Shown here: positions 1 to 64,000 of the stretch, one piece after another
Layout: every line of letters begins with the position of its first letter
Numbering within the stretch: position 1 is the stretch's first letter
Source: Sinomonas cyclohexanicum
GTDB taxonomy: Bacteria; Actinomycetota; Actinomycetes; Actinomycetales; Micrococcaceae
Direction: 5' to 3'
Assembly: GCF_020886775.1 (NCBI RefSeq)
Contig: NZ_AP024525.1
Coordinates: 434,001-498,000 of the forward strand
DNA length: 64,000 nt
Notes under the pieces: model-generated
Told to the model about the DNA's origin: nothing
Seen by the model: only the letters and a program-made list of their open reading frames with translations
The model's database searches: none
Program-made: the position numbers and the translations under genes

Positions 1-172
1 AGTGGAGCTCCGCGGCGATCTTCTCGATCCGCTCGCGGGTGCGCGCGTTGACCCGCTGGGGGTTGGACAGGGCGCGGGAGACGGTCGACGTCGCGACGCC
101 GGCCCGCTCTGCGATGTCGCGGATGGTCGGCATGCGTTCGGCGGCGTCGGTGGCCCCGGAAGTCTCGGTCAT
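1..172 (-). CDS. LacI-family transcriptional regulator, N-terminal part (cut by window edge)
   Basis: Only the DNA-binding end is inside the window. The reverse strand reads MTETSGATDAAERM, then the classical LacI helix-turn-helix (PTIRDIAERAGVATSTVSRA) and hinge-helix start (NPQRVNARTRERIEKIAAEL). Sugar-binding domain lies outside. Two in-frame ATGs exist (172 and 181); neither has a convincing ribosome binding site. It is divergent from the uronate ABC operon, and an operator-like palindrome lies in the 140-bp gap, so it is the likely repressor of the uronate genes that follow (inference). The effector cannot be read from this fragment. Confidence 0.85.
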   Translation of the reverse strand, partial: MTETSGATDAAERMPTIRDIAERAGVATSTVSRALSNPQRVNARTRERIEKIAAELH

Positions 173-193
173 GACATCCATTGGAGCAGGCGT

Positions 194-217
194 GGCAAAT
201 TTTGGCAATCGCTTGCC
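194..217. promoter_or_regulatory. LacI-type operator, copy 1 (uronate ABC operon / regulator)
   Basis: The palindromic core GGCAATCGCTTGCC spans 204-217 and is preceded exactly 10 bp upstream by an extra GGCAA half-site at 194. The same three-part layout recurs at 7323-7346 and 9229-9252. Its position between the divergent lacI gene and the solute-binding protein gene suits joint control of both. Confidence 0.75.
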
Positions 218-312
218 GCTATGTTTTCCTCTTCCTAGACTCGCTAGTACCGCTCACAGATGTGAGGTGTGTCACGGACTCCGTTGCATTCGGTACTCAA
301 AGAGGAGACATC

Positions 313-1668
313 ATGCGGATACGCACCACAGCCAGACTGGCCGCCGTCGCGGCGACCGCGGCCCTTGCCCTCGCGGCGTGCGGGTCGGGGTCGTCGTCGG
401 GGGGCTCGTCGTCGGGGGGTGCCGTCAACGGCGCGGGCAAGACGCTCGACGTCCTGGTCAATGTCAGCTCGCAGTATCCGGAGCAGCAGAAGCAGTGGTT
501 CACGGATACCGCGAAGAAGTTCAAGGACCAGACCGGAGCGGACCTCAAGTTCGAGACGTTCACGTCCGCGAATGACGAGCTGACCAAGATCCAGACCTCC
601 GTCGTCTCCGGTCAGGGCCCGGATGTGTACTCCCTCGGCACCACGTTCACCCCCACCGCGTACGCGACCGGCGCGTTCGTCACGCTCTCGGACGACGACT
701 GGAAGAAGGTGGGCGGGAAGGACCGCTTCAACCAGTCCGCCCTCGGCATCTCCGGCCCGGACAAGGACCACCTCGCGGGCATCCCGTTCGTGAGCCGCCC
801 GTTCGTCATGGCCTACAACAAGGATCTGCTGAAGGCGGCCGGCATCGACAAGCCCGCCACCACGTGGGACGGCCTCCTCGACCAGGCCAAGAAGCTCACT
901 GACCCCTCGAAGGGCCAGTACGGCATGTCGGTGGCCTACAAGGACAACTTCGACCCGTGGAAGTACGTCTGGGCGATGTCCGTCCAGGCGGGCAACCCCC
1001 TCGTCGACGGCAAGACCGCCAAGCTCGACGACCCGGCCGTCAAGAAGGCCTACGAGACGTACTTCGGGTGGGTCACCAAGGACAAGGTGGTCAACCCCGC
1101 GGCGGTCGGCTGGAGCAACAGCCAAGCGCTCGCCGACTTCGCCTCCGGCAAGTCCGCCTACTTCCTCATGACGACGTCCAGTTCGATCCCCACGCTCGAG
1201 AAGTCCGCTATCAAGGACAGCTTCGACTATGCCCTCATGCCCACGGTGGCCCCGGGCGAGACGTCCTCGAAGTCCGACCAGCCGGCCGCCTCGATCCTCT
1301 CGGGCGACAACCTCGTGGTCGCGGACTACTCCAAGAACAAGGACCTCGCGTTCGCGTACGTCAACCTCGTCACGAGCAAGGACGAGCAGCTGAACTACCA
1401 GAAGATCTTCGGCGATCTCCCGGCCAACGCCGACGCCCTCGCCTCGCTCTCGTCCGCACCGCACCTGGCGGCCATCACCGAGTCCGCCAAGCAGTCCAAG
1501 GCGACGCCGTTCACGGGCGCGTGGGGCGACATCCAGCTTGCCCTGCTCAACGTCACGGTCCAGTCCCTCCCGGACCTGGCCTCAGGCGCCGTCTCCGACT
1601 CGGCCCTGAGCCAGCGGATCAAGGACGCCCAGACCAAGTCCCAGCAGTCCCTCGACAGGGCCAAGTGA
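313..1668 (+). CDS. ABC transporter sugar-binding lipoprotein
   Basis: Extracytoplasmic solute-binding protein of the sugar family (family 1, MalE/UgpB-like), 451 residues. The N-terminus has a lipoprotein signal: MRIRTTAR, a hydrophobic stretch and the lipobox LAAC, followed by a Gly/Ser linker, so it should be anchored to the outer face of the membrane. ATG at 313 was chosen because AGAGGAG lies just upstream. It is followed by two permease genes; no ATPase is in the operon, so a shared MsmK/UgpC-type ATPase encoded elsewhere is presumed. Neighbouring uronate genes suggest an oligosaccharide or glucuronide ligand (inference). Confidence 0.93.
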   Translation: MRIRTTARLAAVAATAALALAACGSGSSSGGSSSGGAVNGAGKTLDVLVNVSSQYPEQQKQWFTDTAKKFKDQTGADLKFETFTSANDELTKIQTSVVSGQGPDVYSLGTTFTPTAYATGAFVTLSDDDWKKVGGKDRFNQSALGISGPDKDHLAGIPFVSRPFVMAYNKDLLKAAGIDKPATTWDGLLDQAKKLTDPSKGQYGMSVAYKDNFDPWKYVWAMSVQAGNPLVDGKTAKLDDPAVKKAYETYFGWVTKDKVVNPAAVGWSNSQALADFASGKSAYFLMTTSSSIPTLEKSAIKDSFDYALMPTVAPGETSSKSDQPAASILSGDNLVVADYSKNKDLAFAYVNLVTSKDEQLNYQKIFGDLPANADALASLSSAPHLAAITESAKQSKATPFTGAWGDIQLALLNVTVQSLPDLASGAVSDSALSQRIKDAQTKSQQSLDRAK

Positions 1669-1687
1669 GCAGCGGAGACGATTCCGC

Positions 1688-2713
1688 GTGATTGACGTGA
1701 CTGATATGAGTACTGCAAGCACCCCGAAGCCGGAGACCCGGCCTGCCGCCTCAGCGGCCGGCCGGGCCACCCGGCCCGCCCGCGGCGCCGAGACCGCCCC
1801 CGCGGGGGGCGGGCGCCGCCGCGGCCCCTCCGAACGCAACCGCCCCCTCTGGATGCTCATCCCCGGTGGCCTGCTGATGACGATCGTCATCATCGTCCCG
1901 CTCATCCTGGGCATCTTCATGTCCCTGCTGGACCTCGACCAGTACACCCTGCGGAAGTGGATCGCGGCGCCGTTCATCGGCTTCGCCAACTACATCGAGG
2001 CCGTCACCCAGACCGAGCTGTTCCACGCGGTGTGGCTCAGCGTCTCCTACTCCTTCATCGCCACGGTCCTCGCCCTCCCCATCGGGATCGCTGCAGCAGT
2101 GGCGACGCAGAACGCGTTCCGTGGGCGCGCCGTCGTGCGCTCCGTGTTCCTCATTCCCTACGTGCTGCCCTCGTTCGTCGTCGCGACCGTGTGGCGCACC
2201 ATGTTCCAGCCGCAGGGGATCGTGGACCACGGCCTCGGAGCGTTCGGAATCGATCCGGGCCTCTGGCTCAACGGCCCCAACACGTACTGGGCCCTCATCT
2301 TCGTCCAGCTGTGGGCTTCCTGGCCGTTCGTCTACCTCCTCGCGCTCGCGGGCCTGCAGTCCGTGGACCACGAGGTGCACGAGGCCGCCGCGCTCGACGG
2401 CGCGCTGTGGTGGACCAAGCTGCGCTACGTCGTGTTCCCATACCTCAAGGGCCCGGTCTCGCTCGCGTTCATCATCGGCATGCTGAACCACATCAACAAC
2501 TTCACCCTCCCGTTCGTGCTGTTCGGCATCCCCGCGCCGCACGACGTCGAGCTCCTGCCCGTCCTGACCTACGTGACGAGCTTCCAGAGCTTCCGCTTCG
2601 GGCTCAGCGCGGCGATGGCCGTAGTCTCGCTCATCCTGATCCTGATCCCTCTGTTCATCTATCTGCGCGCCGTCAAGCTCGACGACGCCGAGTCCCAGGG
2701 AGGCAAGAAGTGA
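1688..2713 (+). CDS. ABC sugar transporter permease (MalF/UgpA type)
   Basis: Binding-protein-dependent transport inner-membrane component, 341 residues from GTG 1688; ATG 1706 is a weaker alternative in the same frame. A long Ala/Arg/Pro-rich cytoplasmic N-terminus (about 50 residues) precedes six predicted membrane segments. The EAA loop for contact with the ATPase is visible as EAAALDGALWWTKLRYVVFP. It pairs with the next permease, whose GTG start overlaps its TGA stop, so the two are translationally coupled. Confidence 0.92.
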   Translation: MIDVTDMSTASTPKPETRPAASAAGRATRPARGAETAPAGGGRRRGPSERNRPLWMLIPGGLLMTIVIIVPLILGIFMSLLDLDQYTLRKWIAAPFIGFANYIEAVTQTELFHAVWLSVSYSFIATVLALPIGIAAAVATQNAFRGRAVVRSVFLIPYVLPSFVVATVWRTMFQPQGIVDHGLGAFGIDPGLWLNGPNTYWALIFVQLWASWPFVYLLALAGLQSVDHEVHEAAALDGALWWTKLRYVVFPYLKGPVSLAFIIGMLNHINNFTLPFVLFGIPAPHDVELLPVLTYVTSFQSFRFGLSAAMAVVSLILILIPLFIYLRAVKLDDAESQGGKK

Positions 2714-3633
2714 GCCTGTCCCAGGCCGCAAGCAAGGCCACCTTGAACCCCATCGTCGATCGGCCCGGCTCCCGCCAGCAGACCGAGGTCACGCGCCTGC
2801 TGCCCACGTGGATCCTGGGACTGGTGGTCACGGTCCTGTGCGTGTTCGTGCTGGCCCCGCTCGTGTACATCTTCCTCGCGAGCATCAACTCGGACATCTC
2901 CGTGGCACGCGGCGACTTCTGGCCGGCGGAGTTCACGCTCGCGAACTACGCGAAGATCTGGTCCAGTGTCGGCCTCGCGAGCGCGCTCACGAACTCGATC
3001 ATCGCGGCGGGCGCGACGGCGGTCATCTCGGCCGCCCTGTCCATCGGCACGGCGTACGTGCTGGTCCGCTACCAGTTCCGCGGGCGTCTCACGATCCTGC
3101 GCGGGCTGCTCGGCCTGCAGTCGGTGCCAGGCACCCTGCTCGTGCTGCCGGTATTCGTCCTCTTCTCCTCGGCCGCGACGTACCTCGGGATCACGGTGAT
3201 CGGCACTCGCTGGGGCCTCATCCTGACCTACCTGACGTTCGCGCTGCCGTTTTCGACCTGGGTCATGGTCACGTACCTGCGCGGCCTGCCCAAGGAGCTC
3301 GAGGAGGCGGCGAGGATCGACGGCGCCTCGAGCCTGGGGATCCTGACGAAGATCATCCTGCCGCTGAGCTGGCCCGGGATCATCGTCTCCGGCATCTTCG
3401 CGTTCCTGCTCGGCTGGAACGATGTGCTGTTCGCATCCGTCATGACCCGTCCGGACACCCAGACCGCGGCCGTCGCGCTGCAGATCTTCGCGACCGGGAC
3501 CGAGGGCGGCGCCATTCCGTTCTACGGCCAGATGATGGCGGCCTCCCTCGTGTGTGCCGCTCCGGTCGTGATCCTCTACCTGTTCTTCCAGAAGTATCTA
3601 GTGGGCGGCCTGACCGCCGGGGGAGTGAAGTAA
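2710..3633 (+). CDS. ABC sugar transporter permease (MalG/UgpE type)
   Basis: Second inner-membrane subunit of the importer, 307 residues, starting at GTG 2710 that overlaps the preceding stop (GTGA). Six hydrophobic segments and the EAA motif (ELEEAARIDGASSLGILTKI) identify the CUT1-type permease family. Together with the preceding two genes it makes a complete importer apart from the nucleotide-binding subunit. Four bases after its stop the TIM-barrel isomerase starts, so the operon continues into catabolism. Confidence 0.92.
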   Translation: MSLSQAASKATLNPIVDRPGSRQQTEVTRLLPTWILGLVVTVLCVFVLAPLVYIFLASINSDISVARGDFWPAEFTLANYAKIWSSVGLASALTNSIIAAGATAVISAALSIGTAYVLVRYQFRGRLTILRGLLGLQSVPGTLLVLPVFVLFSSAATYLGITVIGTRWGLILTYLTFALPFSTWVMVTYLRGLPKELEEAARIDGASSLGILTKIILPLSWPGIIVSGIFAFLLGWNDVLFASVMTRPDTQTAAVALQIFATGTEGGAIPFYGQMMAASLVCAAPVVILYLFFQKYLVGGLTAGGVK

Positions 3634-3637
3634 AACC

Positions 3638-4474
3638 GTGTCTGACATCAGATGGGACCTGTCCGGGTTCGGTGACGAGATCGATGCGGACCCGCGCATC
3701 CAGGCGGCCGTGATGCGGGCGCTCGGGGCCGGGTACATCGAGGTCCGCAGCGCGTGGGGGACCAACATCGTGGACCTGTCCGAGGAGCAGCTCGCCGAGC
3801 TGAAGAAGATCCTCGACGAGGCCGGGCTCAAGGTCTCCGCGATCGCGTCGCCGATCGGGAAGGTGGATGTTGACCTGCCGGTCGAGCACGAGGTCGAGCG
3901 GCTCGGCCGTGCCCTGCGCGCCGCCGAGGTCCTCGGGGCCCCGTATATCCGCATCTTCTCGTTCTACTACGAGGGCAAGACGCCTCAGGAGGCGCGGGAC
4001 GCGGTTCTCGAGCGCATGACGGCGCTCGCGAAGCGCGCGGAGGGCACCGGCGTCGTGCTCGTGCACGAGAACGAGAAGGACATCTTCGGCGACATCCCGT
4101 CCCGCGTGCTGGACATCGTCGAGTCCGTGGGCTCGCCCGCCCTCAAGCTCGCGTGGGACAACGCCAACTTCGTCCAGGTGGGCGTCAAGCCGTTCACGGA
4201 CGCGTTCGAGATGCTGCGCCCCCACACCGTGTACGTCCAGGTCAAGGACGCGCTTGCGGAGAGCGGCCGCGTGGTGCCGTCCGGCGAGGGCGACGGCGAG
4301 CTGCTCGCCACCGTCGAGGGCTTCCGTGACAGCGGCTACTCGGGCTTCGTCTCGCTCGAGCCGCACCTCGCGGACGCGTTCGAGCTGGGCGGGTTCAGCG
4401 GTCCCTACGCGTTCGGCGTGGCCGCGCGCGCGTTCGCCAAGGTGCTCGAGACGGCAGGCGTCGAGGCCAGCTGA
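3638..4474 (+). CDS. Sugar phosphate isomerase/epimerase family protein (TIM barrel)
   Basis: 278-residue protein of the xylose-isomerase-like/AP endonuclease 2 TIM-barrel superfamily. Metal-ligand-like elements are seen in order: VLVHENEKDIFGD, LAWDNANF, YVQVKDAL and FVSLEPHL. GTG 3638 starts 4 bp after the permease stop. The exact reaction is not readable; members act on sugars, keto-sugars or inositols. Its place between the importer and uxaC suggests isomerisation of a sugar acid or of the aglycone-linked sugar. It does not look like UxaC, which is encoded next. Confidence 0.82.
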   Translation: MSDIRWDLSGFGDEIDADPRIQAAVMRALGAGYIEVRSAWGTNIVDLSEEQLAELKKILDEAGLKVSAIASPIGKVDVDLPVEHEVERLGRALRAAEVLGAPYIRIFSFYYEGKTPQEARDAVLERMTALAKRAEGTGVVLVHENEKDIFGDIPSRVLDIVESVGSPALKLAWDNANFVQVGVKPFTDAFEMLRPHTVYVQVKDALAESGRVVPSGEGDGELLATVEGFRDSGYSGFVSLEPHLADAFELGGFSGPYAFGVAARAFAKVLETAGVEAS

Positions 4475-4547
4475 GCCGGCCGGGCCGCCGTCGTGCGCCG
4501 CCCGCGCCCCAGACAGCCTCGAGTGCCAGAGAAGAGAAGAGACCCCA

Positions 4548-5966
4548 GTGACTGACTCCATCGCCGCCAACCCTGACCGACTCCTGCCGGCCGACCCCGG
4601 GACCCGCCAGATCGCGCGGGAGCTGCTCGCCGACGTCGAGGACCTGCCGATCATCTCCCCGCACGGCCACGTGCCGGCGGAGTGGATCGCGGACGACACG
4701 CCGTTCCCCGACCCGACCGCGCTCATCGTGAGTCCGGACCACTACGTGACCCGACTCATCCATGCCAGCGGCGTGGAGCTCGACCAGCTGCGGGTCGCTG
4801 GCACGACGGCGGTGGACTCCCGGACCGCGTGGCGGAACTTCGCCGAGGCCTGGCCTCTGTTCGACGGCACAGCCTCGGGGTACTGGCTGAGGAGCTCGTT
4901 CGAGCACGTCTTCGGCCTGCCCGGGGACGTGGTCGACGCCCTCGGCGCTGACAACGCGGACGCCGTGTACGACGCGATCTCCGCGAAGCTCGCCGAGCCG
5001 GGCTTCCGGCCGCGGCAGCTGTTCAAGGACTTCGGCATCGAGGTCCTCGCCACGACCGACGACCCGCTCGACTCCCTCGAGGCGCACGCCCGCCTCGCCG
5101 CGGACCCGACGTTCGCGGGCCGCGTCCTGCCCACCTTCCGCCCCGACCCGTACATCAACGTGGCCCACCCCGAGTGGAGCCGGCGCGTGGACCGGATCAC
5201 GGCGGAGGCGGGCGACGGCGCGGCCGGCTACACGGGCTACCTGCGCGGCCTCGAGAACCGCCGCCAGTACTTCGTGGAGCACGGCGCCGTCTCGGCGGAC
5301 CACGGCGTGCGCACGCCGCTCACGCTCAAGCTCGAGCGCGCGGAGGCCGAGGCGCTCTTCGAGAAGGCCCGCCGCGGCGAGGCGACGGCCGCGGACCGCG
5401 ACGCGTTCGAGGGCCACATGATGGTCGAGATGGCGCGCATGAGCGTCGAGGACGGCCTCGTCATGACGATCCACCCGGGGTCGTACCGCAACCATCACGC
5501 CCCCACGTTCGCCGAGTACGGCGCGGACACCGGCCACGACATCCCGTTCGCGATCGACTACACGGCCGGTATCCGGCCCCTGCTCGAGGACTTCGGCACC
5601 GCACGCGGCTTCCACCTCGTCCTGTTCACGCTCGATGAGACGGTGTTCTCCCGCGAGCTCGCCCCCCTCGCGGGCTTCTACCCCTCGGTGTACATCGGTG
5701 CTCCGTGGTGGTTCCTCGACGCGCCAGACGCGATGCTGCGGTTCCGCTCGGCCGTGACCGAGACGACGGGCTTCACCCGCACCTCCGGCTTCATCGACGA
5801 CACGCGGGCGTTCTGCTCGATCCCCGCCCGCCACGACGCGTCGCGCCGTGTCGAGGCGAGCTTCCTGGCGCGGCTCGTCGCCGAGCACCGCGTGACCGAG
5901 GCCCGGGCGCACGAGATCATCGTCGACCTGGTCGACGGGTCCCCGCGCCGCGTCTTCAAGCTCTAG
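4548..5966 (+). CDS. uxaC: Glucuronate (uronate) isomerase
   Basis: Converts D-glucuronate to D-fructuronate (and galacturonate to tagaturonate), first cytoplasmic step of hexuronate breakdown. 472 residues, close to the 470 of the E. coli enzyme. The amidohydrolase-fold metal motif ISPHGHVPAEW lies near residue 37; other family marks are MTIHPGSYRNHH and the C-terminal SVYIGAPWWFLD and RHDASRRVEASFLARLV. GTG 4548 was chosen because GAAGAGAAGAG precedes it. It is followed 10 bp later by uxuB, which uses its product. Confidence 0.95.
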   Translation: MTDSIAANPDRLLPADPGTRQIARELLADVEDLPIISPHGHVPAEWIADDTPFPDPTALIVSPDHYVTRLIHASGVELDQLRVAGTTAVDSRTAWRNFAEAWPLFDGTASGYWLRSSFEHVFGLPGDVVDALGADNADAVYDAISAKLAEPGFRPRQLFKDFGIEVLATTDDPLDSLEAHARLAADPTFAGRVLPTFRPDPYINVAHPEWSRRVDRITAEAGDGAAGYTGYLRGLENRRQYFVEHGAVSADHGVRTPLTLKLERAEAEALFEKARRGEATAADRDAFEGHMMVEMARMSVEDGLVMTIHPGSYRNHHAPTFAEYGADTGHDIPFAIDYTAGIRPLLEDFGTARGFHLVLFTLDETVFSRELAPLAGFYPSVYIGAPWWFLDAPDAMLRFRSAVTETTGFTRTSGFIDDTRAFCSIPARHDASRRVEASFLARLVAEHRVTEARAHEIIVDLVDGSPRRVFKL

Positions 5967-5976
5967 GAGGGACACC

Positions 5977-7311
5977 GTGGCCACCACACGCACCACCACT
6001 GAGATCCCGCTCCTCGGTCGCAAGGGCGCGCCCGCACCGCCCGTGCGGATCGTCCACCTCGGGCTCGGCGCGTTCCACCGCTCGCACCAGGCCTGGTTCA
6101 CGGCCCATGCGCCGGACGCCGGCGAGTGGGGGATCGCGTCCTTCACCGGCCGGCGGCCCGGTGCGGCCATCACCCTCGCGGCGCAGGACGGCCTCTTCAC
6201 CCTCGTGGAGCGCGGCCCGGACGGCGACCACTTCGAGGTGGTCGGCTCGATTGCCGAGGCAGTTGACGGCGCGGACACCGCCCATCTCAATGGTCTCGTC
6301 TCGGCGGCGTCCACCTCGATCGTCACGCTGACGGTCACCGAGGCGGTCTACGAGAAGCACGACGCCGATTCCCCCCTCGGGCGCCTCGTCCGCGCCCTCG
6401 CGGTGCGCCGGGCAGCCCAGGGCGGCCCGATCGCCGTCGTGAGCTGCGACAACGTGGCAGGGAACGGCGAGGTGGCGAGGAGGGCCGTGCTGGCGATCGC
6501 CGAGGGGCTCGACTCTGGTTCCGGCGGTTCCGGACTCGCAGAGTGGATCCGCGAGAACGTGCGCTTCGTGGGCACCTCGGTGGACCGCATCACGCCGCGC
6601 ACGACGCCGGAGGACGTCGCCCTCGTCGCCGCCGAATGCGGGTACAGGGACGAGGCCCCGGTGGTGGCCGAGCCGTTCGCCAACTGGATCCTCGCAGGCG
6701 AGTTCCCGGCCGGCCGCCCCCGCTGGGAGGATGCCGGTGCGCAGTTCGTGGCCGATATCGAGCCCTTCGAGAACCGCAAGCTGTGGCTCCTCAACGGCGC
6801 CCACTCCCTCCTGGCCTACGCGGGGCAGTTGCGCGGCCACAGGACCGTGGCCGAGGCGATCGCGGACCCGGCGTGCCGGGAGGCCGTCGAGGCGTTCTGG
6901 GACGAGGCCGCCCGCCACCTGACGCTGCCGGAGCTGGGGGTGCCCGCGTACCGCGAGGCCCTCATCGAGCGGTTCTCCAATCCGCGGATCGCCCACCACC
7001 TCGCGCAGATCGCGGCCGACGGCACCACGAAGCTGCGGATGCGCGCCGTCCCGGTGCTGTCCGCGGAGATGGGGGACGGCCGGACCGGGGTGGCCGCGGC
7101 CCGGATGATCGCGGTGTGGATGGACTTCGTGTCCTCGGACGGCGCGGGCGACTTCCAGGACCCACTCAAGGAGCGGGTCCTCGCTGCAGCCTCCCTCGAG
7201 GGGCGCGAACGGACAGCGGCCCTCGCGAAGCTCGTCTCGCCGGACCTCGCAGGCGATCCGACCGTCGTCGACCGGCTCCACTCCCTCCGCGGGACGCTGG
7301 CGCGGGAATAG
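5977..7311 (+). CDS. uxuB: Fructuronate reductase / mannitol dehydrogenase family
   Basis: NAD-dependent polyol/hexonate dehydrogenase of the long-chain mannitol dehydrogenase family, 444 residues. The Rossmann start IVHLGLGAFHRSHQAWF and the signature KLWLLNGAHSLLAYAG (Lys, Asn, His catalytic residues) are clear. Placed after uxaC and before manD, it fits reduction of fructuronate to D-mannonate. A mannitol or altronate (UxaB-like) specificity cannot be excluded from sequence alone. GTG 5977 has GGAGG five to nine bases upstream. Confidence 0.9.
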   Translation: MATTRTTTEIPLLGRKGAPAPPVRIVHLGLGAFHRSHQAWFTAHAPDAGEWGIASFTGRRPGAAITLAAQDGLFTLVERGPDGDHFEVVGSIAEAVDGADTAHLNGLVSAASTSIVTLTVTEAVYEKHDADSPLGRLVRALAVRRAAQGGPIAVVSCDNVAGNGEVARRAVLAIAEGLDSGSGGSGLAEWIRENVRFVGTSVDRITPRTTPEDVALVAAECGYRDEAPVVAEPFANWILAGEFPAGRPRWEDAGAQFVADIEPFENRKLWLLNGAHSLLAYAGQLRGHRTVAEAIADPACREAVEAFWDEAARHLTLPELGVPAYREALIERFSNPRIAHHLAQIAADGTTKLRMRAVPVLSAEMGDGRTGVAAARMIAVWMDFVSSDGAGDFQDPLKERVLAAASLEGRERTAALAKLVSPDLAGDPTVVDRLHSLRGTLARE

Positions 7312-7322
7312 GCCCTGCTTAT

Positions 7323-7346
7323 GGCAAATTGCGGCAAACGATTGCC
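7323..7346. promoter_or_regulatory. LacI-type operator, copy 2 (upstream of manD)
   Basis: Palindromic core GGCAAACGATTGCC at 7333-7346, with a further GGCAA half-site starting at 7323, exactly 10 bp upstream, as in copies 1 and 3. It lies in the 107-bp gap before manD, so manD-gntK probably has its own uronate-responsive promoter. Confidence 0.75.
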
Positions 7347-7418
7347 ATCGTGCGGGGCCCCCGATTAGGCTTCAACTGACACCGCGCGCTGTACCCCTTG
7401 GATTGAAAGGAAGCGACG

Positions 7419-8648
7419 ATGAAGATCGTCTCCGCCGAAGTCTTCGTGACGAGCCCGACCCGCAACTTCGTGACCCTGAAGATCACCACGGACGAGGGGA
7501 TCACCGGCATCGGCGATGCGACCCTCAACGGCCGTGAGCTGGCCGTGGCCGCGTACCTGAAGGAGCACGTCGCCCAGCTGCTCATCGGCCGCGACCCGCA
7601 CCGGATCGAGGACACGTGGCAGTTCCTCTACCGCTCGGCCTACTGGCGCCGCGGCCCGGTCACGATGGCCTCGATCGCCGCGGTGGACATGGCGCTGTGG
7701 GACATCAAGGGCAAGGTCGCCGGGCTCCCGGTCTACCAGCTGCTCGGCGGCGCGTCCCGCCGGGGCCTGCGGGCCTACGGCCACGCGTCCGGCACCGACC
7801 TCCCCTCGCTCTTCGACTCGATCCGCGAGCACCTCGAGAAGGGCTACAAGTCGATCCGCGTCCAGAGCGCGATCCCAGGCATCAAGGCCGTCTACGGGGT
7901 CGCAGCCCAGACCCAGGCCTCGGGCGAGCGCTACGACTACGAGCCCGCCGGCCGCGGGGCGTTCCCGCAGGAGGAGGACTGGGACACCCGCGCGTACCTG
8001 CGCCACATCCCCACCGTGTTCGAGGCCGTGCGCAACGAGTTCGGGCCCGAGATCCCGCTCCTCCACGACGGCCACCACCGCATGACCCCGCTCCAGGCCG
8101 CCAAGCTCGGCAAGGCCCTCGAGCCGTACGACCTGTTCTGGCTCGAGGACTGCACCCCGGCCGAGAACCAGGAGGGCCTGCGCCTGGTCCGCCAACACAC
8201 GACCACCCCGCTGGCCATCGGCGAGATCTTCAACACTGTGTACGATTTCCAGACGCTCATCAAGGAGCAGCTGATCGACTACGTTCGTGCAGCTTCGACC
8301 CACTTCGGCGGCATCTCGCCGCTGAAGAAGGTCATGGACTTCGCGGCGCAGTACCAGATCAAGTCGGGCTTCCACGGGCCGACGGACATCTCCCCGGTGG
8401 GCTTCGCCGCGCAGCTGCACGTGGGCCTGGCGATCCACAACTACGGCATCCAGGAGTACATGCAGCACTCGGACAGGACGAACACCGTGTTCGAGCAGTC
8501 GATGACGTTCATCGACGGCTACCTGCACCCGGGCGACAAGCCGGGCCTGGGAGTCGAGTTCAACGAGGAGGCGGCCAACTCCTTCCCGTACCAGCAGGCG
8601 TACCTGCCGTACAACCGCCTCATCGACGGCACGGTGCACGACTGGTGA
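7419..8648 (+). CDS. manD: D-mannonate dehydratase, enolase superfamily (ManD/RspA type)
   Basis: Dehydrates D-mannonate to 2-keto-3-deoxy-D-gluconate. 409 residues with enolase-superfamily metal ligands D217, E243 and E269 (LLHDGHH, FWLEDC, AIGEIF) and a His two residues after the first ligand (H219). The ligand spacing (26 and 26) equals that of characterised ManD enzymes (D210/E236/E262), and N37 is also in place. It replaces the unrelated UxuA used by E. coli. ATG 7419 follows GAAAGGAAGCG. Some family members have little mannonate activity, so specificity is inferred from uxaC and uxuB next door. Confidence 0.92.
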
Positions 8649-9139
8649 GTGTGCACCACGTCATCGCGATGGGCGTCTCGGGGTGCGGCAAGAGCACCGT
8701 GGGCCGGCTCCTCGCCCAGGAGCTCGGCGGGGAGTTCCTCGACGGGGACGACCTGCACCCCGCGGCCAACGTGGCGAAGATGGCCGCGGGCACCCCGCTG
8801 GATGACGCCGACCGCGAGCCGTGGCTGCGCGCCGTCGGCCAGGCGATGGCCGCGGCCGAGGGGACGATGGTGATCGGGTGCAGCGCCCTCAAGCGCGCCT
8901 ACCGGGACATCATCCGCGAGGCGGCCCCGGACACCGCGTTCGTGCACCTGCACGGCACGCGGGAACTGCTCGCCGAGCGCATGGCCGCCCGGCCCGGGCA
9001 CTTCATGCCGGTCTCCCTCCTGGACTCGCAGCTCGCCACGCTCGAGGCCCTGCAGCCCGACGAGCGCGGCAAGGTCTTCGACATCGCCCGTTCGCCGGAG
9101 GAGATCGCGCACGACGCCGCGGAGTGGCTCTGCGCCTGA
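8645..9139 (+). CDS. gntK: Gluconokinase (GntK family)
   Basis: 164-residue P-loop kinase that phosphorylates gluconate to 6-phosphogluconate. The Walker A loop GVSGCGKST, the family segment [21 protein letters not shown] and [13 protein letters not shown] match GntK throughout; E. coli GntK has 175 residues. GTG 8645 overlaps the manD stop (GTGA), so they are coupled. A dedicated 2-keto-3-deoxygluconate kinase would be expected here; gluconokinase is not known to do that job, so KDG phosphorylation is probably encoded elsewhere. Confidence 0.92.
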
Positions 9140-9165
9140 CCTCGCCTCCGTGGTCCATCCCTTCT

Positions 9166-9207
9166 GGCGGACGCCGCATCAGGACGCTTCCTGATGCGGC
9201 GTCCGCC
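9166..9207 (+). terminator. Strong hairpin after gntK
   Basis: Perfect 19-bp inverted repeat: 9166-9184 (GGCGGACGCCGCATCAGGA) pairs with 9189-9207 around a 4-nt loop. No T-tract follows. It ends the manD-gntK unit just before the uidA operator. Confidence 0.8.
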
Positions 9208-9228
9208 GCTGTGAGGGACGGAATAGTT

Positions 9229-9252
9229 GGCAAGAATTGGCAAACGATTGCC
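9229..9252. promoter_or_regulatory. LacI-type operator, copy 3 (upstream of uidA)
   Basis: Core GGCAAACGATTGCC at 9239-9252 is identical to copy 2; the additional GGCAA half-site at 9229 keeps the same 10-bp offset. It lies 70 bp before the beta-glucuronidase start. Confidence 0.75.
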
Positions 9253-9285
9253 GCATGTTTCCATGGACTCCTACTCTGGACGTGA

Positions 9286-12551
<3,266 letters not shown>

Positions 12552-12588
12552 CCGGACTCACAGCGCTGTATCAACCACAGCGCAAGGG

Positions 12589-12623
12589 CGGACGACGGCG
12601 AACCCACGTTCCGCCGTCGTCCG
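12589..12623 (+). terminator. Hairpin after the uidA-permease operon
   Basis: 12-bp perfect stem: CGGACGACGGCG (12589-12600) pairs with 12612-12623 around an 11-nt loop. The arm contains ACGACGGCG, the motif shared by other terminators in this window. Confidence 0.75.
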
Positions 12624-12737
12624 TCTGTGTGCGGCTGGCGGGTTCGGTGGTTCTCTGCGTGTTAACTGGACATTCAGCCACCGGATGCCTTGGATGTGTG
12701 CACTGGGGGGACGATTCGAGACGACGGAAGGCGCCCC

Positions 12738-13679
12738 ATGGCCACCATCCCGGCCGAGCATCCTCGGCCGCGCCACTTCCTCCTCCACGTCAGCGACACG
12801 CACCTGGTCAGCGAGGGGCTCCTCGCGGGGACCCTCGACTCCGAGGCGCGCGTGCGGCGGCTGTTCGCCCAGATGCACGACGCCGGCGGGTCGCCCGAGG
12901 CGATCATCGTCACCGGGGACCTCGCGGACCGGGGCGAGCCCGGCGCGTACGCGCGCCTCAAGGCGATCGCCGAGCCAGCGGCCGAGGCGCTCGGCTCACG
13001 CCTCATCTGGGCGATGGGCAACCACGACTCGCGCGCCGCGCTGCGCGAGCACCTGCTCGGCGAGGAGCCGTCCTCAGCGCCGCTCGACCGGGTCCACTGG
13101 GTCAACGGGCTCCGCGTGGTGGTGCTGGACACGAGCGTGCCGGGCTTCCACCACGGCGCGCTCACGGCCGCGCAGCTCGACTGGCTCGGCGAAGAGCTCA
13201 CGGTCCCCGCGCCGGATGGCACGATCCTCGCGATGCACCACCCGCCCGTGCCGTGCGTCCAGGAACTCGCGGTGCTTGTCGAGCTGCGCGGGCAGGCGGC
13301 GCTCGCCGACGTGCTCCGCGGGACCGACGTCCGTGCGATCCTCGCCGGGCACCTGCACTACTCGACGTCGGGGACGTTCGCCGGCATCCCCGTGTCCGTC
13401 GCGTCGGCCACCTGCTACACGCAGGACCTCGCCGGCGCCGTGGACCCCGCGTCCGGGTTCCGGCCCACCCGCGGGCGCGACGCCGCGCAGGCGTACAACC
13501 TCGTGCACGTGTACGCGGACTCGGTGGTGCACTCCGTGGTGCCCGCTGCGGGCGGCGCGGCGTTCGGGCGCCCGGTGAGCGGGGCCGACGTCGCACGCGA
13601 GCTCGCCGCCGCGGGCGTCGCCTTCCCCGCGGACGACGGCACGCGCCCCGTCCGCGGGGTGGCCGCCGACCGCGGCTGA
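12738..13679 (+). CDS. Metallophosphoesterase, CpdA-type 3',5'-cyclic nucleotide phosphodiesterase
   Basis: 313-residue calcineurin-like phosphoesterase. All metal-binding motifs of the class III cyclic nucleotide phosphodiesterases are present in order: HVSDTHL, GDLADRG, GNHD, HHPP and GHLHYS. cAMP hydrolysis is the usual assignment; other phosphodiester substrates are possible. ATG 12738 was chosen because GGAAGG precedes it; an upstream in-frame ATG at 12690 lacks such a site. It is a single gene, convergent with the Stealth gene, with both stop codons in one hairpin. Confidence 0.88.
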
Positions 13680-13700
13680 CCTCCCCGCGTGTGGGGGTCA
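13677..13700. terminator. Short bidirectional hairpin containing both stop codons
   Basis: TGACCTCCCC (13677-13686) pairs with GGGGGTCA (13693-13700) apart from one mismatch or bulge. The TGA of the phosphoesterase and the reverse-strand TGA of the Stealth gene form the two ends of the stem. Confidence 0.55.
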
Positions 13701-15320
13701 GCGCTCCCAGGGCGCCGGGATCGGGAAGTACTTCTCGAGGAAGTCGGTCACGCGCTCCTGCCGCTCCTGGGCGGAGACCTCGGGGAACGAGCCGTCATTG
13801 AGGCAGAAGAAGTCCTGGTTGCGCTTCTTGAGCAGCTTGGCGAGTGCGTCGAGGCCCGAGCGGACGGTCGTGTCCACGTACTGGACCCGCGCCCCGACCT
13901 TCGTCACGGCGCGCCCTGTCAGGAGCGCGTAGTAGTGGTAGAAGGAGTTCGTCACCGAGATGCTGTCCCACGTGCGGAAGCGCGCGGCGGCGGTCCGGGC
14001 GAACTCCTCCGGGAACTCGGCCTCCATCTCGAGCAGGACCGACTTCCGCAGGGGCGCGGCCGTGTGCTCGAGGTGCCTCGTGGTGATCCGGCCGAACCGC
14101 TCATACAGGAGCCGCCGGTTCACCCTCGCCGCGTTCTCGTGGCCGGACCGGTCGAGGTGGTTGTCGCCCAGCCCGATCCGGGTGGACGCCTCGATGAACT
14201 TCGTGATCCCGCCGGGGGAGAAGAACATGTCCGGGCCGAGGGGCCGGCCGAGGAACATGTCATCGTTCGAGTAGAGGAAGTACTCCGAGAGCCCATCGAT
14301 GTGCTGCAGCTGGGACTCGATGGCCTGCGAGTTGAAGACCGGTAGGACGGACGGGTCCTTGTAGTGGTCCGCGGCCCGCACGATCATGATCCGCTCGTGC
14401 GAGTCGTCAAGCCACTCGGGCACCTTCGAGTCGGTGCAGATGAAGATCCGGTTGATCCACGGGGCGAACATGTGGACGCTGCGCAGGGCGTACTTGAGCT
14501 CGTTGATCTGCCGGTAGCGGGCCTCGGCGTCGTCGCCCTCGCCGAGCACCACCCCGGGAAGGAAGGATGCGCGGTACGCGCGGAGCTCGGAATCGGAGCC
14601 GTCCACCCACGAGAACACGATGTCGATCTCGAAGTCGATGTCCGTCGCGTGGTCGGCGAACATGTTCTCGATCGTCGGCCACGTGCGGCCAAACCGCTCG
14701 ACCGTCCCGCGCGCGGCCTCGTTCCGGGGCAGCGTGCGCCGGGTGAGCGAGTTCTCGATCGGAAGGTGCAGGAGGTCGCCCTCCCACTTCCACAGCTCGA
14801 CCTGCACGCCGGTGTCCCGCCCGTACAGGAGTCCGCCGTTCGGCTCGAGCCGGGGGCGGTACAGGCGGAACATGCGCGCCTGGCCGGACTCGGCGAGCCT
14901 GCCGTCCGCGACGAGAAGCGCGCGGTCCTTCCGCGCGTCGACGGTCAGTGAGTAGAACGGCTCGTCCTGGCACGCCTCGACGAGGGCGCGCCGCAGGTCC
15001 TTGCGGAATTCCCAGTCGACGGCGATCACGGGCCGCGCGTCGTTGCCGCGCACCAGGAGGTACGGGACCTCGGCGCGGTCGAGGACGTCCCGGACGAACA
15101 GCAGGTCCTCGACCATCGCCTCGTGCGGCGTCAGCGTCGTGTTGATGAGCGCGTAGCCGCGCTTCTTGTGCCGGACCACGTCCTCCCGGTCGGCGAGGCG
15201 GCGCCCCGCCGCTGCGGAGGTGACCTCGTACGCCTCGGGCGCGGCCTCCTCGGCGTCGGGCGTGGCGTGGTACACCTCGGCGGGTGTCAGGGGCGTGTTC
15301 ACTGGCCTCCTCGGGCGCAT
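13698..15320 (-). CDS. Stealth-family sugar phosphotransferase (capsule/exopolysaccharide)
   Basis: 540 residues with the four Stealth conserved regions: CR1 (DIVFSWVDGSD), CR2 (YRQINELKYALRSVHMFAPW to YSNDDMFLGRP), CR3 (HTAAPLRKSVLLEMEAEFPE) and CR4 (KRNQDFFCLNDG). Such proteins transfer hexose-1-phosphate units in extracellular polysaccharides, in a cytoplasmic or membrane-associated place. Start is uncertain: ATG 15320 has no ribosome binding site, while GTG 15302 has AGGAGG only 3 nt before it. No other polysaccharide genes are adjacent. Confidence 0.88.
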   Translation of the reverse strand: MRPRRPVNTPLTPAEVYHATPDAEEAAPEAYEVTSAAAGRRLADREDVVRHKKRGYALINTTLTPHEAMVEDLLFVRDVLDRAEVPYLLVRGNDARPVIAVDWEFRKDLRRALVEACQDEPFYSLTVDARKDRALLVADGRLAESGQARMFRLYRPRLEPNGGLLYGRDTGVQVELWKWEGDLLHLPIENSLTRRTLPRNEAARGTVERFGRTWPTIENMFADHATDIDFEIDIVFSWVDGSDSELRAYRASFLPGVVLGEGDDAEARYRQINELKYALRSVHMFAPWINRIFICTDSKVPEWLDDSHERIMIVRAADHYKDPSVLPVFNSQAIESQLQHIDGLSEYFLYSNDDMFLGRPLGPDMFFSPGGITKFIEASTRIGLGDNHLDRSGHENAARVNRRLLYERFGRITTRHLEHTAAPLRKSVLLEMEAEFPEEFARTAAARFRTWDSISVTNSFYHYYALLTGRAVTKVGARVQYVDTTVRSGLDALAKLLKKRNQDFFCLNDGSFPEVSAQERQERVTDFLEKYFPIPAPWER

Positions 15321-15419
15321 CGGACGGGTTTAGGCACATGATAGGCGCACGACGCCGCCCGCCCGCCGATGTCGGTGGCCTCGCCTAGGGTGGTGGTTGA
15401 GGGAGAGCAGGAGGGAACG

Positions 15420-16621
15420 GTGCCCGGGAGCCAGTCATTCGCCGTCGTCGGGGCCGGGATCATCGGCGCGGCCGTCGCACGCGAGCTGACCCGCAGGCAC
15501 CCGGACGCCGCTGTCACGGTGTTCGAGAAGGAGGGCCGGGCGGCCGCACACCAGACGGGCCACAACTCGGGCGTGGTCCACGCGGGCCTGTACTACGAGC
15601 CGGGCGGGCTCAAGGCGCGCCTGTGCCGCCGCGGCGCGGGCCTGATCCGCGAGCTGTGCGAGGAGCGGGGGCTGCCGTACGAGGCCTGCGGGAAGGTCGT
15701 CGTGGCGCTCGACGCGGCGGAGGAGGGCCGGCTCGAGGGGATCTTCGGGCGGGCCGTGGCCAACGGGGTGCCGGGCGTGCGGATGGTCGGGCCCCAGGAA
15801 CTGGCCGAGATCGAGCCGAACGCCGTGGGCCGACGCGCGCTGTACTCGCCCGAGACCGCGATTGTGGACTATGCCCGGGTCACCGAGGCGCTCCTCGAGG
15901 ACGTCGTCGCGGCGGGCGGGGCCGTCCGGTTCGGCGCCGAGGTCCTCCGGGTCGCGGACGCGGGCGCCGCTGCCGAGGTCGAGACGGCCGGTGGCCTCGA
16001 GCGCTTCGGCGCGGTCGTGGCGTGTGCGGGGCTCCAGTCGGACCGGGTCGCCGGCGCTCGGGCGAGGATCCGGACCCCGCCATCGTGCCGTTCTTCGGCC
16101 AGTACTACGTCCTCGATTCCGCCTACCGCGACGTGGTGGCCGGCCTCGTGTACCCGGTTCCGGACCCGCGGTACCCGTTTCTCGGGGTCCACCTGACCAA
16201 GCGCGTGGACGGGGAGATGACGATCGGCCCCAACGCGTTCCTCTCGCTCGCGCGCGAGGGCTATCGCGGGCTTGCGCTGAACCGCCGCGACGCCGCCGCG
16301 ACCGCGGCGTACGTGGGGTTCTGGAGGTTCGCGCGCCGGAACCTGCCCACGGCGGCCCGCGAGATCCGCACCGTCCTCTCTGCGAAGCGGTTCGTCGCGG
16401 AGGCCCGGAGGTACGTGCCCGCGCTCGAGGGCGCCCGCACGGTCGCGGCCTCGCGCGGCGTCCGGGCGCAGGCGATGCGCCGCGACGGGACGCTCGTGGA
16501 CGACTTCGCGATCCAGCGCCGCGGCCGGATCACCCACGTCCGCAACGCGCCCTCTCCCGGCGCCACGAGCTCGATGGCCATCGCGGAGCACATCGTGGGG
16601 CTCATCGAGGGCGGGGGTTGA
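15420..16621 (+). pseudogene. lhgO: L-2-hydroxyglutarate oxidase-like FAD oxidoreductase, frameshifted
   Basis: Two frames together encode one about 400-residue protein. The first (from GTG 15420, preceded by AGGAGGG) carries the FAD motif VVGAGIIGAAVA and HQTGHNSGVVHAGLYY; the second continues with DPAIVPFFGQYYVLDS through to AIAEHIVGLIEGGG. The switch lies near 16045-16065, and a single missing base would restore the frame. Family members oxidise L-2-hydroxyglutarate to 2-oxoglutarate at the membrane. Either a real pseudogene or a sequencing indel; no other defect is visible. Confidence 0.85.
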
Positions 16622-16755
16622 GGGCCGCGCCGGGGTGAGCGCCGCGCCGGGGTGAGCGCGCGCCGTCGTGCGCCCGGGCGCGGGACCGGGTGGCCGCCTA
16701 GCATGGTGCCAGTGCGGCCGTCACCGGCACGGGCCGTGCACGGACGGGGGCAGGG

Positions 16756-17925
16756 ATGACGTCAGGGACCGGGCTATCGGGGTCGGCGCAGGGCCGCGAC
16801 CCGCTGCTGCGGAAGGCAGCCAGGGCGGCGGTCTCGGCCGGCGTGTCCATGGGGGCGGCGGGGCTGCTCGCCTTGCACAGCCCAGTGCCCGCGGCGCGGC
16901 TCATCCGCAGGGTCTTTACGAAGGGCGCCGAGGCCACGGTCCGGGAGATGCGCCCGTACGTCCCGGACGCGCCGCGGTCCGAGCAGCTCGACCTCGCCTT
17001 CGCGCCGGACCGGCCGGCGGCGACACTGGACGTCTTCGGTCCCGGCGCGGCGAGCAGCCGCGAGCGGGACAGTGCGCACGACGGCGCGCCGCGGCCGGCG
17101 GTCGTCTGGGTCCACGGCGGCGCGTGGATCTCGGGAGGGAAGGAAGACGTGGCGCCCTACCTGCGCATCCTCGCCTCCCACGGCTACATCGCCGTGGGCC
17201 TCGGGTACCCGATCGCCCCCGAGACCGGGTACCCGGGCGCCGTGCGCACGCTCAACGCCGCCCTCGCCTATCTCGTGGAGCACGCCGCCGAGCTCGGGAT
17301 CGACCCGCAGCGGATCGTGCTCGCCGGCGACTCCGCGGGCGCGCAGCTCGCGAGCCAGCTCGCGGTGCTGACCGTGAACCCCGACTAGGCCCGGCTCCTC
17401 GGGATCGACCCCGCGCTGCGCCGCCAGCAGCTCGTCGGCGCGATCCTGCACTGCGGGGTCTACGACCTGCGGGCCATGGCGGACCTCACCGGACTCGAGA
17501 ACTGGGGATTCAAGGTCGCCCTGTGGGCGTACACCGGGACCAAGGACTGGTCCTCGACCTACGCCGGGCTCACCATGTCCACGCGCGAGTTCGTCACTCC
17601 GGAGTTTCCGCCCACGCTCATCTCCGGCGGCAACGGCGACGCCCTCACATGGCTCCAGTCGGTCCCGATGCGCAACCGGCTCGTCCGGGCCGGCGTCGAC
17701 ACGACGGCCCTGTTCTGGCCCGCGGACCACGAGCCGGCACTCCCGCACGAGTACCAGTTCCACCTCGACCTCGAGGACGCCCAGGCCGCCCTCACCGCGA
17801 CACTCGATTGGCTCGCCGTGCGGACCGCACCCCGGACTCCCGGCCCGGCACACGGCCCGGCGCCCACCGCGCATGGCTCCGCGCCCGCGGGAGGCGGCCA
17901 CGCGCCGTCGTCCGGGCCCGCCTGA
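16756..17925 (+). pseudogene. Alpha/beta hydrolase (esterase/lipase), interrupted by an in-frame TAG
   Basis: One frame of 390 codons is broken only by TAG at 17386-17388. Upstream: oxyanion motif WVHGGAW and nucleophile motif LAGDSAGAQ. Downstream in the same frame: ARLLGIDPALRRQQLVGAIL, Asp in SGGNGD and the presumed His in ADHEP. Thus the triad is split by the stop. TAC or TAT (Tyr) to TAG would be a one-base change. The first part alone (210 residues from ATG 16756) lacks Asp and His and should be inactive. pyrE follows 24 bp later. Confidence 0.85.
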
Positions 17926-17949
17926 CCCGCCACCAGTAGAATCGGAACC

Positions 17950-18528
17950 ATGACTGCTGCCCCCGCCCTGGACATCACCGCCGCCCGCGCCCGCCTGCTC
18001 GAGCTCATCAAGGAGCTCGCCGTGGTCCGCGGGAAGGTGATCCTCTCGAGCGGCAAGGAAGCCGACTACTACGTGGACCTGCGCCGGATCACGCTCCACC
18101 ACGAGGCCTCGCAGCTCGTGGGGCAGGTGATGCTGGACCTCATCGACTCCGCGGGCGTGCAGATGGACGCCGCGGGCGGGCTGACCATGGGCGCCGACCC
18201 GGTCGGTACCGCCGTCATGCACGCTGCCCGCGAGGCCGGCCGGGCCGTGGACGCATTTGTGGTGCGCAAGGCGCAGAAGTCGTACGGCATGGGCCGCCAG
18301 GTGGAGGGGCCCGGGGTCGAGGGCCGCAAGGTCGTGGTGCTCGAGGACACCTCGACCACGGGCGGTTCCGCGCTCGCCGCCGTCGAGGGCGTGCGCAACG
18401 CGGGCGGCGAGGTGACCGCCGTCGCCGTCATCGTGGACCGTGCCACCGGCGCGAAGGAGCGCATCGAGGCCGAGGCCGGCGTGCCGTACCTGTTCGCGTT
18501 CGGCAAGGACGAGCTCGGCCTCGACTGA
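17950..18528 (+). CDS. pyrE: Orotate phosphoribosyltransferase
   Basis: Joins orotate to PRPP to make OMP in pyrimidine synthesis. 192 residues; the PRPP-binding motif VVVLEDTSTTGGSAL is near residues 132-146, and the N-terminal AVVRGKVILSSGKEADYYVD is typical. ATG start. It lies alone among unrelated genes, as is common for pyrE in this group of bacteria. Confidence 0.95.
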   Translation: MTAAPALDITAARARLLELIKELAVVRGKVILSSGKEADYYVDLRRITLHHEASQLVGQVMLDLIDSAGVQMDAAGGLTMGADPVGTAVMHAAREAGRAVDAFVVRKAQKSYGMGRQVEGPGVEGRKVVVLEDTSTTGGSALAAVEGVRNAGGEVTAVAVIVDRATGAKERIEAEAGVPYLFAFGKDELGLD

Positions 18529-18548
18529 GGGGCCCAGCCGGGCGCGGC

Positions 18549-19610
18549 GTGCCACCACTACCCGAGGACCGGCCACCGGCGGACAGGCCGCCCGTGGATC
18601 TCCCGCCCGTGGACCGGACGATGCTCCGGTCCGCGCTGCGGGTCAAGGCGTTCTCCCGCCGCGCCTTCCTCGGCGGCGCGACGGCCTCCGCGCTGCTCGC
18701 CGCAGACGCGTTCGTGACCCGCGAGGTGCAGCGCCAGCGCCAGCAGACGGTGGTGCTGGACGTGGCCGACGACGCCGCGCGGCAGCGCTTCCCCGACGCC
18801 TCCTGGATCCTGTTCCCCGGCTACAAGACCAGCTGGGAGGAGGGGAGGATCATCCTGGCCTCGCTGCGGTCCTCGCTGGCCGAGCGGGCCCAGCTGGCTG
18901 CGATCGGCTACTCCAATCTGGGCCTGGACATCGACGAGATCCTCGACGCCCTGCGGGTGTACGTCCGGCAGCGGCGGCTGCGGACCCTGTACTTCTACGG
19001 GCACTCGTTCGGCGGGATGGTCGCGGTGGAGGTCGCGTCACGGCTCCTCGCCGAGGACGGACTCCAGGTCCAGGTCATCCTGCTCGACTCCTCGCCCGCC
19101 TCGAAGTACGACGTCCTCGACCAGGGCTGGTTCGACTCCGTCGTGGTCCTGTATGACCTCGGGGTGCGGATCCCCTCGATCGTGCGCGGCGGGTACGAGT
19201 TTGGCGAGCGGGTGATCCACAAGAACGAGCGCACGTGGACACAGGTCGTGGACCAGACACTCGAGCAGCTCTCGCCCCTCGCGCCGTCCAGCGTCCTCAT
19301 CCAGACCGAGTCCCAGTACATCTACGACTGGGATGCGACCCGGTTCGCGGGCACGCTCGGCACCGCCCAGATGGCGTTCTTCGGCAATCCGGGCGACCAG
19401 ACGGTCGACTACGCGTCCGCGCGGAACCGCTGGGAGCGGCTCTTCGCCGCGAACATGGCCAGCTCCGACCTCCAGACCATCGGCGCGTTCCCCGCCCACG
19501 CGAGCCCCGAGTGGAGCGGGATCGTGTACAACCGGCTGCTGAACCGGCTCCTGCCGCAGCTCCTGCCCCTCCCGAGGCGGCTCGGCGGGGCCGGCGGCGG
19601 GGCCGGGTAG
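18549..19610 (+). CDS. Alpha/beta hydrolase with twin-arginine-like N-terminus
   Basis: 353 residues from GTG 18549 (ATG 18621 is an alternative). A Pro-rich leader is followed by FSRRAFLGGATASALLAADA, which resembles a Tat signal or membrane anchor, so the body is probably outside the membrane. The nucleophile elbow YFYGHSFGGM is clear; a following LLDSSPAS segment fits the fold. Substrate unknown. Convergent with the SDR gene across a repeat-rich 206-bp spacer. Confidence 0.75.
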   Translation: MPPLPEDRPPADRPPVDLPPVDRTMLRSALRVKAFSRRAFLGGATASALLAADAFVTREVQRQRQQTVVLDVADDAARQRFPDASWILFPGYKTSWEEGRIILASLRSSLAERAQLAAIGYSNLGLDIDEILDALRVYVRQRRLRTLYFYGHSFGGMVAVEVASRLLAEDGLQVQVILLDSSPASKYDVLDQGWFDSVVVLYDLGVRIPSIVRGGYEFGERVIHKNERTWTQVVDQTLEQLSPLAPSSVLIQTESQYIYDWDATRFAGTLGTAQMAFFGNPGDQTVDYASARNRWERLFAANMASSDLQTIGAFPAHASPEWSGIVYNRLLNRLLPQLLPLPRRLGGAGGGAG

Positions 19611-19623
19611 CCAGCCCGTCTGT

Positions 19624-19674
19624 GGGTCATCTTCTGGAGGTCACCTTCCGGGGGTCATCTTCTGGAGGTCACCT
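19624..19674. repeat. Direct repeat, two copies of a 23-bp unit
   Basis: GGGTCATCTTCTGGAGGTCACCT occurs about at 19624-19646 and again at 19652-19674, directly after the hydrolase stop. Further relatives (CAGGAGGTGACT, CAGGATCTGACT, CAGGATCTG) follow to 19728. Related elements occur at 22873 and 46916. Function unknown; transcription stop or a mobile short repeat are both possible. Confidence 0.8.
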
Positions 19675-19755
19675 CTCGTAGGTCACACCCGCAGGAGGTG
19701 ACTCCCAGGATCTGACTCTCAGGATCTGCCCCCCAGAGGGGGGTGTGCGGACGAC

Positions 19756-19797
19756 GGCGGCCGGTCACCTCTCTCCCGCGGGAGGCGACCGGCCGCC
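19756..19797. terminator. Bidirectional hairpin between convergent hydrolase and SDR genes
   Basis: GGCGGCCGGTC (19756-19766) pairs with GACCGGCCGCC (19787-19797); the loop itself holds a smaller hairpin (CTCCCGCGGGAG). GGACGACGGCGG at the left edge belongs to the shared terminator motif. Confidence 0.8.
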
Positions 19798-19816
19798 GCC
19801 GTGCGTGTGTTCCTGT

Positions 19817-20575
19817 TCAGACGGCCGTGTAACCGCCGTCGATGAGGTAGTAGCCGCCCGTGACGAACGAGGCGTCGTCGGAGAGCAGGAACGTCACGAC
19901 GTGCGCGACCTCCTCCGGCCGGCCGAGGCGGCCCAGGACGTGCTTCGCCTTGAGGGCCTCCATCACCTCGGCGGACAGGCTGTTCTCCAGCAGCGGGGTC
20001 TGGATGTAGCCGGGGCCGACCGAGTTGATGCGCAGGCCCTGCGGCCCGTACTCCGCGGCGGCGTTCTTGGTCACGCCGACCACGCCGTGCTTCGCCGCGG
20101 TGTACGCGCTGTTGCCGAGCGCCGCGACGGTCCCGTGGATCGAGGCCATGTTCACGATCGCGCTCTGCCCGGCGCCGGCCTTGAGCATCTCGGGAATCTG
20201 GTACCGCATTCCGTACAGGACGCCGGTGAGGTTGATCCCGATGACCTTGTCCCAGTCGTCGAGGTCGATCTCGCCGGTCGGCGCGTTCTTCCCGCCGATC
20301 CCCGCGTTGTTGACCGCGTAGTTCAGCTTCCCGTACGTCTCGACGGCGAACTGGACGGCCTTCTCGGAGTCCTCCTTCTTCGACGTGTCCGCCTGGAACG
20401 CAGACGCTGTGCCGCCGGCGTCCGTGATCTCCCTCGCAACACGCTGCGCGGCCTCGAGGTTGATGTCGGTCAGGACCACGCTCGCGCCCTTGGCCGCGAG
20501 CTCCTTGCCGATCGCCTCGCCGAGACCCGAGCCGCCGCCCGTCACGAGGGCAACCCTGTCGGTGAACTGTGCCAT
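19817..20575 (-). CDS. Short-chain dehydrogenase/reductase (SDR)
   Basis: 252-residue classical SDR: cofactor motif TGGGSGLG near residue 12, NNAG near 90, catalytic Ser (NMASIHG), and Tyr/Lys in YTAAKHG, ending with the usual GGYYLIDGGYT. Acidic Asp after beta-2 (VLTDIN) suggests NAD preference. Resembles glucose 1-dehydrogenase/3-oxoacyl reductase types; the substrate is not readable. Single gene with its own short upstream region. Confidence 0.85.
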   Translation of the reverse strand: MAQFTDRVALVTGGGSGLGEAIGKELAAKGASVVLTDINLEAAQRVAREITDAGGTASAFQADTSKKEDSEKAVQFAVETYGKLNYAVNNAGIGGKNAPTGEIDLDDWDKVIGINLTGVLYGMRYQIPEMLKAGAGQSAIVNMASIHGTVAALGNSAYTAAKHGVVGVTKNAAAEYGPQGLRINSVGPGYIQTPLLENSLSAEVMEALKAKHVLGRLGRPEEVAHVVTFLLSDDASFVTGGYYLIDGGYTAV

Positions 20576-20650
20576 GTCGATCTCCTCTTAGTCATCGCTG
20601 GATCAGTTTCTATACAGGTGAGCAAAAGTTGAAGCGTCAATATTTCGGAA

Positions 20651-20676
20651 TGCGGTGTCTCCTTGGAGACACCGCA
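20651..20676 (-). terminator. Hairpin downstream of the HAD phosphatase gene
   Basis: Perfect 12-bp stem: TGCGGTGTCTCC (20651-20662) with GGAGACACCGCA (20665-20676) and a very tight loop. It lies 17 bp after the reverse-strand stop of the HAD gene and before the SDR start. Confidence 0.8.
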
Positions 20677-20692
20677 CGGTGACCCATCAGAC

Positions 20693-21514
20693 TCAGAGCT
20701 GCTGCAGCAGTTCCCGCACCGAGGGCAGCACCTGGTTGGGCCGGAAGGGGAACGCCGAGATGTCCTCGCGCCGCGTGATCCCGGAGAGCACGAGCACCGT
20801 GTGCAGCCCGGCCTCCATGCCCGCGATGATGTCGGTGTCCATGCGGTCGCCGATCATCGCGGTGGTCTCCGAGTGCGCGTCGATCTGGTTCATCGCCGAA
20901 CGGAACATCATGGGGTTCGGCTTGCCGATCGTGTACGGCTCGCGGCCAGTCGCCTTGGTGATGAGCGCGGCGATGGCGCCGGTCGCGGGCAGCACGCCCT
21001 CGCGTGAGGGGCCGGTCGCGTCGGGATTCGTCGCGATGAACCGGGCCCCGTCGAGGATGAGCCGGATCGCCGTGGTGATGGCATTGAACGAGTAGGTGCG
21101 CGTCTCGCCGAGCACCACGTAGTCGGGGTCCTGGTCGGTCAGGATCATGCCGGACTCGTGGAGCGCGGTGGTGAGTCCCGCCTCGCCGATCACGTAGGTC
21201 CGTGCGCCCGGCATCTGGTCCTTGATGAATCCCGCCGTGGCCAGCGCGGAGGTCCAGATGTTCTCCTCCGGCACGCTCAGGCCCGAGGTCTGCAGCCGTG
21301 CGGCCAGATCACGCGGGGTGTAGATCGAGTTGTTGGTCAGCACCAGGAAGCGCCGGGACGTGTCGACCCAGCGCTGGATGAGCTCGGGTGCGCCGGGGAT
21401 GGGGTGATTCTCGTGCACCAGCACGCCGTCCATGTCCGTCAGCCAGCACTCGATCTCCTGACCGCTGCGGTAGAGGACCGGGCCTGCGGGGTTCGTCGGG
21501 TCGGGTTCGCTCAT
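20693..21514 (-). CDS. HAD-superfamily hydrolase, subfamily IIA (NagD-like phosphatase)
   Basis: 273 residues. HAD motif I WLTDMDGVLVHEN near residue 26, motif II LTNNS, and motif IV MIGDRMDTDI near 212 are all present, with the C2A cap of the NagD/pyridoxal phosphatase group between. Likely a cytoplasmic phosphatase acting on sugar phosphates or nucleotides; exact substrate unknown. ATG 21514 was taken because AGGAGCGTCCC lies before it and family homology begins there. Confidence 0.88.
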   Translation of the reverse strand: MSEPDPTNPAGPVLYRSGQEIECWLTDMDGVLVHENHPIPGAPELIQRWVDTSRRFLVLTNNSIYTPRDLAARLQTSGLSVPEENIWTSALATAGFIKDQMPGARTYVIGEAGLTTALHESGMILTDQDPDYVVLGETRTYSFNAITTAIRLILDGARFIATNPDATGPSREGVLPATGAIAALITKATGREPYTIGKPNPMMFRSAMNQIDAHSETTAMIGDRMDTDIIAGMEAGLHTVLVLSGITRREDISAFPFRPNQVLPSVRELLQQL

Positions 21515-21665
21515 GGGACGCTCCTCACTGTGTGGGGTACAGGTGGCGCGCACGACGGCGGACGCCCCCTCAGTCTTCCACCTCGCCACCCGTTGTGGTC
21601 GAGAAGGCGCACATGCGGTTGATTTTGAGTTCTGATCACGCATTTGCGGAACTACACTGGCCTGC

Positions 21666-22073
21666 ATGGGACTCCTCCGCATCGCCGACGCCGCGAGGCT
21701 CGCCGGCGTCTCCGACGACACCGTGCGCCGCTGGGTCGATTCGGGCACGCTGACCGCGCACAAGGACGACTCCGGCCGCGCCGCCGTGGACGGTGCCGAG
21801 CTCGCCGCCCACACGCGCGCCACCTCCGCGGCGCCCGCGGACGCCTCCGGGGTGGGCCGGTCGGCGCGGAACCAGTTCGTCGGGCTCGTCACGGCCGTGA
21901 CCGTGGACAAGGTCATGGCACAGGTCGAGCTTCAGTGCGGCCCGCACCGCGTCGTCTCGCTCATGAGCTCCGAGGCGGTGCGGGAGCTGGGGCTCGAGCC
22001 CGGCTCCGTCGCCACCGCCGTGGTGAAGGCGACGACCGTGATCGTCGAGACGCCGTCGGGGCGTGCCCTGTGA
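21666..22073 (+). CDS. Molybdate-responsive regulator: MerR-type HTH plus TOBE domain
   Basis: 135 residues in two parts. Residues 1-50 are an excisionase/MerR-like helix-turn-helix (LRIADAARLAGVSDDTVRRW). Residues 68-133 are a single TOBE (Mop) molybdate-binding domain (ARNQFVGLVTAVTVDKVMAQ). It thus resembles ModE in function but is built differently and is much shorter. Its stop overlaps modA (GTGA), so it is the first gene of the molybdate operon and probably its sensor; binding site and sign of control are not known. Confidence 0.85.
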   Translation: MGLLRIADAARLAGVSDDTVRRWVDSGTLTAHKDDSGRAAVDGAELAAHTRATSAAPADASGVGRSARNQFVGLVTAVTVDKVMAQVELQCGPHRVVSLMSSEAVRELGLEPGSVATAVVKATTVIVETPSGRAL

Positions 22074-22861
22074 GGCGCAGTGTCTGGGGCGTCCTCCTAG
22101 GCACCCTCCTTGCCGTGCAGCTCACGTCGTGCGGCGGGACGACGACGGCGGGTGCGGGCGCGCCGTCGTCCTCATCCGGCGGCGGCCAGCGCACGATCAC
22201 GGTGTTCGCCGCCGCGTCCCTCAAGCAGACGTTCACGTCGCTGGGACAGCAGTTCCAGGCCGCGCACCCCGGCGTGACCGTCGCGTTCAGCTTCGCCGGG
22301 TCCTCGGACCTCGCAGCGCAGATCGCCAACGGGGCGCCCGCGGACGTGTTCGCGTCCGCGGACACCAAGAACATGGACAAGGTCACTGGCCCAGGGCTCG
22401 CCGACGGCGCAGCGAAGGACTTCGCGACCAACGTGCTCACCATCGCCGTCCGGCCCGGCAACCCGTCCGGCATCACCGGCCTCGCGGACTTGGCCAAGCC
22501 CGGAGTGAAGCTCGTGGACTGTGCGGCGCAGGTGCCGTGCGGGGCGGCGGCGCAGGCAGCGGCGAAAGCCGCGGGCGTGAACCTCACGCCGGTGTCCGAG
22601 GAGTCCAACGTGACCGACGTGCTCGGCAAGGTGATCTCCGGGGAGGCCGACGCGGGGCTCGTCTACGTCACGGACGTCAAGGGCGCCGCCGGGAAGGTGG
22701 ACGGGGTGGCGTTCCCCGAGTCCTCGGCGGCCGTGAACCACTACCCGGTCGCGGTGCTGCGCGACTCGAAGGACAAGGACACGGCCCGCGCGTTCGTCGA
22801 GTACGTCTCTGGGGCCGAGGGGCGGAAGGTCCTGGGCGATGCCGGCTTCGGCGCCCCATGA
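22070..22861 (+). CDS. modA: Molybdate-binding lipoprotein ModA
   Basis: 263-residue periplasmic-type binding protein: lipobox LTSC, then [41 protein letters not shown] and the C-terminal [19 protein letters not shown], all typical of ModA. It captures molybdate (or tungstate) for ModBC. GTG 22070 overlaps the stop of the HTH-TOBE gene. Confidence 0.93.
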
Positions 22862-23681
22862 CCCGTCTGGGAGTCACCTCCTGAAGGGCGCCTCCCGTGG
22901 GTTCACTGGCCTCCCGAGCTGGATCTGGGTGCCGGCCGTGGTGGGGGCGCTGTTCGTCGTCGTTCCCCTGGTGGGGATCCTCGCGAGGGTCGACTGGGTG
23001 CACTTCATCCCGCTGGTCACCTCCGACTCGTCCCTGGCCGCGCTCCGCCTGAGCCTGACGACCGCGGCGGCGAGCACCGCCGTCGTGCTCCTCCTGGGCG
23101 TGCCGATGGCGATGGCCCTCGCGCGCGGCAACGTCCCCGGGCTGCGGCTGGTGCGCGCGCTCGTGCTGCTGCCGCTCGTGCTGCCGCCGGTGGTGGGCGG
23201 CCTCGCGCTGCTGTACACGTTTGGGAGGCTCGGGCTCGTGGGGCGGTGGCTCGACGTGGCCGGGGTCCAGATCGCGTTCACCACTGCCGCCGTGGTGATG
23301 GCGCAGGCGTTCGTGTCGCTGCCGTTCCTCGTCGTCTCGCTCGAGGGGTCGCTGCGCACGGCGGGCGGACGGTACGAGGCCGTCGCGGCGACGCTCGGCG
23401 CGTCCCCGACCCACGCGTTCCGGCGGGTGAGCCTGCCGCTCGTGCTGCCGGGGCTCGCGTCCGGACTCGTGCTCGCATTCGCGCGCTCCCTCGGCGAGTT
23501 CGGGGCCACCCTGACGTTCGCGGGCAGCCTCCAGGGTGTCACGCGGACGCTGCCGCTCGAGGTGTACCTGCAGCGCGAGACCGATCCGGACGCCGCCGTC
23601 GCCCTGGCGCTCGTGCTCGTCGCGGTGGCTGCCGCCGTGGTGGGGCTCGCGTATGGGCGCCGGGCCGGGGGTGCCCGGTGA
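22839..23681 (+). CDS. modB: Molybdate ABC transporter permease ModB
   Basis: 280 residues with five to six membrane segments and the permease loop [20 protein letters not shown], followed by [16 protein letters not shown], a hallmark of ModB/CysT permeases. The only good start, ATG 22839, lies inside modA, a 23-bp overlap. The first about 20 codons are encoded by a copy of a short dispersed repeat (22873-22902), so the N-terminal tail ([15 protein letters not shown]) may be a late addition. Confidence 0.9.
22873..22902. repeat. Dispersed 30-bp repeat inside the start of modB
   Basis: GTCACCTCCTGAAGG plus the following CTCCCGTGGGT region matches 46916-46945 at 27 of 30 positions. Here it lies across the modA stop/modB N-terminus rather than in a spacer. 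Confidence 0.7.
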
Positions 23682-24781
23682 GCGCGCTCCTCGCCGACGC
23701 TCTCCTGACGGTCGACGCCGGCCTCGCGGCACGCGGCGTCCGCCTCGCCGTGCGCGTCGCGGACGGCGAGACCGTCGCCGTGATGGGGCCCAACGGGGCC
23801 GGGAAGTCGACGCTGTTCGGGCTGTGCTCGGGGCTCCTGCGCCCGGACTCCGGGGCCGTGACGCTGGGCGGCCGCGTCCTCGCCGACGCCCGGGGCACGT
23901 GGGTCCCGCCGCACCGGCGCGGCGTGGCGCTGCTCGCGCAGGAGCCGCTCCTGTTCCCGCACCTGTCCGTCCTGGAGAACGTCGCGTTCGCGCCGCGTGC
24001 CGCCGGGGCGTCCCGCTCCGTGTCGAGGGCCGCCGCCGAGCGGTGGCTGACCGAGGTCGACGCCACCGACCTCGCCGGCCGCCGCCCCGCCCAGCTCTCG
24101 GGCGGGCAGGCGCAGCGCGTCGCGATCGCCCGGGCGCTCGCGGCCGAGCCACGGGTCCTGCTGCTGGACGAGCCGTTCGCCGCCCTCGACGTCGCCGCGG
24201 CCCCGGCCCTCCGCCGGCTCCTCCGGCGCGTCCTCGCGGACCGAACCGCGCTCGTCGTGACGCACGAGCCCCTCGACGCCCACCTCCTGGCCGACCGCGT
24301 CGTGGTCCTCGAAGGCGGGCGCGTCGCCGAGTCCGGGCCCACGGCCGAGCTCCTCGAACGGCCCCGGAGCCGCTTCGCCGCGGGGCTCGCGGGGCTCAAC
24401 TTCCTGCGCGGGCGCGTCGACGGGCGCACGACGACGCCGGGTCACCTCGCCGTTGACGGGCTCGGAGACGTGTCCGGTTCGGTCCCCGGCGGCGCGGACG
24501 CGCCGGGGCCCGGCGAGGAGGGCCTGGCCGTGTTCCGGCCCGCCGACGTCTCGGTGTTCCGGCGGGACGAGGCGCCGCACGGTTCGCCGCGGAACGCGTG
24601 GGGCGCCGTGGTGCGGGAACTTGAGCCGCGCGGTCCACAAGTGCGGGTGCACTGCGACGCCGGAGGCCACGTGATCGTTGCGGACCTGACCCCGGCGGCC
24701 GCGGCCGAGCTCAACCTGGGACCGGGGGCCGCCGTCGTGCTCGTGGCGAAGGCCGCCGCGGTGAGCGTCTACGGCGCCTGA
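23678..24781 (+). CDS. modC: Molybdate ABC transporter ATPase ModC
   Basis: 367 residues. ATPase domain: Walker [10 protein letters not shown] near residue 38, Q-loop LLAQEP, signature [15 protein letters not shown], Walker B VLLLDEPF, and switch VVTHEP. The C-terminal quarter is a TOBE-type molybdate domain ([17 protein letters not shown]). GTG 23678 overlaps the modB stop. It completes the molybdate importer. Confidence 0.93.
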
Positions 24782-24884
24782 GGCGGGTGCTGTTCGTTTC
24801 ACCCACGAGGGGTCCGGGTATCTTCTGGGCCGTGTGGCCGGGGCAGCCCCGATGCCGCAATACACGGACAGGAGCGTTGACACG

Positions 24885-26072
24885 GTGATCTCCGGGCAGC
24901 AAGACATTCCTGCTTCCGCCGGCCCCAACCCGACGGAGGGCCTCGAAAGCATCCTGTCCAGCGAGAGCGCAGCGGGGAAGCCGGCCGTCGAGCCAGTTCC
25001 CGGGGGCAGCCCCGGGCGCCGTCGGCCGCTCCGCATCGCGGCAGTCGCCCTCGGCGTCATCGTCGTCGTCACGATCGCCGCATCGGTCCTGGTCGCGCTG
25101 GTGCTGCGGTCCGCCCTGAAGATGGACCGCGTCACCGACTACCCGGGCCCGGGCACCGGGGAAGTGCACATCAGCGTGCAGAAGGGGACCGCCGCCCTGG
25201 CGGTGGCGCAGGACCTTGTGCAGGAAGGTGTCGTCGCTGACGCCGATACCTTCATGCGGGACTTCGCCCAGACCGGCGCAACGATCAGCCCCGGCGACTT
25301 CACCTTCAAGAAGGAGATGAAGTCGTCCGACGCCGCGCAGATCCTCGCGGGCAACTCGGGCGACAAGGTCGTCTACATCGCCTTGAGCGCCGGGATGCGC
25401 GTCGGCGAGTCGCTCGACGCCATTGCCAAGGCCTCGTCAACGGACAGGAAGGACCTCGAGGCGCTCAACAGCAAGCCGGGCGACTTCGGCCTGCCGGCCG
25501 GTGCAAAGAGCCTTGAGGGCTATCTGGCACCCGGGGAGTACAGGTTCCCGGTCGGCACCTCGGCCAAGGACATCGTGGCCAAGCTCGTCGCGACCACGGT
25601 GGATGAACTCAAGCAGGACGGCATCACCGATCCCGCCCAGCAGTACCAGGTGCTCACGGTAGCGAGCATTGTCCAGGCCGAGGGCGGACGGGCCGACTAC
25701 GGCAACGTGGCCGGAGCCATCGACAACCGGCTCAAGCCGAATGACCAGACCGGCGGGCTCCTCCAGTCCGACGCGACTGTCACCTACGGTCTCAGCACCA
25801 AGACCGTCCAGCTCACCGACGCCCAGAAGCAGGACGCGAACAACCCGTACAACACCTACGTGCACCCCGGGCTTCCGCCGGGGCCTATCGGCTCGCCCGG
25901 CGCGAAGGCAGTCGCCGCGGCGGCGCACCCGACCCCCAACGACTACCTGTACTGGGTGACGGTCAACCTCGACACGGGCGAGACGAAGTTCGCCAAGACC
26001 TACGCCGAGCATCAGGCCAACGTGGCCCAGTACGAGCAGTGGTGCAACGCCAACCCCGGCAAGTGCTCCTAG
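24885..26072 (+). CDS. mltG: Endolytic murein transglycosylase MltG (YceG family)
   Basis: Cuts nascent glycan strands at the outer membrane face and ends their elongation. A cytoplasmic tail of about 45 residues, one membrane helix (LRIAAVALGVIVVVTIAASV), then the YceG domain with the catalytic Glu in VASIVQAEGG, plus LLQSDATVTYGL and NTYVHPGLPPGPIGSPG. GTG 24885 has AGGAG 10 nt upstream; ATG 24852 and GTG 24834 are in-frame alternatives. The usual neighbours ruvX and aroE are absent, so this could be an extra copy. Confidence 0.87.
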   Translation: MISGQQDIPASAGPNPTEGLESILSSESAAGKPAVEPVPGGSPGRRRPLRIAAVALGVIVVVTIAASVLVALVLRSALKMDRVTDYPGPGTGEVHISVQKGTAALAVAQDLVQEGVVADADTFMRDFAQTGATISPGDFTFKKEMKSSDAAQILAGNSGDKVVYIALSAGMRVGESLDAIAKASSTDRKDLEALNSKPGDFGLPAGAKSLEGYLAPGEYRFPVGTSAKDIVAKLVATTVDELKQDGITDPAQQYQVLTVASIVQAEGGRADYGNVAGAIDNRLKPNDQTGGLLQSDATVTYGLSTKTVQLTDAQKQDANNPYNTYVHPGLPPGPIGSPGAKAVAAAAHPTPNDYLYWVTVNLDTGETKFAKTYAEHQANVAQYEQWCNANPGKCS

Positions 26073-26091
26073 CCGCGGCTAGGCTGGCAGG

Positions 26092-26778
26092 GTGAGCGAA
26101 GAGCGCGAGGAGGCCGGCGCCGTCGTGCGCCAGGAGCACAGCGGGGCGCACCATTCAGCGCATCAGGTGGGCGTGGGCCCGTGGAAGGGCATGTGGCCCG
26201 AGGGTGACCAGTGGGACCCCGAACTGCTCGCGCACGGCGACCGCCGCAACGTCCTGGACAAGTACCGGTACTGGACGCACGAGGCGATCGTCGCCGAGCT
26301 GGACACGCGCCGGCATGAGTTCCACGTGGCGATCGAGAACTGGCAGCACGATCTTAACATCGGCACGGTCGTGCGCACCGCGAACGCGTTCCTCGCCCGA
26401 GAGGTGCACATCATCGGACGACGGCGCTGGAACCGTCGCGGGGCGATGGTCACCGACCGCTACCAGCACGTGCGGCACCACGCGACGGTGGAGGAGTTCG
26501 TCGAGTGGGCGCGGGGCGAGGACCTCCCGATCCTGGGCGTGGACATCTTCCCGGACTCCGTGCCCTTGGAGACGTACGAGCTTCCCCGGCGGTGCGTCCT
26601 GGTGTTCGGGCAGGAGGGACCCGGCCTGACCCCCGAGGTGCACGGCGCCGCGGAGGCGACACTCTCGATCGAGCAGTTCGGGTCGACGCGGTCCATCAAT
26701 GCGGCGTCTGCGGCCGCGATCGCGATGCACGCGTGGGTGCGGCGGTGGGTGTTCGGGCAGGTGGCAAGCGCCGGCTGA
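26092..26778 (+). CDS. SpoU/TrmH-family RNA 2'-O-methyltransferase
   Basis: 228 residues. The SPOUT trefoil-knot motifs are seen: NIGTVVRTANAF (motif 1, catalytic Arg), FGQEGPGLTPEV (motif 2) and IEQFGSTRSINAASAAAIAMH-like motif 3. It methylates tRNA or rRNA ribose using S-adenosylmethionine; the target nucleotide is not predictable. GTG start; the N-terminal 40 residues are variable and contain the GGCGCCGTCGTGCGC motif in coding sequence. Confidence 0.9.
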   Translation: MSEEREEAGAVVRQEHSGAHHSAHQVGVGPWKGMWPEGDQWDPELLAHGDRRNVLDKYRYWTHEAIVAELDTRRHEFHVAIENWQHDLNIGTVVRTANAFLAREVHIIGRRRWNRRGAMVTDRYQHVRHHATVEEFVEWARGEDLPILGVDIFPDSVPLETYELPRRCVLVFGQEGPGLTPEVHGAAEATLSIEQFGSTRSINAASAAAIAMHAWVRRWVFGQVASAG

Positions 26779-26806
26779 GCGAAGCCGACATGCTCGGCCG
26801 TGGGTT

Positions 26807-26837
26807 GTCACGGATCAAACGCGCTCGGATCCGTGAC
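26807..26837 (+). terminator. Hairpin after the SpoU methyltransferase gene
   Basis: GTCACGGATC (26807-26816) pairs perfectly with GATCCGTGAC (26828-26837), 11-nt loop. The rest of the 223-bp spacer to 27002 shows no convincing gene. Confidence 0.7.
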
Positions 26838-27001
26838 GCGACGCCGGTCATGCTCGGCTTGGCGGTGCCCGTTTGACGGGACGCACGACGCCGCAGGGTC
26901 ACCCCCGCTGGTGCCCGGCACCTTGGCCCGTCGGGCCACGTTGCGCCTTCGATCGGAGCGTCGTTGTCAATTCTTGCTGCGCCCGCCGACTCGACCAGAG
27001 C

Positions 27002-27376
27002 TCAGCGAAATGCGGGCCGGAAACGCAGCGCGGACCACGTCTCGTCGAGGGAGACCTGGCGCACCGGATCAGCGCCGAGGGCGGTCATCTCCCTGGCGAG
27101 AATGTCTCTGTTGAGGTCCGTCCCGAGCTTCCTCGCCTTCGGGTACGCGACCCACGCGAGCCGGTCCTCGTGCGCGGCCCGCACGGCGGTCTCGCCGCGG
27201 GCGGCGAGCTCGTCGCGGTTGGTGACGTAGAGCACGACGGCGGCGGCAGCCCCGGCGTCGTCAGTCGCCTCGAAGGGGCCCACCAGCGCGGGCGCGGTGG
27301 CCGGAGCGTTCACGATGGCGACCGTCATGCCGCGTCGGATCTGCAGCTTCTCCCAGAGTTCCACGCGGCCATTCAA
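27002..27376 (-). CDS. Conserved hypothetical protein, 124 residues
   Basis: No confident family name. The sequence has an alternating beta/alpha look (RGMTVAIVNAP, AAAVVLYVTNRDEL) and ends with VSLDETWSALRFRPAF, an ending also known from small actinobacterial proteins of unknown role. TTG 27376 overlaps the stop of the DUF1905 gene, which supports coupled expression; a downstream GTG at 27364 is the alternative start. Cytoplasmic, no membrane segment. Confidence 0.7.
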   Translation of the reverse strand: MNGRVELWEKLQIRRGMTVAIVNAPATAPALVGPFEATDDAGAAAAVVLYVTNRDELAARGETAVRAAHEDRLAWVAYPKARKLGTDLNRDILAREMTALGADPVRQVSLDETWSALRFRPAFR

Positions 27377-27660
27377 TCACCGAGCGTGAGCGAGATCGGG
27401 ACGACGTCGCCCACGTCTACGCGCTCTGCATCGCGGAACGCCTTGCGCAGCGGCACGAGGTAGCGGCCGTCCTTGGGCATGAGCGCCGTGGTCCATGCGG
27501 ATCCGCCCAGGCGCACGCCCACTGGGATGCAGCCCCAGCCGTAGGTGAGCTCGCGGGAGACGTCGTGGATCTCGTCCGACTCCTCGGCTGGCACCTGCAC
27601 GAACACGAACGGCGCCGGGCCCCGCCACTCGATCACGTCACCATCGAAGCGCAGCTCCAT
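27373..27660 (-). CDS. DUF1905 domain protein
   Basis: 95-residue single-domain protein with the DUF1905 pattern: FDGDVIEWRGPAPFVFVQVP, YGWGCIPVGVRLGGSAWTTA and LMPKDGRYLVPLRKAFRDAE. Biochemical role unknown for the family. It leads a two-gene unit with the 124-residue protein. Confidence 0.85.
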   Translation of the reverse strand: MELRFDGDVIEWRGPAPFVFVQVPAEESDEIHDVSRELTYGWGCIPVGVRLGGSAWTTALMPKDGRYLVPLRKAFRDAERVDVGDVVPISLTLGD

Positions 27661-27826
27661 CAGTCCAGTATGGCGCGGCGGTCTCGACGCCGTGGCGTAA
27701 CAGAATATGTCGCACGATCGGATGTCCGCTCCGTCTGTACACGCACTTGTCAGGCAGCTGTAATTTCACAGGTAGGGCATTTCATACAAGTCAATACCCA
27801 TGAAATCGCCAGAACCGGAGTGCGCC

Positions 27827-30820
27827 ATGTCCGCGAACAATGACTCCCTTTTCCCCGGTGTCCTACACCGGGGGATTGTCCACAAGCTTGAGCCCGGAGT
27901 CGAGGCGGCCGGCGGGGAGCTCACCTTCTCCCCGGACTACACCGTGACGAGCACTGACGACGACGGCGGCCGCGTGCTCACGGGCGTCGAAGTCATCCTG
28001 GTCTTCTGGGGAAGCTTCTGGAGCACGACGCCGCCCCCGTCCCCGTCCCGTGCCCAGTACGAGCAGGCCATGGAGGGAATCGTGACCGGCCCCTACATGA
28101 CCGGTCTGGGCCAGTACCGCGGGGTGGGTCCGGGAAGCATCGTCTTCAGCGAGATCTTCGACGGGACGAGCCCGGCCAACAACTACACGGACGCCGACGT
28201 CGTCGCGATGCTCAAGGGCCGGTTCGCGAACAATGCCTCGATGCCGAAGCCCGCCGCTGGCCACAACCGGTTCTACGCCGTGATCGTGCCCCAAGGCGTC
28301 AGCAACAGCCTGACGCAGTTCGCGGGGCAGCACCAGAGCCTCACCTACAACGGCCACACTGCGTACTACGCCTGGGTGGACAACACAGGGTCGCTGACGG
28401 GCAGCAACTCGACAACCAAGGTCTTCTCCCATGAGCTCGTCGAGGCCTGCACGAACCCGGACGTCGACACGTCGAACAACTCGATCCTCGTCCAGGGCAC
28501 CAAGCCGGGAGGGGGAACCGTCAAGAACGACGAGATCGGCGACACGTGCAACGGCGAGTTCGCCACCGTGGACATGAACGGGATCACCTGCTCGGTCCAG
28601 AGCTACTGGAGCAAGTCGGACAACACCTGTGTGCTCCCGCTCGGCTCAGTGTCCTTCTGGGTGGACAAGGACACATTCGGCAAGGACGAGGTCCAAGACC
28701 TCATCAGCACGACAGGCGGCAGGGTCGAGAATGCGTTCTGGCTCGTAGTGGAGGGCTTCAGCCAGACGACGTTCGGCTCCCTCAACGTGTCGACGCCGAC
28801 GCCGACGGGCCCCTTCGCCGGGATTCCCGGGGTGACAATCGCACCGAACGGTGCCGTCGACTTCGAGAACGCCGCACAACCTGACGAGCAGCAGCGCATC
28901 CGGGTCGCTTTCGACATCACGTTCTCTGCCTCGTCGCTCGCCTCCTTCCCCACAGCCGGGAGTCAGACCTACGCACTGGACGCCTACCTCGCGACCGACG
29001 GCGCGAAGGTGCCTTCCACAGACACCTCGACCCTTTTCGAGCTCGTCGCGGGAGCCGACCCATACTTCGCCAACATCGACCCGGCCCAGGGCAATGTCTT
29101 CTACTTGAGCCAAGACTTGCGGGTGTTCACGGCGACGCCGGCCCTGAACGGGACACCCGTGCCGGGAGGCCCGGCATTCCTCGCCGACAGCACCTCCGGG
29201 GCCTACGGCTACATCCAGGCGCTGCTGACGTGGCTCAATGCGACGTACTCGAACCCCGCGGGGGTCGACCCGTTCGCCACAGCACTCCCCGGGCAGGGCT
29301 CCGCACTTGAAGGGGACTCGTCCGTCACTCCCTTCACGTTGGACCTCAACCACTTTCCTCCAAGGGCAGACAGGAACTACCAGTTCGCGGTCGCCCGAGT
29401 GCGCATGCGCGGTTCCTCCGGTGCGGCCGGCGCCGCGAATGGGGTGCGGACCTTCTTCCGGCTGTGGTCTTCCCAGACCGCGGACACGGACTACCAGACG
29501 GCCTCGACGTACCCGAGCGTGACGGACGCGAATGGACTCCCGGCCTCACCGCAGGTCGGGGCAGGGCACACGACCCTGCCCTTCTTCGCCTCCGGCAATC
29601 TGGGAGCGAATAGCGACTACGGCGCCGGCGGCGCGAACACGCGCGACCTGGTGATTCCCGCGGGCGAGGACAGCGTCTGGGCCTACTTCGGGTGCTTCCT
29701 GAACATCTACGACGCGTCCTACGTCATCGACGGACGCACCGTCCAAGGCTGGCTGAACGGCACCCACCACTGCCTGGTCGCCCAGATCGCGTACGACGGC
29801 GCGCCTATCTTCGGCGGGGCAACGCCCGAGGGCTCGGACAAGCTCGCGCAGCGCAACCTGCAGGTCACCCATTCCGACAACCCAGGGCCGGCGTCCGCGC
29901 ACCGCATCCCGCAGACGTTCGACCTGCGGCCCAGCCCGCTGGGGGCGATCGACGGCGTCGACGAACTCATGGTCGACTGGGGCGGGATTCCCCCGGGAAG
30001 CACCGCCTCGATCTTCTGGCCCCAGGTCGACTCGGACCAGGTCCTTGCCCTCGCGGCCGAGCGGCATCCCACGCACGGCCTCTCGGCGGACGGCCCGCAC
30101 GCGATCCGCTGCGCCGTGACCGGCGGCGTCTCATACATTCCCATACCGGCCGCGGCGGGCGAGAACTTCGCCGGCCTGCTGACGGTCGACCTCCCGACCA
30201 CCGTGACCGTGGGAGACGAGTTCGACGTCGTGGTGCGCCGCCTAGGCCACAAGGCGAACCGGATCCTGGAGTTCCGTGAGGGCGGGGAGCCGCGAGAGCC
30301 AGCCGGCGAGCGGCCCGCAACCCGCGGCGGCGACACCTGGCGGTACGTCGTCGGAACGTTCTCCGTGAAGATCCCGGTGGCTACGGCCGAGACGATGCTG
30401 CTGCCCGAGGAGAACACCCTCGCCATCCTGCGCTGGCGACTCGGCCAGCTCGCTCCGGACGACCGCTGGCACCCGGTCCTCGAGCGCTACGTCGAGTACC
30501 TTGCGGGCAGGGTCGCGGGTCTGGGCGGAGACCCTGACACGATCCTTCCCTCGCAGACCGGAGTCCCGGTCCGCGGCAAGGAGCCGTGCGGCGACATGCT
30601 AGAGCACACCGGACGCGTCGAGGAGGTTCTCTTCGACTGCCACGGGCGCATCGAGGGCTTCCTCCTCCTTGGCTGCTGCGACGAGCGGCATCGCTACGCC
30701 ACCCGGGATCCGGGGCTCGGGAAGCTGATCCTGCGCGCCTGCCGAGAGCGCCTCGACCTCGTGGTGCTCTCGCCGCTGCACCGCCAGAATGAGGTGGTGC
30801 GCATCATCGTGCGGGGATGA
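27827..30820 (+). CDS. Large modular protein with HELVEA metalloprotease-like motif, 997 residues
   Basis: No signal peptide or membrane segment. Residues 1-280: an alpha/beta start (GVEVILVFWGSFW) and a zincin-like motif H202-E203-xx-E206 in FSHELVEACTNPD, followed by EIGDTC and SYWSKSDNTCV. Residues 280-830: beta-rich, unassigned, containing repeated Thr/Ser/Pro segments. Residues 840-920: VGTFSVKIPV and LAILRWRLGQL, then YVEYLAGRVAGLGGDPDTI. Residues 930-997: a small Cys-containing module (VEEVLFDCHGRIEGFLLLGC). The last two modules recall pieces found in many large bacterial proteins of unknown role. ATG 27827 has CCGGAG upstream; ATG 27800 is the alternative. Its end overlaps the convergent oxidase gene by 17 bp. 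Confidence 0.75.
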   Translation: MSANNDSLFPGVLHRGIVHKLEPGVEAAGGELTFSPDYTVTSTDDDGGRVLTGVEVILVFWGSFWSTTPPPSPSRAQYEQAMEGIVTGPYMTGLGQYRGVGPGSIVFSEIFDGTSPANNYTDADVVAMLKGRFANNASMPKPAAGHNRFYAVIVPQGVSNSLTQFAGQHQSLTYNGHTAYYAWVDNTGSLTGSNSTTKVFSHELVEACTNPDVDTSNNSILVQGTKPGGGTVKNDEIGDTCNGEFATVDMNGITCSVQSYWSKSDNTCVLPLGSVSFWVDKDTFGKDEVQDLISTTGGRVENAFWLVVEGFSQTTFGSLNVSTPTPTGPFAGIPGVTIAPNGAVDFENAAQPDEQQRIRVAFDITFSASSLASFPTAGSQTYALDAYLATDGAKVPSTDTSTLFELVAGADPYFANIDPAQGNVFYLSQDLRVFTATPALNGTPVPGGPAFLADSTSGAYGYIQALLTWLNATYSNPAGVDPFATALPGQGSALEGDSSVTPFTLDLNHFPPRADRNYQFAVARVRMRGSSGAAGAANGVRTFFRLWSSQTADTDYQTASTYPSVTDANGLPASPQVGAGHTTLPFFASGNLGANSDYGAGGANTRDLVIPAGEDSVWAYFGCFLNIYDASYVIDGRTVQGWLNGTHHCLVAQIAYDGAPIFGGATPEGSDKLAQRNLQVTHSDNPGPASAHRIPQTFDLRPSPLGAIDGVDELMVDWGGIPPGSTASIFWPQVDSDQVLALAAERHPTHGLSADGPHAIRCAVTGGVSYIPIPAAAGENFAGLLTVDLPTTVTVGDEFDVVVRRLGHKANRILEFREGGEPREPAGERPATRGGDTWRYVVGTFSVKIPVATAETMLLPEENTLAILRWRLGQLAPDDRWHPVLERYVEYLAGRVAGLGGDPDTILPSQTGVPVRGKEPCGDMLEHTGRVEEVLFDCHGRIEGFLLLGCCDERHRYATRDPGLGKLILRACRERLDLVVLSPLHRQNEVVRIIVRG

Positions 30821-32099
30821 TGCAGGCCCGCCCGATCTCGTCCACGCCCGTCACCCCGGCCACGGCCATCGTGAGGTCGAACTCGGCGCGGAAGCCCTCG
30901 AACACCGCACGCGCGCCATCCTCGCCGGCGAGCGCGAGCCCGTACATGTACGGCCGCCCGATGCACACGGCGTCGGCACCGAGAGCGAGCGCCTTGAACG
31001 CGTCCGCCGCGCACCGCACGCCCGAGTCGAACAGGACCGGCACGCGCCCGCCGACCGCCTCGACGATCCCGGGCAGCGCATCCAGCGACCCGATCGCCCC
31101 GTCGAGCTGCCGCCCGCCGTGGTTGGAGACGATGATCCCGTCCACGCCGTGCTCGAGGGCGGCCCGCGCGTCGTCCGGATGCTGGAGTCCCTTGACCAGG
31201 ATCGGGAGGCGCGTCCGCTCGCGCAGCCATGCGAGGTCGGGCCACGTAAGCGTGGTCCGCGCGAAAACGTCGAGGAATGTCTCGACGCTTGCACGCGGCA
31301 CGGGGGAGGCGAGGTTCTCCCGGAACCCGCCCGGGTGCTCCCGTGCCAGCCGCACGAGCGAGCGTACCGCCGCGGGGGTGGGGCGCGGCGTCGTGCGCTC
31401 CGCGGACCCCGAAGCGGAACCGCCGCCCGCGGCGATCCGCGCCGCGACGAGTCCGCGGAACGCGGGGTCGGAGGTGTACTGCGCGATCCCCATTCCGCGC
31501 GCGAACGGCAGGAAGGCGTTGTCGAGGTCGAGGGTGCGCCACGAGAGCACCATCGTGTCGAGGGTGACGACGACGGCGCCGCACCCGGCGCGCTCGGCTC
31601 GCCGCACGAACGAGTCGACCACCGTGTCCTCGCTGCTCCAGTACAGCTGGAACCACCGCTCGTGATCGCCGAGCTCGGCCGCGATCGTCTCCATGGGATG
31701 GGAGGCCTGGGACGAGAGGACCATCGGCACCCCTGTGGCGCGCGCGGCGCGGGCGACGGCGAGGTCCCCGGCCGGGTGCGCGAGCTCGAGGACGCCGATC
31801 GGGGCCGCGAGGAAGGGGGAGGGGTGGCGGCGGCCGAACAGCTCGATCGAGGGGTCCCGTCGGGAGACGTCGCGGCCGAGCCGGGGCACGAGCCGCCACC
31901 TCTCGAACGCGGCGCGGTTCGCGGCGATCGTCGAGCCCATCCCGGCGCCGGTGGCCACGTAGCCGCGGGCCTCGCGGGACATCGAACCGAGGGCGCGCCG
32001 CTCGAGTTCCGTGGGATCGGTGGGCACCGCGGGGCGCCTGCCGAAGACGCCATCGCGGTAGATCCGTGCCTGGACTCGCCGGCCGAAGGACTCGCTCAC
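30804..32099 (-). CDS. FMN-dependent alpha-hydroxy-acid oxidase (lactate 2-monooxygenase type)
   Basis: 431 residues of the glycolate oxidase/lactate monooxygenase family. FMN and active-site motifs: LAAPIGVLELAHPAGD, FQLYWSSED, LVKGLQHPDDARAALEHG and SNHGGRQLDG (catalytic His and Arg), then VLFDSGVRCAADAFKALALG. An insert of about 60 residues in the middle, characteristic of lactate monooxygenases, is present. It would oxidise a 2-hydroxy acid with oxygen. Substrate unknown; it follows the monooxygenase operon on the same strand. Confidence 0.88.
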   Translation of the reverse strand: MSESFGRRVQARIYRDGVFGRRPAVPTDPTELERRALGSMSREARGYVATGAGMGSTIAANRAAFERWRLVPRLGRDVSRRDPSIELFGRRHPSPFLAAPIGVLELAHPAGDLAVARAARATGVPMVLSSQASHPMETIAAELGDHERWFQLYWSSEDTVVDSFVRRAERAGCGAVVVTLDTMVLSWRTLDLDNAFLPFARGMGIAQYTSDPAFRGLVAARIAAGGGSASGSAERTTPRPTPAAVRSLVRLAREHPGGFRENLASPVPRASVETFLDVFARTTLTWPDLAWLRERTRLPILVKGLQHPDDARAALEHGVDGIIVSNHGGRQLDGAIGSLDALPGIVEAVGGRVPVLFDSGVRCAADAFKALALGADAVCIGRPYMYGLALAGEDGARAVFEGFRAEFDLTMAVAGVTGVDEIGRACIIPAR

Positions 32100-32133
32100 A
32101 TCCCGAGGCTAAGGCAAGGCGATGGGCATGCCT

Positions 32134-32511
32134 TTATCGCCCTCTCGTGGTGGGACAGGCCACTCGGTTCTGGAGGCCCCCGTCGACCACTGCGTGCACG
32201 CCGGATTGGTGCAGCGCCAGGGCCGTGCCGAGCGTGACGGTCCAGCGCCGCGGCCCACTCGGGGTCAGTGCAATCACACTGCACCGTTTACCGCCATGCT
32301 CGATCTTGACGGAGAGGGGACGGTGGATGCTGCTGCGCAGTCTCGCTGCCCCTGCCGAGTCGGGAGTGTCGGCTATGGCGAGGTCGAGGTCTTCCCCGGC
32401 GAACGTCCGCAAGTGCAGGAGGGTGGCCCGGTGGCCGTAGGACGCTCCGGCGATGACCGCCGATCCTACGAACTGGCCGGGGCCGTGTTGATGGTTCCGC
32501 GTCTCGTGCAT
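32134..32511 (-). CDS. Hypothetical protein, 125 residues
   Basis: Not recognised. ATG 32511 has a near-perfect ribosome binding site (AGGAGGA, 4-5 nt before it), which supports translation. Central part VIALTPSGPRRWTVTLGTAL has the look of a small beta-strand/helix domain; no membrane segment or Cys cluster. It lies between the terminator behind the monooxygenase reductase and the alpha-hydroxy-acid oxidase, 34 bp from the latter, so probably co-transcribed with it. Confidence 0.6.
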   Translation of the reverse strand: MHETRNHQHGPGQFVGSAVIAGASYGHRATLLHLRTFAGEDLDLAIADTPDSAGAARLRSSIHRPLSVKIEHGGKRCSVIALTPSGPRRWTVTLGTALALHQSGVHAVVDGGLQNRVACPTTRGR

Positions 32512-32580
32512 GCTCTCCTCCTGTATGTGCGTCGCTGGCGGCCGTGCGGCCCGAATAGCCTTCTGCGCAGAATGCCGGGC

Positions 32581-32617
32581 GCGGTGGCCGAGTCCCTGTG
32601 CGGAACTCGGCCACCGC
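32581..32617 (-). terminator. Terminator of the diiron monooxygenase operon
   Basis: GCGGTGGCCGAGT (32581-32593) pairs perfectly with ACTCGGCCACCGC (32605-32617), 13-bp stem and 11-nt loop, 26 bp past the reverse-strand stop of the reductase gene. Confidence 0.82.
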
Positions 32618-32642
32618 CGTCGTGGTTCAGATGCCCGGCGGT

Positions 32643-33686
32643 TCAGCCGAATCTGTCGTAGTGGATCCGGTCAAGGGGTACGCCCGCCTCGCGCAGGACG
32701 GCCATCACGGCGTCGACCATCGGGGGCGGGCCCGCGAGGTAGTAGCGGTGCTCCGGTGTGGCGATCTCCTTCAGCGGCGCCGTGGCGAAGCCGCTGCGGC
32801 CTGTCCACGACGGGTCGGGATTCTGCACCACGGGGACAAGCTCCCCCAGGGGCAGGTCGGCCACCGCCTCGGCCAGTTCATCCAGGCACACGAGCTCCTC
32901 GCTGGTGTTCGCGCCGTACAGAACGGTCACCGGGTGGGTGCGCCGTTGACCAGCGATGTGCCGCAGGAGAGACAGCATCGGAGCCACGCCCGTGCCGCCG
33001 GCGACGAGGATCGCGTCGGCGTCGTCGTCTCGCAGCCACATGTCGCCGAACGGGAGCGCGATCGGCAGCTCGGCCCCCACCTCCAGGCGGTGCAGGGTGT
33101 TGCTGCCGGCCTTCCCTTCATAGCGCTTGGCCACGAAGGTGACCTCCCGTCCCGGGAGCCCGTCCATCGAGTAGCACCGGCGCAGGCCCGGGGCGAGTTC
33201 AAGGATCGCGTACTGGCCGGGCCGGAATTCAGCGTGGCCGCCCAGATCGAACGTGAACGAGCAGATGTCCGGACCGAGCTCACTCCTGTCCACGAGCCGC
33301 GCAACGTGATCGGAGGTCGGCCGCTCTGCGAAGGGCCCGAGGCGCGTGACCTTGAGCGTCACGTCCGTCGCCGTCGTGCTCTGGCAGGTGATGACGCGGC
33401 GACGGCGCTCGTCCCGCGGGTCGATCGACGGGGCCTCTGGGAAGAGCGACTCGACCTCGCCGGACACGACCGTCGCCTTGCAGGTCCCGCACGATCCCCA
33501 GCCGCATTCGAACGGCAGACACACGCCGGCGCGCCGTCCCGCGGTCAGGATCGGCTCTCCGGGGCGCACAGGGAAGGTGTCGCCGGTCGGCTCGACCGTC
33601 ACGTGGAAGATGCCCGCCTCCCGTGAGGCCGGCGCGCCGGCCCCGGGGGAGGTGTCCTCAGATAGAGGTGCCAACGATGAACTCAT
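32643..33686 (-). CDS. tmoF: Monooxygenase NADH-ferredoxin reductase component (TmoF/IsoF type)
   Basis: 347 residues in three parts: plant-type [2Fe-2S] domain (CLPFECGWGSCGTCK and a fourth Cys in VITCQ), FAD-binding barrel (FRPGQYAILELAPGLRRCYS) and NAD-binding domain (ILVAGGTGVAPMLSLLRHI, YYLAGPPPMVDAVM). It passes electrons from NADH to the Rieske ferredoxin of the complex. ATG 33686 lies 29 bp inside the preceding beta-subunit gene. Last gene of the six-gene operon. Confidence 0.9.
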   Translation of the reverse strand: MSSSLAPLSEDTSPGAGAPASREAGIFHVTVEPTGDTFPVRPGEPILTAGRRAGVCLPFECGWGSCGTCKATVVSGEVESLFPEAPSIDPRDERRRRVITCQSTTATDVTLKVTRLGPFAERPTSDHVARLVDRSELGPDICSFTFDLGGHAEFRPGQYAILELAPGLRRCYSMDGLPGREVTFVAKRYEGKAGSNTLHRLEVGAELPIALPFGDMWLRDDDADAILVAGGTGVAPMLSLLRHIAGQRRTHPVTVLYGANTSEELVCLDELAEAVADLPLGELVPVVQNPDPSWTGRSGFATAPLKEIATPEHRYYLAGPPPMVDAVMAVLREAGVPLDRIHYDRFG

Positions 33687-34671
33687 CGCGGGTGCTCCGT
33701 GCTTTCTCGATGACGGTTGCCGGGTTGAACGGAACGGGGGCCTTGCTGAACACTGGGGCGAAGCCGTCGACTGCCGCATCGGCGACCGGCGTCCACTTCT
33801 GGACCCAGCCGTCGAGCACCTCGGACAGCTTCGGGTCGCGCTCCAGAGCGTAGGCCGTCAGCGCCTGAGTCCAGTCGCGGCTGCGGGCAGAGTCGTGGGC
33901 GAACTCGGCGGCCAGCTCCGCGACGAACGCGTCGCCGTTCTGCGTCGCCAGCTCGCTCAACGCCTCGTTGAACATCGCGTCCAGGGTCGGCTTGAGAACC
34001 ACGTTGAGCGCGGTGAACGCCTCACCCCAGTCATAGGTGATGAGCAGCTCCTCCAGTGCCTTGCGCAGAGGCTGCCACGCCGGGTCGGACTCCCAGATCT
34101 GACGACTGCGCTCGGTCGAGGCGATGTCGCCACCGTGGGCGTTGTCGAGCACCTTGGTCCAGTACGCGATCCGCTGGATGCGACGCATCTGGTCAGCGGC
34201 CTGGAAGTGGGCGCAGTTGGTGATGTACGACGACGGTGCCATCTGGCCGACGTACAGGCTCACCATCTGGAGCACGTGAATGGGGAACCGCAGCGGGACG
34301 AGCACGTCTGCGAGGGCCGCAACCCACTCCGGGGACAGCGTCGCGGCGTGGTTGCTCGCCTCGGCGCGGTCGATCATTCCATCGACGAAGATCTCGCGCT
34401 CGTGCTGCATCGCGACGTAGTCGCGGTAGGTGAGCTTGAAGGGGTCGCGGAACTGCTCCCAGTCGTCGACCTGGAACGCCGAACCCTCGCGGTTCTTGAG
34501 GTACCAGAGGTTCAGCGGCGTGTGCGGGTCCATCTCGAACGGCGCCGGTTCACGCCGGAAGTGATAGTGGAACTTGCCGGTGACGGCCTCGTAGGGCGTC
34601 GGCTTGCGCTTCACGTCGCCGAACTGGCTCCAGGTGCGCAGCTTGCGGTTGGTGGCGGGGGTCATGGCCAT
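33658..34671 (-). CDS. tmoE: Diiron monooxygenase hydroxylase beta subunit (TmoE/IsoE type)
   Basis: 337 residues, the iron-free structural subunit of a soluble diiron monooxygenase hydroxylase. Typical segments: RTWSQFGDVKRKPTPYEAVT at the N-terminus, FRDPFKLTYRDYVAMQHERE, and QMAPSSYITNCAHFQAADQM. Length fits the toluene/isoprene monooxygenase group (about 330). ATG 34671 directly follows the effector gene. Confidence 0.92.
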   Translation of the reverse strand: MAMTPATNRKLRTWSQFGDVKRKPTPYEAVTGKFHYHFRREPAPFEMDPHTPLNLWYLKNREGSAFQVDDWEQFRDPFKLTYRDYVAMQHEREIFVDGMIDRAEASNHAATLSPEWVAALADVLVPLRFPIHVLQMVSLYVGQMAPSSYITNCAHFQAADQMRRIQRIAYWTKVLDNAHGGDIASTERSRQIWESDPAWQPLRKALEELLITYDWGEAFTALNVVLKPTLDAMFNEALSELATQNGDAFVAELAAEFAHDSARSRDWTQALTAYALERDPKLSEVLDGWVQKWTPVADAAVDGFAPVFSKAPVPFNPATVIEKARSTRDEFIVGTSI

Positions 34672-34672
34672 G

Positions 34673-34981
34673 TCAGTTGGTCCTCTCGAGGTACCACTCG
34701 ATGCTGTCGTCGGAGGTCCGCACGCGACCGGAGAAGGAGGCGAGCGCCTGCTCCAGCCGCGTGATCGGGTAGGTGTAGCCGAGCTCGTCCTCGAGCGTGG
34801 CGCGGGTCAGCACGCACCGGCCGGGGGTGTGGATGCGGACATAGCCGCCCTGATCGTCGACCATCACCTCGGCCTCGGGGTTGTCCCGCTCGATCGCAGC
34901 CAGCACGGCCTCGGCGAGGTCCGGATCGAAGCCGCGGATGACTGGGCCGACGAGCAGGTTCTTGTTGTAGGTCTGCGTCAT
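34673..34981 (-). CDS. tmoD: Monooxygenase effector/coupling protein (TmoD/IsoD, MmoB family)
   Basis: 102 residues. Segments NLLVGPVIRGFDPDLAEAVL, VMVDDQGGYVRIHTPGRCVL and LGYTYPITRLEQALASFSGR match the small cofactor-less protein that docks on the hydroxylase and controls oxygen activation. Follows the Rieske gene closely and is followed one base later by the beta-subunit gene. Confidence 0.9.
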   Translation of the reverse strand: MTQTYNKNLLVGPVIRGFDPDLAEAVLAAIERDNPEAEVMVDDQGGYVRIHTPGRCVLTRATLEDELGYTYPITRLEQALASFSGRVRTSDDSIEWYLERTN

Positions 34982-34988
34982 GCCAGCC

Positions 34989-35378
34989 TCAGCTCTCGTA
35001 GGACTTGGTGTAGTGGGCCTCGCCGTCTTGGGGGATGCCGACATGGACCACGCCGCCCTCCTCCTTGACGGGGTAGCGGTAGAGCGTGGACCCCTTCGGG
35101 TTGATGCCATCGCCCTTCTTCATGTCGAACTCCCAGAGGTGGCCGGGGCAGGCGATCACGCAGGACTCCTCGTCCCACTTGCCGTCGGCCAGCAGTACCT
35201 CCTGGTGCGGGCAGAGGCCCTGGAAGGCGTCGTACGAGCCGTCGAGGTGGTGGACGATGATGACCTGCTCACCGTCGACCGCGGCGTCTACGATGTCGCC
35301 TTCCCAGATGTCCTGCGCCTCAGGAACCTCGACCCACTTGATCTCGACGTCGCCGCCGAGGTTGACGTCGGCGCTCAT
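34989..35378 (-). CDS. tmoC: Rieske-type ferredoxin of the monooxygenase (TmoC/IsoC type)
   Basis: 129 residues. The Rieske [2Fe-2S] ligands are CPHQ and, 17 residues later, CPGHLWEFD (two Cys, two His). It carries electrons from the reductase to the diiron hydroxylase. ATG 35378 shares one base with the gamma-subunit stop (TGATG); an in-frame GTG lies one codon earlier. Confidence 0.92.
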   Translation of the reverse strand: MSADVNLGGDVEIKWVEVPEAQDIWEGDIVDAAVDGEQVIIVHHLDGSYDAFQGLCPHQEVLLADGKWDEESCVIACPGHLWEFDMKKGDGINPKGSTLYRYPVKEEGGVVHVGIPQDGEAHYTKSYES

Positions 35379-35623
35379 CACGCGTACCCGACTTCCACGA
35401 GTGCCATCGGGGCGAGGCCGGAGCTTCTCACTGTCGCGTCCGCGGGGACGACGACCGAGTTGTGGCGGACCTGCATCGGCCGGTCTTGCGCGGGTATGCG
35501 ACGGCCGACGGCGTGGTGGGCGACCTTCTCGGCGACCTGCGTCATCGTGTCCTGGTCATCGACCGGGACGAGCACGAAGAGGAAGTCGCCGTCGAACGTG
35601 CCTTGCAGCGGGAACAGTGCCAT
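35378..35623 (-). CDS. tmoB: Monooxygenase hydroxylase gamma subunit (TmoB/IsoB type)
   Basis: 81 residues, matching the small gamma subunit (FPLQGTFDGDFLFVLVPVDD; VAHHAVGRRIPAQDRPMQVR; LAPMALVEVGY). ATG 35623 is preceded by GAGGAG. It lies between alpha-subunit and ferredoxin genes, as in tmo and iso operons. Confidence 0.88.
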   Translation of the reverse strand: MALFPLQGTFDGDFLFVLVPVDDQDTMTQVAEKVAHHAVGRRIPAQDRPMQVRHNSVVVPADATVRSSGLAPMALVEVGYA

Positions 35624-35634
35624 CAGGGTTCTCC

Positions 35635-37161
35635 TCAGTGGTCTGCGGCGACGAGCGTCGCCGCGGGGACGTAGGGCTTCTCGGCCCAGCTGTAGTTGGT
35701 GGCGTCCTGGCCGCACTCCTCCGGGGAGAGGCTCATGTAGGCGAGGGCGCCCCCCAGATCGGGCGGCTGGATCTCGCCGGCGAGGAATCGGTCCACGAGG
35801 GTGGTGTGGCCCGCGAACCGCTCGGGCTGCTCCTCGAAGATCCACTTGCAGGGCACGGAGCAGAAGTTGTACTGACGGCCTTCGTGGACCAAGGTGTGCG
35901 GCAGCGGGCTGTCGAGCTTTCCCGCGGCATGGCCCGCCGGAGTGCAGATCGGGACCTGGCACATGTTGCAGACGATCGGCAGCGTCTCGGGGAGGGTGAG
36001 TTCTTCGTGGCCGTCGCGGATGTTCTCGCCCACGACGTCCCAGTGCCGCCCGAAGGTCTCGTTCCAGCCGGGGTACTTCGACTCCAGCCAGTCGCGCTCC
36101 TCCGGCGAGACGCCGGCGTCGGGGTTCCACCAGACGGTCGGACGCCAGGTCCAGACACCCTCGTGGTAAGCGTGGTGGAGCCAGTCGAGCTCGGGCAGGA
36201 AGTGCTCGTCCCAGTACCAGGGCTTCTCCAGGCCGAAGTCCCTGAACTGCTCGAGGAACTGCTTGACGATGAACTCCTCCATGAACTCCTTGAAGGAGTG
36301 CGTGCGGTGCTCGAGCGGCGTGTAGTAGTCCATCGACAGGCCCGTCAGCAGCGCGAAGACCTTCCACGACCGCCAGAACATGTGGTCGACCAGCTTCTGG
36401 GCAATGTCCTTCCTGCCCTGCTCGATCAGGATCTTCACGGTCGGCTCGCCCTGCTGCGAGTGGCGTGCCTCGTCGGTCTGGATCGAGGAGATCAGCGAGC
36501 CGAAGTCGACGTCGCCGACCTTCATCGCGTCTGCCGCCATGCCCAGGAACTGCAGGTTGGTGAAGCCTGTCTCGAAGGTGAAGGTCAGCTGGATGGCTGT
36601 GGAGACCGCGTCGTTGGCAGCGAACATGTCGTCGAAGAGGCTGCGCGCGGCAATGGCGGCCCATTCGTTGGTGTGGAAGGCCTTGTGGGCCCAGTCGGCC
36701 CGCGGCTCCTTTGCGAGCAGGCCGTACGGGAAGTAGGTCTGGATCTGCCCGTGCCGGGTCTCGTCCAGCGTGCCGTACATCGCCATGTTGCGCCATGCGG
36801 CAGCCCGGCCGAAGCGGCCCATCCGCGACTCGCCGATGCCGGCGACGTATTCGGGGACGGCGATGGCGCCGTAGTGGGCGAGGATGGCGGACTTCCAGCC
36901 CGGGTCGAGCGATTCGAAGATCTTCGAGCGCCCGACGACTGCGTTGACGGCGTACACCGAGGCGTCCTTGCCGTACTGGTTGTGGACGTACTCCGTGTAG
37001 GTCACCTTGTACGGCTCGTCCCAGGACCACCAGTCCTGGGCGGCGACGCCGTAGCTGTTGGACATCTCCACGGGGAAGACGTCCTTCTCGTCGACGTATG
37101 AGAACGTCCAGTTCATGTCGCGCGTGAGGTCATACCACTGCGACCGCTCAAGGCTCGGCAC
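35635..37161 (-). CDS. tmoA: Soluble diiron monooxygenase hydroxylase alpha subunit (TmoA/IsoA type)
   Basis: 508 residues. Both iron-binding helix pairs are intact: E104, E134 and H137 (LDETRH), E197 (FETGF), E231 and H234 (TDEARH), which equal the numbers in toluene 4-monooxygenase. Pocket positions I100, A107, Q141, F176, F196, T201 and F205 are the same; position 103 is Pro where TmoA has Gly. The C-terminus carries Cys pairs (VCNMCQVPIC, FCSVPCKW) resembling a metal-binding YHS domain. GTG 37161 has AGGAG upstream. It hydroxylates or epoxidises an aromatic or alkene; substrate not determined. Confidence 0.93.
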   Translation of the reverse strand: MPSLERSQWYDLTRDMNWTFSYVDEKDVFPVEMSNSYGVAAQDWWSWDEPYKVTYTEYVHNQYGKDASVYAVNAVVGRSKIFESLDPGWKSAILAHYGAIAVPEYVAGIGESRMGRFGRAAAWRNMAMYGTLDETRHGQIQTYFPYGLLAKEPRADWAHKAFHTNEWAAIAARSLFDDMFAANDAVSTAIQLTFTFETGFTNLQFLGMAADAMKVGDVDFGSLISSIQTDEARHSQQGEPTVKILIEQGRKDIAQKLVDHMFWRSWKVFALLTGLSMDYYTPLEHRTHSFKEFMEEFIVKQFLEQFRDFGLEKPWYWDEHFLPELDWLHHAYHEGVWTWRPTVWWNPDAGVSPEERDWLESKYPGWNETFGRHWDVVGENIRDGHEELTLPETLPIVCNMCQVPICTPAGHAAGKLDSPLPHTLVHEGRQYNFCSVPCKWIFEEQPERFAGHTTLVDRFLAGEIQPPDLGGALAYMSLSPEECGQDATNYSWAEKPYVPAATLVAADH

Positions 37162-37362
37162 CTATGGCTCCTTCGGATTGGTGTGCTTTGGACTGAATTG
37201 ATGTGTTGAGGTGAATTGATGCGCAACTGGGGTAGGGGTGGCCTCCGCGGGGGCTGCGGGTGGCCCGCCGCAGATGGCCGCGATTCCGCACGAGGTGCAA
37301 GCTCTGGGCGGAGGCTGGTGTGACCGCTGTTCGTGCGCACCTGACCGGGTGTCAGTGCTCAT
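37162..37362 (-). CDS. Small ORF (66 residues) coupled to the monooxygenase alpha-subunit gene
   Basis: Unrecognised. ATG 37362 has an excellent ribosome binding site (AGAGGAGG, 6 nt before), and its TAG stop ends one base before the GTG of the alpha subunit, whose own ribosome binding site lies in its last codons. The peptide is His/Pro/Thr rich with a Cys cluster (ACTSCGIAAICGG) and a short internal repeat (HQFTSTHQFS). Could be a small protein of the operon or a leader controlling translation. Composition is unlike the neighbours. Confidence 0.55.
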   Translation of the reverse strand: MSTDTRSGAHEQRSHQPPPRACTSCGIAAICGGPPAAPAEATPTPVAHQFTSTHQFSPKHTNPKEP

Positions 37363-37453
37363 GTCGGGCCTCCTCTTGGTCGTGATGCCGGTACTTTCCT
37401 CGGATCCTTGGTTCGTCTGCATCCAGAGTGATCGCCTCGCCCCTCACAGACCC

Positions 37454-37467
37454 GGGTGAGATCACCC
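37454..37467. promoter_or_regulatory. Palindromic operator-like site, upstream copy
   Basis: GGGTGAGATCACCC: 6-bp arms with a 2-bp centre. It is the first of two such sites in the control region between the divergent monooxygenase operon and the LuxR-type regulator. Confidence 0.65.
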
Positions 37468-37508
37468 ATCTCGACTACCCGTATTGTGGTGGGCATCACA
37501 GGACGGTC

Positions 37509-37532
37509 ATGGGTGCAGGGTTCTCGCCCTGA
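37509..37532 (+). other. Possible 7-codon leader ORF
   Basis: ATG at 37509 in the upstream copy of the duplicated start region opens MGAGFSP and a TGA stop. The ribosome binding site (ACAGGACGG) is weaker than that of the regulator. It may be translated, or be a relic of the duplication. Confidence 0.35.
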
Positions 37533-37541
37533 TCCAGGTCA

Positions 37542-37555
37542 GGGTGAAGTCACCC
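37542..37555. promoter_or_regulatory. Palindromic operator-like site, downstream copy
   Basis: GGGTGAAGTCACCC with the same 6-bp arms as the site 88 bp upstream; 41 bp before the regulator start codon. Confidence 0.65.
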
Positions 37556-37595
37556 CCTCGGCTACCTGTATCGTGTTTGGCATCACAGGAGGGTT

Positions 37596-39989
37596 ATGAG
37601 CACTGCTGCACTGGTCGGCCGCATGTCCGGGGGCCAGGGCCTTACGAGCTTTGTCGGCCGCCGGCGGGAGCTCGCCGAGATGCGCGATCTCATGTCACGC
37701 TCGCGGCTGCTGACGCTCGTGGGCCCGGGCGGTGTGGGCAAGACGCGCCTCGCCGTTGAACTGACGGCGAGGTCAGGGGCGTCCTTCCGGGACGGCACGT
37801 GGCTGGTTGAGCTGGCGGCGTTGGAGGACGGCGACTTGGTCGGATCCCAAGTTGCCGCTGCCCTGAGGCTGCCCGACCAGTCCAACCGGTCGGCCCTTGA
37901 CCGGCTCGCGGACTACCTCAGGGAACGCGAGCTCCTGATCGTCGTCGACAATTGTGAGCACCTGCTCGACGCCGTCGCCCCGCTCGCGTCCGAGCTCCTC
38001 GAGGTGGCCCCGGGGCTGCGGATCCTCGCGACGAGCCGTGAGCCGCTCGGGATCCCCGGCGAGCAGGTCTACAGCGTGCCGCCACTCCCTGCGCCTGCAG
38101 AATCGCAGCCAGGGGCCGACCCCCTCGAAGGGTTTGAATCGGTGCGCCTGCTCGTGGACAGGGCCCGCAGCGTGGACCCGACCTTCGAAATCACCGACGC
38201 CAACCGAAGCGCGGTCGCGCAGCTGTGCCAGAGGCTCGACGGCATGCCGCTGGCGATCGAGCTTGCGGCCTCGCGGTTGCGCTCCCTCTCAGTCATCCAG
38301 CTCGTGGAGCGGCTCGACCGGCGCTTCGACCTCCTCACCGGCAGCAGCCGCGTCGCCGTCCCGCGGCAACAGACCCTTCGGGCGCTCGTCGACTGGAGCT
38401 ACGAGCTCTGCAGCCCGGCGGAGCGGCTCCTGTGGGCGCGTCTGGCGGTGTTCCCCGGGGGATTCGACCTTGAGGCCGCCGAGGACGTCTGCGGCTTCGG
38501 CGAGGTCACCCGGGAGGACGTCCTGAACCTCTTGGACCGCCTCGTCTCCAAGTCGCTGGTCTTGGCCGAGCGGCTCGAGGGCCCTCGTGAACTGGGCGGC
38601 GGCCGTGTGCGCTACCGCCAGCTCATGACCTTCCGGGAGTACGGCGCCGAACTCCTCGACGCCGCGGGCGAGGCCTCCCAGCTGCGCCGCCGGCAGCGCG
38701 ACCACTTCCTCGCGCGTGCCGCACGAATGGTCTCGTCATGGTGCGGGCCTGATCAGGCCGAGCGTCTCGCAGCGGCCCGGAGGGACCACGCGAATCTCCT
38801 GTCGGCCCTTGACTGGTCGGCCTCCATCCCGGGGGAGGAGCTCGCCGGAATGCGCCTCGCGGCGCTACTGAGGTACCACTGGCACGCTGGTGGCAACCTC
38901 AGCGACGGGCGCCGGTGGCTCGACCGCCTCCTGGCGCTCTCGTCCGAACCCAGCCCCGAACGCGGCAACGCGCTCTGGGCCGCCGCATGGGTCTGCCTCG
39001 TCCAGGGCGACAGGGACCTCGCCCGCAGTTACCTGCAGGAGTGCCGGCGCGTCGCACACCTGCTGAATGATCCCGTTCTTGCCGCCCATGCCGACCACTG
39101 GGACGCCCTGCGCGAGCTCTTCGAGGGGAATCTCGAACCCGCACTGGAAATGTTCGACGCGGCCATCGCCGTCCACCGCCGGGTCGGCGACACGATGTCG
39201 GCACTCATAGCGCTCTTCCAGCGGGCGTGGGCCCAAACGTATGCCGGACTTACCCAAGAAGGTCTCGCCGCGTGCCAGGACGCCATCAGGGAAAGCGAGG
39301 AGCTTGGTGAACGATGGACCCAGGCCTATTCCCATTGGGTGTCGGGACTCTGCCAACGCGATCTGGGTGACCTCGAGGCCGCGCGCCAGTCTCAGATCGC
39401 TGCGCTCGAGATACAGCAGGGCTTCCTGGACGGAATCTGCATCGCGCTCACGATCGATGAGATGTCGTGGACGGCTGCCTCCACCGGGCGCTACGAGAAC
39501 GCCGCAGTCCTCTTCCACACGGCACAGTCCGTGTGGAAGGGCCTGGGGACGACGATCGCGGCCTTCGGCCCGCACCTCCGAGCCGATTCGGAACGGGCCG
39601 AGTCCCTCATCCGGCGCGAGCTCGGCGAGCCTCGCTTTGAGGCCATCCTCGTTCGGCCAGCCGTGCCGACTGAGGAGAGGGCCATTGAACTCGCTCTGGC
39701 CACGGCCCGATCAGGACGCCCTGCGCGGGGGACTGTCACGACGCCGCGGCCGGAGGGCGAGACGACGCCCCCGGGCCCCAAACTCACCAAACGGGAACAC
39801 CAGATTGCGGCTCTCGTCGCCGAAGGCCGCAGCAACAAGGAGATCGCAGCGGCCCTCGTCGTCTCTCCCCGGACAGTGGACGGCCACGTCGAGAACATTC
39901 TCGCCAAGCTGGGGTTCACCTCTCGGGTCCAGATCGCGGCGTGGATCGCTGGCTACACCGGACCGGAACGGACGGCAACCTCTCCGTAG
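37596..39989 (+). CDS. Large ATP-binding LuxR-family regulator (NB-ARC ATPase, TPR-like region, LuxR HTH)
   Basis: 797 residues. N-terminal ATPase: FVGRRRELAEM, Walker A LVGPGGVGKTRLA near residue 42, Walker B LLIVVDNCEH, and sensor LATSREPL. Middle: helical repeats of TPR type (residues 400-640). C-terminus: LuxR helix-turn-helix (LTKREHQIAALVAEGRSNKE, then AAALVVSPRTVDGHVENIL). Divergent from the monooxygenase operon and so its probable activator; the inducer is unknown. ATG 37596 has AGGAGGG a few bases upstream. Confidence 0.92.
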   Translation: MSTAALVGRMSGGQGLTSFVGRRRELAEMRDLMSRSRLLTLVGPGGVGKTRLAVELTARSGASFRDGTWLVELAALEDGDLVGSQVAAALRLPDQSNRSALDRLADYLRERELLIVVDNCEHLLDAVAPLASELLEVAPGLRILATSREPLGIPGEQVYSVPPLPAPAESQPGADPLEGFESVRLLVDRARSVDPTFEITDANRSAVAQLCQRLDGMPLAIELAASRLRSLSVIQLVERLDRRFDLLTGSSRVAVPRQQTLRALVDWSYELCSPAERLLWARLAVFPGGFDLEAAEDVCGFGEVTREDVLNLLDRLVSKSLVLAERLEGPRELGGGRVRYRQLMTFREYGAELLDAAGEASQLRRRQRDHFLARAARMVSSWCGPDQAERLAAARRDHANLLSALDWSASIPGEELAGMRLAALLRYHWHAGGNLSDGRRWLDRLLALSSEPSPERGNALWAAAWVCLVQGDRDLARSYLQECRRVAHLLNDPVLAAHADHWDALRELFEGNLEPALEMFDAAIAVHRRVGDTMSALIALFQRAWAQTYAGLTQEGLAACQDAIRESEELGERWTQAYSHWVSGLCQRDLGDLEAARQSQIAALEIQQGFLDGICIALTIDEMSWTAASTGRYENAAVLFHTAQSVWKGLGTTIAAFGPHLRADSERAESLIRRELGEPRFEAILVRPAVPTEERAIELALATARSGRPARGTVTTPRPEGETTPPGPKLTKREHQIAALVAEGRSNKEIAAALVVSPRTVDGHVENILAKLGFTSRVQIAAWIAGYTGPERTATSP

Positions 39990-39999
39990 ACCCGCCGAG

Positions 40000-40048
40000 C
40001 GCACGACGGCGGGCCGGTCACCTGAGGCGACCGGCCCGCCGTCGTGCG
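40000..40048. terminator. Bidirectional hairpin between regulator and terC
   Basis: Perfect 20-bp stem (40000-40019 with 40029-40048), 9-nt loop. The outer half of each arm is the shared CGCACGACGGCG motif; the inner half GGGCCGGTC/GACCGGCCC resembles the hairpin at 19756. Confidence 0.85.
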
Positions 40049-40076
40049 TGGTTCTGACCTCAGCAGACCACGGTGG

Positions 40077-41264
40077 TCAGCGCGCGGTGAACTCCGCGTG
40101 GCGGGCGTGGGCCTCGGCGACCTTGGCGCGGATGGCCTCGATATCCTTGACCTTGTCGCGGTACTTGACGTCCATCTGCGCGATGTCCCGCTCCTCGTCG
40201 ACGAGCTCCCGGTAGACGCGCTCGCGCTCGGCAGCGTCCGCCGTGTACCCGAGGTCGAGGTAGCTCTCGGCGTGGCGTCGGGCGTTGTTGACCGCCGCGT
40301 GCGCCTTGCCGGCCTTGCTGTACAGCGAGGCGACGATCGTCACGAGCAGGACGCCGATGATCACGGTCAGCGACAGTCCCGTGGTGATCTCGAAGACCTC
40401 CACGTGCTGGCCGCCGTTGATGAACCAGAGGTTGTTCTCGTGCAGCGCATGCAGGACGAGCTTCACGCCGATGAACGCGAGGATCGCTGCCAGCCCGTAG
40501 GAGAGGTAGATGAGGCGGTCCAGCAGCCCGTCGAGGAGGAAGAAGAGCTGGCGCAGGCCCATGAGGGAGAACGCGGTGGCCGTGAACACGATGTACGGGT
40601 TCTGGGTGAGGCCGAAGATCGCGGGGATCGAGTCCAGGGCGAACAGGAGGTCCGTGCCGCCGATGGCGACCATCACGAGCAGCATCGGGGTCAGGACGCG
40701 CTTGCCGTTCTCATGGGTGAAGAGCTTGTCGCCGTCGTAGTGCTCGGACGTGTGGAAGAACTTGCGGGCCAGCCGGATGATGAAGTTGTCCGCCTCGTCC
40801 TCACCGGAGTCCTCGCCCTTGAGCAGGTTGCCGGCGGTGATCAGCAGGATGATGCCGAAGAGGTAGAAGACCCATGAGAACGCGTTGATGAGCGCCACGC
40901 CGGCGAAGATGAAGGCCGAGCGGGCGATCAGGGCGAACACGATGCCGAACAGGAGGACCTTCTGCTGGTCCTCGCGGGGGACCCGGAAGCTCGCCATGAT
41001 CACGAGGAACACGAAGAGGTTGTCCACCGAGAGGGCCTTCTCGGTGATGAAGCCGGCGAAGTACTCGCCGCCCATGGTGGTCCCGCCGAACACGAGCAGG
41101 ATGATGCCGAACAGGATTGCCGCGCCCACGTAGATGGAGGACCACACGGCCGCTTCCTTGAGCGAGGGCACGTGCGCCTTGCGGATGTGGAAGAAGTAGT
41201 CGAAGGCCAAGAGGGCCAGGATCACCACGATGGTGATGCCCCAGACGAGGGGGGAGACGGACAT
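40077..41264 (-). CDS. TerC-family integral membrane protein
   Basis: 395 residues with about nine membrane segments. Family marks: an acidic membrane motif in EKALSVDNLFVFLVIM and a second in GGTDLLFALDSIPAIFGLT. TerC proteins are linked to manganese export/metallation of exported proteins and tellurite resistance. The C-terminal 70 residues are a charged, probably coiled-coil tail (YTADAAERERVYRELVDEER). Upstream leader contains a GGGGAGTA element that may be a manganese riboswitch. Confidence 0.93.
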   Translation of the reverse strand: MSVSPLVWGITIVVILALLAFDYFFHIRKAHVPSLKEAAVWSSIYVGAAILFGIILLVFGGTTMGGEYFAGFITEKALSVDNLFVFLVIMASFRVPREDQQKVLLFGIVFALIARSAFIFAGVALINAFSWVFYLFGIILLITAGNLLKGEDSGEDEADNFIIRLARKFFHTSEHYDGDKLFTHENGKRVLTPMLLVMVAIGGTDLLFALDSIPAIFGLTQNPYIVFTATAFSLMGLRQLFFLLDGLLDRLIYLSYGLAAILAFIGVKLVLHALHENNLWFINGGQHVEVFEITTGLSLTVIIGVLLVTIVASLYSKAGKAHAAVNNARRHAESYLDLGYTADAAERERVYRELVDEERDIAQMDVKYRDKVKDIEAIRAKVAEAHARHAEFTAR

Positions 41265-41271
41265 CGAAGTC

Positions 41272-41412
41272 CCTTTCGCAGGTAGGCGTTATCGCCACAA
41301 GTCTCTCCACCACCCTGGAACACTGTGGATGGCCGCTGCACCCGGCCGGGCTCCGGCGCCCGACGTGCTGACGTGTGCAACGCTTGGGATACTCCCCTGC
41401 GTGCGGCCCAGC
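41272..41412 (-). promoter_or_regulatory. Candidate yybP-ykoY-like (Mn2+) riboswitch in the terC leader
   Basis: On the reverse strand, GGGGAGTA (41397-41390) is followed by TCCCAAGCG and a GC-rich, self-complementary stretch down to a GAGAGAC element before terC. GGGGAGUA is the best-conserved string of the yybP-ykoY class, which often precedes terC homologues. The second conserved loop was not identified with certainty, so this is a candidate only; limits are approximate. Confidence 0.4.
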
Positions 41413-41546
41413 CTACCGGGTGGCCAGGGAGGCGCCAAATTCATGGTGAACTCCCAGCTAGTGGACACTCCCAGTCATGGTTCTTTCAGAACTAGTCTCG
41501 CTCCAGCCGGCCGCATCGGGACGACCGGCGGAACGGGAGCAGAAGC

Positions 41547-43532
41547 ATGGCACCACACCACGGTCTTCAACGTCTTTCCCTGCGCGCCCTCGCCGCCACC
41601 GCGGCTGTGGGCTGCGTCCTCGGGCTCGTGGCGACGACGGCGGCGGCCGCCCCACCGGGCCCGCCACCCAAGAGTGCCAAGTCGTTCCCGGGGTCGGTCC
41701 CGTCGTGGGCCGGGGCGCGGGCCAAGACCGGCATTCCGCTGAGCAACACGACGGTAGAGGCCGAGATCTACCTCAACCTGCCAGACCAGTCTGGGGCCGA
41801 GTCGTTCGCGACGGCGGTGTCCACCCCGGGCAGCTCCTCGTACGGCCAGTACCTGAGCGCCGCGGACTGGAAGGCCCGGTTCGCCCCGGCCCAGGCGAGC
41901 ACGGATGCGGTCGTCTCGTGGATCAAGGCGCAGGGCATGGTGGTCACGGGCGTGCCGGACAGCGGGATGTACGTGGTGTTCAGGGGCACGGTGGCGCAGC
42001 TCAACACGGCGTTCCAGGTCGCGGAGCAGACGTACTCCTTCCAAGGCACCGATCTGATCGGACCTGACCGTGCGCCGACGGTTCCCGGTGACATCGCGGA
42101 CGCGGTCGCTGCCGTGAGCCTCGACCAGGGGCGCCTCCTGACACGGCCCGACAACACCGGGGACGGGAGCGGTGCCACGCCGAACGGGAAGGTGTCCCCG
42201 GTTCCGGTGGCCACGCCCTGCTCGCACTACTGGGACGAGAACGAGGTCACGGTCCCCGCGACGCAGAGCGGCGCGACGTCGGCCCCCACCGTCCTGTGCG
42301 GCTACACCCCGGGGCAGATCCAGTCGGCCTATGGGCTCGGCGACGGCGTCACGATGAACTCCACCGCTGGCGCGGGCCAGACGGTCGCGATCATCGACGC
42401 GTTCGCTGCCCCGACCATGCTCGCGGACGCCAACCAGTACTCGTCGCTGCACGGGCTCCCGGCCCTGACCTCGAGCACCTACCGCGAGGTGCTCCCGAGC
42501 GTGTACTACGACCAGACGCTGTGCGGCCAACCCAGCGGCTGGCAGGGCGAGGAGGCGCTCGACGTCGAGGCCGTCCACTCGACCGCACCCGCCGCATCGA
42601 TCACCTACGTGGGCGGATGGAACTGCGGCGGCGGCCTGGACATCGCGATGTCCAAGGTCCTCGACGGCCAGCTCGCCACGGTCGTGAGCAACAGCTACGG
42701 CTACGTGGGCGAGGCCGTTCCGGCAGACGTCCTGGCCGGCGAAGTCCACCAGCACCTCCAGGCTGCGGCCGAGGGCATCGGCCTGTACTTCTCCAGCGGG
42801 GACAGCGGCGACGAGAAGGCCGCGCTCGGCTACACCTCGCCGGACTTCCCCGCCAGCTCGCCGTACGTCACGTCGGTGGGCGGAACGAGCCTCGCGCTGG
42901 ACAAGTCGAACCGCTACCTGTTCGAGACCTCATGGGGCACCACCCGCCAGCGGATCGTCACCCAGGCCGACGGCTCCCTCGCCTATGCCGGCGCTCTCCC
43001 CGGCGTCTTCCAGTACGGCGCGGGCGGCGGCGTCAGCGCAGCCTTCGCGCAGCCTGCCTACCAAGCGGGGACGGTGCCCGCCAGCCTCGCACAGGGCAAG
43101 CGCGTCTCTCCCGACGTCTCGGCCCTCGCGGACACGTGGACCGGCTTCAAGATCGGCTTCAGCCCCATCTCGAACGACCACTCGCTCAACACCGGCGCCT
43201 ACCTCGAGGAGCGGATCGGCGGGACCTCACTGTCATGCCCGCTCACGGCCGGTCTCATGGCGAGCGCGCAGGCGGCGGCGGGCAAGCGGATCGGGTTCGC
43301 CAACCCGACGATCTACGTGGCCGCCAAGGCGCCCAACGCGGCCATGCGGGACGTCCCAGCCACCCCGGCGACGCCCCTCAATCTGGTCCGCGCCTACCCG
43401 GACACGGGCCTGACGTGGATGGCCACCCTCGGCCACGACACTTCGCTCACCACGGCCACTGGCTACGACGACTCCACCGGCGTCGGCAGCATGACCGAGG
43501 AATTCGCCCAGCAGGTCGCGGCCCAGCACTGA
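41547..43532 (+). CDS. Secreted sedolisin-family serine-carboxyl peptidase (S53)
   Basis: 661 residues: a Sec signal peptide (RALAATAAVGCVLGLVATTA, then AAAPP), an inhibitory pro-domain to about residue 200 (LSAADWKARFAP, FQVAEQTYSFQG), and the catalytic domain. Sedolisin residues are E335 and D339 (GEEALDVEA), oxyanion D419 (SSGDSGD) and nucleophile S561 (GGTSLSCPLTAG). It should be an acid-active exported protease that matures by removing the pro-part. ATG 41547 follows GGGAG. Confidence 0.93.
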   Translation: MAPHHGLQRLSLRALAATAAVGCVLGLVATTAAAAPPGPPPKSAKSFPGSVPSWAGARAKTGIPLSNTTVEAEIYLNLPDQSGAESFATAVSTPGSSSYGQYLSAADWKARFAPAQASTDAVVSWIKAQGMVVTGVPDSGMYVVFRGTVAQLNTAFQVAEQTYSFQGTDLIGPDRAPTVPGDIADAVAAVSLDQGRLLTRPDNTGDGSGATPNGKVSPVPVATPCSHYWDENEVTVPATQSGATSAPTVLCGYTPGQIQSAYGLGDGVTMNSTAGAGQTVAIIDAFAAPTMLADANQYSSLHGLPALTSSTYREVLPSVYYDQTLCGQPSGWQGEEALDVEAVHSTAPAASITYVGGWNCGGGLDIAMSKVLDGQLATVVSNSYGYVGEAVPADVLAGEVHQHLQAAAEGIGLYFSSGDSGDEKAALGYTSPDFPASSPYVTSVGGTSLALDKSNRYLFETSWGTTRQRIVTQADGSLAYAGALPGVFQYGAGGGVSAAFAQPAYQAGTVPASLAQGKRVSPDVSALADTWTGFKIGFSPISNDHSLNTGAYLEERIGGTSLSCPLTAGLMASAQAAAGKRIGFANPTIYVAAKAPNAAMRDVPATPATPLNLVRAYPDTGLTWMATLGHDTSLTTATGYDDSTGVGSMTEEFAQQVAAQH

Positions 43533-43547
43533 TTCATCTGCACTCTC

Positions 43548-43593
43548 GGCGAGGCGCACGACGGCGGCACACACCGCCGTCGTGCGCCTCGCC
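43548..43593. terminator. Bidirectional hairpin between sedolisin and HNH genes
   Basis: Perfect 20-bp stem (43548-43567 with 43574-43593) around a 6-nt loop. Each arm includes GGCGCACGACGGCG, the shared terminator motif. Confidence 0.87.
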
Positions 43594-43620
43594 TGCGTCT
43601 CCGGCCTGTGCTCGGAAGAC

Positions 43621-45249
43621 TCAGAACGGGGGCGGGTCGTCGCGAGACAACTGCGCGCCGTGGCAGGGCGCCGGCTCCGGCGGATCAGCGGAGGTTCCGG
43701 AGTTCGCGCGCGGTTCGGGTGGAGCCTCCTTGATCGGCAGCGCGGCGGGGCTGGGACCCAGGATGTGGTCACGGTCCTGCGGCTCGGCGGGGTAGCTGTA
43801 CCCGAGGAGCGTCTCCCAGACGAGCCCGCCGTCCGGTGCCCTGCCATCGGGGCTGCCGCGGCGGAGGCGGAACAGCGCGAGGGACTTGAGCGCATGGTGT
43901 TTCGGGCACAGGAGGGCAAGGTTCTCAGCGCCCGTGGTTCCGCCGTCCTGCCATTCGACCGTGTGGTCCACCTCGCAGCGGTGCGCGGCGCGGGTGCATC
44001 CGGGCACGACACATGTGCCGTCCCGGTAGGCGATGAACTTCCTGAGCCCCGCCGTCGGGCGGTAGGCGGTGCGGGCGAGCTTGAGCGGGACGCCGTCATC
44101 GTCCGTCCAGAGCCGCGTCCACGTGGGCGCCGCGGCGGCGAGCTGGCGGGCCGTGCGCGCATCGATGACGCCGTGCCCTTCGAGTTCGGCCACGTCGTCG
44201 GTACCGGGCGGACCGAGCAGGACTCGCGGCGTGAGGTGGACGACGACGTCCGCGCGGATGAGGTCCGTGAGGTTCTCGGCGATCCGGACGGGCACAGCGA
44301 GTCCATCCAGGCTTCCATCGAGGCCCTCCGGCCTGCCCTCCGGCCTGCCCTCCGGCCGGCCCTCCGGCCTGCCCGCCGGCCTGCCCGCCCCGGAATCCGC
44401 AGCAATCCCGTGGTCGGTGGCGGGGCCCGATGGCGCGGGGATGGTCAGTGCGAGCTGGGCGAGGACATCGGCCCGAAGCTGGGGCGTGGTGCGGTGCTCG
44501 CCGTCCTGACGGTGGGCCGACTGCGCGATCGAGTCGATGCGGCGGTACACGGCGTGCCCGATCTCCGCCGGCAGGAGCGCTGTGAGCGTGCACATGCCGT
44601 CGGGCTCGGGCTGGAGCCAGATGCCGCGGTCGGCGCGCGCCGCGGCGTTCCGGTGTGTGATCGACTCGGGGTGGAGACGTTCCCGCAGCGCTCGCAGGAT
44701 GCTGCGGAGCTCGCCGGGGGTGCGCGGGTGGCCCTTGCGGGTGTGGAGGCGTGACAGGGCCTCCATCCCGAACATTTCGGCGGCCTCCGCCGGGAGGGTC
44801 GCCGCCTGGTCGACGATGACCTTCGCATGGGCCTCGGTGATGCCCCCGGACAGGAGCGCCTCGTGGACCGCCGGGTGGACCGTGAGCAGGGCGTCGGCGA
44901 AATTCACCGCCCGCGCTGCAGCCGCCTCGGACAGGTTCAGGAGCCCCGCGACCTCCGAGACAGTCACAGCATGGGCCACCTCGCCGCCAAGCCGGGTGGG
45001 CTGACCGTCCCTCCCCTCGAGCGGCTCCTCGGCGATCTGCTGGCCGATGTGGTTGATGAGGAAGGCCTTCGCCGCAGCGCTGAAGGCATCGAAGTCGGCG
45101 AAGGCGCGCAGGACCCGGGCAGCGCCGGCAGGGGTGGTCAGGGCCGTCGGGTCGATCCATAACACTCCCGGCAGCGCCGCGGGATCGAGCGAGCTGAACG
45201 CTAGCGTCTCGGCGGGCGGCCGGAGTTCCTGGAGCTGCATCTGAACCAT
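43621..45249 (-). CDS. DUF222/HNH endonuclease family protein (13E12-like)
   Basis: 542 residues. N-terminal DUF222 region (ALLSGGITEAHAKVIVDQ; HTRKGHPRTPGELRSIL) and a C-terminal HNH nuclease domain with zinc Cys and catalytic His: CVVPGCTRAAHRCEVDHTVE, WQDGG and LLCPKHHALK. Between them is a low-complexity GRPEG repeat (about residues 285-308). Such genes are multicopy in actinobacteria and often thought to be mobile or defence-related; the role here is unknown. ATG 45249 has GGGGGTG upstream. Confidence 0.9.
   Translation of the reverse strand: MVQMQLQELRPPAETLAFSSLDPAALPGVLWIDPTALTTPAGAARVLRAFADFDAFSAAAKAFLINHIGQQIAEEPLEGRDGQPTRLGGEVAHAVTVSEVAGLLNLSEAAAARAVNFADALLTVHPAVHEALLSGGITEAHAKVIVDQAATLPAEAAEMFGMEALSRLHTRKGHPRTPGELRSILRALRERLHPESITHRNAAARADRGIWLQPEPDGMCTLTALLPAEIGHAVYRRIDSIAQSAHRQDGEHRTTPQLRADVLAQLALTIPAPSGPATDHGIAADSGAGRPAGRPEGRPEGRPEGRPEGLDGSLDGLAVPVRIAENLTDLIRADVVVHLTPRVLLGPPGTDDVAELEGHGVIDARTARQLAAAAPTWTRLWTDDDGVPLKLARTAYRPTAGLRKFIAYRDGTCVVPGCTRAAHRCEVDHTVEWQDGGTTGAENLALLCPKHHALKSLALFRLRRGSPDGRAPDGGLVWETLLGYSYPAEPQDRDHILGPSPAALPIKEAPPEPRANSGTSADPPEPAPCHGAQLSRDDPPPF
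44322..44391 (-). repeat. 12-bp tandem repeat coding for GRPEGRPEG
   Basis: CCCTCCGGCCTG and variants occur about five to six times in a row inside the HNH gene, giving GRPAGRPEGRPEGRPEG in the protein. The 12-bp period keeps the frame, so copy number can change without breaking the gene. Confidence 0.8.
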
Positions 45250-45435
45250 CGGTCACCCCCCGTTAGTTTGTTCGGATATATGTTCCCATAATAAGTGTTT
45301 ATGGCACTGGTTGACTAGAGTTGTCTTCGATCCAAACGTCAAACAATCGCGAGCGGCATCGGCTCGCTAGGATGGGCAGTGGCCCCTACACGCTGACCTG
45401 CGTGAACCCAATCGAGCCATGTCGAGGAGCACTCC

Positions 45436-46458
45436 ATGCCTATCGCCACCCCTGAGAAGTACGCCGAGATGATCGACTCCGCCAAGGCCGGCGGGTATGC
45501 GTTCCCTGCGGTGAATGTGACCTCGTCGCAGACCCTCAATGCTGCGGTCCGTGGCTTCGCGGAGGCGGGCTCGGATGGCATCATCCAGGTCTCCACGGGG
45601 GGTGCGGCGTACTGGTCGGGTGCGTCGGTGAAGGACATGGTCATCGGCTCCCTGGGCTTCGCGGCGTTCGCCCGGGAGGTCGCCAGGGGGTACGGGGTGA
45701 ACATCGCCCTGCACACGGACCACTGCCCCAAGGACAAGCTGGACGGGTTCGTCCTGCCGCTGCTGGCCGCCTCGGAGGCGGAGGTGAAGGCCGGCCGGGA
45801 CCCGCTGTTCAACTCGCACATGTGGGACGGCTCGGCCGAGACCCTTGCGGAGAACCTGCGCATCGCCAAGGAGCTGCTGCCGCGCACGGCGGCGGCGAAG
45901 ATGATCCTCGAGGTGGAGATCGGCGCCGTGGGCGGGGAGGAGGACGGGGTGGAGAACGCGATCAACGACAAGCTCTACTCCACCGTCGCGGACGGCCTGG
46001 CCACGGTCGAGGCCCTGGGCACGGGGGAGGACGGCCGGTACATCACGGCGCTGACCTTCGGCAACGTCCACGGCGTGTACAAGCCGGGCAACGTCAAGCT
46101 GCGTCCGGAGATCCTCAAGGACATCCAGGCCCAGGTCGGGGCGAAGGTCGGCAGGGACCGCCCGTTCGACCTGGTGTTCCACGGCGGGTCGGGCTCGTCC
46201 GCGCAGGAGATCGCGGACGCGGTCTCGTACGGGGTGGTCAAGATGAACATCGACACGGACACCCAGTACGCGTTCACCCGCCCGGTGGCCGGGCACATGT
46301 TCGCCAACTACGACGGCGTGCTCAAGGTCGACGGCGAGGTCGGGAACAAGAAGGCCTACGACCCCCGCGTCTGGGGCGCGGCCGCCGAGGCCGGCATGGC
46401 CGCCCGAGTCGTCGAGGCCGCCCAGCAGCTCGGCTCCGCCGGCAAGACCATCAAGTGA
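45436..46458 (+). CDS. fbaA: Fructose-bisphosphate aldolase, class II
   Basis: 340 residues. Zinc ligands and active-site segments are clear: NIALHTDHCPKDKLDGF, EVEIGAVGGEEDGVEN, LTFGNVHGVYKPG, VFHGGSGSS and VKMNIDTDTQYAFTRP. It splits fructose 1,6-bisphosphate in glycolysis. ATG 45436 has GGAG upstream. The preceding 186-bp spacer is unusually AT-rich for this window and probably holds the promoters of fba and the divergent HNH gene. Confidence 0.96.
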   Translation: MPIATPEKYAEMIDSAKAGGYAFPAVNVTSSQTLNAAVRGFAEAGSDGIIQVSTGGAAYWSGASVKDMVIGSLGFAAFAREVARGYGVNIALHTDHCPKDKLDGFVLPLLAASEAEVKAGRDPLFNSHMWDGSAETLAENLRIAKELLPRTAAAKMILEVEIGAVGGEEDGVENAINDKLYSTVADGLATVEALGTGEDGRYITALTFGNVHGVYKPGNVKLRPEILKDIQAQVGAKVGRDRPFDLVFHGGSGSSAQEIADAVSYGVVKMNIDTDTQYAFTRPVAGHMFANYDGVLKVDGEVGNKKAYDPRVWGAAAEAGMAARVVEAAQQLGSAGKTIK

Positions 46459-46883
46459 GCGACGAGTTCCGCACCAACCTCCTCGGCCCGGAGCCCACAC
46501 GGCTCCCCGCCGAGGACGAGGTGTACCGCGGCCTCGCCCTCGGCGAGTCGGCAGAGGAGCTCGTGGCGGACTACCCGCAGTCCTCGCTCCTGTGGGCCGT
46601 CCTCGCCGACGAGGCGTGGGCTCAGGGCCGCACGATCGAGTCCTACGCCTACGCCCGCGTGGGCTACCATCGCGGCCTCGATGCGCTGCGCAAGAGCGGC
46701 TGGCGCGGCGCGGGCCCAGTGCCGTGGGAGCACGAGCCCAACCGCGGCTTCCTGCGCGCGCTCTATGCCCTGGGTCGTGCCGCCGCGGCGATCGGCGAGG
46801 CCGGTGAGACCGAACGGATCGACGAGTTCCTCAAGGGTTCCGACCCGACGGCGAAGGCCCAGATCGAGGCGCTCGCCCAGTAG
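46455..46883 (+). CDS. DUF3151 family protein
   Basis: 142 residues matching DUF3151 (FRTNLLGPEPTRLP; SSLLWAVLADEAWAQGRTIE; YARVGYHRGLDALRKSGWRG). The helical, TPR-like sequence has no known activity; the family is typically found beside fba in actinobacteria. GTG 46455 overlaps the fba stop, so both are made together. Confidence 0.9.
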   Translation: MSDEFRTNLLGPEPTRLPAEDEVYRGLALGESAEELVADYPQSSLLWAVLADEAWAQGRTIESYAYARVGYHRGLDALRKSGWRGAGPVPWEHEPNRGFLRALYALGRAAAAIGEAGETERIDEFLKGSDPTAKAQIEALAQ

Positions 46884-46915
46884 GCATCCCGACGTCTGGG
46901 GGTCAGGTTCTGGGT

Positions 46916-46996
46916 GTCACCTCCTGAAGGTCAGCTCCCGTGGGTGGCGGCCCACAGGAGGTGACCTTCAGGAGGTGACCTTCAGGAGGTGACCCT
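46916..46996. repeat. Inverted and tandem repeat block (possible bidirectional terminator)
   Basis: GTCACCTCCTG (46916-46926) can pair with CAGGAGGTGAC (46955-46965), with a small inner hairpin GTGGG/CCCAC. The right arm is itself repeated three times with a 14-bp period (CAGGAGGTGACCTT at 46955, 46969 and 46983). It separates convergent DUF3151 and reductase genes. Confidence 0.8.
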
Positions 46997-47018
46997 CAGA
47001 CGTTGGTGGTGCGCCGGG

Positions 47019-48363
47019 CTACCTGGCGAGCTTGCGGGGATCCACGGAGGGATCCGAGAGGCGCCCGGGGTCCGGGACGATCCCGCGGTCGATGATGCGC
47101 CGCGCCGCCCGGACGATGAGCGGCTGGTCGATCGCGGCGCATCCGAGAAGGTGCCCATCCTCGCCGAGGAGGAACGCGGCCACCGGAACCCCGTCCGCGA
47201 CGCGGGGCACGGTCCGGGCGCCGGGAGCCTGCCGTGGATCCATGGTGCCGACGGCCTCGGCGTGCACGCCGTACCGGTCCGACCAGAACCAGGCCGCGCC
47301 GAACTCGGGCGGCGCCTCCCCGAGGAGGCCAGCCGCGGCGGCCTGGCCCGAGCGCACCGCGGCCTCCCAGTGCTCGGCCCGGCGCTGGGGCGCCGGCGCG
47401 GACTGCTCCTCGCGCACGACGCCGCCCGATCGCCGCAAGCGCGTGGCGTCGCCGGCCGCGAAGACAGCCGCATCCGACGTCGCGCCGTCGGGGCCGACGA
47501 GGATCCCGTCGTCGACGTCGAGGCCGGCGGCCTCAGCGAGGGCCGTGTCCGGCGTGATGCCGATAGCCGTCAGGACGAGGTCCGCGTCCACGGCGGAACC
47601 GTCGGCGAGCCGGACGAGGAACCCGGCGCCGTCGTGCGCGGACTCCGACGAGCGCTCGATCGCCGCCGGCAGCCCGACCACGGTGCGGACCCCGCGTTCG
47701 GCGTGCATCGCGTGCAGGCGCCGTGCCAGGTCCTCGCCGACGGCGGGTGCGAGCGGGGTCTCGACGGGGTCGATGAGCGTGACCTCCGCGCCGAGCGACG
47801 CCGCCGCCGAGGCGACCTCCGCACCGATGAGCCCGGCCCCGACGATCGTGACCCGCACGCCCGCGCCGAGCGCGCTGCGGAGCGCGTCGGAATCGGCGCG
47901 GGAGCGGAGCGTGACGGAGAGCTCCCCGCCGGGGATGTGCAGCCGCCGGGGGGTGCCGCCCGTTGCGAGGAGGAGGCGCTCGCGGGAGGCGGGTGCCGTC
48001 GTCGAGCGTGATCTGGGGCGGGCTCCGGGGAGCGAGGGGGAGGCTCGGCGCGAGGGGGTGCCGCGTCGAGTGGACCGGGCTCGGAGAGGCGAGGCCGTGG
48101 TGCGCGAGGCGACCACGGCGACGTCGTGCTCCGCATACCACTCCGGGGAGGCGAGGAGGATCTTTTCAGAGTCCTCCGTGCCGAGGAGGTAGCCCTTGCT
48201 CAACGGTGGACGGTCGTAGGGGAGGCCCTCGGGCGCGACGATCGTGAGGGCACCCTCATAGCCGCGGGCGCGGAGCTCCTGCGCAGCGCTGAAACCCGGC
48301 GACCCCGCCGCCCACCACAAGGATCCGCCGCCCGTGCCCCGCGGCGCGCCTCGTGCCGGGCAC
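47019..48363 (-). pseudogene. FAD-dependent ferredoxin reductase, several frameshifts
   Basis: The N-terminus from GTG 48363 reads RRILVVGGGVAGF in one frame and continues SAAQELRARGYEGALTIVAP in another; one extra base in the AAA run at 48292-48294 explains this. Around 47990-48110 the frame moves away and returns (ITLDDGTRLP in one frame, RLLLATGG in the next), implying at least two more indels. The rest is a normal reductase (VTIVGAGLIGAEVASAAASL; AAGDATRLRR). Family role: electron transfer from NAD(P)H to a Rieske ferredoxin such as the next upstream gene. Confidence 0.8.
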
Positions 48364-48364
48364 G

Positions 48365-48721
48365 CTACTGGGCGCAGGCGTCGGGGTCGGCGTCCGTGCC
48401 GGGGAAGAGGACGATCTGCCCGTCCCGGACCTCGACCTTGTGCGTCCGGGCGTCCACGGTGGCCGGGAGGCACGTGACCTTGCCGGTGCGGAGGCTGAAG
48501 CTCGAGGAGTGCAGTGGGCACTCGACCTCCTCGCCCTCGATCCAGCCCTCGGCGAGGGAGGCGTCCTCGTGGGTGCAGTTGTCGTTGAGGGCGAAGAAGC
48601 AGCCGGTCTCGGCGTGGAACACCGCGATTGCCTCACTGAAGCCGGACTCCTCCGGCTCCACGACCTTCGCGGTGCCCTCCTCGAGATCCTCCGCGCTGCC
48701 GACCACGATTCCTTCGCTCAT
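48365..48721 (-). CDS. Rieske 2Fe-2S ferredoxin-like protein
   Basis: 118 residues. The Rieske ligands are CTHEDA and CPLHSSSFSL (Cys-x-His and Cys-x-x-His). N-terminus MSEGIVVGSAEDLEEG. It resembles small ferredoxins of ring-hydroxylating dioxygenases or NirD-like proteins. The adjacent (broken) reductase starts 1 bp after its stop, so they formed an electron-transfer pair; no oxygenase is next to them. Confidence 0.88.
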   Translation of the reverse strand: MSEGIVVGSAEDLEEGTAKVVEPEESGFSEAIAVFHAETGCFFALNDNCTHEDASLAEGWIEGEEVECPLHSSSFSLRTGKVTCLPATVDARTHKVEVRDGQIVLFPGTDADPDACAQ

Positions 48722-48781
48722 GGGGACCACTCTACCGAGGCCGGCCCCGGGGCCGGGGGCCGCGGCACTCCCGCGGCAGGG

Positions 48782-49746
48782 TCAGCCGAGCCGCGCCAAC
48801 ACGCGGCAGACGGCGAGGCTGAACCAGAGCCGCAGGTCGTGGAAGCGGTCCTTGAGGAGGTGGCCGGTGAAGAGGCCGTCCGGTCCCTGGTGGGCCGTCA
48901 GCCACGTGCGGGCGGCCTCGACCCGGGGGTCGTCGAGGCCTGCACGGATCCGGGACAGGGAATCGAGGGCGGAGACGATGTCCGTGAACCAGAATGGATA
49001 GCTGAACTCGGTCCACATGGCCGCGCCGCGACGGTCAGGGTAGACGTCCGCCTCGAAGAGCCGCGACGCGAGCAGCCGGGCGGCCGCGGCCGCCGTCGGC
49101 CCTGCCCGGTGTGTGGGGTGCGCCGCGTAGGCGCGCAGCACGACGCCGGTCACGAGGTGCGACGACGGCCTGCCGGGTCGCGTTCGGCGGGCGCATGCTC
49201 GCCGATCGCCTCCAGGCTCAGGCCGCGCGTGCGGAACGGGATGGCCCACCCGCCGTCGTCCTGCCGCGAAGCCTCGAGCCACACGAAGGCCTGGCCTACC
49301 CGGGGATCGTCGGCGTAGCCGGCCTTCACGAGCAGCTCGAGGAGGCCCGCCGTGTAGTTGGGAGAGGGCTGGTTCCCGTAGATGCCGCGGAGGTCGCCGT
49401 CGGGACTCTGGTGCGCGAGGACGTAGTCGGCAGCCGCGCGGACCGCGGGATGGACCCGCGTGAGCCCGAACATCTCCACGAGGAAGCCGAGCTCGCGGTA
49501 GGTCTCGAGCAGGTCGTAATCGGTGGCCCCCCGCGCGCGCCGCCCGGGGTAGGTCCACGAGCCGTCCTCGGCCTGACGGCGGAGGATGCGCCGGGGGACC
49601 GGCAGGTCCCACAGTGCGGCGCGGGCCGCCGCGTTGGGCTCTCCGAGGAGCTCCCGCGTCCAGTGGACGACGGCGGAGTGTCCGCTCGCGAGGAGCGGTG
49701 CGACCGGGTCGCGCGGGAGCGCATCAAGCCAGGTCATGGGCACCAT
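48782..49746 (-). pseudogene. Alpha/alpha-toroid (prenyltransferase/squalene-oxidase repeat) protein, frameshifted
   Basis: Two frames make one protein of about 320 residues. Repeats typical of the fold: RRQAEDGSWTYPG, LAHQSPDGDLRGIYGNQPSP, LEASRQDDGGWAIP and, after the shift, LTAHQGPDGLFTGHLL. The frame changes near 49165-49172 in a CCC run (one base too few); reading continues SSHLVTGVVLRAYAAHP. Start ATG 49746 or 49737. Catalytic role unknown; many relatives are non-enzymatic. Confidence 0.75.
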
Positions 49747-49924
49747 GATGGACCGCGCCGTTGCGAGCACACCACCCGGGCGCGCCGGGCGTTGAGCACT
49801 ATCGACAACATCGCTGGCAATCTATTGACTTTCAGACACTCGATGGCTTCTCATGGAATTAATCCGAAATGACGTGGATCACAAGGTTGTGAAACCGTCA
49901 TCACATGAGACTCGAGGAGTCCCG

Positions 49925-50657
49925 ATGCATCCCTTCGCCGTCGATCCGGCTTCGACAGATATCAGCCCCGTCTCCTTCCATCCGATCCTTTGGGTAGCGG
50001 CGGCCGGCGTCTTCGCCGTCATCGTCCTGCAGTCCGTGATCTACCTCCGGGCCATCCGTAAGGCCGCGCCAGACGTGAACCTCACCACCGCGCAGGTCAC
50101 CGGGTCGGTCCGCCGCGGTGCGATCGCCGCGATCGGCCCGTCGCTCGCCGTCGCGCTCGTGGCAATCTCGCTCCTGCCGCTCTTCTCCACACCCGCCGTG
50201 CTCACCCGCATCGGCCTCGTCGGCTCCGCCGCCTTCGACGTCGCGGCCGCCGGCATCGCCGCGGGCACCCAGCACGCCCAGCTCGGCGGCCCCACCTACA
50301 CCCAGAAGGTCTTCGCGATCGGCTTCGCGGCCATGACCCTCGGCGGCCTCGTCTGGATGCTCACGGCGCTCGTCCTCACCCCGCTCCTGTCCAAGGGGAC
50401 AGGACGCTGCGCAAGGTCAACCCGGCGATCATGACGGTCGTGCCCGCTGCCGCCCTCCTCGGCGCGTTCTTCTCCCTCGCGTTCGCGGAGACGGTCAAGT
50501 CCGGTGTCCACGTCGTCACGCTGCTGGTCTCGGCCGCCGTCATGGGTGTCTGCCTATTCGCCGCGAAGGCGCTCAGAAGCCGTGGCTGCGGGAATGGGGC
50601 CTCGGCATCGCCATCTTCGTCGCCCTCGTCGTCGCCTACTTCGTGACCGCCAAGTAG
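49925..50657 (+). pseudogene. DUF5058-like membrane protein, two frameshifts
   Basis: ATG 49925 has GAGGAG 6 nt upstream. Hydrophobic segments: PILWVAAAGVFAVIVLQSVI, IGPSLAVALVAISLLPLF, AIGFAAMTLGGLVWMLTAL, then, after a shift near 50395-50398 (GGGG run), IMTVVPAAALLGAFFSLAFA, and, after a second shift near 50575, GIAIFVALVVAYFV. Two missing single bases would give one 244-residue protein with about seven membrane helices. It heads a three-gene unit with the next membrane protein and an amidohydrolase. Family assignment is from memory of sequence pattern. Confidence 0.7.
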
Positions 50658-50675
50658 AGAGCCCAGGAGAGAACC

Positions 50676-51404
50676 ATGTCCACCAAGACCAACGCCTCCC
50701 TCGCCGGGCTCGCGCAGTTCGACCGCACTACGTCCATCTGGGGTCCGATCACGCTCGGCCTCGGCTTCCTCATCTCGCTCGGCGCGGCCCTGTTCGCCGC
50801 GTTCGGCACCGGCCTCGGCATCTCCGGCGGCGAGCTGTGGGGCGCCGTCGGCCTCGTCGTCGCCACCTTCGGCGTCATCGCCGTCATCGAGCCGATCTCG
50901 TACTACCCGGTCCTCGGCCGCTCGGCAATGTACCAGGCGTTCATGATCGGCAACATCGCCAACAAGCTCCTGCCCTCCGCCCTTGTGGCCCAGGCCGACC
51001 TGGACGAGAAACCGGGCACGCGCCGCGCCGAGCTCATCGCGGGCGCCGCGATCATCGGGGCCGCGGCCATCCACATCGTCACGCTCATCGTCCTCGTCGG
51101 CCTCCTGGGCACGTGGCTCGTGGGAATCCTGCCGCCCGGCCTCGTGGCCGTCGCCAGGCTCTACATCCTCCCGGCCGTCTTCGGCGCTGTCACCGTCCAG
51201 GCCGTGGTCACGATGAAGAACGTGCGCACTACGATCGTCGCGGCCCTTACCTCCGCGGTCATCATCTTCGTGGTCGTACCGCTCGTCCCCGCACTGAGCT
51301 TCTACGGCACCCTGCTCGCCGTCGGCATCTCGATCGTCGGGGCGTGGTTCGCGCGCTCGAAGGCAGCGGAGGCGCCCGCCGCCCCCGCGTCGATCGGCCA
51401 CTGA
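50676..51404 (+). CDS. Integral membrane protein, partner of the DUF5058-like protein
   Basis: 242 residues, about seven membrane helices (ITLGLGFLISLGAALFAAFG; LWGAVGLVVATFGVIAVIEP; IIGAAAIHIVTLIVLVGLLG; LLAVGISIVGAWFA). A conserved-looking loop is SYYPVLGRSAMYQAFMIGNI. It is similar in size and layout to the preceding gene, so the two may form a heteromeric transporter. Nothing known about substrate; the following amidohydrolase suggests an N-acylated amino acid or peptide (inference). ATG 50676 follows CAGGAGAG. Confidence 0.75.
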   Translation: MSTKTNASLAGLAQFDRTTSIWGPITLGLGFLISLGAALFAAFGTGLGISGGELWGAVGLVVATFGVIAVIEPISYYPVLGRSAMYQAFMIGNIANKLLPSALVAQADLDEKPGTRRAELIAGAAIIGAAAIHIVTLIVLVGLLGTWLVGILPPGLVAVARLYILPAVFGAVTVQAVVTMKNVRTTIVAALTSAVIIFVVVPLVPALSFYGTLLAVGISIVGAWFARSKAAEAPAAPASIGH

Positions 51405-51426
51405 TCTTCTACCGAGAGGAAACACC

Positions 51427-52674
51427 ATGACCGAGACGGCCACCACAGTCGCCCTCACCTCCTCCATCGAGGTGCCCGCCGAGTTCGTCGCCGAGCATGT
51501 GGCGATGTACAAGCAGTTCCACCGCTCGCCGGAGCTGTCCTCGATCGAGCACAAGACCGCCGAGGCCATCGAGGCCCGGTTGACGCAGCTGGGCATCGAG
51601 CACTTCCGCTGCGGCGGGACCGGCGTGGTCGGGATCCTGCGCAATGGCGACGGCCCCGTGGTCGGCTTCCGGGCCGACACCGACGGGCTGCCGATCGCCG
51701 AGGACACCGGGCTCGACTACGCCAGCACGGCGACGGGGACGCTGCCCGACGGCAGCGAGGCGCCCGTGATGCACGGCTGCGGGCACGACACCCACATCAC
51801 CACGGCACTGGCCGCCGCCCAGTACCTCGCGGAGCAGCGCGACGCGTGGGCCGGGACCCTCGTGCTCATCTTCCAGCCCGGAGAGGAGACCGCCTGGGGC
51901 GCCAAGGCCATGGTCGACGACGGACTGTGGGACCGCGCGCCCCGACCCGAGATCGTCCTCGCCCAGCACGTCATGCCCCAGGCCGCGGGCACGTTCAGGC
52001 TCCGCGGCGGCAACATGGCCGCGCTCGCCGACTCGTGGCGAGTCACGGTGCGCGGGCGCCAGGCCCACGGATCGCAGCCCGAGAAGTCCCTCGACCCGAT
52101 CGTCGCGGCGGCCTCGATGGTGCTGCGACTCCAGACCATCGTGTCCCGCGAGCTCGCGCCGCAGACCCCCGCCGTCGTCACCGTCGGCACCTTCCACGCG
52201 GGCCTGAAGGAGAACATCATCCCCGAGACCGCGGAATTCAGCCTCAACGTCCGCACGCCGGACGAGGAGACCCGCGAGCACGTCCTGTCCTCGATTCGGC
52301 GCATCGTCTCGGCCGAGGCCGCCGCCTCCGGCATCGACGAGCCCGCCATCGCCGAGATCAACCGCTTCCCGCGCCTGTTCAACGACGAGGAGCACGCCGC
52401 CCGCGTGGCAGCGGCCCTCCGTGCCGGGTTCGGCGAGGACGCCGTCGAGGACGAGCGGCTGGGGATGGGTTCCGAGGACGCCGGCTGGCTCAGCGATGCG
52501 ATCGGCGTGCCCGGCGTGTTCTGGTCCTTCGGCGGCTTCCGCGCCGAGGAGTTCGCCGACGGCAAGGCCCCGGCCGGCAACCACTCGCCGCACTTCGCCC
52601 CGGACGCCGAGCTGTCCGTGGTCAACGGCACGGGAGCAGCGCTCACCGGGCTGCTCGTCTACCTCGGGAAGTAG
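51427..52674 (+). CDS. M20-family amidohydrolase (hippurate/IAA-amino acid hydrolase type)
   Basis: 415 residues, M20D group. Metal ligands: MHGCGHDTH (Cys/His/Asp), catalytic Glu in QPGEETAWGA, and HSPHF at the C-terminus; dimerisation-domain His in GRQAHGSQPEKSLDP. Such cytoplasmic enzymes release an amino acid from an N-acyl amino acid. It follows the two membrane proteins after 22 bp, and the Lrp-type regulator lies after it, so a transport-and-hydrolysis unit is likely. Confidence 0.9.
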   Translation: MTETATTVALTSSIEVPAEFVAEHVAMYKQFHRSPELSSIEHKTAEAIEARLTQLGIEHFRCGGTGVVGILRNGDGPVVGFRADTDGLPIAEDTGLDYASTATGTLPDGSEAPVMHGCGHDTHITTALAAAQYLAEQRDAWAGTLVLIFQPGEETAWGAKAMVDDGLWDRAPRPEIVLAQHVMPQAAGTFRLRGGNMAALADSWRVTVRGRQAHGSQPEKSLDPIVAAASMVLRLQTIVSRELAPQTPAVVTVGTFHAGLKENIIPETAEFSLNVRTPDEETREHVLSSIRRIVSAEAAASGIDEPAIAEINRFPRLFNDEEHAARVAAALRAGFGEDAVEDERLGMGSEDAGWLSDAIGVPGVFWSFGGFRAEEFADGKAPAGNHSPHFAPDAELSVVNGTGAALTGLLVYLGK

Positions 52675-52734
52675 CACTGCGGGCGCACCTCCTGCGGGTC
52701 GGTGGGGTGTCCCGTGCGTGAAAGGATGGCGCCC

Positions 52735-53723
52735 ATGCAGCTCACGACTTGGACCGGCAGATCACGGCCGCCCTGATCCGCAACGGGCGCGCCTCGTGGC
52801 GGCAGATCGCCGAGGTCCTCGGACAGCAGGAGCGAACCGTCGCACGCCGGGGCAACCGCCTGCTCGCATCCGGCACGGTGCGCGTCCAGTCGTTCCCGAA
52901 CCCTGCGCTCGCGCCGGTGGACCTGTACATGCTCCGGGTCAGCGCGGCGCCGCCGGCGGTGACGGGCATCGCCACGGCGCTCGCCGAGCGGCCCGAGACG
53001 CACTGGGTCAGCGCCCTGGCCGGCGGGAGCGAGTGCGTCGCGGAGCTCTCCCTCACCCAGGACGCGGTCGGGCCGTTCCTGTACCGGGACGTCGCGGGGC
53101 TCGTTGGCGTGCGGGACTTCTCCCTCGAGCCGATCTTCGAGTACTACCGCACCGTGTCCGGGTGGCGGCCGGACCTCCTCAGCCACGACCAGTACGACGC
53201 GCTGGCCGCCTCCGAGCTGACCCAGTACCCCACGCGCTACGCGGAGCTCGGCATGCCCCGGCTCGACGAGGCGAACGTGGCACTCGCCGAGCTCCTTCGC
53301 GCGAACGGGCGCGCCACGATCGACGAGCTGGCGTCCGGCCTGGGCGTGTCCAAGGCCACCGCCAGCAGGCGGCTCGAGGCGCTCATCGCCGGCGGCGGGC
53401 TGTACGTGCGGGCGATCCTGGACCCCGCCTCGATCGGGTACCCCATCGAGGCCTTCCTGACACTCCGCACCGACCCTGACGCGCTGGAGGCAGCCGGACG
53501 CCACGTCGCGGACCTGCCGATCACGCGGTGGGCCGCGAACGTCTCGGGCCGCATCCTCGTCCAGGTCGCGGCCCGGAGCCTAGCGGAGCTGCGCGGCGTG
53601 ATGGAGGGGATCCAGGGCCGGCCGGGGATGGCGGATGTGGGCCTCTCGCTCTTCGCGGGGATCTTCAAGCGCAGCACGGTGGCCTATCGGGACGGGAAGC
53701 TGCCGCCGCTCCCGCAGGGCTGA
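52735..53723 (+). pseudogene. Lrp/AsnC-family regulator with two HTH/RAM halves; N-terminal frameshift
   Basis: Two tandem Lrp-like units: HTH 1 (LDRQITAALIRNGRASWRQI), ligand domain, HTH 2 (LDEANVALAELLRANGRATI; LGVSKATASRRL), second ligand domain ending in VGLSLFAGIFKRSTVAY. The natural start ATG 52735 (AAAGGA upstream) gives MQLT and then leaves the frame; one G missing near 52746 would give MQLTDLDRQI. Without repair, TTG 52749 could start a 324-residue protein that keeps nearly everything. It probably controls the amidohydrolase unit. Confidence 0.75.
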
Positions 53724-53783
53724 GCGCACGACGGCGCGGCCTCGCCGGAGTGCCGGAGCGTACCTCGGCCGAGGCGCTGCCGC

Positions 53784-54506
53784 CTAGCCCTCGTAGGTTC
53801 CGCCGAACTGGACCGGGATCAGGTCCGCGCTCGGCTCCCCCGAGCGGACGAGGCCGAGGATCACCTCGGCGACCTGCTCCGCGGACTGGGGACGCGGGCC
53901 CCCGGCCCGGACCACGGGACCGGCGCCCGCCCGCAGAACACGGTGGAACTCGGTCGCGGTGATGAACGGGTAGACGGTCGAGACGACGACCCCGGAATCG
54001 GCGAACTCGGCCCTTGCGATGGTGGACAGCACGTCGAGCGCCGCCTTCGACGCGGTATAGGCGCCGGTGCCGGGGAGCGGGCGGCGCGTGGTGCCCGAGC
54101 TGACGTTGATGATGCTTCCCCCGCCCTGCGCCCGCATCGCTGGCAGGACGGCCTGCATGGCCACGAGCGGCGCCACGGTGTTGAGCTCGAGGACAGCGCG
54201 GAAGTCGTCGGGATCGACGGACTCGAGGGGTACATGCAGGCCCTGGCCCGCGTTGTTCACGAGGATGTCGACGCGCCCGTACCGGCCGAGCGCCGCATCG
54301 ACCACGGCCCGGACCTGGTTGCCGTCCGTGACATCGCAGCGCACCGCGATCGCGTCGGGGAGCTCCGCGGCCAGCTCGCTGATCCGGTCGTAGCGCCTCG
54401 CGGCGAGGACGAGCCGAGCGCCGGCCGCCGCTGCCGCCCGCGCGGTCGCGGCCCCGATGCCCGAGGACGCGCCCGTGACGACCATGACCGCATCCTGAAG
54501 GTCCAC
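53784..54506 (-). CDS. Short-chain dehydrogenase/reductase (SDR)
   Basis: 240 residues, classical SDR: TGASSGIGAATA near residue 11, DVTDGNQV, NNAGQG, catalytic Ser in INVSSGTTRR and YTASKAALD. An Arg after beta-2 (LAARRYDR) points to NADP use. Substrate unknown. GTG 54506 has GAGGAG upstream. It follows the lacI gene on the same strand with 48 bp between. Confidence 0.85.
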   Translation of the reverse strand: MDLQDAVMVVTGASSGIGAATARAAAAAGARLVLAARRYDRISELAAELPDAIAVRCDVTDGNQVRAVVDAALGRYGRVDILVNNAGQGLHVPLESVDPDDFRAVLELNTVAPLVAMQAVLPAMRAQGGGSIINVSSGTTRRPLPGTGAYTASKAALDVLSTIARAEFADSGVVVSTVYPFITATEFHRVLRAGAGPVVRAGGPRPQSAEQVAEVILGLVRSGEPSADLIPVQFGGTYEG

Positions 54507-54554
54507 GTCCGCTCCTCTCGCCAGGCTGTCAGAGCATGCTACTGCCAGTCCGCC

Positions 54555-55589
54555 TCAGCCCGCGGGGGGCGCCGTCGACTCCCGCACCACGAGCTGGGTC
54601 GCGAGCTCGACGCGGTGCGAGTCGAGCTGCTCGCCGCGGGACTGGCGCAGCACTGTGCGCAGAGCCGCGCGCCCCATATCGTGCAGCGGCTGGGAGACGG
54701 ACGTCAGGGCTGGGACGGAGTCCTCGGCGAGCGCCGTCCCGTCGAACCCTACGAGGCTCAGCTCCTCGGGCACCCGGATGCCGCGGCGCCGGGCCTCCCT
54801 CAGGACCCCGACGGCGATCGCGTCGTTGCCGGCGAAGATCGCGGTGGGCCGCTCGGGCAGCGCAAGGAGCCGTGCGAGCCCCTCGATGCCGTATTCGGTG
54901 CGGAAGTTGCCGTGGATCACGAGACCCGGATCGACGTCGATGCCGCGGGACATGAGGGCGGACATGTAGCCGTGGAGCCGTGCCTGGTTGCACTCGGCCG
55001 ACTCGGGTCCCCCAAGGTAGGCGATGCGGCGGTGGCCGAGGTCCAGGAGGTGCTCGGCCGCGGCCCTGCCGCCCGCCCAGTTCGTGGCGCCGACGCTCAC
55101 GACGTCGGCCGGCGGCGGGTTGAGCGGATCGATGACGACGACGGGGATCTGCCGGCGCCGGAAGGCCATGAGCTGGGACTCCGCGAAGGCCGAGGTCACG
55201 ACGATCATGCCCGCGCGCCCCTCGTCGAGCATCCGCTGCGCCCGGCTGCCGAGATCGCCACCCTGCGAGCGGACGTGCCGAGTGGTGCTCAGCAGGACCT
55301 CGACGTCGGCCTCGGCGGCGAAGTCGAGGATTCCGCTGAGGACGGTCGTGGCGTAGTTCGAGTTGATGGCGTCGAACGCGACCTCGACGACGACTGGTCC
55401 GGCGGCGGTGCGGCGCTGGCCGGGCGACTGGTACCCCGCCTCCTCGAGGGCCGCGAGCACCTTGGCGCGGGTCTCCGGCGAGACGTCCTCGCGCCCGTTG
55501 ACGACCTTCGAGACGGTGGGGGCCGAGACGCCCGTGAGGCGCGCGATAGCGGCCAGTGTGGGCTTGGCGCCTGTCGTGGTGAAGGTCAT
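54555..55589 (-). CDS. LacI-family transcriptional regulator
   Basis: 344 residues. HTH and hinge: PTLAAIARLTGVSAPTVSKV, NGREDVSPETRAKVLAAL; periplasmic-binding-type sensor domain with DPLNPPPADVVSVGATNW and PTAIFAGNDAIAVGVLREAR. Divergent from the sugar ABC operon and likely its repressor. Two CGAAA/TTTCG palindromes lie in the 280-bp gap, one only 14 bp from its own ATG, which suggests autoregulation. Confidence 0.93.
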   Translation of the reverse strand: MTFTTTGAKPTLAAIARLTGVSAPTVSKVVNGREDVSPETRAKVLAALEEAGYQSPGQRRTAAGPVVVEVAFDAINSNYATTVLSGILDFAAEADVEVLLSTTRHVRSQGGDLGSRAQRMLDEGRAGMIVVTSAFAESQLMAFRRRQIPVVVIDPLNPPPADVVSVGATNWAGGRAAAEHLLDLGHRRIAYLGGPESAECNQARLHGYMSALMSRGIDVDPGLVIHGNFRTEYGIEGLARLLALPERPTAIFAGNDAIAVGVLREARRRGIRVPEELSLVGFDGTALAEDSVPALTSVSQPLHDMGRAALRTVLRQSRGEQLDSHRVELATQLVVRESTAPPAG

Positions 55590-55602
55590 GGATCCACTCT
55601 TT

Positions 55603-55615
55603 CGAAACTATTTCG
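55603..55615. promoter_or_regulatory. LacI-type operator candidate near the regulator start
   Basis: CGAAACTATTTCG: CGAAA and TTTCG arms with a 3-bp centre, 14 bp upstream of the lacI start codon. Confidence 0.6.
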
Positions 55616-55791
55616 TTATGCCAGTCTCGGATGCGCAGGACGGCGCCGTCAAGCGTCTCGCTGACATCGTGCCAATATTGGCAGTGATCAGGCGGCATCC
55701 GGTTTCGTCAATGACCTGAACTTTTTCATCCAGACCCCTTGACCGTGATTCGAGTCACACCCTACGGTTGCTGTGCGGCCCGATAGGAAAC

Positions 55792-55803
55792 CGAAATATT
55801 TCG
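55792..55803. promoter_or_regulatory. LacI-type operator candidate upstream of the sugar ABC operon
   Basis: CGAAATATTTCG is a perfect 12-bp palindrome with the same arms as the site at 55603, 66 bp before the binding-protein start codon. Confidence 0.65.
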
Positions 55804-55869
55804 CTCAAGGTCGCAACTCCAGACCGCCCCGCACGGGCGGCGACGACCCCGGAGGATGAACCCACGACC

Positions 55870-57189
55870 ATGAAGATCCAGACACTGCGCAAGGCCTCGG
55901 CAGCCCTCGTCGCCGGCGCACTCGCCGTCACCCTCGCAGCCTGCGGCTCGGCCGGACCCGCGGGCACCGCCGTGAGTGCGGACTCGGCCACGATGTGGGG
56001 GCTGACCGGCGGCAACGAGGCCGTCCTCAAGAAGTCGGTCGACTCGTGGAACAGCTCCCACGCGAGCGAGACCATCAAGCTCGACCTCTTCGCGAACGAC
56101 GCCTACAAGACCAAGGTCCGGACCGCCGTCGGCGCCGGACAGGGGCCCACGTTCATCTACGGTTGGGGCGGCGGCGTCCTCAAGTCCTACGTGGACGCCG
56201 GCCAGGTCGCTGACCTCTCCGACTTCCTGGCCCAGAACCCGGACGTCAAGGACCGCTACCTCCCGTCTGTGCTCCAGAACGGCGTGATCGACGGCAAGAC
56301 CTACGCGATCCCGAACAACAACGCCCAGCCCGTGGTGCTGTACTTCAACAAGGACCTCTTCGACAAGATCGGCGCCCAGCCGCCCAAGACCTGGGACGAG
56401 CTCATGGCGCTCGTCCCGAAGTTCAAGGCCGCGGGCATCGCGCCCTTCGCGCTGGGCGGCCAGTCGAAGTGGCCTGACCTCATGTGGCTCGAGTACCTCG
56501 TGGATCGGATCGGCGGCCCGCAGGTCTTCGCGGACATCGCCGCGAACAAGCCCAACGCGTGGTCCAACCCGGCCGTGACAGAGGCGCTCACCAAGATCCA
56601 GCAGCTCGTCGACGCTGGCGGATTCGTCAACGGCTTCTCCTCGATCGCCGCGGACAGCAACGCAGACCAGGCCCTCGTCTACACCGGCAAGGCCGCGATG
56701 ATCCTCCAGGGCGGCTGGATCTACCAGACCCTGAAGAAGAATGCCCCTGACGCCATCAAGAACGGCACGATCGGCTACACGACGTTCCCCACGGTAGCGG
56801 GGGGCAAGGGCGACCCGGCCGGCATCGTGGGCAACCCGTCCAACTTCTGGTCCATCTCCTCCAAGGCCACGGACGCCCAGAAGAAGGCCGCGCTCGACTA
56901 CATCAAGACCGGCATGTTCAACGACGAGAACACCCAGGGCCTCATCGACTCCGGCGCGGTCCCGGTGGTCAAGGGCATCGAGGGCAAGCTCGCCGCCTCA
57001 CCGGACAAGGACTTCCTGACGTTCGTCTACGGCATGGTCAAGAACGCTCCGAGCTTCACGCTCTCGTGGGACCAGGCGCTCAGCCCGGCCCAGGGCGACG
57101 CGATGCTCGCCAACCTCGACCAGATCTTCCTCAAGAAGATCACCCCCGATCAGTTCGCCAGCACGATGAACGCGACGATCGGCAAGTAG
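55870..57189 (+). CDS. ABC transporter sugar-binding lipoprotein
   Basis: 439-residue family 1 solute-binding protein: signal peptide with lipobox LAAC (ALAVTLAACGS), then SWNSSHASETIKLDLFANDA and the C-terminal hinge regions typical of sugar binders. ATG 55870 is the natural start for the signal peptide, although the GGAGG lies 14 nt away, and a 5-codon ORF (ATG 55857) overlaps it. Ligand unknown; the downstream oxidoreductases suggest a glucoside or disaccharide. Confidence 0.92.
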   Translation: MKIQTLRKASAALVAGALAVTLAACGSAGPAGTAVSADSATMWGLTGGNEAVLKKSVDSWNSSHASETIKLDLFANDAYKTKVRTAVGAGQGPTFIYGWGGGVLKSYVDAGQVADLSDFLAQNPDVKDRYLPSVLQNGVIDGKTYAIPNNNAQPVVLYFNKDLFDKIGAQPPKTWDELMALVPKFKAAGIAPFALGGQSKWPDLMWLEYLVDRIGGPQVFADIAANKPNAWSNPAVTEALTKIQQLVDAGGFVNGFSSIAADSNADQALVYTGKAAMILQGGWIYQTLKKNAPDAIKNGTIGYTTFPTVAGGKGDPAGIVGNPSNFWSISSKATDAQKKAALDYIKTGMFNDENTQGLIDSGAVPVVKGIEGKLAASPDKDFLTFVYGMVKNAPSFTLSWDQALSPAQGDAMLANLDQIFLKKITPDQFASTMNATIGK

Positions 57190-57191
57190 GC

Positions 57192-58094
57192 ATGGCTCTC
57201 ACCACCTCCGCCCTCCGACGGGCCCGCGAGGCGGGCCCGTCGGGGTGGCTTGCCGCTCCGGCGCTCTTCTTCTTCCTCGTCTTCGCGATCGTCCCGCTGC
57301 TCGGCGTCGTCGCACTGAGCTTCACACAGTGGGATGGGCTGGGGGAGATCACGTTCGACGGCGTCGCCTCCTGGGCGCGCACCCTCACCGATCCGGTGAC
57401 GGGCAACGCGCTGATCGTGACGGCGAAGATCATGGTCTTCTCGTACATTGTCCAGACCCCGATCAGCCTCCTGCTCGGCGTGTTCACGGCGGGCGGCCAG
57501 AAGTACCGGGCGGCCCTCGCGGTCCTGTACTTCCTGCCGCTCCTGCTCTCCTCGGCCGCGATCGCGATCGCGTTCAAGGCGCTCCTCGACCCGAACTTCG
57601 GCATGGGGCCGGGCCTCGGGATCCCCGCTCTCGCGCAGGACTGGCTCGGCAACTCCGACCTCGTGCTGTTCGTGGTCGTGTTCGTCATCGCATGGCAGTT
57701 CGTGCCGTTCCACACGCTCATCTACCAGGGCGGCGTGCGGCAGATCCCGGTCTCGCTCTACGAGGCCGCCCAGATCGACGGCGCCGGCCGGCTCCAGCAG
57801 TTCCTCAGCATCACGCTCCCGCAGCTGAAGTACACGATCATCACCTCCTCGACGCTCATGGCCGTCGGATCGCTCGCGTACTTCGACCTGATCTTCGTCC
57901 TCACGGCGGGCGGCCCCGGGTACTCGACCCGCCTCCTGCCCCTGCACATGTACCTGACCGGGTTCAAGGCCAACGACATGGGCGCCGCGAGCGCGCTCGG
58001 GGTGATCCTCGTCGTCATCGGCGTGGCCCTCGCGCTCATCCTGCAGCGCCTCGGCGGCAAGAACCGCAACGCCAGCCAATTGGAGGGCGCCTGA
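57192..58094 (+). CDS. ABC sugar transporter permease
   Basis: 300 residues, MalF-type permease with six membrane segments and the EAA loop SLYEAAQIDGAGRLQQFLSI. ATG 57192 lies two bases after the stop of the binding protein gene; its TGA overlaps the next ATG (TGATG). Confidence 0.92.
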   Translation: MALTTSALRRAREAGPSGWLAAPALFFFLVFAIVPLLGVVALSFTQWDGLGEITFDGVASWARTLTDPVTGNALIVTAKIMVFSYIVQTPISLLLGVFTAGGQKYRAALAVLYFLPLLLSSAAIAIAFKALLDPNFGMGPGLGIPALAQDWLGNSDLVLFVVVFVIAWQFVPFHTLIYQGGVRQIPVSLYEAAQIDGAGRLQQFLSITLPQLKYTIITSSTLMAVGSLAYFDLIFVLTAGGPGYSTRLLPLHMYLTGFKANDMGAASALGVILVVIGVALALILQRLGGKNRNASQLEGA

Positions 58095-58996
58095 TGGCTT
58101 CCATGACCCATGCACCCGTCGAGCGCGAGGCTCCCGTGCGCCGTCGTGCGCAGGACGCGCCGCGGCCGGGGCGCCGCGGCCGCACCCGGCCCAACGTCGT
58201 CGGCGCGCTCGGCGGCTGGCTGTGGCTCGCGATCATCATCCTGCCCATCTACTACGTCGTGATCACGAGCCTCAAGAACCAGGACGGGTTCTTCGCGACC
58301 AACCCGCTGGCGCCGCCGGCCAACCCGACGTTCGACAATTACGCGCTCGTGCTCGGGAGCGACTTCGCGCGGTACTTCGCGAACAGCGTCATTGTGACGG
58401 TCGGGAGCGTGGTGCCCACGCTGCTCGTCTCCTTCATGGCGGCGTACGCGATTGTCCGCGGCAGGGGCTGGTTCGTGAACTGGACCAACCGCCTGTTCCT
58501 CCTGGGCCTCGCGATCCCGCTGCACGCGACGATCATCCCCATCTACTGGATGATCACGCGGGCCCACATGTACGACACGCTGCTCGCGCTCATCCTGCCG
58601 TCGGTCGCGTTCGCGATCCCGATCTCCGTGCTGATCCTCTCCAACTTCCTCCGCGACGTCCCGAACGAGCTGTTCGAGTCGATGCGCCTTGACGGGGCCA
58701 GCGACTGGGCGATGATGTGGCGGCTCGCGCTGCCCCTCGTGCGGCCGGCGGTCGTGACCGTGGGCATCTACGACGCGCTCAACGTGTGGAACGGGTTCCT
58801 CTTCCCGCTCATCCTCACCCAGAGCCCCGAGACGCGGGTCCTGCCGTTGTCGCTGTGGACGTTCCAGGGCGAGTTCAGCGTCAACATCCCCGCCGTCCTC
58901 GCCTCCGTGGTGCTTGCCACGCTGCCGCTCCTCGTCGTGTACGTCGTGGCGCGGCGCCAGCTCGTGAGCGGCCTGACGGCAGGGTTCAGCAAGTGA
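58094..58996 (+). CDS. ABC sugar transporter permease
   Basis: 300 residues, MalG-type permease; EAA-like loop NELFESMRLDGASDWAMMWR. A long basic N-terminal tail (PVRRRAQDAPRPGRRGRTRP) contains a coding copy of the CGCCGTCGTGCGC motif. As in the first sugar cluster, no ATPase gene follows, so a shared one must serve this importer too. Confidence 0.92.
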   Translation: MASMTHAPVEREAPVRRRAQDAPRPGRRGRTRPNVVGALGGWLWLAIIILPIYYVVITSLKNQDGFFATNPLAPPANPTFDNYALVLGSDFARYFANSVIVTVGSVVPTLLVSFMAAYAIVRGRGWFVNWTNRLFLLGLAIPLHATIIPIYWMITRAHMYDTLLALILPSVAFAIPISVLILSNFLRDVPNELFESMRLDGASDWAMMWRLALPLVRPAVVTVGIYDALNVWNGFLFPLILTQSPETRVLPLSLWTFQGEFSVNIPAVLASVVLATLPLLVVYVVARRQLVSGLTAGFSK

Positions 58997-59007
58997 AAGG
59001 AATGGAC

Positions 59008-60189
59008 ATGACCGAGCCGAGGCCCCTGCGCGTGGGGATGGTGGGACACGCCTTCATGGGGGCTGCGCATTCGCAGGCGTGGCGGACCGCGCCGCGGTTC
59101 TTCGACCTGCCGCTGACTCCGGTGATGGCGGCGGTGGCCGGCCGGGACCCGGAGCGGGTCGCCACGGCCGCCGCCAAGCTCGGCTGGGAGTCCACGGAGA
59201 CGGAGTGGCGCAGGCTCATCGACCGGGACGACATCGACCTCATCGACATCTGCACGCCCGGGGACACGCACGCCGAGATCGCGATGGCCGCGCTCGAGGC
59301 CGGGAAGCACGTGCTCTGCGAGAAGCCGCTCGCGAACTCGGTCGCCGAGGCGGAGCGGATGACGGCGGTCGCGGATGCCGCCGCGGCGCGCGGCGTGTTC
59401 GCGATGTGCGGGTTCTCCTACCGCCGCACCCCCGCGCTGTCCCTGGCCCAGCGGCTGGTCGCCGCCGGCGAGCTGGGCCGGGTGCGGCATGTGCGCGCCC
59501 AGTACCTCCAGGACTGGCTCACGGACGAGGACGCGCCGCTCACCTGGCGGCTCGACAGGACGAAGTCCGGATCCGGCTCCCTCGGTGACATCGGGGCGCA
59601 CATCATCGACGCTGCCCAGTGGATCAGCGGCCAGAACATCACGGGGGTCTCCGCCCTGACCGAGACCTTCGTGACGGAGCGGCCCATCGCCGGGGACTTC
59701 GTGGGGCTGGGCGGCCGGGGCGGTGCCGACGCCGAGCGCGGCCACGTGACGGTCGACGACGCCGCGGCGTTCACCGCCCGGCTCGACGGCGGCGCGATCG
59801 GCGTGTTCGAGGCGACCCGGTTCGCGCTGGGCCGGAAGAACGCGATGCGCCTCGAGCTCAACGGCACGGAGGGCGCCCTCGCGTTCGACTTCGAGGACAT
59901 GAACTCGCTGTGGGTCTACGACAGGGCCCAGGAGCCCAACGCGGGCTTCCGCCGGATCCAGGTGACCGAGCCCGACCACCCGTACACGGGCCACTGGTGG
60001 CCGGTGGGGCACGGGCTCGGGTACGAGCACGGCTTCACCCACCAGGTCGTGGACCTCGTGGAGGCGATTGCGGCAGGGAAGCAGCCCGCGCCGTCGTTCG
60101 CCGACGCCCTCCAGGTCCAGCGAGTCCTCGCGGCCGTCGAGACCAGCGCCGCGGACGAGAGCCGCTGGACCAAGGTCGGGGGTGCCTGA
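59008..60189 (+). CDS. Gfo/Idh/MocA-family oxidoreductase
   Basis: 393 residues. NAD(P)-binding Rossmann start LRVGMVGHAFMGAAHSQAW, the family motif CEKPLANS (catalytic Lys), and GDIGAHIIDAAQW with the substrate-binding Asp and His. ATG 59008 is preferred because AAAGGA lies 6 nt before it. Relatives oxidise sugars or inositols, often at C3. Its closest type is the ThuB/IolG-like group found with ThuA. Confidence 0.9.
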   Translation: MTEPRPLRVGMVGHAFMGAAHSQAWRTAPRFFDLPLTPVMAAVAGRDPERVATAAAKLGWESTETEWRRLIDRDDIDLIDICTPGDTHAEIAMAALEAGKHVLCEKPLANSVAEAERMTAVADAAAARGVFAMCGFSYRRTPALSLAQRLVAAGELGRVRHVRAQYLQDWLTDEDAPLTWRLDRTKSGSGSLGDIGAHIIDAAQWISGQNITGVSALTETFVTERPIAGDFVGLGGRGGADAERGHVTVDDAAAFTARLDGGAIGVFEATRFALGRKNAMRLELNGTEGALAFDFEDMNSLWVYDRAQEPNAGFRRIQVTEPDHPYTGHWWPVGHGLGYEHGFTHQVVDLVEAIAAGKQPAPSFADALQVQRVLAAVETSAADESRWTKVGGA

Positions 60190-60295
60190 TGGCACGGCGA
60201 CCACCTCGACCCGGTCCGGGCCGCGCACGCTCGAGGCGATCGGCCGCGGCCTTCGACGCGGCCTTCAGCACCCGCTGACCAACCAGAGGAAACCC

Positions 60296-60994
60296 ATGAC
60301 ACACACCAAGAACGCGCTCGTGGTGCGCGGCGGCTGGGACGGGCACCAGCCCATCCAGGCCACCGACCTGTTCATCCCGCACCTGTTGGCCAACGGCTAC
60401 GAGGTCAGGATCGAAGAATCCCCGAAGATCTACGCCGATGCCGAATACATGGCCACGGTGGACCTCGTGATGCAGTGCATGACCATGTCCACGATCGAGA
60501 AGGATGAGTTCGAGGGCCTCCGGGCCGCTGTCGAGAACGGCACTGGGCTGGCCGGGTGGCACGGCGGCATCGCCGACTCGTACCGCAACACGTCCGACTA
60601 CCTGCACCTCATCGGCGGCCAGTTCGCGTGCCACCCGGGCAAGCACCCCGACGAGCGGACCGGCGAGCAGTCGGACAACTATGTCCCCTACACCGTGAAC
60701 ATGCTTCCGGCCGCCGCCGAGCACCCGATCACGCGCGGAATCGCGGACTTCGATCTCGTGACCGAGCAGTACTGGGTCCTCGCCGACGACTACATCGATG
60801 TCCTCGCCACGACCACCCAGAAGGTCCGGCCATGGGACCCGTGGCACCGCGAGGTCACCTCCCCGGCGATCTGGACACGCGAGTGGGGCAAGGGCCGCGT
60901 CTTCGTGTCCACGCCCGGCCACCGGGTGGAAATCCTCGAGGACGCCAACGTCCGCACCATCATCGAAAGGGGCCTGCTGTGGGCAAGCCGGTAG
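60296..60994 (+). CDS. ThuA-like domain protein (trehalose-utilisation family)
   Basis: 232-residue ThuA-like protein of the class I glutamine amidotransferase fold: ALVVRGGWDGHQPIQATDLF, LAGWHGGIADSYRNTSDYLH and SPAIWTREWGKGRVFVSTPG. ThuA with a Gfo/Idh/MocA partner is associated with use of disaccharides through 3-keto-glycosides. Here it lies between two such oxidoreductases. ATG 60296 has AGAGGAAA upstream. Confidence 0.87.
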   Translation: MTHTKNALVVRGGWDGHQPIQATDLFIPHLLANGYEVRIEESPKIYADAEYMATVDLVMQCMTMSTIEKDEFEGLRAAVENGTGLAGWHGGIADSYRNTSDYLHLIGGQFACHPGKHPDERTGEQSDNYVPYTVNMLPAAAEHPITRGIADFDLVTEQYWVLADDYIDVLATTTQKVRPWDPWHREVTSPAIWTREWGKGRVFVSTPGHRVEILEDANVRTIIERGLLWASR

Positions 60995-62121
60995 GCAATC
61001 CTCTGCGCATCGGAATCATCGGATGCGGGAAGATCGTGGGCCAGTACCTGGACAGCTTCCGGCGGCTCGGCGACATGCGGCTCGTCGCGGTCGCGGACCT
61101 GGACGCGGCCCGGGCCGCGCAGGTCGCCGCGGAGTACGGGGAGGGGGTGCGTGCCGTCGGCGTCGGGGAGCTCCTCGCCGCCGAGGACGTGGACCTCGTC
61201 CTGAACCTCACGATCCCGGCCGCCCACGCCGAGGTCGCGCTCGCCGCGATCGCCGCGGGCAAGCACGTCTACGGCGAGAAGCCGCTCGCCGCGACCACGC
61301 GGGAGGCGCGGACGGTGCTCGACGCCGCGCGGGCGGCGGGTGTCGTCGTCGGCTGCGCACCGGACACGGTGCTCGGCACGGGCATACAGACCGCCCGGAA
61401 GGCGATCGACGACGGCCTCATCGGCGCTCCCGTCGCCGCGACGGCGACCATGGTCACCCCCGGGCACGAGCGCTGGCACCCGAACCCGGACTTCTACTAC
61501 GTGCCCGGCGGCGGCCCGCTGCTGGACATGGGACCGTACTACGTCACGGCGCTCGTGACGCTCCTCGGCCCCGTTGTCTCGGTCACCGGGGCCGCGAGCC
61601 ACACGCGGTCCGAGCGGGTCATCGGCTCCGGCCCCCGGGCGGGGGAACGCATCCCCGTCACGACCGACACGCACGTGACGGGCGTCCTGACGCACGAGTC
61701 CGGCGCCCTCTCGACCCTCGTCATGAGCTTCGACGCCGTCGCGACGCACTCGGCCAACATCGAGGTCCACGGATCCCTCGGGACGCTCGCAGTGCCGGAC
61801 CCGAACCACTTCGACGGAGACACGCGCGTGCACCGGCTGGGCGGCCATCGGTGGGAGACGCTCCCGGTCTCGGCTGGCTACGTGGACTCGGGGCGGGGCT
61901 ACGGGATCGCCGACCTCGCCGCGACCCTCGAGACGGAGGGACCGGCAGCCGAGCCGCGCGCCGGGGGGACCCTCGCGTTCCACGTGCTGGACGTCATGGA
62001 ATCGCTGCTCGAGTCCGCGCACGGCGGCCGTGCTGTGGCGGTGGGCAGCCGCGCGGAGCGGCCGAGCGCCGTCGTGCTCGAGGACCTCGCGGGCGCTCGC
62101 GAGGGTTCCCTCTCCGCATGA
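60979..62121 (+). CDS. Gfo/Idh/MocA-family oxidoreductase
   Basis: 380 residues. Rossmann motif IGIIGCGKIVGQYL, lysine motif GEKPLAATT, and GGPLLDMGPYYVTALVTLLG. GTG 60979 (AAAGGGG upstream) lies 16 bp inside thuA, so they are coupled. It differs clearly from the first oxidoreductase of this operon, so two successive or opposite oxidation steps are likely. Confidence 0.9.
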   Translation: MGKPVGNPLRIGIIGCGKIVGQYLDSFRRLGDMRLVAVADLDAARAAQVAAEYGEGVRAVGVGELLAAEDVDLVLNLTIPAAHAEVALAAIAAGKHVYGEKPLAATTREARTVLDAARAAGVVVGCAPDTVLGTGIQTARKAIDDGLIGAPVAATATMVTPGHERWHPNPDFYYVPGGGPLLDMGPYYVTALVTLLGPVVSVTGAASHTRSERVIGSGPRAGERIPVTTDTHVTGVLTHESGALSTLVMSFDAVATHSANIEVHGSLGTLAVPDPNHFDGDTRVHRLGGHRWETLPVSAGYVDSGRGYGIADLAATLETEGPAAEPRAGGTLAFHVLDVMESLLESAHGGRAVAVGSRAERPSAVVLEDLAGAREGSLSA

Positions 62122-63053
62122 GCCATCGAGGCGCGGTGCTCCGCGCGGGCGGGTACGCCGCCGTCGTGACCCCCACGGCGGCGGCGCTCGCGGCGCTGAC
62201 GTTCGGCGGCCGCGATCTCGTGGTCCCGTTCGACCCCGAGGGCCCGATCCCCGACTTCCGCGGCATCGTCGCCGCTCCCTGGCCCAATCGCCTCGCCGAC
62301 GGGCGCTACACGGCCGGCGGACGCGGGCTCGAGGTGCCGGTCAACGAGCCCGAGCGCGGCTGTGCGCTCCACGGGCTCGCGTTCTCGCGGCAGTGGGAGC
62401 TCGTGGCCCACGACGGCGCATCGGCCGCCTTCGCCCTCGACCTCGCCCCGAACGCGGGGTATCCGTTCCGGGTCCGGCTCGAGGCGCGGTACGCGGTGCG
62501 GGCCGAGGGCCTCTGGGACCCCGACGATCCCGGCGGGCTCGACTGGTCCGTGCGCGCGGTCAACGTGGGCGAGGGGATCGCGCCCTACGGGGTGTGCCCG
62601 CATCCCTACCTCGTCGCCGGGCCGTCGCCGCTGGACTCGTGGGAGCTCGAGCTGCCGGCGGAGGAGTTCCTCGAGGTCACCCCGGAACGGCTCCTGCCCG
62701 TCGGTGTGCGGGCGGTGGCGGGGCGCCCCTTCGACTTCACGGTTGCGCGTCCGATCGGTCCGACGGAGATCGACCATGCGTTCACGGGCGTCCGCTTCGA
62801 CGCCGCTGGCACCGCCAGGGTCACGGTCCGTGATCCTGGCGGTGCCGGCGTTGTGATGCAGTGGGACGCTGCGTGTCCCTGGGTCCAGGTCCACACGGCG
62901 GACAGGCCGGCCCCCGCGCCCAACCGGCTCGGCCTCGCCGTCGAGCCCATGACGTGCCCGCCCAACGCGTTCGCGAGCGGCATCGACGTCGTCTGGCTCG
63001 GACCCGGCCATGAGCACGAGGCCCGCTGGCGCATCCACGCCCTTGAGGCATGA
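62118..63053 (+). CDS. Aldose 1-epimerase family protein
   Basis: 311 residues of the galactose mutarotase fold: IVAAPWPNRLADGRYT, ALHGLAFSRQWEL (His), PYGVCPHPYLVAG (catalytic-type His) and LAVEPMTCPPNAF (Glu). Interconverts anomers of a sugar, perhaps the one freed by this pathway. ATG 62118 overlaps the preceding stop. Last gene of the operon. Confidence 0.9.
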   Translation: MSHRGAVLRAGGYAAVVTPTAAALAALTFGGRDLVVPFDPEGPIPDFRGIVAAPWPNRLADGRYTAGGRGLEVPVNEPERGCALHGLAFSRQWELVAHDGASAAFALDLAPNAGYPFRVRLEARYAVRAEGLWDPDDPGGLDWSVRAVNVGEGIAPYGVCPHPYLVAGPSPLDSWELELPAEEFLEVTPERLLPVGVRAVAGRPFDFTVARPIGPTEIDHAFTGVRFDAAGTARVTVRDPGGAGVVMQWDAACPWVQVHTADRPAPAPNRLGLAVEPMTCPPNAFASGIDVVWLGPGHEHEARWRIHALEA

Positions 63054-63081
63054 CCTCGGGGACGCATGACGCGCCCGCGAC

Positions 63082-64000
63082 TCAGTGGGCCGGCACCGCC
63101 ACGTCGAGGGCGTGCTTCTCGGCTTCGGTGGGGACGAATCCTGAGCTGAGCTCGGCCTGCAGGACGTCAGTGTCCAGGGCCTTCTCCCAGCGCGCCACGG
63201 CGATGCACGAGACGATGTTGCAGACCGTGCTGGTGAGGGCGCGCGCTTCGCTCATGAACCGGTCGATGCCGACGATCAGGGCCACCCCCGCGACCGGGAG
63301 CGTGGGCATGACGGTGAGGGTGGCGACGAGGGCGACGAAGCCGCTGCCGCTGACCCCGGCCGCGCCCTTGGAGGTCAGCAGCATCATGCCGAGCATGAGG
63401 AGGATCTGGCCCCAGCTGAGGTGGATGTCGCAGGCCTGGGCGATGAACATCGAGGCGAGGGTGAGGTAGATGGCGGTGCCGGTGAGGTTGAAGGAGTATC
63501 CGGTCGGGACGACGAGTCCTACGATGCCGCGTTCGCAGCCGATCCGCTCGAGCTTGGAGAGCAGGCGGGGCAGCACAGGCTCGCTCGAGGAGGTGGCGAG
63601 GACGATGAAGAACTCGTCCTTGAAGTAGCGCAGGAGGTGCCAGAGGCTGAAGCCGGTGATCTTGGCGAGGATGCCGAGGCCGATGAAGACGAAGGCGATG
63701 CAGGCTGCGTAAAAGGCGAGGATGAGCATTCCGAGGTTGCCGATGGAGTGGGCGCCATACTTGCCGACGGTGTACGCCATCGCCCCGAACGCGCCGATCG
63801 GGGCGACCTTCATGATGTAGCCGAAGACGACGAACAGCAGCTTGTTGAAGCTGTTGACGACCTCGAGGGCGAGCTTGCCGGGAGCCCCCAGCCTGGTGAA
63901 CGCGAACCCGCACAGGAGGGCGACCAGGAGGACGGGCAGGACCTCGCCGTTGGCGAAGGCGCCCACGAGGGTGGAGGGGATGATGTTCAGCAGGAAGTCC
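63082..64000 (-). CDS. dctA: C4-dicarboxylate:Na+/H+ symporter (DctA/DAACS family), cut by window edge
   Basis: The C-terminal 305 residues are in the window. Signature segments: APIGAFGAMAYTVGKYG, FFIVLATSSSEPVLPRLL (Ser-rich hairpin), GLVVPTGYSFNLTGTAIYLT and LLTSKGAAGVSGSGFVALVA (second hairpin), all of the glutamate/dicarboxylate carrier family. Imports succinate, malate, fumarate or similar. The start lies beyond 64000. Convergent with the epimerase gene across 28 bp. Confidence 0.93.
   Translation of the reverse strand, partial: DFLLNIIPSTLVGAFANGEVLPVLLVALLCGFAFTRLGAPGKLALEVVNSFNKLLFVVFGYIMKVAPIGAFGAMAYTVGKYGAHSIGNLGMLILAFYAACIAFVFIGLGILAKITGFSLWHLLRYFKDEFFIVLATSSSEPVLPRLLSKLERIGCERGIVGLVVPTGYSFNLTGTAIYLTLASMFIAQACDIHLSWGQILLMLGMMLLTSKGAAGVSGSGFVALVATLTVMPTLPVAGVALIVGIDRFMSEARALTSTVCNIVSCIAVARWEKALDTDVLQAELSSGFVPTEAEKHALDVAVPAH

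Follow-up and report, generated by a model that had tools for sequence, protein, structure and literature searches.

How does the gap between a regulator gene and a divergent catabolic operon come to hold two copies of a control module, and what might each of them do? The question is raised by a locus of Sinomonas cyclohexanicum (genome of 4.41 Mb, one contig), within the 64,000-nucleotide stretch of DNA analysed here, which we call the window and whose numbering we use throughout.

The regulator and its divergent neighbours

The regulator gene, luxR for short (37596-39989, forward strand), encodes a protein of 797 amino acids with GerE, AAA_22 and TPR_12 domains above the Pfam cut-offs. The C-terminal LuxR/GerE helix-turn-helix (PF00196, 62.5 bits, residues 729-783) and the N-terminal AAA_22 P-loop ATPase domain (residues 35-127), together with the size of the protein, identify it as a LAL-type member of the LuxR family. 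It is not a MalT equivalog, as it scores 33.9 bits against the NCBIfam model PRK04841, for which the cut-off is 537 bits, and matches in the helix-turn-helix part only. As expected of LAL regulators, its activation would be ligand- and ATP-dependent, and it is presumed to bind its own operators.

On the reverse strand, with 434 bp from the luxR start to the start of its alpha-subunit gene, lies a divergent monooxygenase operon. The alpha subunit (35635-37161), of the toluene/o-xylene diiron type, is encoded by the first of six subunit genes that extend to 32643; it matches the ToMO and T4MO structures across residues 2-495 and is 89-90% identical to homologues on two Rhodococcus plasmids. The group 1 soluble diiron monooxygenase set, described in the accessible part of PMC8784404 as alpha, beta, gamma, coupling protein, Rieske ferredoxin and reductase, is complete here: five subunits are recognized by Pfam, and the small gamma frame is assigned by its position, a 91% match in Sinomonas sp. 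ASV486 and tblastn matches in four plasmid operons. A short open frame preceded by a strong ribosome binding site separates the alpha gene from the control region (37162-37362, reverse strand; 66 amino acids, with the motif CTSCGIAAxC) and is likely the first translated frame of the operon or part of a long leader. Its first ~37 codons are kept in ASV486. Profile searches with a frame including it gave no family match and no convincing homologue was found, the weak tblastn matches resembling low-complexity ones.

A tandem duplication shared by two Sinomonas species

The control region contains a repeat of about 77 bp, longer than the roughly 57 bp originally assigned to it. Self-alignment places copy 1, the luxR-distal and monooxygenase-proximal one, at 37436-37511 (repeat-search core 37470-37511), and self-alignment and repeat search place copy 2, at the luxR start, at 37523-37598, both on the forward strand. 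Each copy holds a palindrome, a TACCYGT motif, a CRP-like 16-mer, a ribosome site and an ATG. The palindromes, GGGTGAGATCACCC at 37454-37467 and GGGTGAAGTCACCC at 37542-37555, are presumed LAL operators; both are exact and both are unchanged in ASV486. The third motif reads TACCCGT in copy 1 (37476-37482, forward strand), where the spacer that precedes it has one base more than those of copy 2 and most relatives, and TACCTGT in copy 2 (37563-37569, forward strand), where the spacing is that of the relatives. The original description holds for the coordinates, the palindromes, the ribosome-site-like GGCATCACAGGA, the two ATGs and the spacing of 87/88 nt.

The exact palindrome GGGTGA-NN-TCACCC occurs at two places genome-wide, both of them here, and so does the composite motif; the reversed-pattern controls gave no match in either case. 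Local alignment of copy 1 with copy 2 scores 76, against a maximum of 44 in 2,000 first-order random sequences. On this alignment and the genome-wide palindrome count, a chance repeat was rejected. Only the exact palindromes carry weight, because matches with up to two mismatches are no commoner in the window than expected (3 versus 4.5). A scan for sigma-70-like promoters found none in either direction. By eye, possible -10 hexamers (TATTGT/TATCGT) are visible inside the copies, without a matching -35, and a weak candidate -10 of a divergent promoter, CACTCT (37425-37430, reverse strand), corresponds in position to CAT(G/T/C)GT in four Rhodococcus relatives.

That the control region of the LAL regulator is tandemly duplicated, as originally proposed, is borne out by Sinomonas sp. 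ASV486, whose regulator is 94-95% identical to that of the window and which carries both copies; the duplication is found in both of the Sinomonas genomes with the regulator (2 of the 15 genomes of the genus examined). The ASV486 copies align to each other even better (score 97), and the upstream part of the repeat, CTCGCCCTTC, matches between them too. They place the beginning of the repeat at CTCGCCC, which makes it a head-to-tail duplication of a unit of 86-87 bp with the luxR start codon inside.

The block from 37406 to 37595 (190 bases) is identical between the two species at 183 of 188 aligned bases. These five differences compare with about 23 expected at 12% and about 17 at the 9% of the beta gene; at four-fold sites the species differ at 29/241 positions in alpha, 15/170 in beta and 96/479 in luxR (10/69 in its first 300 nt). 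The linker between the copies is likewise kept, with 28/28 aligned bases identical except for a small length change. Conservation thus extends over the whole block with its linker and does not by itself mark out the arms of the palindromes. The arms are indeed unchanged between the copies, which was originally taken to suggest selection on the two operators, but GGCATCACAGGA is unchanged as well. The same comparison bears on the idea that a single operator is enough and that one of the two copies is a redundant or non-functional remnant. Relatives have a single copy between the genes, and in copy 1 of the window the spacer is changed and the ribosome site is weaker; against this, both copies, with their TACCYGT motifs and CRP-like sites, are nearly identical across two species that differ at 9-20% of four-fold sites, and we regard a remnant as distinctly unlikely.

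Comparison with ASV486 also bears on how the seven-codon frame behind copy 1 (37509-37532, forward strand) should be regarded. The upstream ATG opens seven codons in the window, as described earlier; its counterpart in ASV486 begins a frame of 29 codons that ends on the luxR start as ATGA. The change of frame is caused by the change in linker length, the two ATGs being 87 nt apart in the window and 86 nt in ASV486. The ribosome site of copy 1 also differs, reading GGAGGG in ASV486 and the weaker GGACGG in the window. Conservation of a seven-codon leader between the two species is ruled out, and a functional leader peptide, as suggested by the original prediction, was rejected on the differing length, stop and frame relative to luxR and on the differing ribosome site. 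Control of luxR by such a peptide through attenuation or translational coupling is thus highly improbable. A ribosome site does precede the start codon, and the 29-codon frame does overlap the luxR start; however, neither length, stop nor frame is shared between the species, the window's ribosome site is the weaker one, and no terminator-like site, as an attenuator would have, was found. The frame is best read as a copied luxR start, which would have arisen as a by-product of the duplication.

A single-copy element in relatives

Relatives in Rhodococcus, Nocardia, Enemella and further genera, some belonging to the same family as the window, have one copy of the element upstream of the LAL gene: the palindrome, 6 nt, and (C/A)TACCYGT, oriented toward the LAL gene. 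Copy 2 of the window has this composite structure in full, and copy 1 has it with one extra spacer base (7 versus 6 nt). With a matrix built from nine non-Sinomonas elements selected by eye, the ASV486 copies score 29.6 (copy 2, identical in sequence to that of the window) and 15.6 (copy 1). With L062 added as the tenth element for the later scans, the window copies score 29.3 (copy 2) and 14.7 (copy 1). The low score of copy 1 is due to its longer spacer: when one spacer base is removed, it scores 32.4.

We scanned a hold-out set of 73 loci (627 kb) outside the ten-element training, without the loci retrieved by the pattern itself. At a score of at least 20 there were 7 matches, compared with a mean of 0.17 and a maximum of 3 for 60 column-permuted matrices. 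Three of these, in the near-identical L066, L067 and L069, are located some 0.9 kb past the LAL gene rather than before it, and two more are in L092. At a threshold of 15 there were 12 matches versus a permuted mean of 3.0 and maximum of 16. Because this lower threshold is not clean, the elements of L063 (16.1), L077 (17.1), L019 (12.8 when left out) and L020 (28.2, but with its near copy L019 in the training set) are weak assignments. No other locus scanned has two strong elements in tandem between a LAL gene and a divergent gene. Second matches occur in L092 (33.4, about 4.7 kb away), in L062 (20.3, just past the 3' end of the LAL gene) and in L016 (16.5, inside the divergent gene).

The element follows one clade of the LAL regulators. 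A tree of 37 proteins, comprising the window protein and those of 36 of 45 LAL loci (L052, L057, L060, L061, L067, L069, L076, L083 and L084 were left out as fragments, near copies or not supplied), places the Sinomonas proteins in a clade of 17 rows with 100/100 support. The element was assigned as upstream in 15 of the 17 rows, and as a single upstream copy in 13 of the 15 non-Sinomonas rows, 3 of the 13 by weak scores. L065, with a score of 17.1 at 537 nt upstream, was labelled as lacking the element, and L063 and L077 as having it; L077, a weak case, falls outside the clade. In the two rows that lack the element, L005 and L055, a gene for an acyl-CoA dehydrogenase precedes the LAL gene on its strand (recognized by Pfam for L005 and by tblastn for L055, where the gene is in pieces).

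The genes on the divergent side of the 13 loci are of several kinds: a flavin monooxygenase in seven (PF00743; L014, L015, L016, L017, L021, L062 and L063), a flavin reductase in four (PF01613; L056, L058, L059 and L092, with HpaB next in L058) and a diiron monooxygenase operon in two (PF02332; L019 and L020). The flavin monooxygenases were read by eye as Baeyer-Villiger type, and the first frame of the L019 operon gave no family match.

These data bear on the possibility that a different regulator, and not the adjoining LAL protein, recognizes the palindrome. Of 394 genomes of the class, 8 contain a strict form of the pattern, and the control gave no match. Its places are the window genome (copy 2 only), L062 (a LAL-flavin monooxygenase locus), three related LAL loci, L095, L093 and L096; those in L093 and L096, at genes without a visible link, are probably chance. 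The three related loci have the pattern about 0.9 kb beyond the LAL gene, and at L095, where it stands 63 nt before a flavin hydroxylase-like gene (PF01494), the 3-kb locus, partly masked, contains no LAL gene. Nor is such a LAL site described in the literature examined, where the one LAL site given for a Rhodococcus catabolic promoter, that of TpdR, is a 15-nt direct repeat (PMC6099782). These three points would fit another regulator. Yet the element tracks the fully supported LAL clade across several kinds of partner gene, and four of the seven strict-pattern places outside the window genome are within about 1 kb of a LAL gene. We therefore consider another regulator to be a doubtful alternative, slightly more so than a remnant copy.

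Each module also contains a 16-mer that resembles the GlxR consensus TGTGA-N6-TCACA (given in the accessible text of PMC4254451): TGTGGTGGGCATCACA in copy 1 (37485-37500, 9/10 consensus positions) and CGTGTTTGGCATCACA in copy 2 (37572-37587, 8/10). Of 13 loci, the window included, 10 have a match of at least 8/10 on the right-hand side of the palindrome; six of the loci are Rhodococcus-type relatives and not independent, and random 62-nt windows reach 8/10 in 0.8% of cases. The offset is 11 or 16 nt in nine of the ten loci and 32 nt in L063. L059 has only a 7/10 match (offset 16), and L021 and L020 have none. In the genome, a frame of 228 aa matches the CRP-type helix-turn-helix strongly (E 3e-19), and two further matches narrowly pass the family cut-off. 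The 16-mer could be either a CRP site or a part of the LAL site.

Spacing and a possible division of labour

With start codons chosen by ribosome site, the distance from the palindrome to the divergent start is 55-98 nt in 12 of 13 relatives, the exception being L092 (270 nt). It is 90-98 nt in six flavin-monooxygenase loci (65 nt in L063), 67-74 nt in four flavin-reductase loci (of which L057 is a near copy of L056) and 55 nt in L020, or 67 nt from the next start. In the window, the ATG of the small frame is 91 nt from the palindrome of copy 1 and 179 nt from that of copy 2, and the alpha start codon is 292 nt from copy 1. The small-frame start of ASV486 is 135 nt from palindrome 1, a distance attributable to an insertion. 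The palindrome of copy 2 ends 40 nt before the luxR ATG. Based on these spacings, we infer that copy 1 acts on the divergent operon and copy 2 on luxR. The original idea that the control region also serves the monooxygenase operon is likely correct; the composite element stands next to the LAL genes of relatives too. Relatives with one copy and the same regulation had been named as evidence against the duplicated operators; of these two features, only the single copy was observed.

It is also possible that both copies are tandem autoregulated luxR promoters, comparable to PalkS1/PalkS2, that give low basal and high induced expression, any divergent use of copy 1 being incidental. Both copies point toward luxR, each with TACCYGT and a CRP-like site as well as its ribosome site and ATG, and AlkS works via two promoters and positive feedback (PMC8784404, as far as its text is available). 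However, the single element of the relatives aligned is likewise oriented toward the LAL gene despite a divergent monooxygenase or flavin reductase gene, so this orientation does not exclude a divergent role, and copy 1 stands at the relatives' distance from the divergent start. We judge tandem luxR promoters unlikely, though the likeliest of the alternatives.

We instead propose, with a probability of roughly 0.57, that a shared bidirectional LAL operator module was duplicated in tandem and that each copy now serves one of the two divergent units. The ancestral state would have been that of the relatives, with a single module that stands between the LAL gene and the divergent gene, for a monooxygenase or a flavin reductase, and probably served both. 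In Sinomonas, the 86-87-bp unit, including the luxR ribosome site and start codon, was then duplicated, such that copy 1 kept about the old distance to the divergent operon and copy 2 came to sit at the luxR start. With one copy near the operon and the other at luxR, each divergent transcription unit would have an operator to itself. The substrate or product of the enzyme presumably activates the regulator, which is expected to bind both copies; copy 1 would turn on the monooxygenase and copy 2 would control luxR itself. A CRP-type protein may add carbon-source control, and the seven-codon frame would be a leftover start codon.

The module appears to be a genuine and conserved element of control, ordinary in kind and informative in detail. 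More tentatively, and at less than even odds, the LAL gene with its LAL/CRP-like bidirectional operator may be a portable cassette that has been paired with several unrelated types of monooxygenase across actinobacteria, the duplication in Sinomonas having split the operator into one for each divergent promoter and uncoupled self-regulation from output. For a clade of LAL regulators, the element offers a recognition site that can be tested, and it predicts monooxygenases of several chemistries as targets. The Sinomonas locus would be a natural example of tandem duplication turning one shared divergent operator into two, which can be set beside relatives that have a single copy, and the module could be used as a part of sensors for hydrocarbons or ketones.

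Relation to known systems

Neither the palindrome nor the element was found described in the literature searched, which was searched by words and not by sequences, with subscription journals mostly outside its range; the accessible parts of PMC11057499 and PMC6160575 contain nothing on the composite element. The enzyme itself is of a familiar kind. The operon resembles those of toluene/o-xylene and toluene-4-monooxygenase in the structural match of its alpha subunit, and its subunit order is that of the Rhodococcus plasmids. It differs from its Rhodococcus and Xanthobacter counterparts in its regulator: tblastn of 6-7 kb on the flanks of three Rhodococcus plasmid operons and of the 10 kb around the Xanthobacter operon found no LAL homologue, and the plasmid operons have no strong element (best matrix scores of 11.4, 12.7 and 9.8 in L088-L090, none of at least 9 in L091). 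Because these plasmid operons, with alpha subunits 77-90% identical, lack a LAL homologue in the flanks searched and have no strong element, the partnership with a LAL regulator is not general for this enzyme.

Among LAL regulators, the prototype MalT also binds repeated boxes (PMC6099782, available part), but these are decanucleotide direct repeats; PcaO of Corynebacterium is another LAL activator (PMC9582017, available part). AlkS and TpdR are compared with the Sinomonas system here by their published descriptions. TpdR, which acts at PTTMP in Rhodococcus jostii TMP1, is a 788-aa LAL activator of an actinobacterial catabolic operon with two repeated sites; its proposed site, a direct repeat, is unlike GGGTGA-NN-TCACCC (both from the accessible text of PMC6099782). 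AlkS of Pseudomonas putida GPo1 belongs with a different enzyme class and phylum, and in the part of PMC8784404 available its operators are not given as tandem module copies between divergent genes. Like the arrangement that we propose for Sinomonas, however, AlkS is a LuxR/MalT-type activator with inverted-repeat operators both before the monooxygenase (PalkB) and before a promoter of its own gene (PalkS2), which has two promoters and is subject to positive feedback (PMC8784404).

Monooxygenase alpha subunit and the neighboring dehydrogenase

The alpha subunit of the diiron monooxygenase (35635-37161, minus strand) is 89-90% identical to homologues encoded on plasmids of Rhodococcus ruber and R. 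oxybenzonivorans, and this level of sequence identity suggests that the gene has been transferred horizontally. A search of the 7-kb flanks of these plasmid homologues for a homologue of the large ATP-binding LuxR-type (LAL) regulator returned none. Located 3' of the reductase gene, and on the same (minus) strand, is a gene for an FMN-dependent dehydrogenase (30804-32099; PF01070), which is perhaps a member of the pathway.

A small open frame preceding the alpha gene

The alpha gene is preceded by a small open frame (37162-37362, minus strand; MSTDTRSG...CTSCGIAAICGG...). In a two-species comparison with Sinomonas sp. ASV486, approximately 37 N-terminal codons are kept and the changes in the Cys-rich core are, as judged by eye, mostly synonymous; the C-terminal end diverges, with the ASV486 stop at codon 55.

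Composite elements and CRP-like sites in other genomes

In the genome search, one strict match to the composite pattern (L095:1501-1528) precedes a flavin hydroxylase-like gene (PF01494) by 63 nt; this 3-kb locus, which is partly masked, contains no LAL match. Four other loci (L014, L016, L017 and L063) carry an additional CRP-like site (8-9 of 10 positions) left of the palindrome, on the side that faces the monooxygenase. On the Rhodococcus sp. USK10 plasmid (L092), two strong elements (146-177, minus strand; 4879-4910, plus strand) are separated by ~4.7 kb, and the locus also holds a second LAL-like gene.
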